A stretch of DNA of 36,070 nt from an uncultured Chthonomonas sp. (GTDB lineage Bacteria > Armatimonadota > Chthonomonadetes > Chthonomonadales > Chthonomonadaceae): contig CAIXIX010000030.1 in assembly GCA_903919615.1 (NCBI GenBank), positions 1 to 36,070 on the forward strand, written 5' to 3'. Below the pieces are notes generated by a model. It saw nothing but the letters and a program-made list of their open reading frames with translations. It had not been told where the DNA came from and did no database searches. The translations under genes were made by a program, and so were the position numbers. Below are positions 1 through 36,070 of this stretch, one piece after another. How positions within the stretch are numbered: the stretch's first letter is position 1; every line of letters begins with the position of its first letter.

Positions 1-81
1 ACAACAAAGGCAGGGATAAAAACAAGAAGGCTCAAAGCTGGATGGAATGAACCCTACCTCGAACACCTCTTACTCAATTAA
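1..81 (+). CDS. C-terminal fragment of an unrecognised protein (5' end outside window)
   Basis: Frame 1 is open from the first base to a TAA at 79-81 and encodes about 26 residues. The composition is basic at first (TRRLKAGWNEPY) and then ends LEHLLLN. I do not recognise the family. The short basic stretch with 'KAGWN.. L..LL' resembles the C-terminus of some DDE transposases, but this is only a resemblance. It could equally be chance, because a stop-free 78 bases is not significant on its own. No start can be seen because the sequence begins inside it. Confidence 0.25.
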   Translation, partial: TTKAGIKTRRLKAGWNEPYLEHLLLN

Positions 82-221
82 GATGCGTTCGCCCTGCCCG
101 ATGATTAAGTATACTCAGTCGAGTAAGAACACTCGGTCGGCGCCTTGCCTTGTAATAATTAACGGTAATTTGGCATGGCTAGTTACGAATTACCTGTGTT
201 GTTCGGCAGTCAACTATTATA

Positions 222-1007
222 ATGAACATTAACCACCTATTCGAACATGAAATTGAGTATTTCACATTCGCGGCTGAAATTGAGAGGGCTTCCTGCTGTA
301 CGTTCCTGTGGAGGACTGACCTTCGCAATTGCAGAGAAGTCAATCGCTCGCTCTATATACGGGATGATGGGAGTGGACCAGACGCTATTGCCAGGTACAT
401 TCGATCCAGGTTCGCGGCAGAACGAATACCATGCAGTGTTGAGATCGATTTAGAAGCGGAACAGATTGGAGTTGGCGCAGCACTGAGACGATTGGGAATT
501 CTCCCGACGATCGGTTCGCGCGTTCTCATGTGCGCATACCAGCCAATTCAACCTATAGCACGCAATTCACCAGGCGTGACGGTGCGCGAGGTTCTCAAAG
601 ATTCACCGGATAGCGCAAGTCAGATCGAAACCTGGCTCAAGGTCAACCTTCACGAAGTTGATAGTTACGAGCATCCAGAGATGTGGCACTCGATGGCTAA
701 GTTGGAGGCAATGTGCGACCGAATCCGCCTCTATACTGCTTACATTGGCGAGGAACCTGTTTCAACCGCGACCTGTTTTAGCTCAAAGGGTATGAGCCGC
801 ATTGAGATGGTTGAGACCAGACACGAATTTCGGAGACGTGGCGCCGCGTCGGAAGTTGTTCGACAAGCGGTTAATGATGCCTTTGAAGCCGGCAGTGAGC
901 TAGTGTATCTCTTCACTGACGAAGGCGGAGATGCAGCAAGGCTTTACCAGCAGTTAGGATTTGCGATTGCGGGTAAAAATGTGTTTCGGAGGCACATATC
1001 GTCATAG
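222..1007 (+). CDS. GNAT-family N-acetyltransferase
   Basis: 261 aa, predicted cytoplasmic. The C-terminal third carries a GNAT fold signature. A beta-strand and acetyl-CoA pyrophosphate-binding loop appear as VETRHEFRRRGAASEVVRQAV (R/Q-x-x-G-x-A type) near residues 200-220. The typical end strand follows, LVYLFTDEGGDAARLYQQLGF, where the 'A..lYe.lGF' motif marks motif B. The N-terminal 120 residues do not match a family I know and may form a degenerate second GNAT half. The ATG at 222 has no good Shine-Dalgarno. A TATAAT lies at 217-222, so either the transcript is almost leaderless or the true start is further in. The substrate cannot be inferred. The gene stands alone and the next gene has its own promoter-like sequence. 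Confidence 0.8.
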   Translation: MNINHLFEHEIEYFTFAAEIERASCCTFLWRTDLRNCREVNRSLYIRDDGSGPDAIARYIRSRFAAERIPCSVEIDLEAEQIGVGAALRRLGILPTIGSRVLMCAYQPIQPIARNSPGVTVREVLKDSPDSASQIETWLKVNLHEVDSYEHPEMWHSMAKLEAMCDRIRLYTAYIGEEPVSTATCFSSKGMSRIEMVETRHEFRRRGAASEVVRQAVNDAFEAGSELVYLFTDEGGDAARLYQQLGFAIAGKNVFRRHISS

Positions 1008-1021
1008 CGGATTTTGCTCGC

Positions 1022-1051
1022 TTGACAGGCGTTCGGTATTTCCTACACAAT
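1022..1051 (+). promoter_or_regulatory. Candidate sigma-70-type promoter for the 1090-5020 operon
   Basis: A perfect TTGACA lies at 1022-1027. It is followed after 18 bases by CACAAT (1046-1051), or after 16 bases by TACACA (1044-1049). It is in the 82-base gap between the GNAT gene and the first operon gene, about 40 bases before the start codon. It is placed by consensus only. Confidence 0.4.
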
Positions 1052-1089
1052 GTCTTATTGTTCGGTACGCCATATAAAGGGGAGGTCAC

Positions 1090-1995
1090 ATGAATCGTGT
1101 TGTCAGCGTGAGCCTTGGTTCCTCGAAAAGAGATAAGAAGGTAACGGAGACCTTTTTCGGCACCGAGTTTGAAATTGAACGAATTGGCACCGATGGCGAC
1201 ATGGAGAAATATCGCCAGAAGATTGCCGAACTCGATGGTAAGGTCGACGCTTTTGGTGTTGGCGGCACAGATATTTACATTTATGCTGGAGATAAGCGCT
1301 ACACCTTCAATGAGATTGTGAAACTATGGTCGAACGCGAAGAAGACGCCGTTTGTTGATGGAAGTGGCCTGAAGCACACACTTGAACGTGAGACAGTTGC
1401 TTATCTTCAAGATAACGGTGTAGTCGATTTCAAAAGCAAGAACGTATTGTTAGTGTGTGCTGTAGATCGGTTTGGAATGGCCGAGGCGCTGGCGACCAGG
1501 GCAAAGTCGATTGTTTTTGGCGACATGATCTTCAATCTTGGGATCAACATTCCAATTAAGTCATGGGGAACGCTCACAGGACTCGCTCGTATCCTGCTGC
1601 CGATTATCATCCATGTTCCATTTAAATACCTTTACCCAACGGGGCCGAAACAGGACGCGATTACGCCGAAGTATGGCAAGTACTATGCAAATGCAGATGT
1701 GATTGCTGGCGACTTTCACCTGATTCGCCGCTACATGCCCGACGATCTCAAGGGTAAGATCATTCTGACCAACACGACAACGGAGGAGGATGTGGAGGAG
1801 CTTCGCAAACGTGGCGTTGCGAGGCTAATCACAACCACGCCGGTATTCTCTGGAAGATCGTTTGGCACAAATGTTATGGAGGCTGTGCTCATCACCTTGA
1901 TGGGCAAGCCTGCAGACCAAATATCCCCAGAAGAGTACCTTTCAAGGCTGAAAGAGCTCGGATGGAAACCGCAGATCCAGCAGCTTAACGGTTAG
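1090..1995 (+). CDS. Conserved protein of the 'quinate 5-dehydrogenase' annotation family; function uncertain
   Basis: 301 aa, ATG preceded by a strong GGAGGT at 1081-1086 (short spacing of 3). The N-terminus reads VVSVSLGSSKRDKKV..., then FEIERIGTDGD and DAFGVGGTDIYI. I recall this pattern from a conserved bacterial family named quinate 5-dehydrogenase in databases, often beside a dehydrogenase like the next gene. I see no convincing GxGxxG nucleotide-binding motif, so the enzymatic label should be treated as a name only. A hydrophobic stretch at about residues 160-182 (GTLTGLARILLPIIIHVPFKYL) could be a membrane-facing helix. The C-terminal half has an IILTNTT...LRKRGVARLITTTPVFSGRSFGTNVMEA segment resembling an alpha/beta domain. 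It is first in a three-gene operon, 28 bases before the acyl-ACP-reductase-like gene, which suggests they act together. Confidence 0.7.
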   Translation: MNRVVSVSLGSSKRDKKVTETFFGTEFEIERIGTDGDMEKYRQKIAELDGKVDAFGVGGTDIYIYAGDKRYTFNEIVKLWSNAKKTPFVDGSGLKHTLERETVAYLQDNGVVDFKSKNVLLVCAVDRFGMAEALATRAKSIVFGDMIFNLGINIPIKSWGTLTGLARILLPIIIHVPFKYLYPTGPKQDAITPKYGKYYANADVIAGDFHLIRRYMPDDLKGKIILTNTTTEEDVEELRKRGVARLITTTPVFSGRSFGTNVMEAVLITLMGKPADQISPEEYLSRLKELGWKPQIQQLNG

Positions 1996-2023
1996 CGGGG
2001 TTGTGCGGTGGTACGGAGTTATA

Positions 2024-3124
2024 ATGCAGCGATTTGCTTTTATCATCCATCCAATAAACATAAAGCGTGACGTGGGTCGTAAGTACCCTGTTGCGAAAAT
2101 TATGCCGGAAGCGATGATCGAGTGGTATATAAAGCGACGAGACCCGATCGTCGTGGCGGATGCGGTAGGGGTTCGGTCAATCACCGGTGAGGAGGCTAGA
2201 GGTTGGTATATTGCCTGCCCTCTGACGCCTCGTCAGATGATGCAACTCCCGGTCGAGTTTGTCTACTCCAAGCTTGAGAAAAGCTGCCGAATTGCCAAAG
2301 AGCTTGGCGCCGAGATCGTAGGTCTCGGTGCATTTTCGTCGGTGGTTGGCGATGGCGGGGTTACGCTTTCGAAACGCATTCCCGGTTTCGCGATCACCAC
2401 CGGAAACTCTTACACCGTTGCAACAGCTATCGAAGGGGCACGTACCGCCGGCGAGATGCTAGGGCATGAGATCTCGAAATCACAGGTGGCCATTATTGGG
2501 GCCACAGGATCTATTGGCGCTACGTGCGCAGAGTCGCTTTCCAGAGACGCTGCAGAAATAGTTCTGATTGGTCGTGATACGGCGAGGCTGGAACAGGTTC
2601 AGGATCGAATTAAAGCAAGCGGTCGTGCTCGCCTAAGAACCTGCACGGATATTGCCGAAGGCCTCAAAGATGCAGACATCGTGATCACAGTAACCAGCGC
2701 TGTGGATGCCGTTGTTCTCCCCGAACATATCAAATCTGGCGCAGTAATCTGCGATGTCGCGCGACCGCGCGATGTGTCTGTTCGAGTGGCAAAAGAGCGA
2801 AAAGACGTGCTCGTAATAGAGGGTGGCGTGGTTGCCGTGCCAGGAGAGTTCAGACTGCCCAAGCCGGACAAGCCCGACTCTGAGTTTTCGTTCGGATTTC
2901 CTCCAGGAACGGCATACGCCTGCATGGCCGAAACGATGATGCTCGCTCTGGATCAGCGGTACGAGTGTTTCACGCTAGGAAAAGACGTATCTATCCAACA
3001 GGTCGATGAGATTTGTGGTATCGCGAAGAAACATGGCTTCAAGCTCGGCGGTTTCAGGTCCTTCGAACGGGCAGTGGATCCGGAGATGATCGAGTCGGTA
3101 AGAAAGAATGCCGGGATCCGGTAA
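2024..3124 (+). CDS. Long-chain acyl-ACP reductase (AAR)-like dehydrogenase
   Basis: 366 aa from the ATG at 2024, chosen over an upstream GTG at 2003 because GGAG sits at 2015-2018 with 5-base spacing. It resembles the cyanobacterial AAR that reduces acyl-ACP to fatty aldehyde with NADPH. Shared features in the same order are LGAEIVGLGAFSSVV near 95-108, TTGNSYTVATAIEG near 125-138, a Rossmann loop IIGATGSIGATC at about 157-168, an IEGGVV motif near 265, and AYACMAETMMLAL near 298-310. Cys300 in that last motif matches the position of the catalytic acyl-accepting cysteine of AAR, from memory of the family. The end, IAKKHGFKLGGFRSF, also matches. No aldehyde-deformylating oxygenase is present in the window, so alkane formation is not implied. 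Alternatives are another acyl-thioester reductase or an amino-acid-dehydrogenase-like enzyme (databases use such names). It sits 12 bases before the peptidase. Confidence 0.75.
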   Translation: MQRFAFIIHPINIKRDVGRKYPVAKIMPEAMIEWYIKRRDPIVVADAVGVRSITGEEARGWYIACPLTPRQMMQLPVEFVYSKLEKSCRIAKELGAEIVGLGAFSSVVGDGGVTLSKRIPGFAITTGNSYTVATAIEGARTAGEMLGHEISKSQVAIIGATGSIGATCAESLSRDAAEIVLIGRDTARLEQVQDRIKASGRARLRTCTDIAEGLKDADIVITVTSAVDAVVLPEHIKSGAVICDVARPRDVSVRVAKERKDVLVIEGGVVAVPGEFRLPKPDKPDSEFSFGFPPGTAYACMAETMMLALDQRYECFTLGKDVSIQQVDEICGIAKKHGFKLGGFRSFERAVDPEMIESVRKNAGIR

Positions 3125-3136
3125 AAGGCACCTATC

Positions 3137-5020
3137 ATGACCCAGGTTTATGACGCAACACCTCTCATCCCGCGCGCAGTTCTCTTTGGAAACCCGGAAC
3201 GTGCCGCCCCGAGCATCTCGCCGGATGGAAGAACCATCGCCTACCTTGCGCCGCAGGACGGTGTGTTAAACATATGGGTTCAACCCGTTGCGGGCGGCGA
3301 GACCAGGGTAGTAACTGCAGACACTAAACGAGGCATACGGATATTCTTCTGGCAGGAGGATAGCCAGCACGTTTTCTATCTTCAGGATCTCGATGGCGAT
3401 GAGAACTGGCATGTGTATCAGACGAACATCGAGAGCCTGACCACGCGAGATTTAACACCACATCCGGGTGTTCATGCACAGGTGGTTGGCGTTAGCTCAG
3501 GTGTTCCTAATGAACTTTTGGTTGGGCTGAATCTTCGTAACCCGCAGTTGATCGATGTATATCGAATCGATTTGGCTACGGGCGAATCGGTTCTGGATAC
3601 GGAAAACCCTGGCGATGTAGCCGGTTGGACAGCTGATAATCAGCTTCGCGTGCGTTCTGCGCAGGCGATGCGCGAAGATGGCAGCACCGAAATTCGGCTT
3701 CGCCCTACGGTTGATGCTCCCTGGGAGAGTTTCCTGAACTGGGGCGCCGATGAATCGTTCGGCGGGCTGATGGGATTTACTGGCGATGACAACGGCGTTC
3801 GGGTTATCAGCAGCGTGGATGCAAACTCTGCCCGCCTCATCGAAATCGATATCGCCACCGGCGCCTCCACCGTTGTCGCCGAGGATCCTCTATACGACGT
3901 CTCTGCGGTTATAAGCCATCCCCTCACCCACGTAATCGAGGCCGTAGGATTTCGGCGGGCACAATTGGAGTGGACAGTTCTTGACGATGCCCTGCAGGCG
4001 GATCTGGAATTCCTTGCCTCATCTGAACCTGGTGAAATAAACATAGGCAGCCGGGACAATGCCGATAGTGTATGGATCGTTACCTTTGTTAACGATACAA
4101 ACCCTGCGAAAAACTACATCTACTACCGTAACGAGCGGAGGTTAGAATTCCTATTTACCTCTCAGCCCGCCTTTGATAACTATGTTCTCGCGCCGCTGGA
4201 GCCGATATCTTACGCGGCAAGAGACGGAATGACGTTGCATGGCTATCTGGCGACTCCGGTTGGTATACCTCCGGTAAACTTGCCTCTTATTCTCCTTGTG
4301 CATGGCGGACCGTGGCATCGCGACACGTGGGGCTTCAACCCATCTGTGCAGCATCTTGTTAACCGTGGATACGCCGTGCTTTGCATTAACTTCCGAGGCT
4401 CTACCGGTTACGGCAAAGACTACCTGAATGCGGGAGACCGTGAGTGGGCCGGTAAGATGCACGATGACCTGATCGATGGGAAGCGGTGGGCGATTAGCAC
4501 AGGAGTTGCCGACCCGAATCGTGTAGCGATTATGGGCGGAAGCTACGGCGGATATGCCACGTTGGTCGGATTAACCTATACTCCCGATGAGTTTGTCTGT
4601 GGTGTTGATATCGTTGGACCTTCAAACTTGATCACGCTGCTTGAGTCTTTCCCGCCGTACTGGAAGACACTAACGGCCATGATGGCGAAGCGAGTTGGGG
4701 ACCTAAACACAGACCAGGAGTTTCTTAAATCGCGTTCGCCGCTGCATCTTGCAGATCGAATCGTCGCGCCGCTTCTCATTGGACAGGGTGCAAACGACCC
4801 GCGCGTAAAGCAGGCCGAGAGTGATCAGATTGTCGAGGCGATGCGCCGAAACGGCAAGCCTGTGGAATACCTGCTCTTTCCTGATGAGGGCCATGGGTTC
4901 GCGCGACCTGAGAACCGATTCAAGTTCTTCGCCGCGACGGAGATCTTTCTGGCGAAGTATCTGGGTGGTCGAGCAGAACCCGCGAGCGACGCAGAAGCCG
5001 CAGACGAACTGATGCATTAA
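3137..5020 (+). CDS. S9-family prolyl oligopeptidase / acylaminoacyl-peptidase-like serine peptidase
   Basis: 627 aa with no signal peptide, so probably cytoplasmic. Residues 20-340 form a WD40/TolB-like beta-propeller with repeated strands such as APSISPDGRTIAYLAP and FFWQEDSQHVFYLQD. Residues 355-615 are the alpha/beta-hydrolase domain. The catalytic triad is visible: Ser469 in GGSYGGYA, Asp554 in GANDPRV, and His586 in DEGHGF. The oxyanion-hole segment LLVHGGPWHRD is at about 386-395. Family members cleave short peptides or remove acylated N-terminal residues, but the substrate is unknown. It is the third gene of the operon, starting 12 bases after the reductase stop with an AAAAGG-type ribosome site. 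An acyl-hydrolase role linked to the AAR-like gene is possible but is only inference. Confidence 0.9.
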   Translation: MTQVYDATPLIPRAVLFGNPERAAPSISPDGRTIAYLAPQDGVLNIWVQPVAGGETRVVTADTKRGIRIFFWQEDSQHVFYLQDLDGDENWHVYQTNIESLTTRDLTPHPGVHAQVVGVSSGVPNELLVGLNLRNPQLIDVYRIDLATGESVLDTENPGDVAGWTADNQLRVRSAQAMREDGSTEIRLRPTVDAPWESFLNWGADESFGGLMGFTGDDNGVRVISSVDANSARLIEIDIATGASTVVAEDPLYDVSAVISHPLTHVIEAVGFRRAQLEWTVLDDALQADLEFLASSEPGEINIGSRDNADSVWIVTFVNDTNPAKNYIYYRNERRLEFLFTSQPAFDNYVLAPLEPISYAARDGMTLHGYLATPVGIPPVNLPLILLVHGGPWHRDTWGFNPSVQHLVNRGYAVLCINFRGSTGYGKDYLNAGDREWAGKMHDDLIDGKRWAISTGVADPNRVAIMGGSYGGYATLVGLTYTPDEFVCGVDIVGPSNLITLLESFPPYWKTLTAMMAKRVGDLNTDQEFLKSRSPLHLADRIVAPLLIGQGANDPRVKQAESDQIVEAMRRNGKPVEYLLFPDEGHGFARPENRFKFFAATEIFLAKYLGGRAEPASDAEAADELMH

Positions 5021-5034
5021 GTTTGAATTGGACC

Positions 5035-5071
5035 GGGGCCGGTCGATCATTATTCGAGATCTACCGGCCCT
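5035..5071. terminator. Bidirectional hairpin between convergent genes
   Basis: GGGCCGGT at 5036-5043 pairs with ACCGGCCC at 5063-5070. An inner GATC/GATC pair (5045-5048 with 5058-5061) leaves a 9-base loop. It lies 15 bases after the peptidase stop and 50 bases from the end of the minus-strand exosortase-like gene, so it could end both transcripts. No T-run follows in either direction, so efficiency is doubtful. Confidence 0.4.
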
Positions 5072-5120
5072 GCCTTGTTCGGACCCGCTATTTCCGACCT
5101 CAACGACTCAAATCGTAAGC

Positions 5121-6818
5121 CTATTGCGTTGTTATGCTTCCCGTACCAACCACAGGAGAAGGATCTGCCTGAGCCGGCGCCTCCCCTTTCATAACCGGCG
5201 CAATCTCATTCCACAGGCCAGACATAAAATGCGTTAGCTGGGTTTTTCGGATGGCTGTCTCACCAATGTTAACGGGCATAAACCGAACGAAATAGGATGC
5301 CTTACCGGTGTCGTTAACTAGCATCTGATGCATTATAGAACCGCGGATCTGCTTGGCGTCTTGCATTACTGTGCCATTAACAACGTAGCAATACATCATA
5401 AACGTCGGCATTGGCATGCCGACATCCTGAAACGTGGACTCCTGAACTTGCAATGGACCTCGAGGCGTGGTAATCACCGGCCGCGCAACGTCTGTCATGG
5501 GCGTGTTAGCGCCGCGCATGCAAGCGTGAGGATCGTGAAAAGTAGTTCTGCCCGACCCGCAGGTGATGAATACCTGGTTCAGAGATCCGTCGCTGCCTTT
5601 GTAAATGCGATTGATGACGCGCGTCGGGATCAGAGTGTCCGCTTCAGCCTGAGTTATTCGATCCAGCATCGGATCTTGCGCACGCGTGGTTGATGTGTAA
5701 CGCACGCCATCCCACGTGAAATCCATTGGTACCTGGAACGTCGCAATAGGCGTAACCGGGTGGACCGGCCGCAGAATGAACGCACGCGCACCAATACCGA
5801 CGAGAAACAAACAGTCTGTAGCGACAACCAGTGGTAACGCTTTGCGTGTCATCGTGCTAATTGGCCTCGAGGATAGCGTATCTCGAACAGCCGCTTTCAG
5901 GTCGGCAGTGAGACTTTTCAAAACCGACTCTTCCGCAGACAGATCGGAAGTCGATCTAAGTCTGCAGCCGAGTTTCAGCGAAATCCAGGGCAGCAGCACG
6001 GCGAGCAGCAGGAGAGCAGCAAAACCAGAGTAGCCGTGGTAAAAGACGGCTATTTCCCGGTTTGTCAGCTCGCCAATTGCACCCTCAAAAACCAGGCGCA
6101 GAATGTTGATGGCCACACTCAGGGGAATTGCGATTGCAGCGACGATCAGTCTCTTGAACTTATTACCATTAGTCAGAAGCACATAGGCCGCGGAGGCAAC
6201 AAGCAGCGAAAGGATTATATGGGCGCCGGCAGGCAGAGGCTCAACGGCTGAAACAAAAGAATCCAGATGCAGCACCATGCCAGACTCGACAGTGTGTAAC
6301 TGCAGTATGCTTAGGATGCTGGCAGCGAACTGGGACGATCGCTGCTGGATCAGCGGAGCTATCGGGTTAAAAACCTGATCGGGAATGAACGGGATTGCCG
6401 CCGCAATGAGCGCTAACGGTGCAGCCAACTGCCGTGTCCTTTGGATACCCATTGTGACTATACAGGCGCCGACCAGCACAAACACAAATGAGATGGACTG
6501 AATTGCAACAATATCGAGGCGAATTCCGGCAAGCATTAAAAGCAATCCTAAAGCGGCAGGTACGATTCCTATCCAGGTTGGCTTCACCAACGTGGCCTGG
6601 GATTTTGCCTTGCGCCATACATCGATAACGAAGTAGATAGGAACAAAGAGCACAGGAGCATAAAACTTGCCAGGTGCGTTCCAGTCGGCAAGCCAGTGCA
6701 TAAACACGGCGCCATAGAGGACACAGATTAAAACTATCGCCACGACAACCGGGGAGATGAGAATCGGTGTGGCAGAGTGTGGTTTTGGTTCTGAGTCTTG
6801 AGCCATTTTGTAGTCCAT
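5121..6818 (-). CDS. Exosortase/EpsI fusion, apparently lacking the catalytic cysteine
   Basis: 565 aa from the ATG at 6818; an ATG at 6890 and another at 6806 are alternatives. A TATAAT on the minus strand (6837-6832) lies just upstream and argues against 6890. The first 290 residues hold about eight hydrophobic helices typical of the exosortase/archaeosortase fold. Residues 360-550 form the EpsI-type (DUF3485) tail, with FHDPHACMRG containing His428 and Cys433. Exosortases cleave PEP-CTERM-like sorting signals using an invariant Cys, Arg and His. Here the Arg (NILR, Arg241) and the His (FYHGYSGF, His261) are present. The expected ACSG segment reads LPAG (around residues 195-198), so Pro occupies the Cys position. 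I saw no PEP-CTERM tail on other proteins in the window. It may be a catalytically dead or mechanistically changed member tied to exopolysaccharide export. Confidence 0.8.
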   Translation of the reverse strand: MDYKMAQDSEPKPHSATPILISPVVVAIVLICVLYGAVFMHWLADWNAPGKFYAPVLFVPIYFVIDVWRKAKSQATLVKPTWIGIVPAALGLLLMLAGIRLDIVAIQSISFVFVLVGACIVTMGIQRTRQLAAPLALIAAAIPFIPDQVFNPIAPLIQQRSSQFAASILSILQLHTVESGMVLHLDSFVSAVEPLPAGAHIILSLLVASAAYVLLTNGNKFKRLIVAAIAIPLSVAINILRLVFEGAIGELTNREIAVFYHGYSGFAALLLLAVLLPWISLKLGCRLRSTSDLSAEESVLKSLTADLKAAVRDTLSSRPISTMTRKALPLVVATDCLFLVGIGARAFILRPVHPVTPIATFQVPMDFTWDGVRYTSTTRAQDPMLDRITQAEADTLIPTRVINRIYKGSDGSLNQVFITCGSGRTTFHDPHACMRGANTPMTDVARPVITTPRGPLQVQESTFQDVGMPMPTFMMYCYVVNGTVMQDAKQIRGSIMHQMLVNDTGKASYFVRFMPVNIGETAIRKTQLTHFMSGLWNEIAPVMKGEAPAQADPSPVVGTGSITTQ

Positions 6819-6831
6819 GTTAGTGCCGAAA

Positions 6832-6837
6832 ATTATA
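6832..6837 (-). promoter_or_regulatory. Candidate -10 box for the exosortase-like gene
   Basis: TATAAT on the minus strand, 13 bases upstream of the ATG at 6818. No good -35 is visible at 16-18 bases. It helps choose the start, because a transcript beginning here would exclude the ATG at 6890. Confidence 0.3.
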
Positions 6838-6991
6838 CCCGGAAGCGTCAAACCATGCTGTGCGCAGGTTGCAGACCTACGACCTGGCATTACTTCTAAT
6901 GTGCCATACGTTCAAGATTCGTGCCCGGCCGTTACCAGTCGAGCCCGAGTGTAATCCTGCTCAAGGTGAATATTCAGGGTAAACTGATATC

Positions 6992-6997
6992 AGGAGG
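6992..6997 (+). promoter_or_regulatory. Strong Shine-Dalgarno for the small protein gene
   Basis: A perfect AGGAGG lies 9 bases before the ATG at 7007. It is among the best ribosome sites in the window and supports the reality of the short downstream gene. Confidence 0.7.
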
Positions 6998-7006
6998 GTT
7001 GAAATA

Positions 7007-7201
7007 ATGTCTAGTCCAGGACGAAAAATTGCCCGACAGGTTCAGCGTTCCACTCCCGAAGCCAAGGAGCAGGCAAAGGCTGAGCAGGCCGAGAAGAAAG
7101 AGCAGTCCCTGCGTCAGGATGCCCAGAAGGCGAGCAAGCCAATGGCATCCGGATACAAACCGCTCACTCAGGTAAGACAGCGCAGATCCGGCAACTCCTG
7201 A
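7007..7201 (+). CDS. Small basic, charged protein of unknown function
   Basis: 64 aa, rich in Lys, Arg, Gln, Glu and Ala with almost no hydrophobic residues. The middle (EAKEQAKAEQAEKKEQSLRQDAQKA, about residues 19-43) looks like a single charged helix or coiled coil, and the tail QVRQRRSGNS is basic. There is no cysteine, signal or membrane segment. The perfect AGGAGG at 6992 and a strong hairpin 30 bases after the stop make it a self-contained transcription unit, which is the best evidence that it is a gene. Its composition would fit a nucleic-acid- or ribosome-associated protein or a desiccation/stress protein, but I do not recognise the family. It is divergent from the exosortase-like gene. 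Confidence 0.65.
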   Translation: MSSPGRKIARQVQRSTPEAKEQAKAEQAEKKEQSLRQDAQKASKPMASGYKPLTQVRQRRSGNS

Positions 7202-7231
7202 TCCAGCGTTTTGATTGTATGACGGGTTACT

Positions 7232-7264
7232 GAGAGCCGAAAGCGCACTGCGCTTTCGGCTCTC
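7232..7264 (+). terminator. Perfect 14-bp hairpin after the small protein gene
   Basis: GAGAGCCGAAAGCG (7232-7245) and CGCTTTCGGCTCTC (7251-7264) are exact inverted copies with a 5-base loop. The stem could extend one more pair. It sits 31 bases after the small-gene stop and before the alpha-galactosidase gene. Only a weak T-content follows (GTTACAT), so it may be a stability or partial-termination element rather than a classic Rho-independent terminator. Confidence 0.55.
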
Positions 7265-7283
7265 GTTACATGATGACAGACTG

Positions 7284-7289
7284 TATAAT
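7284..7289 (+). promoter_or_regulatory. Candidate -10 box for the alpha-galactosidase/copper-ATPase unit
   Basis: TATAAT between the hairpin and the ATG at 7306. Transcription starting about 7296 would leave only the GAGG ribosome site at 7294 near the 5' end. No convincing -35 is seen at 17 bases. It supports choosing 7306 rather than 7270 as the start. Confidence 0.25.
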
Positions 7290-7305
7290 TTTCGAGGGCA
7301 TAGCG

Positions 7306-9411
7306 ATGGTTACGACTTGCATGTTGGCGATGCTTTCTTTCGGGCCATTACATGGTGTGTGCAATGCAGATCAACAGATCCCGATCACGACGCTCGACCT
7401 GAGCGTCGTTGAACAGGGATGGGGCAAGCCGGCTATCGACCACAGCGTAGATGGGCGTCCCATTGCGATTGCAGGGCGAAAATTCGAACATGGATTTGGT
7501 ACGCACTCCCCAGGGCTCCTCCTTATTGATCTTTCAAAAGGCAGTTCCCGGTTTCATGCGTGGGTCGGCATCGATGATGAGACTAACCGCCGCGGTAGTG
7601 CCGAGTTCCAGGTAATTGGCGATGGCCGAATGCTTTGGAGCAGCGGAGTTCTGCATGGGGGTGACAGCGCAAAAGAGGTTAATGTCGACCTGGCGGGCAT
7701 CAAGAACCTTGGATTGCTCGTTGGTGATGCGGGCGACGGCTTTGAATTCGACCATGCAGATTGGGCAGAGGCAGTCCTAACGGTGAATGGCGCGTTGCCA
7801 CACACGCAGAAGCCTGCGGCGTCCAATCCAACTATCGCTGAGCCAAACTTCAGCGCCCTTCCAATCTTAACGTCGCCTCTTATTTCTTCAGCGCGTCCCG
7901 GTACACCGTTTCAGTACGCAATTACATGCAATTCAAGTTCACCAAGTCACTATGTGGCGCATCACCTGCCATCGTGGCTGAAGCTAAATTCTGAGACCGG
8001 TATCATTGCAGGCAATGTGCCCTCGGCGATCGCCTCGTCAGATATCAAGATTTCGGTTGGTGTTAAGAACGCCGTTGGATCGATTGAGAAGGGTGTGACA
8101 CTGAGCGTTGATGGTAAATTGGCGCCTACTCCACCGCTTGGATGGAACAGTTATGACTGTTTTGGCGACGATGTCACTGAACAAGAGGTAATTGCAAATG
8201 CTGAATACTTGCAAAAATATCTACATCCGCATGGCTGGGAGTATGTGATTGTCGATTACCGCTGGTATGACCCTAATGCGTCGAAGAATCCCAACGATGC
8301 GAATATCCATCAGGGAAAAGGTTTGACAATGGATCGTTTTGGGCGACTGCTTCCGTCACCCAACCGGTTTCCTTCTGCGACGGAGGGTCGCGGATTCAGA
8401 CCTCTCTCAGATCGTATTCACGCAATGGGCCTTAAGTTCGGTATCCATGTAATGCGCGGTATTACGCGAGAAGCTGTCGTAGAAAACACTCCCATCGAAG
8501 GCTCCAATTTCACAGCGGCAGATGCGGGAATCGTCTCCAACACCTGCCCGTGGTGCTCCGATATGTTCGGTGTAGACGCTTCAAAGCCTGCCGGCCAGGC
8601 CTGGTACGACTCGCTCTTAAAGCTCTATGCGGCCTGGGGTGTGGACTATATCAAAGTGGACGACATGTCAGCGCCCTACTCGAAGGGTGAGATTGAGGCA
8701 GTGCATCGGGCCATTCAGAAATGTGGCAGAGCGATTGTGCTGAGCCTATCGCCTGGCGATACTCCTGTGGAGCAGGCTGCGAATGTTAGTGTGAACGCCA
8801 ACCTTTGGCGAATTTCTGGCGATTTTTGGGATAACTGGGGCTCGGTAAATCATCAGTTTGATCTGCTGCGCAGATGGCTGGGAAATGGCGGACCCGGGCA
8901 TTGGCCTGACGCCGACATGATCCCGCTTGGGCATGTAAGTGTGTCTGGTCGCAGTGTTGGCCCGGATCGGCAAAGCGGGCTCAATCACGATGAACAGATC
9001 ACGATGATGTCGCTCTGGTCGCTTGCGCCCTCGCCACTAATGCTCGGAATGCACCTGCCGGATAATGATCGCTGGACCCTGTCGCTGATCACTAACGACG
9101 AGGTCCTCGCGATTAACCAGGATCCACTTGGTAAACAGGCCGTTCGTGTGGAGACGGGCGGGAATGCCAGCGGCGTGGAGATCTGGCGTAGGGAACTGGC
9201 TGATGGCAGCGTTGCACTCGGGCTCTTCAATCGAATTGGGATGAAGCTTCCCGTGCGCGTAACATGGGATACCTTAATGTTTAAAGCCACCAAAGTGAGG
9301 GATGTTTGGTTACGGAAAGAGATTCAGCCAGGATCCGGCATCGATACTGAGATCGATCCTCATGGGGCTAAGCTCTATCGCATCTGGCCCGAGACAGGTC
9401 AGCGCAGATGA
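7306..9411 (+). CDS. Secreted GH27 alpha-galactosidase with N-terminal NPCBM domain
   Basis: 701 aa from the ATG at 7306 (GAGG at 7294-7297); an in-frame ATG at 7270 would precede a TATAAT. The N-terminus [21 protein letters not shown] is a signal peptide. Residues about 25-160 match an NPCBM sugar-binding module ([36 protein letters not shown]). Residues 185-270 look like a putative Ig-like domain ([19 protein letters not shown]). Residues 275-700 are the GH27 barrel, beginning [14 protein letters not shown]. The expected nucleophile is Asp452 in YIKVDDMS, and the acid/base is Asp506 in [11 protein letters not shown]. Such enzymes release terminal alpha-galactose (or alpha-GalNAc/arabinopyranose) from plant or other glycans outside the cell. 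Its stop overlaps the ATPase start by 4 bases (ATGA). Confidence 0.92.
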
Positions 9412-11816
9412 ACGCCGAAAGCGTGATGGTAGCCCTGGGCAGCATTGGGGCAATCGTTTTCAATCTGTTGTTCTTTCGGCCAGCCAGCAACTCTGAACCC
9501 AAGGAGCGCGCCCAACACTCAGTCGCTGTTCCAGAAGCCTTGGAGGTCACGCTCAACATAACCGGTATGCACTGCGCCGCCTGTGTTGGCCGGGTGGAAC
9601 GCGCCTTGCAGCGCGTTGCCGGCGTAAACTCTGCTTCCGTCAACCTGCTTGCAGAGCAGGCTACGGTCAGCGTTACGACACCTCAACCGTCTAGCTCACA
9701 GCTTGTCGATGCGATCGAGAATGCTGGCTATGACGCGACGATTGTAGCTAACGAGACGTTTGAGGAGCGGCGAAAACGAGAAAGCGATTCCGGCCTGGAG
9801 AAAGCCGCTGAACTTCTCGCCGATCGAAAGAGACTGACGATAGCCTCAGCCCTGACGGTGCCGGTGATCGCGCTCGGAATGGCGCCTCACATTGCCCACA
9901 GCACTATTCTCATGCAATGGAGCATGACGCCGTCATGGAATATTGCAGAACTGGCGCTATCTGCGCCTGTCGTGCTCTGGGTTGGCAGGGAGTTTCACCT
10001 TGGCGCGGTAAAGGCGATACGGGCTCGCAGTGCAGATATGAATGTACTGATTTCTACCGGCACACTTACCGCATTCTTCTATTCGCTCTGGGTACTCGCC
10101 GGATCTCTGCTCTCAAGGCATCCCTTAATGGGTGGCGTCTACTTCGAATCCTCCGCAGCCATCATCACGCTAATTCTCCTTGGCAGAACTCTGGAGAGCG
10201 GTGCGCGCCGTTCCGCAGGAGATGCGATCCGCAAACTAATCGATCTTCAGCCAGCAACGGCACGTGTTCTGCGTGCTGAAAGTACCCAAGAGCTCGAGAT
10301 CCCTCTTGACGAGGTTCGCACAGGTGATCGAATCGCGGTACGCCCTGGAGAACGGATACCGGTGGACGGTGTGGTGCTCGAAGGACATTCAACCGTTGAT
10401 GAGAGCATGCTTACTGGCGAAAGCATACCGGTAGAGAAGCAGGTTGGAGAAGCTGTTACGGGATGTACGATTAATCAACATGGCAGGCTCATCGTGCGAG
10501 CTACCCGACTGGGAGCAGGCAGCACGCTCGGGCAAATTGTCGCTCTTGTATCGCGTGCCCAGAGCAGCAAGGCGCCAGTTCAGCAGTTTGCAGACCGAAT
10601 CACCTCGTATTTTGTACCAACAGTTATCACGATTGCTATTGCTGCGTACGATTTCTGGTTCCTCGTTGAGCATCAGCCAACGCTGGCGCTCAATGCGCTG
10701 ATATCCGTACTCATAATCGCTTGCCCATGCGCGTTGGGGCTGGCAACTCCTGCCGCAATTACCGTAGGCGCCGGTGCCGCAGCGCGGCTGGGGGTATTGA
10801 TTAGGGATGCGAAGACTTTGGAGCGGGCCCACAATATTCAGATTGTAGCACTGGATAAGACGGGGACAATCACAGAGGGCAAGCCGCGTTTAGTCCAGAT
10901 CGCCTGCGCACCTGGAACTGCAGAAGACGAATTGCTTCGGCTGGCTGCCACACTGGAAAACTCAAGCGAGCATCCGCTGGCCGAAGCGATTGTCAAAGGC
11001 GCGCGAGATCGTGGTGTCGAGCCCAATGGTGTCCTGGCAGGATTTAAGGCAGTCCCGGGTAGGGGCGTGCAGGGAACAATGGACGAGAAGAGCGTTCAGA
11101 TCGGCACCTCCACCTATCTGCACGAGAGTGGAGTCGATGTGTCCGGTGAATTGAAAGAAGCTAGAGATCGTTTCGAGGCCGCTGGTAACAGCATCGGTAT
11201 GGTAGCAATCGATGGAAAACTGTGTGGGGTGCTCGCTGTTGCGGATACCGTGCGGCCAAGCGCGAAAATAGCCATCTCTCGGCTGATATCGTTAGGTGTC
11301 GAGCCCGTAATGATCACGGGTGACAACGCTCAAACAGCAAAGACTGTTGCCACTGAGGTAGGGATTCAAAAATTCATCGCCGATGTTAGGCCAACGGGCA
11401 AAGCGGACGAGATTAGCCGACTGCGCGCCGATACCCATAAAACTGTGGCAATGGTTGGCGATGGGATCAATGACGCGCCTGCGTTGGCTTCGGCAGATGT
11501 TGGAATTGCGATTGGAAACGGAACGGATATCGCAATCGAAGCGGCGGATCTGGTGTTGATGCGGAGCGATCTAAATGCAGTGGCAGATGCTATTGAGCTG
11601 TCGCGCGCAGTTATGAAGTGCATACGCCAGAATCTAATGTTTGCGTTCGGTTACAACGCGCTGTGTATCCCCGTGGCTGCAGGAGCGCTCTACCCTCTCA
11701 TGCATACAATGCTAAGCCCGGCCATCGCATCGGGTGCGATGGCCGTCTCGAGCCTGTCCGTGGTAATGAACGCACTCAGGCTGAGGGGCTTTACGCCATC
11801 CAATCCTTCTACCTAA
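9408..11816 (+). CDS. copA: Copper-translocating P1B-type ATPase
   Basis: 802 aa inner-membrane pump. Residues 45-115 form one heavy-metal-associated domain with Cys56 and Cys59 in GMHCAACV. The transmembrane copper site is CPC at 439-441. Also visible are the TGES actuator loop (336-339), the phosphorylated Asp483 in [11 protein letters not shown], the SEHPLAEAI His-Pro nucleotide motif, and the [11 protein letters not shown] hinge followed by [22 protein letters not shown]. These are diagnostic of Cu(+) export or metallation pumps. An extra hydrophobic segment at about residues 5-23 precedes the metal-binding domain, which is uncommon. The ATG overlaps the alpha-galactosidase stop, so translation is coupled to it despite no evident functional link. 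No copper regulator or chaperone gene is adjacent. A terminator lies about 95 bases downstream. Confidence 0.93.
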
Positions 11817-11910
11817 TCTGGAATAGCCGGGAACATAAGCGTGCTCATTGCTGCGCAAACCCCATATCTAGCAGGGGTGCCCTGTCCCGCCCACATCCGG
11901 AGGCTAACTT

Positions 11911-11973
11911 GTCCCCTCCCCGCGAGCCCTAGCGAGCAAATGTGGGAGGGGTCGGGGAGGGGGACCAGTTTTT
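11911..11973 (+). terminator. GC-rich hairpin with T-run after copA
   Basis: GTCCCCTCCCCG (11911-11922) pairs nearly perfectly with CGGGGAGGGGGAC (11953-11965). An alternative is CCCCTCCC (11913-11920) with GGGAGGGG (11944-11951). Five Ts follow at 11969-11973, as expected for a Rho-independent terminator reading on the plus strand. The repetitive arms also look like a dispersed palindromic repeat. The remaining bases of the 11817-12051 gap show nothing else I can name. Confidence 0.55.
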
Positions 11974-12051
11974 CCACTTATTGCCACTCGAACCCGTCCG
12001 CCGCTTCCGTATTGAGCACGTGCCGTCCAACACCTGTACCCCAACAACCTA

Positions 12052-12858
12052 CTACACGTTCGCCGGGTTCGCGCGGCGGGGGCCAACCCATCGCACCGCA
12101 TTGCGGAAGATGGCGCGGATCTCTTCCTGGAAGTACATCGGATAGTCTTCGTGGCCGGGCTGGAAATAGAAGACACGGCCCTTGCCAACAGTCCAGGTCA
12201 AGCCCTGTTGTGAGTGCTCTGTTGTGCCATTGGGAAGCGTGTAGATGCCATCAAAAACGAATGCCTCCGGCTTGGGAACCTCGAACGGGTCGCCATAGCG
12301 CTCGGTTTTCGGGCAGTCGAAATCCTTTACGCCGCGCGCAATTGGATGTGTCGAGTCCTTGACCACGACGGAGAGCTTAGCGCCATCATTGATGTAGTAC
12401 TTCCAGCCGCAGTTAGTGCCGAGGATCTGCTTCAGCGGTTTGGAGTAGTGGGCAGAGTGGGTCGCAATGAAACCCATGCCATCATCCTTAACTCGATTTA
12501 CGATCTTGGTAACAAGCTCCTGTTTCACATCGTCGTGGCGCTTGTGTCCCCACCAGATCAGCACGTTCGCGCTCTTCAGCAGCTCATCCGTTAGGCCCTG
12601 CTCCGGATCGTTGATTGAGGCCGTCACGACGTCCCAGTTGCGCAGTCCCTTCAGGCCCTCAGCGATGGCAGTATTCACATCGTTAGGGTAGACGCTTTTC
12701 GGAGCCGTGCCCTCAGACCATACGACCACTTTTCTGCGGGGAGCGCCCTGTTGTGCGAATGCATCGAGGCTGGCAGCCGAGAAGGCAGTGCCCGCCAATG
12801 CGAGCCCGGCGCCCAAGAAGCGCCTTCGGGAGATCCCGTCTTCGTTAAAATCTGTCAT
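12052..12858 (-). CDS. Tat-exported ThuA-domain protein
   Basis: 268 aa from the ATG at 12858, with GGAAGGGGA ending at 12869 (10-base spacing). A TTG at 12879 overlaps that ribosome site and is less likely. Residues 10-38 form a twin-arginine signal (SRRRFLGAGLALAGTAFS...DAFAQ). The mature part is a ThuA-like, glutamine-amidotransferase-fold domain: KVVVWSEGTAP, LIWWGHKRHDDV, GMGFIATHSAHYSKPLKQILG, HPIARGVKDF, and the terminal LTWTVGKGRVFYFQPGHEDYP followed by a YFQEEIRAIFRNAVRWVG helix. The family was named for trehalose utilisation and often sits near sugar dehydrogenases, but its chemistry is poorly defined. It is a single gene, divergent from the protease gene across 285 bases. I recognise no regulatory motif in that gap. 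Confidence 0.88.
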   Translation of the reverse strand: MTDFNEDGISRRRFLGAGLALAGTAFSAASLDAFAQQGAPRRKVVVWSEGTAPKSVYPNDVNTAIAEGLKGLRNWDVVTASINDPEQGLTDELLKSANVLIWWGHKRHDDVKQELVTKIVNRVKDDGMGFIATHSAHYSKPLKQILGTNCGWKYYINDGAKLSVVVKDSTHPIARGVKDFDCPKTERYGDPFEVPKPEAFVFDGIYTLPNGTTEHSQQGLTWTVGKGRVFYFQPGHEDYPMYFQEEIRAIFRNAVRWVGPRRANPANV

Positions 12859-13143
12859 TGATAAACAGTCCCCTTCCAAAAGAACGCCACATCATTGTAT
12901 CGGACGCACGCGTTTCCATACGCCCCGGATTATACCTGAGGGAAAAGGATCAGGGAGAAGGCAATAGCGAAAAGTAAATGTCCGCTTCGTCCATATATTG
13001 CACAGCAGCGAGCGCAGCACTCAACGCGCCTTCCACTAGTTGCTGCGCGCACCTATAGTTAAAGGACTCCCTTGCCGGTATACCGAATAGTGTTGCCAAC
13101 CTCTCCTTATACCATGCCAAACTGTAGCAAAGAAGGGCCTGCA

Positions 13144-15501
13144 ATGAAGAGTTCCGGATTGTGCTCTGGTATTCTCCTCGCCATATGTAGCATCACGAGT
13201 ATTTGCTGCGCTGCCGCACCCCATCGTGATGACATCCCGCGAGCAGTAGTCGAGAGTGGCAAACGCGCGACCGCTTTCGTTGAGACGAAAGAGGCCACTG
13301 GCTCCTCGTTCTGCATAGATTCTGTAGGCATTTTTGTTACTAACAAGCACGTAGTTGGCGACAACACTACCGTAACTCTGGTTCTTAACTCGGGCGAAAA
13401 GGACCAGCGAACCGTTAAGGCGGATGTTATCGAAGAGGGCAAAGATCTCGACCTGGTGTTGCTCAAGACCCAGGGCGGCGGCCCGTACAAAAAGGTGATG
13501 GTCGCCCCCAGCGATGATGACCTCATTGAGACAACTTCTCTGGTAGTGTTCGGTTTTCCCTTCGGCAAAGAGCTAACGTTCGAAGAGGGCAAATTCCCAA
13601 ACGTAACGGTGAGCACCGGGCATGTAACTGCTCTTCGCAAGGATCAAGGCGTACTTGCTAGCATTCAGCTAGATGCCACGGTAACGCCTGGCAGCTCTGG
13701 CGGCGCCGTTCTCGACAGTCAGGGAAGAGTGATTGGCATCATTCAGGCCGCGATAGAGGGCGCACCGATTAACTTCGCCATACCTGTCGACCATTTGCAG
13801 ATGCTCATGTTACGACCCTCTATCCAGCGCACCTCCGGCACAATTCCGCTCGCCCGACAGGCGGACGCCAACACCCTCACGTTCAAGATTGCCCCATATA
13901 ACGGCAAACATGTCGACTACCAGGTCACCTTCACCCTAGATCCGCACACCAATCATTCTCGATCGCTGCCTGTCACTATCGCTGGTGGCGATATTTTTAC
14001 GGTGACAACCGAGCCAACCGGTAAGAGCGCAGGTACCGGTCAACTGCTGATCTCTGCTACCAGCCCGGAAGGAAATTTCAATACGACGCTTGCCGACAGG
14101 GAGATAACCGTTGGTGGCAAGAAAGTCCGGCTGCGCGAAATACAGTCGATCGAGCCCAGCGCAAACGAGCCCGTCCATCTTAGAAACGGCAAGACATTGT
14201 CTGGCACGATATTGGGGCTGAGCGATGTACCCATTACGATTAATGGAATAAAAGCTAAGGTCGACCTTACTCAGAGCCAGACGATCCAAATATCAGACGC
14301 TGGGGCAGGCAGGACGGCATTCAGATTTGAGATTGAGGTCAAGGCGAATGGCAAGAGAGTCGCTGTAACGGAGGATGTGCTGCCTTATGAGCACGACCCA
14401 AATGGGGTGGCCTCTGAGGCGCCTAAGACAAAAACTGCGGATTCTGGAGCCGTCGGGCAATCTAAAGGCGGCATTGCCTTCCGACCGCACATAACGCTTA
14501 CCGTGCCAGGAATGGGCGGATATAGCGGGCTCGCGGTTTACGATATTGATGGAGATGGCCATCTAGATATTCTGGTTACGGCAAACAATGACCTCGTGGT
14601 TCTCTATGGCCACGGCGACGGTGTTACTTTCGATATGGTGCGCTACCCGATAACACAGAAGGGGTCGCATATTCAGGTAGGTGACCTGAATAAGGATGGC
14701 AAGCCGGATGTCGTAGTAAGCTGCAACGACTGTATCCAGGTGCTTCTCAATCTCGGCGCCAGGCGATTTGGCAAGGCGGCGCAGTATAACACAGGCTCGG
14801 GACCCAATGGTATCGCGATTGCAGATTTCAATGGCGATGGGAAGCCGGATCTCGCAGTCGCCCATATCAATTCGAATAACATGGCAGTGTTGTTGAACAA
14901 CGGCGACGGCACCTTCGGTGAGCCAACACGATATGGCACCTCACAGTACGCCATCGGTATCGTTGCTGCAGATTTTAATGGCGACGGCAAGATCGATATC
15001 GGGGTGGGCTGCTATTATGCGGGTGGTGTCAACATGTTCTATGGCGATGGCAAAGGCGGGTTTACGCGCGTTCCCAATGTAAGCCCTGAGGTTGGAGGCG
15101 GCAAACTTGTCTCTGGCGACTTCAAACATGATGGTCATCTTGGGCTAGCTGGGGTCAATTACTGGGGCGGGAATATCGGCATCGTCACGGGAGATGGCAG
15201 GGGCGGGTTCTCCCAGCCACAGCGGATCGGATCGGGCGGATTTCCGAGCCAGATCTCGGTTGGAGATATCAATGGCGACGGCAAACTGGACGTGATTTTC
15301 GGCAGCCAGGCAACGCACGTTTTTTCGATTTGCCTGAATAAAGGCGACGGCACATTTAGCGAGGCGCTCACATTTGAGGTGCCGGATGGCGATGTTCATG
15401 GCGCCGTTATTGGCGACCTCAATGAGGATGGCCGGGCAGATGTGGTCGCGGATGGCGGTAAAGAACACCTGTACATTTTTATTAATGTCGGTAACAGATA
15501 G
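13144..15501 (+). CDS. Secreted trypsin-like serine protease with C-terminal FG-GAP/VCBS repeats
   Basis: 785 aa from the ATG at 13144 (AGAAGGG upstream); earlier in-frame starts lack the signal peptide. Residues 1-25 are a signal sequence. Residues 35-230 are an HtrA-type trypsin fold with His69 in TNKHVVGD, Asp103 in KDLDLVLLK, and Ser185 in TPGSSGGAVLDSQGRVIGI. No PDZ domain follows. Residues 245-445 are an uncharacterised beta-rich segment. From about 450 to the end there are roughly seven FG-GAP-like repeats with calcium-binding D-x-D/N-x-D-G motifs (DIDGDGHLD, DLNKDGKPD, DFNGDGKPD, DFNGDGKID, DINGDGKLD, DLNEDGRAD), one of them degenerate (DFKHDGHLG). The repeats form an integrin-like propeller, probably for surface or matrix binding. 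The branching enzyme follows 32 bases later. Confidence 0.88.
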   Translation: MKSSGLCSGILLAICSITSICCAAAPHRDDIPRAVVESGKRATAFVETKEATGSSFCIDSVGIFVTNKHVVGDNTTVTLVLNSGEKDQRTVKADVIEEGKDLDLVLLKTQGGGPYKKVMVAPSDDDLIETTSLVVFGFPFGKELTFEEGKFPNVTVSTGHVTALRKDQGVLASIQLDATVTPGSSGGAVLDSQGRVIGIIQAAIEGAPINFAIPVDHLQMLMLRPSIQRTSGTIPLARQADANTLTFKIAPYNGKHVDYQVTFTLDPHTNHSRSLPVTIAGGDIFTVTTEPTGKSAGTGQLLISATSPEGNFNTTLADREITVGGKKVRLREIQSIEPSANEPVHLRNGKTLSGTILGLSDVPITINGIKAKVDLTQSQTIQISDAGAGRTAFRFEIEVKANGKRVAVTEDVLPYEHDPNGVASEAPKTKTADSGAVGQSKGGIAFRPHITLTVPGMGGYSGLAVYDIDGDGHLDILVTANNDLVVLYGHGDGVTFDMVRYPITQKGSHIQVGDLNKDGKPDVVVSCNDCIQVLLNLGARRFGKAAQYNTGSGPNGIAIADFNGDGKPDLAVAHINSNNMAVLLNNGDGTFGEPTRYGTSQYAIGIVAADFNGDGKIDIGVGCYYAGGVNMFYGDGKGGFTRVPNVSPEVGGGKLVSGDFKHDGHLGLAGVNYWGGNIGIVTGDGRGGFSQPQRIGSGGFPSQISVGDINGDGKLDVIFGSQATHVFSICLNKGDGTFSEALTFEVPDGDVHGAVIGDLNEDGRADVVADGGKEHLYIFINVGNR

Positions 15502-15533
15502 CAGATGAAGTTGGAAATGAGGGAAGCGTCGTA

Positions 15534-17558
15534 ATGACTGATCCAGATTCTGCCAGGTTAATCTCGATTGATCCCTGGCTTGAACCATACGCTTCAGAGT
15601 TGAAGCATCGAACCACAAGTTTTGAAGCCGCGAGAGATCGGCTCGACGCCAACGGCGGTCTTATTGGAGGCGCGAGTCTTGCGTATCACTATTACGGTCT
15701 AAATCGTGGGGAACGACATGGCGTCGCCGGATTGTGGTACCGCGAGTGGGCTCCTGGGGCCTCGTATCTTGCCCTGGTAGGCGATTTTAATGGATGGGAC
15801 CGAGGCAAAAACCCTATGGAGCCCGACTCACATGGGGTGTGGTCGATTTTTTTGCCCGACCGGGAGTATGGCGACCGTTTTGGTCATCAGAGCCGCTTCA
15901 AGGTGCATGTAGCGTCAGCTATCGGCGGGTTCGACAGAGTGCCGGCCTATGCACGGCGCGTCGTTAAGGATGATTTTGGGAGCTTTACCGCTCAGCATTG
16001 GGATCCCCCAGCCCCATACCGGTTTAAGCACCATCCACCCTCGCAGACGCATGCCTTGAAGATATATGAAGCCCATGTTGGGATGGCGCAGGAGAGCGAG
16101 CGTGTTGGCAGTTACGCAGAGTTTGAGCAGAATGTGCTGCCGCGAATCGCCGCACTTGGCTACAATGCGGTTCAACTCATGGCAATCATGGAGCATCCAT
16201 ACTACGGGTCCTTTGGCTATCATGTATCCAGTTTTTACGCGCCGTGCTCCAATTTTGGCACCCCGGAGGAGCTAAGACGGCTGGTTGATACAGCTCATGG
16301 TCTCGGTCTTGTCGTGATCATGGATCTTGTTCACTCGCATGCCGTTAAGAATACTCTGGAGGGGCTCAACCGTTTTGATGGCACCGACCATCAGTACTTT
16401 CATGCCGGGGCGCGCGGTGAGCACGTTGCCTGGGACTCAAAGTGTTTCGACTATGCCAGATACGAAGTGCAGCGCTTTTTGCTCTCGAATGCGCGTTACT
16501 GGCTCGATGAGTTCGGGTTTGATGGCTATCGATTCGATGGCGTTACGAGCATGATTTACCTGAATCACGGCCTCGGCGCGGAGTTCTCCAGTTATGACGA
16601 TTATTTCAACGCGAACGTCGACACCGACGCTGTGATCTATCTAATGCTCGCTAACGACCTTATCCACACTCTGCATCCCAATGCCATCACCATCGCAGAA
16701 GATGTATCGGGTATGCCGGGCATGGCCCGGCCCGTTGCGGATGGCGGCCTCGGGTTCGATTATCGGCTTGCTATGGGGCTGCCGGATAACTGGATCAAAC
16801 TCCTGAAAGAGCAGGCCGATGAGGAGTGGGATCTTGGAAGTCTGTACCAAACCCTGCTCAACCGCCGTGCAAGCGAAAAGCATGTGGCCTATGCAGAGTC
16901 GCATGATCAAGCGCTGGTGGGAGACAAAACCCTTGCCTTTCGCCTGATGGATGCCGAGATGTACACGAGCATGTTACGAGGGGTTCCTAGCCCCATAGTA
17001 GATCGCGGCATCGCTCTGCTTAAGCTGATCCGTCTGCTCACGTTTTCGCTTGGCGGTGAGGCGTGGATGAACTTTATGGGGAACGAGTTCGGGCACCCGG
17101 AGTGGATCGACTTTCCTCGTGAAGGCAACGGGTTCAGCCATCATTTTGCGCGGAGGCAATGGTCGCTGGTGGATAATCCCAGCCTTAGGTATGCGGGAAT
17201 TAACCGGTTCGATGCGGCGTTAATGAGCCTCGACAATACGTACAATCTGTTAACAGATCCATTAATTGCTCAGCTAGCGCTTCACCAGGATACGCATCAG
17301 ATCGTGTACCGGCGCGGACCACTGGTATTCGCGTATAATCTCCATCCAACGGAATCGGTGGCGGATCTAAGGATACCTGTTCCGGATGCTGTCGATTACC
17401 GGGTGGTGTTGAACACGGATGACCTGGAATTTGAAGGAGCCGGACGTGTTGCGTCCGGCGCCGTTTATCCGATGCAGAGTGTGCCGATGTATGGATGCGA
17501 TCAGAGCGTCCAGATATATCTGCCGTGCCGCAGCGCACAGGTACTAGCCCCTCGGTAG
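15534..17558 (+). CDS. glgB: 1,4-alpha-glucan branching enzyme, GH13_8 (eukaryote-like) type
   Basis: 674 aa, cytoplasmic. It makes alpha-1,6 branches in glycogen. Residues 40-150 form the CBM48 module (LWYREWAPGASYLALVGDFNGWDR). The GH13 barrel follows: YEAHVGMAQE, MAIMEHPYYGSFGYHVSSFYAP, MDLVHSHAVKN, and GYRFDGVTSM with nucleophile Asp335. Acid Glu389 is in TIAEDVSGMPG and Asp458 in AYAESHDQALVGDKT. The layout of these motifs, and FHAGARGEHVAWDSKCFDY, match the plant/animal/GH13_8 branching enzymes rather than the longer GlgB of E. coli. The C-terminal 110 residues form the beta-domain. GGAAG-type ribosome site just before the ATG. No other glycogen gene is nearby, and it may be transcribed with the protease gene. 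Confidence 0.93.
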   Translation: MTDPDSARLISIDPWLEPYASELKHRTTSFEAARDRLDANGGLIGGASLAYHYYGLNRGERHGVAGLWYREWAPGASYLALVGDFNGWDRGKNPMEPDSHGVWSIFLPDREYGDRFGHQSRFKVHVASAIGGFDRVPAYARRVVKDDFGSFTAQHWDPPAPYRFKHHPPSQTHALKIYEAHVGMAQESERVGSYAEFEQNVLPRIAALGYNAVQLMAIMEHPYYGSFGYHVSSFYAPCSNFGTPEELRRLVDTAHGLGLVVIMDLVHSHAVKNTLEGLNRFDGTDHQYFHAGARGEHVAWDSKCFDYARYEVQRFLLSNARYWLDEFGFDGYRFDGVTSMIYLNHGLGAEFSSYDDYFNANVDTDAVIYLMLANDLIHTLHPNAITIAEDVSGMPGMARPVADGGLGFDYRLAMGLPDNWIKLLKEQADEEWDLGSLYQTLLNRRASEKHVAYAESHDQALVGDKTLAFRLMDAEMYTSMLRGVPSPIVDRGIALLKLIRLLTFSLGGEAWMNFMGNEFGHPEWIDFPREGNGFSHHFARRQWSLVDNPSLRYAGINRFDAALMSLDNTYNLLTDPLIAQLALHQDTHQIVYRRGPLVFAYNLHPTESVADLRIPVPDAVDYRVVLNTDDLEFEGAGRVASGAVYPMQSVPMYGCDQSVQIYLPCRSAQVLAPR

Positions 17559-17616
17559 TTGGGCTGCATAGATAGTTGCGCTGCTTGCCGCGCACCGAGA
17601 AAGGTTTTGTCAGTCG

Positions 17617-18270
17617 TTGAGGTTAAGTAACTCCGCCTTCACTCTCATTGAACTTCTAGTTGTCATCGCGATTATCTCCATTCTTGCTGCGATTCTCTTT
17701 CCGGTGTTTGCGCGGGCGAGAGAAGAAGGAAGGCGTGCGAGCTGTACGTCCAACCTGCGGCAGATTGGCCAGGCGGTCGCAATGTACACCCAGGATTACG
17801 ACGAGACCTATCCGGTCTGTAACTTCAACGACAACACAACAGGCTTTCCGCCAAACACCCACTTTGATTCTTCCGGTAAGCCACTGTTTCTCGTTGATTT
17901 ACTGCAGACATATACGAAGAACCGCCAGGTCTTTCTGTGCCCGACGATGCGTGGGCAGGCCAATCGGGCTGCCAGCCATCCCACAGACTACAACTACCTC
18001 TGCATCCACGGTTGGGGGCTCTACTTCTCGAACTTCAATAATGATCTTGAAGGGATTTGCAGTCATTCGCTGTCAGCAATAGGGAATTCAGCTGAAAAAC
18101 CGCTAATTATGTGCGACGGGTTAGGAGAGCACCTTGGCGAAACGACAGCGGCGGTCTACTCACTTGGCCATAATGGCGCAGAGAACATCTGCTATGCCGA
18201 TGGACATGTAAAGCTTACGCCAGGCAGCTACCAGAAGATAGTTTCGCTTTATACCCTGCCGGATAATTGA
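17617..18270 (+). CDS. Type IV pilin-like/pseudopilin protein with H-x9-DG C-terminus
   Basis: 217 aa with a TTG start at 17617 (GAGAAAGG upstream). A prepilin peptidase motif, [28 protein letters not shown], gives a 7-residue leader and the conserved Glu at mature position 5. The residue before the cut is Ala instead of the usual Gly. After the helix comes [35 protein letters not shown], typical of the DUF1559-like secreted proteins abundant in Planctomycetes and Armatimonadetes. The C-terminal motif [17 protein letters not shown] fits H-x9-DG. Such proteins are probably assembled or anchored by a type II secretion/type IV pilus machine; individual roles are unknown. No pilus assembly genes are in this window. 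It is convergent with the next gene, 8 bases apart. Confidence 0.88.
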
Positions 18271-18278
18271 TGGAGTGT

Positions 18279-18845
18279 TTATCCGCGCGTTCTTCTCGAA
18301 TGTCGAGCCTTGTGCTTCGATCGTCGATCCGGCAGACCGTTCGGCCAGACGATCTCTATGGCTTCGGCATACGCCTTTCGGGTTTCCGGTAGTTTAGACC
18401 AATCCTGAAAATATTCCGCCTTCGCGGCGTCACGGAACATCTCCTCGAGTACCTGGGTCACCAGACTATCTTCAAGGTTTCCACCATCGGCCATCCGCGC
18501 GAAACCAGACTTGATACCTCCCAGGACCAGCTCTGATGTCCGTGAAGCAGACCTGGTGAATTCATCAAATCTGGTAGAAAAGAGCACAACTAGCTCTTCT
18601 ATGGCCCGGTACGGATCGTAGCCAGCCGTGCGGCCGCCGCTCACAATGATATTCATGCAGAACTCAACGGTATAAAGATCGATATCTAATGGGTCAAGCG
18701 CATCGATCTCCTCGGCGCGTTTGGCCGCTGCGACAACTCGAGCCTGTGCGGCCAGCGGCGCCCCGCGCATCAGTGCCAGCACAACTGAAGTTCGGTAACA
18801 CCCTGGCGATGTGATCACCTGTTCGATTTTGTCTGGCGTGTCCAT
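18279..18845 (-). CDS. Uncharacterised helical protein, last gene of a four-gene minus-strand unit
   Basis: 188 aa, no signal peptide or membrane segment, so probably cytoplasmic. I do not recognise a family. It appears all-helical, with CYRTSVVLALMRGAP near 16-30, a VVAAAKRAEEIDALDPLDIDLYTVEFCMN segment near 37-65, and a strongly basic tail (RRSKHKARHSRRTRG). Its ATG begins 2 bases after the stop of the secreted glycosidase-like gene, so it is almost surely co-transcribed and co-translated with it. There is nothing in it to link it to carbohydrate metabolism. Four cysteine-free charged helices would also fit a small regulatory or structural protein. Confidence 0.7.
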   Translation of the reverse strand: MDTPDKIEQVITSPGCYRTSVVLALMRGAPLAAQARVVAAAKRAEEIDALDPLDIDLYTVEFCMNIIVSGGRTAGYDPYRAIEELVVLFSTRFDEFTRSASRTSELVLGGIKSGFARMADGGNLEDSLVTQVLEEMFRDAAKAEYFQDWSKLPETRKAYAEAIEIVWPNGLPDRRSKHKARHSRRTRG

Positions 18846-18847
18846 TA

Positions 18848-21043
18848 TCAGTAGCGAATCACAATCACTTCATGCACTTCCCCGGCCAGAAGATGGACTA
18901 TCGAGCCGGACTTGATGCGAGTTGCAGTGACCTTCGCGTGTCGTCGCGCCACGGCGGACTTTACCTCGAACGATGTTCGAATCTCGGCGTTATACAATGC
19001 CGCCTCTTCCATTAAACCTGGCAGTGAGTAGGGGCGGGTGGCGCTTGCCGTCGTTTGTGGCAACGCGTTGTAACCTATGAAGTGTACACGTATCGTGCGT
19101 GCTGCGGGATCGTCGGTAACGACCGTCTCAACGTTCGCCGGGGCGGTTACGGTGACGCGAGGATGTGGGTTAAGAAGGTTCACTGCATTTCGGAGCAGCC
19201 TTCGCGTCTCTGTGATATGGTGATCCGACGCCGTCGAATAGTCCGGGGAGCAAGCGAATGTCAACACCGAACCCATGCCAATCTTGTTTATCAGCGCTGC
19301 TGGGCCAATCGATTTGTTTGGGCTCATCGGCCAATCCGAAGTGTCCTTGCCTTCACGCTGCAGGGTGGTTCGAGACGGCTCGAGCAGGGTTGCTAATGGT
19401 TTCGCCATTGTGGGTGAGTAGATAACGGCCGGACCTTCAACGAGGAAATTCCAGTTTGATGGGATGCTGCGGCTAAGTGTGCCGGGTGTGGCGGAGGTTA
19501 GCCGAACCCAGTTGTCTTTAGACTTCAGAATAGAGATGGGATTTGCGCCAACAAGCTCCTCGATGTCGGATGACAGCGACTCAGCGCCATACTGATCGCG
19601 CAGACCCGTTTCCCCCGTAAGAATCAGATTTCCACCCTGCACCACATACTGTTTGAACAGCTCTAACTCGTACGTCGAAAGGATCGCTGCACCCGGCAAG
19701 CACACCACCGGGAACCGCTTTAGTGCCTCAAGTGACAGGTTCTCATCTAGCAGCACGCCATAGGTGAGGTGCTCATAGGCGCACATCTTTGCGGCGCCTT
19801 CGAATGCCTGGAAGTAGGAGGCCGGATGCTCTCTTGCAACCCAATCTCTGGTACGAGAGCTGAAGAAGATACCAACATCGTACAGCGGCTGCTGCCCGAA
19901 ATCGGCCCGAATAGCATGCGCAGCCTTAAAAGCTTTCCCAATGCGACCATAGGCAATCGGATCCAGATCGCCCTCGAAGCCAGTCTTATCGACCATCGTG
20001 ACGAATGCGCCGTGCGAGAGCAGTACATTCAACTCCCATTCGATATCGGCGAGCGGACGCGTTGTTTGGTCGTGGTACATGCGAACACCGCGCTGCATCG
20101 CAACCTGATAGGGGATACCGGGCGTCGATGCCCTGTAGAACTCCGCATTCAAACCGACCCCAAGCGCACTGAACCCCCACTGGCCGGTTTCACCCGTAAC
20201 AAAGTCGGCATTTCCGGCATGCTGCACGGGCCGCTGTCCCACCTCAAAAGAGAACGGCGGATTCCCGTGGTAGTTGAAATCGACGGTTGCTTTCGGATTA
20301 ACAGACTTGATATAGGCGTAGAGCTGTTTTTCGAAGCGTTCACTTGTTGCATAGCGGAACTTCAGCATTTCGTCCCAGCGTGAGCCCCAATCGGCCGAGC
20401 TTGGCATATCATGCCCATACTGTTTTCTAAACAGTTTCTTGCACGTGTCGCAATAACAGCCGTAGGGCTTGCCGAAACCTTGATCCACCATATCGTTATG
20501 GAAGCCGTCGATGCCGTAGGCTAGCTGCTCGGCAACGATTCCTTTTATCGCCTCAAGGTAGCCGGAGTTGTAGCAGAACCTGCCAATCCTGTCACCATCG
20601 GCGCCGCGCATCTCGTATTCCGGGTGGGCATCGAGATAGAGCCCACCCTGCTGAACGACACAGTAGGCGAGCAAGGGAAGGTGGTGGGAGTGTGCCTCAG
20701 CAACAGCATCGCGCAGCGGATCTCTTGTGCCAAGACCGGGTGCTATTGGCAGAAGTTTTGAGGTGTAGTAAGCATAATCGCCATCGCGCACCCAGAGAAC
20801 CAGGTAATCGACGCCCGCTGAGATCGCCTTCTGTACGATGGCCTTTCCATCAAATCGAGAGCAGTACCGGGTGTCCTTGGGATCGGAGTGGCCAAACTGG
20901 GCTCCAGTTGGGCCAACTTCCATACCGGTTAATGCGTGACGGTACCACGCATCCTGTTTCGGCTGTGCAAGCGCCGATGGCAGTACCAGTGCTAACAGCA
21001 GGGCGGCTGCGCCCACGATGCATACTTCTCGAAGGATGTTCAC
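18848..21043 (-). CDS. Secreted glycoside-hydrolase-like protein (GHL6/alpha-L-fucosidase-like barrel plus GATase-like domain)
   Basis: 731 aa from a GTG at 21043 with AGGGGGG at 21055-21049; an ATG at 21112 would lie inside the preceding gene. Residues 1-27 form a signal peptide (REVCIVGAAALLLALVLPSALAQ). Residues 30-380 look like a TIM barrel of the 'hypothetical glycosyl hydrolase 6' type. It contains AGVDYLVLWVRDGDYAYYTSKL, LLAYCVVQQGGLY, YGIDGFHNDMVDQGF (His182, Asp184) and a CYCDTCKKLF motif with Cys196, Cys198 and Cys201, typical of that group. Residues 400-530 resemble the beta-galactosidase trimerisation (GATase-like) domain (FPVVCLPGAAILSTYELELFKQYVVQGGNLILTGETG). The C-terminus is beta-rich. 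It probably acts on fucosylated or related glycans outside the cell, but activity is unproven. It starts 2 bases after the dehydratase stop. Confidence 0.8.
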   Translation of the reverse strand: MNILREVCIVGAAALLLALVLPSALAQPKQDAWYRHALTGMEVGPTGAQFGHSDPKDTRYCSRFDGKAIVQKAISAGVDYLVLWVRDGDYAYYTSKLLPIAPGLGTRDPLRDAVAEAHSHHLPLLAYCVVQQGGLYLDAHPEYEMRGADGDRIGRFCYNSGYLEAIKGIVAEQLAYGIDGFHNDMVDQGFGKPYGCYCDTCKKLFRKQYGHDMPSSADWGSRWDEMLKFRYATSERFEKQLYAYIKSVNPKATVDFNYHGNPPFSFEVGQRPVQHAGNADFVTGETGQWGFSALGVGLNAEFYRASTPGIPYQVAMQRGVRMYHDQTTRPLADIEWELNVLLSHGAFVTMVDKTGFEGDLDPIAYGRIGKAFKAAHAIRADFGQQPLYDVGIFFSSRTRDWVAREHPASYFQAFEGAAKMCAYEHLTYGVLLDENLSLEALKRFPVVCLPGAAILSTYELELFKQYVVQGGNLILTGETGLRDQYGAESLSSDIEELVGANPISILKSKDNWVRLTSATPGTLSRSIPSNWNFLVEGPAVIYSPTMAKPLATLLEPSRTTLQREGKDTSDWPMSPNKSIGPAALINKIGMGSVLTFACSPDYSTASDHHITETRRLLRNAVNLLNPHPRVTVTAPANVETVVTDDPAARTIRVHFIGYNALPQTTASATRPYSLPGLMEEAALYNAEIRTSFEVKSAVARRHAKVTATRIKSGSIVHLLAGEVHEVIVIRY

Positions 21044-21045
21044 TG

Positions 21046-21954
21046 TTAACCCCCCTGAATTATTCGCGCATAGACGGCAGGGTCTACGTTCCCGCCGCTG
21101 ACAACACAACAAACCTTCTTGCCATTGAACATATCGGGAGCGGAAAGGACGGCAGCCAGCGATAGCGCGCCTGTAGGCTCTGCCTTAAGATTGATGTTGT
21201 ATAGCTCGCGCACAGATTGCTCAATCAGAGCCTCGGGCGCTTCTAGAATACGATCGATGCCGTGCCGAATAATTGACCAGTTGAGCTGCCCCAGACTTCT
21301 CGTTCGTGCTCCATCTGCAATCGTTCTGGACTCGGATTCGTTACGCACAATCTCGCCTCGAAGCAATGACTGAGCCGCGTCGTTGGCTTCCAGAGGCTCG
21401 GCTCCAATGACTTTCGCTGCGCTCCCAGTTGTGCAAAGCCCAATGATAAGGCCAGATGTGAGGCCACCACCGCCGACGGGCGCAATGATGTAATCGGTCC
21501 CAGGCAGGCGGTCTGCCAGCTCGATACCAAGCGTGGAATTTCCCTCGATCACAAGCTGATCATCGTATGCACTTGCAATATAGGCGCCCGGGTGGTCTGC
21601 AGCCAACTGAGTAACGCGCTCTTCGCGACCTACCCTGTCGGTATCTATCAGCTCGGCTCTTGCTCCGTAGCTTCGTACTGCATCCACCTTAACCTGCGCG
21701 GAGCGATCCGGCATCACAATAATCGCTTGCTTGCCCAGCAATTCACATGCGCACGCAATTGCCTGGCCAAAGTTGCCGGACGATGCGGCGATGATGAGCG
21801 ACTGCTTTACGGTGGACACGAGGTTATATGCGGCCCGGAATTTGAAACTGCCTGTAACCTGAAAGGTTTCGGAGGCGATGGTTAGCGTTTCGAGACCAAG
21901 GCGCTTTGCCAGGGCATTTGCTTCAATCAGGGTAGTTGGTCGAATCGGATTCAT
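21046..21954 (-). CDS. Threonine/serine dehydratase-like PLP enzyme (fold type II)
   Basis: 302 aa from the ATG at 21954 (AAGGA 11 bases upstream). The longer in-frame start at 22059 would run into the previous gene. Lys38 in SETFQVTGSFKFRAAY binds PLP. SSGNFGQAIA (59-66) is the asparagine loop over the cofactor ring, and PVGGGGLTSG (159-168) binds the phosphate. These are hallmarks of threonine ammonia-lyase and serine racemase relatives, which deaminate threonine to 2-oxobutanoate or serine to pyruvate. There is no C-terminal ACT domain, so it is the short catabolic or non-regulated type. Phe replaces the usual His in the SGN(H)xQ loop, so substrate range may differ. It follows the zinc-ribbon gene by 23 bases and precedes the glycosidase-like gene by 2. 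Confidence 0.88.
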   Translation of the reverse strand: MNPIRPTTLIEANALAKRLGLETLTIASETFQVTGSFKFRAAYNLVSTVKQSLIIAASSGNFGQAIACACELLGKQAIIVMPDRSAQVKVDAVRSYGARAELIDTDRVGREERVTQLAADHPGAYIASAYDDQLVIEGNSTLGIELADRLPGTDYIIAPVGGGGLTSGLIIGLCTTGSAAKVIGAEPLEANDAAQSLLRGEIVRNESESRTIADGARTRSLGQLNWSIIRHGIDRILEAPEALIEQSVRELYNINLKAEPTGALSLAAVLSAPDMFNGKKVCCVVSGGNVDPAVYARIIQGG

Positions 21955-21977
21955 AAGGAGTGATTTCCTTGAAGGTA

Positions 21978-22790
21978 TTACCGCGAAACTAGCCATAAGA
22001 TCTGGGCAATTATAAGTGCTAGTGGGATTCCCCCGACAATAGCTGCTCTGGATGCCCACATATCTGAATTTCTTAATTTTTCACGATCATCTGTGTAGAG
22101 CCCGCTTCGCGCAGCGATGCCGCCGCCAGACGAGCCGAGAGCAAAGGTCTTTATAATCCAGAACAGCACGGATAGCACAGCGAGGGCTGTGCCCGCAGAA
22201 TCCATATCTCCGTGGATCGGAATTAAGTAGAGCAGTTCTATGGCGATCCAAAGGAGGGTGTTCAGGATGCAAAAAAAGGTCCAGCCCCAGCACTTGTGCC
22301 GGATGCACCAGGGTACGCTCAGGATGGCTGCTCCCCAGTTCCACTTCGCCGGAAATCTCCAAGTCTCGCCTTCCAGCACAGACTCGACGGTCGTTGGTTG
22401 AAGTTCAACAGGTTTGCCTGTAAATGGCAGGGCAGTGGAGCAGGTGATGTCGTTCGGATCTGCGACCGAGCCGACCGGAACACGGCAGCGCGGACAGCTT
22501 GCGCCGCGGTTGGAACGAATGCGCACGGGAGTTCCGCATACAAGGCAAGGAATGAGTTGGAAGACTATTTGTTGCTGCGGCGGTTGCGCCAGAGACCCTG
22601 CGCCAAACGGAGTCTGCGGTTCGGGCTGCATTGCCGCCATCACCGGCGGACGCCAAGAAGCGCGTGGATCGGCAGGCTGTTGCGGTGCGGGTGATTGGCT
22701 GGATGCTGCAGCGGTAAGCGGCTGCCAGCAATGGGTGCAGCTTTCAACCTCAGGGGAGTTCAGTTTTCCACAACGCGGGCAGACTTGCAT
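21978..22790 (-). CDS. Zinc-ribbon membrane protein (DUF2628-like)
   Basis: 270 aa from the ATG at 22790, chosen because TGGAG lies 5 bases upstream. The first 21 residues form a zinc ribbon (Cys4, Cys7, Cys18, Cys21: CPRCGKLN...CTHC). A Pro/Gln-rich linker (residues 25-80) leads to a second zinc ribbon, LIPCLVCGTPVRIRSNRGASCPRC, at about 83-106. The C-terminal 120 residues hold three or four hydrophobic helices (WGAAILSVPWCIRH, GWTFFCILNTLLWIAIELLYLIP, GTALAVLSVLFWIIKTFAL, ASRAAIVGGIPLALIIAQILWLVS). The layout recalls the widespread zinc-ribbon/DUF2628 membrane proteins. It is first in the four-gene minus-strand unit and divergent from the 1536-aa glycosidase gene. Confidence 0.8.
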   Translation of the reverse strand: MQVCPRCGKLNSPEVESCTHCWQPLTAAASSQSPAPQQPADPRASWRPPVMAAMQPEPQTPFGAGSLAQPPQQQIVFQLIPCLVCGTPVRIRSNRGASCPRCRVPVGSVADPNDITCSTALPFTGKPVELQPTTVESVLEGETWRFPAKWNWGAAILSVPWCIRHKCWGWTFFCILNTLLWIAIELLYLIPIHGDMDSAGTALAVLSVLFWIIKTFALGSSGGGIAARSGLYTDDREKLRNSDMWASRAAIVGGIPLALIIAQILWLVSR

Positions 22791-22959
22791 CTGTACTCCA
22801 GTACACATCAATCGTGCTTATTCACACAGATTGTACAACAACTTCAACATTCTGTATGCATCAAATCAACACGAAGTCCGGATGCCGGAGGAGAGCAGTA
22901 CCAGATTGGAGAATGGCTTTTCAAGACAGACAGTTCGAAAAGATCTGGGAGCAACATTC

Positions 22960-25900
22960 ATGGCGCGAAGAAGCGAATGCCAATATTTGTACAGAGTAAT
23001 CTTCTTGCTGTTCGCAGTGTGCTTCCCTACACTACGAGTGATGTCGCAGGGGACGGCATTGGGCGACGGAGTGCAGACTGTCTCGCCGAACCTGCTGCTA
23101 AACTCGGGCTTTGAAAATGGGCACGGCGTTCAGCTCAGGAACTGGGTATTCCCTTCGGCGACGGAGGGCGTAACCGCCGAGCGAGTGGAACAGACATCGC
23201 ACACAGGCAGCGCAGCCTTGCATCTGCACGTTGCCTCCGGCGTCGTGCCGGGCTACTACCAGGTCTATCAATCCGGCAAGCCGGTCCAACCTGGAAAAAT
23301 CTACACATTCTCGGCATGGGTACGAACGAGCGGCATTCAGGATGGCGTCGGGGCGTACATCTCCCTGAACTTTTATGACGGCGGCATGACGCGTCTTGGC
23401 TACCGCGATAGCGATGCCCATATTAGGGGCACATCCGATTGGAAGCGGTTAAGCGTAACCACTAAAGCGCCGGAAGGCACGCGTGATGTGCGCGCTATTG
23501 TGCTGCTTAATGGCCACGGAGATGCCTATTTCGATGACATACAGCTCGAAATGGGAGATTCAGTATCTGAATATTCCATTTCGCGGGCCGATCGAGAAGA
23601 GCAGGCAAAGCTAGCCATCTATGAACAAGAGGCGACCGTATGGCTGAAGCAAAACAACTGGCAGAAACACACGGGAAAGAACATCGCCATCCTGCGAGAC
23701 AGCTTCCCGAGGAACAGCGCGAACTCCTCGCCAGAGACGATTTATGCGGCGCTAAACGCCTCCGGATACCGCTCCTACTATCTCACTGCGCAGCAGCTCT
23801 CTAACCCGTCTCTGCTTAGTCCCGCTCACTTCGACCTCGTTCTGCTGCCGTACGGTGATGCCTTTCCGGCCATGGCGCGGGAAACTTTCCGAGATTATCT
23901 CGCCCAGGGCGGCTGTTTCTTCTCCACTGGTGGATATGCGTTCGACAAGCAGTTAATCCATGGCCCTGCAGGTTGGACAGCCCTCGATAGTCTCCCGAAA
24001 AATCCCGGTGAGAAGCAGAGTGTGCTGCTTGATCTTACTGCTGAACAGGTTAAATTGTGGTCACATGGTGGTGGCCCGGGTGGGCCATCTCCGCAGATCG
24101 AACCAGATCTTAGCGAAACCGGGCAGAATACGCTGCGCTTCAGTGCGCACAAGATGACAATGTGGGCCACAGCTGCCAGCCCGCCGATCCCGGCAGTTCG
24201 CCTCTTCCCCAACTGGGGCATGCTTCTCTTCCGAGCCAGGGGTGATACCCGCACTCCCAAAATGATTATAGAGATGCACGAGAAGGATGGAACTCGATGG
24301 AAGGCCATCGTGCCGCTTACCACATCCTGGAAGCAGGTCGCGCTTACCCCTTCAGATTTTAGCTTCTGGCCGGATGGCGCCGGCAAGGGCAGAGGCGGGC
24401 CAGGCGATCATCCGGATCTCGCCAGCATTACGGCGCTGATGATCGGCGAATCGATGGAGTGCGTGCCCGATGGCGGAAACTACACGTTCTGGCTGCAGGA
24501 TATTCGTATCGCGGACGATCCACTTGCTGCCAGCAGGATTGCGCCTGTTCGCATGAATACACGCGTTTGCACGATCAACGATGCGATGTATCCGGATCCT
24601 GATCAGATCGGTGTGTTCGATCCCTCTCATCCATTGACAGATGCCGTGAGCGCAAACTGGCTACCGGCTCTAGGGTTAAAATCGACGCAAACAGCACTGG
24701 TCGGGCCGTTCGAAGGCATGGCCGCTGTCGGCGTTCTCTCGACGCAAGGGCATGGGTTCGGGCCGGATAACTCTCGGCTAATTCCACTCGTGGAATCTCA
24801 GGATGCAGCAGGTAGATCACGAGGCGCACTGGGCAGCGCCATGTTTCAGTTTGGCGGGTATTACAAAGGCTCGGCCTGGGGATTTTTTGGGGTTAGCAAT
24901 CGAGACCTGTTTACAAAGGGTTCGCCCGGACTAGGCCTTGTGCCTTCGATTGTGGGGCGTCTCATCGATCGGCTGTACCTTTACGGTACCGAGGCTGAAT
25001 ATATCTGCTACCGCCCGGGCGAGAAGGCGTGCATTCGAACCAATGTTGAGAATGACGGATCCGGAGCGCACGTCGTGAAGGTTACCCTCCGCGTAACGGG
25101 AGCTCGCGCCGGCACCGACAGCACCTTAGCGCAGGTTGTGACCCTGGCGCCGCATTCGAACAAAACGGTAGAGTTTATGTGGACGGCTCCGACCTCGGGC
25201 ACCGATATCTACCAGATTGGTGCCGTGATGGAGGAACAGATCGGCGGAAGTGTCGTACCGCGAGACCATGAAGAGAATGCCGTTGTAATCTGGCGAGAAG
25301 CTACAATCGCGCAGGGGCCGAAGGTTTCAATCCGGGACAGCCAGTTCCTCATCGATGGCAAACCGACTTACCTCATGGGTTGTGAAAACTGGTGGGGCAC
25401 CACCGGATCTGTAAGCCAGCGCAGCGTGCTCGAACTGGAAAAGGACTTCCAGAAGATGCAGGATCTCGGCCTGCATTTCACGCGGTGCTTTATTCCATGG
25501 ACCAACGAGGCGGACAGACGATGCAGTGATGCGCTGGTCTATCTCGCTCAGAAGCACAAGACCGTAATCTTTCACGCTCCCGCTTTACGAGGCACCGTCG
25601 ATGCTATAGCGCTTGCAGACGAGATGAAACAGGCCAGGGAGATTGCAGCACGGTACAAATCCGTTACGGGGTTCATTGTGGATACCTGTAATGAAACGGG
25701 CCTGACGGTCGACGATTCTGCCGGGCAGCGCGCCGCGTTCAATGCTTATCTGCGCTCGCTCTATGGAACGGATGATAAGTTGAAGGCAGCCTGGGCTTCG
25801 GATCCGCCTGAGAAACCGCTCGGCGAGGTGCCCTTCAGATATCCTGTGCAAGATTGGGCCAGTATCCGTGCACGCGATGTCGCCAGGTTCTCGATCTCAG

Positions 25901-27570
25901 CGTTAACGCAGTGGGCAGATCAGAACCGTAATGCCTTCGAGGATAATCGCCCGGGTACGCCTATGACGCCGGGCTGGGGCCAGGGCTTTGGCTGGGGGAA
26001 CATGCTGTTCGATCCGCCGCTCGCCTCGCGAAATCAGGATTTCACCGATCTTCACTACTATGGTCCGCTGGCCGAGTTCCCTATGTATATGAAAACCATC
26101 GACAGGCGCTGGAGCGGCCAGCCCTGGTCGGTTGGCGAATGTGGCGCACGTCAGCATCCGTCGTTCCCAGATGGTGAGTCGGAGGCGGATTACGTCAAGC
26201 GCTTCCTCTATCTGCAGCATCATGCGTTCGCGATGGGCGCCTCGTTTGAATCGACGTGGCATTGGCGCGATCCCATGGCTGGCATCTTCCCATTTGGGCA
26301 GGTACATGCAGATGGCACGTTGAGGGATTCGGCGCTTGTGGAGCGCAATCAGTCTTTGATCTTTGGATACCTTCATCGAAAGTATCGGTCTTCGAAAGTC
26401 TTCCTGCTCCTTCCGGATAGCAATCGATTGGGTGGTAAGAACCTCGAAGTCGCCCGCGGAATGCACCGCGCCGCGGATACGCTGTTAAGCTTGCATGTCG
26501 ATTTTGAGAGCCTGTGTGAGGCGGATCTCCCACATCTGCCCTCAACCTGCCGCGCTCTCGTCTGGCCGCTGCCCTACTGCCCGTCCGACGCTGCGTACGA
26601 TACGGTCGTTGCCTATGTACGGAAAGGTGGAACGCTACTCGTGACGGGTGATATCGGTTACGACGAAAATCGAGGTTACACCCGAGAGGGTAGAATTCGA
26701 GAGCTGACTGGCGCCACATCGATTGCGCGGCTCGCGAAGGGTTTTGGACTCGGTACATCGGCCGCCACTGCTATCTCGCCCTGCGGCATCCTTGCGAAAG
26801 AGGTGCCTGCATTTAATGGATATCCCACGCTCGCGCTTAGCCTGCCTGATGGCGTATCCACAGCCACATCGGCTGCTGGTTCGGTAATTTCGGTGGCATC
26901 GCTCGGTACCGGAAAGGTGATGTTTGTTGCGGATGCGATTGAGCTTGAGAGTCCGGAACCGGTTCGCGCCATCTACGGCTCTTTTCTGAAGCTTAGCGGG
27001 ATAGAAAGATTCGCGATTACACCGGATAGGGCGGATATCCATGCGTTTTCCGTCCCAACGGTAGAGGGCGGCACGGTATATATTGCCTACAACTCAGGCC
27101 CATCTGCCAGGGTTGATTTTGCACATTCGGACTTCCCGGCGACCAGCATCGATTGCGTACATGGCGTTCCCGGGCTGATCGCATTTAATCATGATGGCAA
27201 GGCCATAGAGGTCGAGGCGAAAGGCGAAGTTCACGTCTCTGGCGGCCTTGTGATGCGAAGCTCTGCACACACGGCGTGCATCTCGCTGGATGGTAAGCCG
27301 ATTGCCGAATCCGATGCGATTGCTCTGCTCGCTTTCGATCCTGGCAGCGTGCGGCTGGCAAGAGCGATGGGCAAGTCTCAACTCGATGCGGAGTATGGCG
27401 AGGTTCGCGATGGCAAGTGGGTGAAGCTCGGCATGGGTCGCACAGATAGTGGAAGCGGAGTGATCATTGCAGAGTGTTCGCAAGAGCAGCGGCTCGCAAT
27501 AACGCTACTGGCGCCTGCTGGCAAGATGGAGATCGCGAGGCAGCTTGTAACGAGGCGATTGACCCGATAA
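22960..27570 (+). CDS. Very large secreted multidomain glycoside-hydrolase-like protein
   Basis: 1536 aa from the ATG at 22960 (GGGAG at 7 bases). The open frame continues upstream but lacks a signal there. Residues 1-30 are a signal peptide. Residues 44-200 are a CBM4/9-like carbohydrate-binding module (NLLLNSGFENG...FDDIQLEMG). Residues 240-335 are a GATase/ThuA-like alpha/beta fold (FDLVLLPYGDAFPAMARETFRDYLAQGG). Residues 400-520 are a CBM11-like jelly roll (MLLFRARGDTRTP...WLQDIRIADDP). Residues 785-1150 are a GH5/GH42-like barrel with likely acid/base Glu912 in DTCNETGL and nucleophile Glu1060 in SVGECGA. Residues 1180-1260 are a trimerisation-like domain (YVRKGGTLLVTGDIGY), followed by beta-rich C-terminal domains. 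It probably acts on complex extracellular polysaccharide. Exact family unsettled. Confidence 0.82.
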   Translation: MARRSECQYLYRVIFLLFAVCFPTLRVMSQGTALGDGVQTVSPNLLLNSGFENGHGVQLRNWVFPSATEGVTAERVEQTSHTGSAALHLHVASGVVPGYYQVYQSGKPVQPGKIYTFSAWVRTSGIQDGVGAYISLNFYDGGMTRLGYRDSDAHIRGTSDWKRLSVTTKAPEGTRDVRAIVLLNGHGDAYFDDIQLEMGDSVSEYSISRADREEQAKLAIYEQEATVWLKQNNWQKHTGKNIAILRDSFPRNSANSSPETIYAALNASGYRSYYLTAQQLSNPSLLSPAHFDLVLLPYGDAFPAMARETFRDYLAQGGCFFSTGGYAFDKQLIHGPAGWTALDSLPKNPGEKQSVLLDLTAEQVKLWSHGGGPGGPSPQIEPDLSETGQNTLRFSAHKMTMWATAASPPIPAVRLFPNWGMLLFRARGDTRTPKMIIEMHEKDGTRWKAIVPLTTSWKQVALTPSDFSFWPDGAGKGRGGPGDHPDLASITALMIGESMECVPDGGNYTFWLQDIRIADDPLAASRIAPVRMNTRVCTINDAMYPDPDQIGVFDPSHPLTDAVSANWLPALGLKSTQTALVGPFEGMAAVGVLSTQGHGFGPDNSRLIPLVESQDAAGRSRGALGSAMFQFGGYYKGSAWGFFGVSNRDLFTKGSPGLGLVPSIVGRLIDRLYLYGTEAEYICYRPGEKACIRTNVENDGSGAHVVKVTLRVTGARAGTDSTLAQVVTLAPHSNKTVEFMWTAPTSGTDIYQIGAVMEEQIGGSVVPRDHEENAVVIWREATIAQGPKVSIRDSQFLIDGKPTYLMGCENWWGTTGSVSQRSVLELEKDFQKMQDLGLHFTRCFIPWTNEADRRCSDALVYLAQKHKTVIFHAPALRGTVDAIALADEMKQAREIAARYKSVTGFIVDTCNETGLTVDDSAGQRAAFNAYLRSLYGTDDKLKAAWASDPPEKPLGEVPFRYPVQDWASIRARDVARFSISALTQWADQNRNAFEDNRPGTPMTPGWGQGFGWGNMLFDPPLASRNQDFTDLHYYGPLAEFPMYMKTIDRRWSGQPWSVGECGARQHPSFPDGESEADYVKRFLYLQHHAFAMGASFESTWHWRDPMAGIFPFGQVHADGTLRDSALVERNQSLIFGYLHRKYRSSKVFLLLPDSNRLGGKNLEVARGMHRAADTLLSLHVDFESLCEADLPHLPSTCRALVWPLPYCPSDAAYDTVVAYVRKGGTLLVTGDIGYDENRGYTREGRIRELTGATSIARLAKGFGLGTSAATAISPCGILAKEVPAFNGYPTLALSLPDGVSTATSAAGSVISVASLGTGKVMFVADAIELESPEPVRAIYGSFLKLSGIERFAITPDRADIHAFSVPTVEGGTVYIAYNSGPSARVDFAHSDFPATSIDCVHGVPGLIAFNHDGKAIEVEAKGEVHVSGGLVMRSSAHTACISLDGKPIAESDAIALLAFDPGSVRLARAMGKSQLDAEYGEVRDGKWVKLGMGRTDSGSGVIIAECSQEQRLAITLLAPAGKMEIARQLVTRRLTR

Positions 27571-27691
27571 AAGAAGACGTAAATAATGGTGTAAATTTTT
27601 CTACAACAGCCTGGAATCGAAGGACATGTACACTAGTTTGATGTAATATATACAGACTAATGTGCTGTTAATAATGTACCAGGGAGCCAGG

Positions 27692-28543
27692 ATGGCACGC
27701 ACAAAACGCAAACAGACCGATGCTGTTGTTCGAGAAGCCGCCTTAGCGCATGCGATTGTCGACGAGGAGTTTGAGGAGAGTTCACAGAAGCCACCGTTCA
27801 CGATTGTTGGTCCGGGCGACCCAATGCCTGAGCCCGCACCTTCACTTCCTCCTCCGGTGCGCTACTCGCAAAGGATGTACGATCTGCCTGCAGATGAGCG
27901 TCCGCGAGAACGCCTCGTCAAGCGTGGACCAGGCGCATGCTCTGCCGGAGAGTTGCTTGCCATTCTGTTGCGCACGGGAGATCATAAAAACTCGGCGATC
28001 GGCGTCGCGGATGATCTGCTCAAGCGTTTTGGCGGGTTGCGCGGCCTTGTCCAGGCGAATCTTGAGGAGTATCAGCAGGTTGACGGCGTTGGGCCGGTTA
28101 AGGCAATCGAGATTGCTGCAGCCATCGAATTGAGCAAACGGCTGCAGGTGGTTTCGGACGAGGATAAACCTACAATCCGTAACCCGCAGGATGTCGCAAA
28201 TCTGGTGATGCCAGAGCTGAGAGACGAGCGTGTGGAGCACCTGCGCGCGCTGCTGCTGGATACGAAAAACCGCGTTATGCGCATCGCGAACATCTCCACA
28301 GGCACGCTAGATAGCAGTCTAGTGCATCCGCGCGAGGTGTTCCGACAGGCCATTGCGGCCAGCGCCGCTGCTATCATCGTTGTGCACAACCACCCTAGCG
28401 GCGATCCAACGCCAAGCGAAGAGGATAGGCGCGTCACCACACGCCTCGTCAGCGCCGGCAGCACCATCGGCATCGACGTCCTCGATCACATCATTATCGG
28501 CCTTAACCGCTGGGTGAGCATGAAAGAGAAGGGATTGATGTGA
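27692..28543 (+). CDS. radC: RadC-family JAB/MPN-domain protein
   Basis: 283 aa from the ATG at 27692, with GGAG in GGGAGCCAGG 5 bases upstream; in-frame ATGs at 27662 and 27674 are less favoured. Residues 55-155 contain the RadC N-terminal region with a helix-hairpin-helix pair (DERPRERLVKRGPGACSAGELLAILLRTG, then VDGVGPVKAIEIAAAIEL). Residues 160-283 are the JAB/MPN metal-binding domain with VVHNHPSGDPTPSEED: His232, His234 and Asp245 match the JAMM ligands. Residues 1-52 are a charged, Pro-rich extension not found in the usual 220-230 aa RadC. The old DNA-repair assignment of RadC is doubtful and its role is not established. It stands alone; nothing nearby indicates mobility. Confidence 0.93.
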   Translation: MARTKRKQTDAVVREAALAHAIVDEEFEESSQKPPFTIVGPGDPMPEPAPSLPPPVRYSQRMYDLPADERPRERLVKRGPGACSAGELLAILLRTGDHKNSAIGVADDLLKRFGGLRGLVQANLEEYQQVDGVGPVKAIEIAAAIELSKRLQVVSDEDKPTIRNPQDVANLVMPELRDERVEHLRALLLDTKNRVMRIANISTGTLDSSLVHPREVFRQAIAASAAAIIVVHNHPSGDPTPSEEDRRVTTRLVSAGSTIGIDVLDHIIIGLNRWVSMKEKGLM

Positions 28544-28611
28544 ACTAGCGCAGGTTATCCGCGCGTTCGTATATAAGTTTAGGCATTATCAAGACCGCGG
28601 GTGGTGATGCG

Positions 28612-29346
28612 ATGGTAACCGAAGCAGGATCGGCAGAGGCGAGTACTTTTACGGCAGAACGATTCCGAGAGATCTCGGAATCGTTTGATCGAGAAGGCTG
28701 TGTGCTAATCCCAAATGTTTTTAGCGCCAACGAGGTGCGTGAACTGCGGGAGAGAACGGACTACTATTATCACCAGCGTGGAGATGCTTCTCAGCAGCAC
28801 TCCTCCTACGCTGGCGCCGCTTTTGTGCTCCGGCGATGTGCGGAGTTGGAACCCATTTTTGCTGCCACTCTGACGCGCCCTCCCATCCCGGCGCTGGCCG
28901 CCGCTGTGCTTGGCCCGGAACCTCAGTTTAATGCTCTCAATGTGATACGTAACGAGCCAGGAACAGCCATCAGCCACTGGCATGTCGACGATGTGCTGGA
29001 GATCCCTCTGCCTGAAGCCGTTCCGCGCTTCGATGCTCGCATGCGCATGCCGGTCTTCTGGTTCACCATTCAGGTAGCGCTTAGCGATATCGATGTGCTG
29101 GAGCATGGCCCCACGCAGTATGTGCCAACTAGCCACTACTCCGGTAGGCGACCGATCAGCCAGGACAATCCCCATTTTGAAGGAATCGGACCAAAAGAGG
29201 TCTACTGCAAGGCCGGCGACATCTATTTTACAAACCATCAAACATGGCATCGCGGTGCGCCGAATACTTCGGATAGAACACGCTATGTGATGCAATTACA
29301 GTTTGCACAGAGATGGGCGGCTAGAAGATTCAAAGGGTTGTCGTAG
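28612..29346 (+). CDS. Phytanoyl-CoA dioxygenase (PhyH)-family Fe(II)/2-oxoglutarate oxygenase, copy 1
   Basis: 244 aa, cytoplasmic. The iron ligands are His124 and Asp126 in SHWHVDDVLEI and His213 in QTWHRGAPNTSDRTR. Arg222 or Arg224 is the likely 2-oxoglutarate anchor. The jelly-roll strands FWFTIQVALSDIDVLEHGPTQYVPTSH and GDIYFTNHQTWH are typical of the family. Members hydroxylate or halogenate small molecules such as fatty acyl chains, ectoine or natural products; the substrate here is not predictable. It is followed 9 bases later by a second enzyme of the same fold, so the pair probably performs sequential or alternative oxidations. No good ribosome site is visible before the ATG. Confidence 0.88.
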   Translation: MVTEAGSAEASTFTAERFREISESFDREGCVLIPNVFSANEVRELRERTDYYYHQRGDASQQHSSYAGAAFVLRRCAELEPIFAATLTRPPIPALAAAVLGPEPQFNALNVIRNEPGTAISHWHVDDVLEIPLPEAVPRFDARMRMPVFWFTIQVALSDIDVLEHGPTQYVPTSHYSGRRPISQDNPHFEGIGPKEVYCKAGDIYFTNHQTWHRGAPNTSDRTRYVMQLQFAQRWAARRFKGLS

Positions 29347-29355
29347 GAGAGACGA

Positions 29356-30147
29356 ATGAGTGAGATTACTTATCTCGCTAACCAGAAGGTTAGCGACGAA
29401 CAGATGGCGGAGTGGGTGAAGACGTTTCATACGGACGGATATCTGTTCTTGAAGAATGTCCTTCCGCCGGATTGGGTCGCCGAGCTTAAAGCAGACCTGG
29501 ACTCGGAACTGGAAAAGGACCCGCAGCCCGGCGGATCCATTGCGCTCCACCACCGTATGTTCGAGACGAGTGACGCGAATCTCCGGCTCTTCGATATGGA
29601 GCCGATTGTTACGTTTGCCGAGGCTCTATGCGGAACCGGCTGTCATGTGGTGCATAACAACTCGTTCAAATCCGTGATAGGCGGCGGTATCACCGGCTGG
29701 CATCAGGACGATGGATCTCACTATATCGTTACGCATGGCGAGCCCCCAACAAACGTGCACCTACCGGTATTGCTTTTTACGGCAAACTACTACCTCACCG
29801 ACGTTCCCGAAGTGAAATATGGCCCAGGGCAGTTCATCCCGAGGTCGCATCTGTTCGGCGCAAGCCCGCCCGGTAAGATGGAGGGCACAAAGTGGGAGGA
29901 TCAGATTGTCTCCTGCCTCGGCCCTGCCGGCTCGGTGCTGCTGTTCAACAATCAGGTTTGGCATCGCGGCGCGCCGAATACGAGTGAGCGAGATCGAGGC
30001 ATGACACAGATTAGTTACGGACGCCGAATGGTGGGCCACTTTTACTATCCGTTTATGAACTATCAGATGCCGGAGCATTGCTACAAGGATGCGAATCCCA
30101 GGCTAAAGCGCCTGCTCGGGTTTAAGCAGCATGGGGCATATGGGTAG
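29356..30147 (+). CDS. Phytanoyl-CoA dioxygenase (PhyH)-family oxygenase, copy 2
   Basis: 263 aa with AGGAG upstream of the ATG. The ligands are His116 and Asp118 in GWHQDDGSHY and His203 in QVWHRGAPNTSERDRG. The WHRGAPNTS[DE]R block is shared with the upstream gene, while the remainder differs, so they are old paralogues or convergent partners rather than a recent duplication. The loop NNSFKSVIGGGITGWHQ and FTANYYLTDVPEVKYGPGQFIPRSHLFGASPPGK is typical of PhyH. Gap to the first gene is 9 bases. A 7-bp hairpin follows 35 bases after its stop. Confidence 0.88.
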   Translation: MSEITYLANQKVSDEQMAEWVKTFHTDGYLFLKNVLPPDWVAELKADLDSELEKDPQPGGSIALHHRMFETSDANLRLFDMEPIVTFAEALCGTGCHVVHNNSFKSVIGGGITGWHQDDGSHYIVTHGEPPTNVHLPVLLFTANYYLTDVPEVKYGPGQFIPRSHLFGASPPGKMEGTKWEDQIVSCLGPAGSVLLFNNQVWHRGAPNTSERDRGMTQISYGRRMVGHFYYPFMNYQMPEHCYKDANPRLKRLLGFKQHGAYG

Positions 30148-30163
30148 AGAGCAGGTAGGATAC

Positions 30164-32512
30164 TCAGTACTGAACAACAAACAGCGAGCGCTGCTCGCTC
30201 TGGTTATTCACCGCGGTCTGTCCAGTAACGGTTGTTAGTTGCGTTGCAACCATGTCCCGAGGAAGATTCATGAGGTGCCTGTAGTTACGAACAGGGTGGA
30301 ACTCCTTTGTTGTCAGGAGGGAGCCATCGGCTGCACAGCTTACAGTCACGGCTGTGCTGTGATAGCGCAGCGGAGTCGACTGCTCGCAGATCATCGCCTC
30401 AAGAAGGATGTGCCTGTCCTCCGCAAGGATGGCGTGAGTTACCTGCGCATTTAAGCCAGTCTGTACGTTATCGTAATGAAAGCACTGGATTCTGCTGCCA
30501 TTCGTGTCGAACATGGCCACTGCCGCGTCGCTTCGGCCATCGGCGCGGGTCTCGTTCCCTACGATGAGGGCATCGAAGTTCGCGTTTAGTGATAGCCCGA
30601 CCGGCATAACGGTCGGGCCGGACTCTGAAACCACTCGTTCCCAGAGCTTGGCGCCATCGGGGCCATACTTGATAAGACCAAGCTTGTTACCTGTAACTCC
30701 GGGCTCTTCGCGGTCGACAACCTGGAATACGCCCATCACATAGCAGCTGCCGTTAGCATCCACCCCAATCTTTTTCGCGGAAGCTGCTCCCGGGGTTTGG
30801 CCCGGCTCTAGTCGTGTCCAGAGTGTGTGGCCGCCGCTGTCGACACAGGCAATCATCCAGTCGGTCTCCGCATCTCCAGATTTCTGCTCGACCTTTGCCG
30901 TTCCGCACAGATAGGTTCGCCCATCTGGGCCGGCGTACGCTGAGGCAAACGCCGCGCCAGAATTCGACTTTACTGGGCAGGTCCAGAGAAGTTTGCCTTC
31001 TCGGTTGTATCGGAGGGCTACGAACGCGTCGCGTTTGCCATACGACATCGTGCCGGCAAGAGTGCAGCCGCCATCCTTATTCGCCAGAACCTGAATACAC
31101 TCGTCTGCGGTGTGGCAGAGCATGGGCGATCTTGCTGACCAGAGGCGGTGGCCATCATCGGTATAGTGCAGCAGCGTTAGGTGCCACCCCTCAGCATCGA
31201 TTTGATGAGCAGGCACATAGGAATCGCCGGCTACAAAAATACCGTCGGCGTCGTCACACACGACAGAAAAAGCGCGGTCGCAATCGTGCTCCGGGCTGCT
31301 GTAGCGATCCTGCCAGAGTAATTTGCCTGTGCCGGATAGTTTTAGAGTGAGGATGTCTGCATCATCCTTCTCCGTTTGGACCAGACCCGTGACATAGATA
31401 TTCTGTTTCTTGTCGACCGCTATCGATCTGCCTTCGGAGTTTTGCCTCTCTCCCGCGCGTGGTTCATACAGATAGGTCCACTGTAACGCGTTTGCTGCTG
31501 CGGGTTGGATGGTGGAGCGGTGCCTCTTATGGGACAAAGTTAAGAGAGCAGCGACCATGACCATACTGGCGACGAGCAACACAACGAAATTTGCATACGA
31601 AACCTTTGGCTTGCGTGCAGTTTGAGAGGGTGCGGTCACTCCTGAATCGAGAATCCGTTCTTGGGATACGTAGGCGGAAGCAGGCGCCGGAGTTTCAAAA
31701 GGCGTCTGGTATCCAGCTGTGGTGCTTGCGGCTAGCCTGGCGGCCTCAACTTGGAGCTCATCAACCAGGGCAGTCAACGCCACCGATGGCGCCATGTCCA
31801 TCTCGTCACGAAACATCTGTGCCAGGGCGCTAAATTGTCTCGCGATCCGCGCTGGCTGGCCCATTGCGGCATATAGCCGCATCAGTGCGACATGCGCCTC
31901 TTCCGATTGTGGTTCTCGGGCAAGTAGCCTGGCAAGGCACTCCTCGGCAGTTGAATAATCTGCGAGGTGTCGACAGGCTTCCGCTTGCTCGAGCAGGGCA
32001 TGCCCACAGTTCCGAGCAAGCCGAGCCCGCTCCGAAACGATCCACGTGGGATCCAGGCCGATAAGAAGCGGTGAGCGGCAGTAGGCTATGGCTGAACCAA
32101 GGAGGGTTTGTTTCTCATGCCAGTCTGCAGTGCGATGCGCCATGCGATACAGAGCCTGGAAGTGAATGGCATCCACCTGTACGTCCCGGTTCAGCTGTAT
32201 CACATCGCGAGAAACGACCAGCAGTTCAGGTTCACCAGGTTTGTCTCCTTCCAGGGAGCGTATCCAGGTAAGCTCCTGCCGCAAGCGCGTTCGCGCATCT
32301 CTGACCTCGGAATCGCCCCAGATACGATCGATTAGCTCGTCTCTGGAGTGGCTGCGGTCCTGATTAAGTGAGAGATACGCAAGAAGTTCGCCGGTCTTTC
32401 GGCGGGTAACAGGTATTACACTGCCAGAGGGTGTCTCGACTTCGAGGCTGCCGAACAGTCGGATGGACCATTTGCCTGATTTGCCTGCTGCAACATTCTC
32501 GTTGACGGACAT
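30164..32512 (-). CDS. Membrane-bound SARP/BTAD transcriptional regulator with external beta-propeller
   Basis: 782 aa. Residues 15-110 are the winged-helix DNA-binding domain of the OmpR/SARP type (IRLFGSLEVETPSG..VTRRKTGELLAYLSLNQDRSHSRDELIDRIWGD). Residues 112-260 are the bacterial transcriptional activator (BTAD) TPR-like domain (DAIHFQALYRMA...ECLARLLAREPQSEEAHVALMRLYAAMGQPARIARQFSAL). One transmembrane helix spans about 307-326 (NFVVLLVASMVMVAALLTLS). Residues 340-782 are a periplasmic beta-propeller of SBBP-like repeats, seen as recurring 'G.LLW', 'IYVTG' and 'IAVD' strands. The layout suggests a one-component sensor: signal outside, DNA binding inside, no phosphorelay. Its target is unknown. 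The start has no clear ribosome site. Confidence 0.87.
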   Translation of the reverse strand: MSVNENVAAGKSGKWSIRLFGSLEVETPSGSVIPVTRRKTGELLAYLSLNQDRSHSRDELIDRIWGDSEVRDARTRLRQELTWIRSLEGDKPGEPELLVVSRDVIQLNRDVQVDAIHFQALYRMAHRTADWHEKQTLLGSAIAYCRSPLLIGLDPTWIVSERARLARNCGHALLEQAEACRHLADYSTAEECLARLLAREPQSEEAHVALMRLYAAMGQPARIARQFSALAQMFRDEMDMAPSVALTALVDELQVEAARLAASTTAGYQTPFETPAPASAYVSQERILDSGVTAPSQTARKPKVSYANFVVLLVASMVMVAALLTLSHKRHRSTIQPAAANALQWTYLYEPRAGERQNSEGRSIAVDKKQNIYVTGLVQTEKDDADILTLKLSGTGKLLWQDRYSSPEHDCDRAFSVVCDDADGIFVAGDSYVPAHQIDAEGWHLTLLHYTDDGHRLWSARSPMLCHTADECIQVLANKDGGCTLAGTMSYGKRDAFVALRYNREGKLLWTCPVKSNSGAAFASAYAGPDGRTYLCGTAKVEQKSGDAETDWMIACVDSGGHTLWTRLEPGQTPGAASAKKIGVDANGSCYVMGVFQVVDREEPGVTGNKLGLIKYGPDGAKLWERVVSESGPTVMPVGLSLNANFDALIVGNETRADGRSDAAVAMFDTNGSRIQCFHYDNVQTGLNAQVTHAILAEDRHILLEAMICEQSTPLRYHSTAVTVSCAADGSLLTTKEFHPVRNYRHLMNLPRDMVATQLTTVTGQTAVNNQSEQRSLFVVQY
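30183..30199. terminator. Short hairpin at the 3' ends of convergent genes
   Basis: AGCGAGC at 30183-30189 pairs with GCTCGCT at 30193-30199 across a 3-base loop. It is 35 bases after the second dioxygenase stop and inside the last codons of the regulator gene. The T-rich stretch on the minus strand (TGTTTGTTGTTC) comes after it there. It may serve as a terminator for the plus-strand operon, weakly supported. Confidence 0.25.
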
Positions 32513-32603
32513 ATGGGCAGACTATCCCGCGAACAGTAGTGGAGAGACGTGCGGAAAGAACATGCAGAAAGGGTACCCTAGCGAGGCGGGTATCGTGGCG
32601 AAA

Positions 32604-32854
32604 TTAACATTGAACGCTATGTATGTTTGCTACAATCTGCGCTACATGCTCGAAGTGTCGATCCAGGGTTAGCAAAACGAGGCCGTGCTGTATGGCACCT
32701 GCAGCCTTCCACCAGCCGCGAATCCTGCTCGCAGTTCACCCAGATCAATTGCGGATACATAAAGTGGGCTAGCGGTGCGTATCTCGTGAACGATTTCGGT
32801 GTGCCCCCGCACAAACTCAGTGAACGCGGATGTATCGACCATCAGCCTTGTCAT
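32604..32854 (-). pseudogene. VapC-type PIN-domain toxin, internally deleted and frameshifted
   Basis: The reading frame begins MTRLMVDTSAFTEFVRGHTEIV and continues to SAIDLGELRAGFAAGGRLQ, the N-terminal half of a PIN ribonuclease with its first catalytic Asp (VDTSAF). It then runs into a stop at 32669. The C-terminal end of the same fold, AIQHGLVLLTLDRHFEHVAQI, appears in another frame directly after, to a stop at 32604-32606. About 45-50 residues of the middle, containing the other acidic residues, are missing compared with a usual 130-aa VapC. The two parts are fused in a shifted frame near 32700. So it is an inactive relic of a toxin that would have cut tRNA or rRNA. Confidence 0.6.
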
Positions 32855-33051
32855 TTCCAGAGTTCAGCATCGATGACTCTCTGTGCTGCAACCGACTCCG
32901 CTAGCTCCGCCGCTTCTTCGTTAGACCACCTACCAATCAGATGATCTAAATCTCGATACTCACGTCGCCGCGACGGTATCGGCCACCTTCTAATCTCAAT
33001 CCCGATGAGCTGCGCCCCCTTGCAGATGCACGCCGCCGGGGAGTTTGAAAT
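32851..33051 (-). pseudogene. Relic of the cognate VapB-like antitoxin, 5' end broken
   Basis: The open frame ends with HLIGRWSNEEAAELAESV and then AAQRVIDAELWK, followed by a TGA that overlaps the PIN start codon by 4 bases (ATGA). That overlap and the terminal 'IDxELWK' are typical of PIN-associated antitoxins, from memory of the family. No ATG, GTG or TTG is found between the stop at 33052-33054 and the body. An ATG at 33069 is in frame but is followed after 5 codons by that stop. So the gene is probably interrupted by a nonsense mutation, or its start was lost. It supports decay of the whole module. Confidence 0.5.
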
Positions 33052-33221
33052 TCAGCCGAAGAGACGCATATCCTTGAAGACGCAAAGAGATGCAAGTTTT
33101 ACCGCGAAAACACATTTATTGCTGGAACCATTTCGATGCTATTTTCTCGCGCTTCAATCAGCACCATTAGTTCCTCGTGCGTAGCGTCCGGTTTCAGCCG
33201 TATATCTCGTAATCCAAGCTC

Positions 33222-33249
33222 TTTCCAGCCCAGTTCCAGAGTGATACAA
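33222..33249 (+). promoter_or_regulatory. Candidate promoter for the discoidin-domain gene
   Basis: TACAAT at 33244-33249, with TTTCCA at 33222-33227 as a weak -35 (16-base spacer). Transcription would begin near 33256, about 41 bases before the ATG at 33297. Consensus match only. Confidence 0.25.
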
Positions 33250-33296
33250 TTACCCCGTATCCGTTAGGCCGCGCGTTGCGAAACTGGGGGTTGAAC

Positions 33297-34567
33297 ATGA
33301 GACATTTGGCTTTTGTGCTGTTGCTTATCTGCTGCTGCGCTTCTGCTGCGCTGGCTCAGGATACCAATGTTGCGCTGGCCTCAAACGGAGCCACTATCCG
33401 TGCGGATTCGGAGTATCTCGGTTCTCCGGTCGATACCGGAGGCGGCGCGCCGGCAAGCCGCCTTATCGACGGAATCATCCGCGCGTCAACCGACGCGGCT
33501 GGGTTCAATCGCTGGCACTCCGCGCTTTCAGCTCCAAACCCACACTGGGTATGGGTTCGTTTCGCCAGGCCGGCACATATCCACAAGGTCACGCTGTGGC
33601 GTGCAGATATCGGTGCGCCGGTAGACTTTTCGGGCCAGTGCACAGTGGATCAGGGCCATGGTTTGAAAACGCTGTTCAGCTGCAAGGGAGTTCATCTGGA
33701 TGCGACACACATCTCGACAACCATTGAATTTCCACCTATTGAGACCGATTGCTTTCGGCTGCAGATAACGCGTTCGTCCAATCCTGATTTTCCGCAATAT
33801 GCGCAGCTGAGTGAGCTGCAAGTGTTCGGCGCCTGGGTCGGCGACGCGCCAATGCCGTCGCCTCAACCCGCTCCGAAACGAATTCGGGGCGCAATGAGCG
33901 ATGGGCCGATGCCGGCAGGTTTGAGGGTGGAGACGTCATCCGAAGCGATCACATACACCTCAAACAATATGAAGATCTCATTCCCGCTGGATAGGCCGGG
34001 AATCTCATATCTCGCGCTCGATTCTACCGGCAGCGGTAGGCTGGCGAAGAACCTGTTGAAGCTACCACAGGGCGCAAGCATATCTGCAGTCGGTTGGAAC
34101 GACGAGGCGAACTCGTCCACTGCATCGTTCACCGTCACGCGATCCGGCGCCACGGTGCGCTACCTGAATGTGCGCCTGGCCGGGCTTGAAACGGACGATC
34201 TGATCTTCACAGTTGAGCCGCGTGGGTTGACAGTCAGCATAGAGAGAAGGATACCGGTCGGATACATCGCTGTCGATACATCTCCGCTGCAGATACTCTT
34301 TAATGCAGCCGTCACGCCTCCGAGCCCGATGGGACGCCTGAAGTCTCGCAGTGAACTGCAGTTTCCGGTGCTGCTGCATTTCCCGGATAATGGAACTCTG
34401 CTAGTACGGGCTAACGGTGGCGATCCTTCATGGGGATTTGTTGGACGGAGGGATACGCGCGAGGTTCAGTTATCACTGCATACCGGTATGCAAGCCACAA
34501 CAGGCGGAATATTAGGAGTATCGCTGCAAAGCGCAGGCGATGTGCGATCCACCCTCTCCCTGAAGAT
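33297..34567 (+). pseudogene. Secreted discoidin (F5/8 type C)-domain protein, interrupted by an insertion sequence
   Basis: The ATG at 33297 is preceded by GGGGG 6 bases upstream; a TTG at 33276 is less likely. Residues 1-20 are a signal peptide (MRHLAFVLLLICCCASAALA). Residues 25-180 form a discoidin-like sugar- or surface-binding domain (RWHSALSAPNPHWVWVRFARPAHIHKVTLWRADIG...LQVFGAW). Residues 190-423 are beta-rich and unrecognised. At residue 424 the frame enters the IS left end (34568) and continues 38 or so foreign codons to a stop at 34685. The remaining domains of the native protein must lie beyond the right edge of the window. It may have been a carbohydrate-binding or polysaccharide-degrading enzyme. 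The truncated product might still be exported. Confidence 0.75.
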
Positions 34568-34589
34568 GCTAATCATGATTCATTACTTG
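34568..34589 (+). repeat. Left terminal inverted repeat of the IS
   Basis: 22 bases matching the right end at 20 positions (mismatches at positions 11 and 12). It marks the junction with the interrupted gene. The outermost base could be G34568 or C34569. Confidence 0.8.
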
Positions 34590-34603
34590 GGAATCTTTTC
34601 CCT

Positions 34604-34628
34604 CTCCAATCCGAATTATAGATTGGAG
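34604..34628 (+). promoter_or_regulatory. Hairpin sequestering the transposase ribosome binding site
   Basis: CTCCAATC (34604-34611) and GATTGGAG (34621-34628) are perfect inverted copies with a 9-base loop, plus a possible U-G pair outside. The right arm contains most of the Shine-Dalgarno GGAGG (34625-34629) of the transposase, whose ATG is at 34639. In IS10 and IS50 such structures form only on transcripts entering from outside and block accidental transposase synthesis. The same function here is inference. Confidence 0.65.
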
Positions 34629-34638
34629 GTGTCGTCAA

Positions 34639-36069
34639 ATGATGTCATGGTCTCAAGCAGAGGTTTGCGGTGCGAAGATTGCTAATACTCGCCGGCGCAA
34701 CAATTTGGCGTCTATATTGGACGGTCTTGCGGAGAAGCCTGCCCTTTCGTTTTCAGCAGCGGTCGGCTCTGCAAAGAGGCAGGCGTTTCATCGCCTGTGC
34801 AGAGTGGATACGAGCGGAGAAAAGCCTGTTCCTTTAGTTCAAGTCGACGATCTTCTCGGCGGGCATTTTGAACAGACGCAATCGCGTATTGGTGACGAGA
34901 CAGGCGGTGGTCTAGTCCTCCTTGTTCAAGACACCTCCATGTACAACTTCGCCGGCCTAAAGCAGGTGCCTGACCTTGGCTACTGCAATTCCAAAGGCGA
35001 GCGCTGTCTCTTCGGTCACAGCATGATCGCTCTTACTGTAGAGGGCTTACCACTTGGGGTGGCTCACTTAGACCTGTGGTGTAGGGATGATGCTGATCAT
35101 GGAAAAACCAAGGCCCGGCGTGACAAGGAGATCAAGGACAAAGAGAGCTTCCGCTGGATACGTGCACTTCACACCGTTGAAGCAAGATTACCTGAGGGCC
35201 AGCCAGCACTCTTCATTCAGGATCGTGAAGCGGACATTTTTGCATTTCTGGAGGCTCCCAAGCGGGCTACTACTTTTGTACTGGTGCGTGCCGCCCAGTC
35301 CCGGAGGGTGGAAGTTGACGTGCCTGGGGAGGATAAACCGCGAAAAGGATTGCTTCTCGATGTAGCACATTCAGCTCCTGTTGTCGGCCAGATGGAGGTT
35401 AACATACCAAGAGCGCCTAATCGCGAAGCATCGGTGATCAACCTTCTGGTACAAACTGTTTGTGTGCGCATCATTCCGCCAAGTGACCGAAAGGGTATAG
35501 GAGACAAACCCATAACCGCATGGGTTGTGCGGGCTAGCGAGATGCATCCGCCTACAGGCGAAAAGGCAATCGAATGGATACTCGTCACTACGATGCCAGT
35601 CACGACGCCCGAACAGGCATTCCAGATGGTCAGGTATTACTCGAAACGGTGGGTGATCGAGCGCCTGCACTATACAATCAAGAGCGGTGGTTGTAACGCC
35701 GAGCGCCTTCAAATGGATGATGTGCATTCTATCAAGCTGGCCTTAGCGTTATATTACGTAACCGCCTGGCGACTACTATTTATAACTTACCTTGCGCGCA
35801 CTAAACCCAATGCGCCAGCAACAACAATACTGAACGACACGGAAATACAGGTTCTACAAATGGTCGAAAACAAGCCCGTAACAACATGCGCTATGGCAGT
35901 TGTAGCCGTGGCGAAACTAGGTGGATACGAACCGTACAAGAACGGTCCTCCGCCAGGCGTCAAACGACTCTGGATCGGCCTACGACGCCTGGAAGACATG
36001 GCGGCTGGTTGGCAACTGGCGAAGCAGAATCTCCCGCTAACCCCGGGGCAAGTAATGATACATGATTAG
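34639..36069 (+). CDS. IS4-type (IS50/Tn5-like) DDE transposase
   Basis: 476 aa, with GGAGG at 34625-34629, 9 bases before the first ATG. It resembles Tn5 transposase throughout. The N-terminal DNA-binding part (residues 1-70) is followed by the RNase H-like core. The catalytic acids are Asp98 in LVQDTSMYNF, Asp195 in IQDREADIF, and Glu341. The YREK signature is exact: Tyr334-x2-Arg337-x3-Glu341-x6-Lys348 (YSKRWVIERLHYTIK). The C-terminal segment AVVAVAKLGGYEPYKNGPPPGVKRLWIGLRRLEDM matches the dimerisation end of Tn5-like enzymes. The stop lies within the right inverted repeat, as often in compact IS elements. It appears complete and active. Confidence 0.93.
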   Translation: MMSWSQAEVCGAKIANTRRRNNLASILDGLAEKPALSFSAAVGSAKRQAFHRLCRVDTSGEKPVPLVQVDDLLGGHFEQTQSRIGDETGGGLVLLVQDTSMYNFAGLKQVPDLGYCNSKGERCLFGHSMIALTVEGLPLGVAHLDLWCRDDADHGKTKARRDKEIKDKESFRWIRALHTVEARLPEGQPALFIQDREADIFAFLEAPKRATTFVLVRAAQSRRVEVDVPGEDKPRKGLLLDVAHSAPVVGQMEVNIPRAPNREASVINLLVQTVCVRIIPPSDRKGIGDKPITAWVVRASEMHPPTGEKAIEWILVTTMPVTTPEQAFQMVRYYSKRWVIERLHYTIKSGGCNAERLQMDDVHSIKLALALYYVTAWRLLFITYLARTKPNAPATTILNDTEIQVLQMVENKPVTTCAMAVVAVAKLGGYEPYKNGPPPGVKRLWIGLRRLEDMAAGWQLAKQNLPLTPGQVMIHD

Positions 36070-36070
36070 C
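36049..36070 (-). repeat. Right terminal inverted repeat of the IS
   Basis: Reverse complement of the left end at 20 of 22 positions. The transposase stop (36067-36069) lies in it. The window ends at its tip. Confidence 0.8.

Follow-up and report, generated by a model that had tools for sequence, protein, structure and literature searches.

An exosortase-EpsI fusion without its nucleophile cysteine in an Armatimonadota bacterium: a probable pseudo-exosortase beside an intact paralog

A large system for sorting proteins by their C-terminus in environmental bacteria is defined by the exosortases; its chemistry and the partner protein EpsI (TIGR02914/DUF3485) are poorly understood. EpsH contains six invariant residues within the motifs C-x-G, N-x-x-R and H-x-x-x-G (Haft et al., 2006; PMC1569441), and mutagenesis of the archaeosortase ArtA of Haloferax volcanii, which belongs to the same superfamily as the protein described here, showed that Cys173, Arg214 and Arg253 are critical (PMC9263693). 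The XrtW-type exosortase-EpsI fusions (NF038142; G000:C86 and G001:C66) have the same domain order and length as our protein and are homologous to it over the full length (40-45% identity). The N-x-x-R, H-x-x-x-G and EpsI HxPxxC motifs are common to both; however, our protein is devoid of the nucleophile Cys and has lost most of the C-x-G motif. With respect to ArtA, the Arg is retained, but a Pro is found where ArtA needs Cys173. No description of a catalytically dead exosortase was found in the literature searched.

The window, that is the whole stretch of 36,070 nucleotides that was analysed, comes from a member of the Armatimonadota of the Chthonomonas family, whose draft genome consists of 614 contigs. 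The ORF call, Pfam and profile alignment place an exosortase/EpsI fusion of 565 residues at positions 5121-6818 of the minus strand. Although the frame opens at 6890, homologs begin near the ATG at 6818, which was taken as M1, in agreement with the numbering of an initial annotation made from the sequence. The multi-pass membrane exosortase domain (5982-6734, minus strand), which is under relaxed constraint, is homologous to the 8-TM EpsH domain, as revealed by Pfam PF09721 (E=1.7e-34) and by a profile from phylum relatives (189 bits). The best NCBIfam matches of the protein were XrtW (3e-22) and XrtD (1e-21), and only the general signature TIGR04178 was passed: 65 bits were obtained with TIGR02602 (cut-off 105.55) and 78.5 bits with NF038142 (XrtW), as compared to 164 bits for an intact paralog from the same genome, both below the cut-off of 425. 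The EpsI/DUF3485-type tail (5124-5756, minus strand), whose constraint was recognised from the paralog comparison and the conserved positions, gave no Pfam match when searched alone. It is however about 56% identical to the tail of the paralog, which scores 27.7 bits with Pfam DUF3485/EpsI, where the cut-off is 26.1, and the alignment shows an intact H-x-P-x-x-C-x-x-G signature, common to stand-alone and fused EpsI (H428-D-P430-H-A-C433-M-R-G436; 5511-5537, minus strand). The initial annotation was thus right in considering the EpsI tail as retained. Its statement that the fold is retained holds at the level of sequence and topology; the structure models, predicted from an alignment with one relative, were unusable (mean pLDDT of 33 for the full protein and 47 for the tail). 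No relatives were found in the PDB or in a scan of viral contigs.

The profile alignment crosses the active site without gaps and sets VEPLPAGAHII of the window protein against VEvpCSGfktL. The motif, canonically E-L-P-C-S-G, has degenerated to E-P-L-P-A-G (6225-6242, minus strand), and Pro196 (codon CCT, 6233-6231) occupies the slot of the nucleophile Cys. Gly198 is still present in the resulting P-A-G, and both the N-x-x-R motif (Asn238-Ile-Leu-Arg241, NILR; 6096-6107, minus strand) and the H-x-x-x-G motif (His261-Gly-Tyr-Ser-Gly265, HGYSG; 6024-6038, minus strand) are retained in the alignment, the residue after His261 being Gly, where Asp is usual. Five of the EpsH invariants are therefore kept, and the Cys is replaced. 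This is what the initial annotation had read, LPAG in place of ACSG with Arg241 and His261 remaining. The Cys is present in 128 of the 132 other exosortase domains aligned from the phylum, a sample selected for resemblance either to the window protein or to a second, dead family described below (C544), and therefore broad but no random census; the four exceptions form one separate family. When 291 genomes of the phylum were searched with the window protein, no second copy with the same lesion was seen among the matches inspected.

An error of assembly or sequencing, which had been considered from the beginning, is extremely improbable. Two compensating indels near the site are imaginable in a 614-contig draft, but the site reads GAG CCT CTG CCT GCC GGC GCC CAT in the window gene and GAG CTG CCA TGC AGC GGA TTC AAA in the intact paralog, so that most residues are several bases away from the paralog each, and the divergence extends over the whole domain. 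No C-x-G was found in any other reading frame at the site; together with the many codon differences, this rules out a single-base or single-indel error. Persistence of cleavage with another nucleophile, be it a different Cys, a Ser or a Thr, is slightly less far-fetched, considering that Arg and His are present, and still very improbable. Cys119, in the GACIV segment that had been suspected of filling the active site from another helix, is also found in the intact paralog and varies across the family; Cys285 is conserved among intact enzymes and Cys32 is family-variable. Cys420, the sole window-specific Cys at a column that is free of Cys in the fused family, sits outside the membrane domain, in the EpsI tail. 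Column occupancy thus rules out a replacement cysteine, and the Ser and Thr that flank the site within the motif are lost too. Mimicry of a PEP-CTERM tail by the segment VEPLPAG-TM-KFKR, which resembles a sorting tail, was rejected, since no sorting-signal model matches it. In another genome, an ORF on the minus strand (152-1201 of L062, G112:C11:8000-9200) encodes an exosortase domain with CSG and Arg intact that carries Asp where the active-site His is expected, an assignment that depends on the alignment.

The two halves of the protein differ in constraint. Fourteen fused relatives were used to define invariant positions, 61 in the exosortase part and 23 in the EpsI part. The window protein departs from 23 of the former and from 2 of the latter, whereas the relatives themselves changed 0-6 and 0-2, respectively. 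When closer family members were used, 39/92 and 5/47 positions were changed (Fisher p=1e-4). The losses amount to 8 of 13 invariants around the Cys and to none of 8 around the EpsI H-x-P-x-x-C, while N-x-x-R and H-x-x-x-G survive; C196P, S197A, F199A, T201I, L202I and H55P are among the substitutions. The exosortase half is usually the slower one (59% identity between the paralog and its G007 counterpart, as compared to 45% for EpsI), but the order is reversed in the window copy, which shares with the paralog 39% identity in the exosortase part and 56% in the EpsI part. Branch lengths of the exosortase part were 4.75 for the window copy and 0.24 for the paralog; those of the EpsI part were 0.83 and 0.13, so that this part is also accelerated, with changes falling mostly at family-variable sites. 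In the conserved third of the columns, 18% of EpsI positions and 41% of exosortase positions differ from the paralog. Identity to the paralog at codon positions 1, 2 and 3 was 0.52, 0.62 and 0.34 in the exosortase part, and 0.66, 0.74 and 0.36 in the EpsI part. In a neutral simulation, 281 codons stayed stop-free in at most about 1% of the runs. Neither the codon-position conservation nor the open frame would be expected of a pseudogene. From these comparisons we conclude that the gene in all likelihood encodes a protein under selection, which is most apparent in EpsI, and that the protease site that depended on the Cys has been lost. The protein has the marks of a pseudoenzyme, namely loss of a catalytic residue, a gene under selection and an intact homolog, its inactivity being predicted.

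A search of the genome, proposed by the initial annotation, yielded both a second, intact exosortase and PEP-CTERM-like tails. The former is the full-length paralog at G000:C86, 45% identical to the window protein, which reads VELPCSGFK at the site; some 50 PEP-CTERM tails score over the cut-off, and this intact exosortase is available to serve them. The initial annotation's proposal of a non-proteolytic member is well supported by the loss of the Cys and of the surrounding motif and by the presence of this paralog, and the sequence data support the interpretation of the window protein as a pseudo-exosortase. The C86 locus is syntenic with a sister genome, with spoT, the exosortase gene and a PPIase-like gene collinear by size and order, and a WecG-type gene lying farther out on C86. 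A contig scan matched only the intact ortholog in this sister genome, a MAG of an uncultured Chthonomonas sp. The EpsI tree places the window copy and its own paralog as sisters (93/90), inside a genus clade supported at 100/100. The flanking genes of the window copy encode an S9 peptidase and an NPCBM alpha-galactosidase. The sister genome has counterparts of both (69% and 64% identity), also at a short distance from one another, but the stretch separating them is occupied by different genes, none of which encodes an exosortase. The sister relationship to the own paralog and the absence of an exosortase at the syntenic site are best read as a lineage-specific ectopic duplication of the genome's own XrtW-like exosortase-EpsI fusion, of which the window gene would be the product. 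Loss from the sister genome is disfavoured, since the tree speaks against it. Horizontal transfer was rejected, considering that the GC content of the gene (0.524) fits that of the window (0.545) and that the tree pairs the gene with its own paralog. Neighbouring exopolysaccharide genes, the typical exosortase setting, were not found adjoining the window gene, nor was an adjacent exosortase gene, and the window contains no PEP-CTERM tails; the suggestion that the protein is a chaperone for exopolysaccharide assembly therefore finds no support at this locus. At the corresponding locus of the sister genome (L111, G001:C68), two large ORFs, DUF1592/DUF1552-like by eye, stand where the window has the pseudo-exosortase. 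A small basic Gln/Lys-rich protein (MSSPGRK...RQRRSGN), encoded at about 7000-7170 of the window on the minus strand, is conserved at the same locus of the sister genome (L111).

The same genome encodes, on contig C544, another exosortase-like protein, which keeps only the Arg (VGLC, VEMR and EPIT at the three motifs) and precedes an EpsI-like gene that lacks His and Cys (G000:C544 10271-11940, minus strand; L036 10271-11940). This dead pair was found in four genomes of the family (G000:C544, G001:C61, G007:C255 and G011:C53; the loci in the other genomes are L080 1498-2604, L081 1501-2523 and L082 1441-2484) and in none of the remaining genomes of the 291 searched. In G007:C255 and G011:C53, an intact exosortase-EpsI pair (H-S/T-P-E-R-C) directly precedes it, an arrangement that hints at hetero-complexes or regulation. 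Members of this dead-exosortase family share 32-43% identity, and this conservation speaks for the retention of dead exosortases more strongly than the window gene does. What the window protein has in common with it is exosortase homology that lacks the Cys, together with an EpsI-like part that is either fused or encoded nearby; in the C544 type, however, the genes are separate, Asn and His are lost, and so are the His and Cys of EpsI, whose motif is intact in the window protein. The latter, which keeps Asn and His and groups with the fused paralog, falls outside the C544 family. As a tentative suggestion, pseudo-exosortases may represent a recurrent functional class of non-catalytic sorting partners or regulators, with catalysis lost at least twice in one family.

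The reading we favour, to which we assign a probability of about 50%, is that the window protein is a pseudo-exosortase that does not cut. Anchored in the membrane, it would carry EpsI or act as a subunit, and would thereby help or modulate the intact exosortase during PEP-CTERM sorting. A duplicate of the exosortase-EpsI fusion would have moved to an unrelated locus and turned into a pseudoenzyme, no longer capable of the acyl-enzyme on Cys through which exosortases are believed to act. Its multi-helix membrane domain would now be a platform in which the Asn/Arg/His framework is preserved, and the EpsI domain, with the His/Cys motif and the conserved positions intact, would be the part under clearest selection. 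Loss of the Cys in a gene that otherwise looks intact points to a probable non-cutting job beside the intact copy. Two observations count against the carrier role: Asn, Arg and His are more than an inert anchor needs, and the EpsI branch is accelerated as well. The same holds for the lack of an ortholog of the window gene in any other genome searched, and for a neighbourhood in which neither EPS nor exosortase genes adjoin it.

Because Arg and His persist, the main rival is a non-cutting regulator whose active half would be the membrane domain, binding PEP-CTERM tails or pairing with the intact paralog. Arg241, His261, Asn238, Gly265 and Ser264 are kept despite the change of 38% of the exosortase invariants, two related genomes have the dead pair immediately after an intact one, and dead paralogs that activate a partner are known, such as the trypanosome prozyme (PMC5201418). 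We consider this rather unlikely, since the nucleophile motif and other invariants are gone, constraint is weaker on the exosortase half than on the EpsI half, and the window gene is not linked to the intact gene. A decaying copy, on which constraint was relaxed once it had arisen, still unbroken and without function, would explain the very long exosortase branch, the moderately accelerated EpsI branch and the occurrence in a single species at an ectopic locus. This is unlikely too: nearly all EpsI invariants are kept, second codon positions are far better conserved than third ones in both domains, and a stop-free frame is improbable under neutrality.

Returning to the pseudo-exosortase reading, a protein that has shed its protease site while its EpsI motif is constrained suggests that EpsI function is separable from cleavage in cis, which is a testable question. 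iRhoms are pseudoenzymes found beside active paralogs. In iRhoms and in prozyme (PMC5201418), as in the window protein, a catalytic residue was lost in a paralog kept beside the active enzyme; their folds are unrelated to that of the window protein, and a regulatory role of the latter may be proposed by analogy. Elsewhere in the window, positions 13072-15501 of the plus strand encode a trypsin-like protease fused to FG-GAP repeats. On another contig of the genome (G000:C54:11329-11553; L037 5787-7094, minus strand), a protein of 435 residues combines an N-terminal membrane stretch, weakly similar to EpsH (E=0.02), with a C-terminal redoxin domain.
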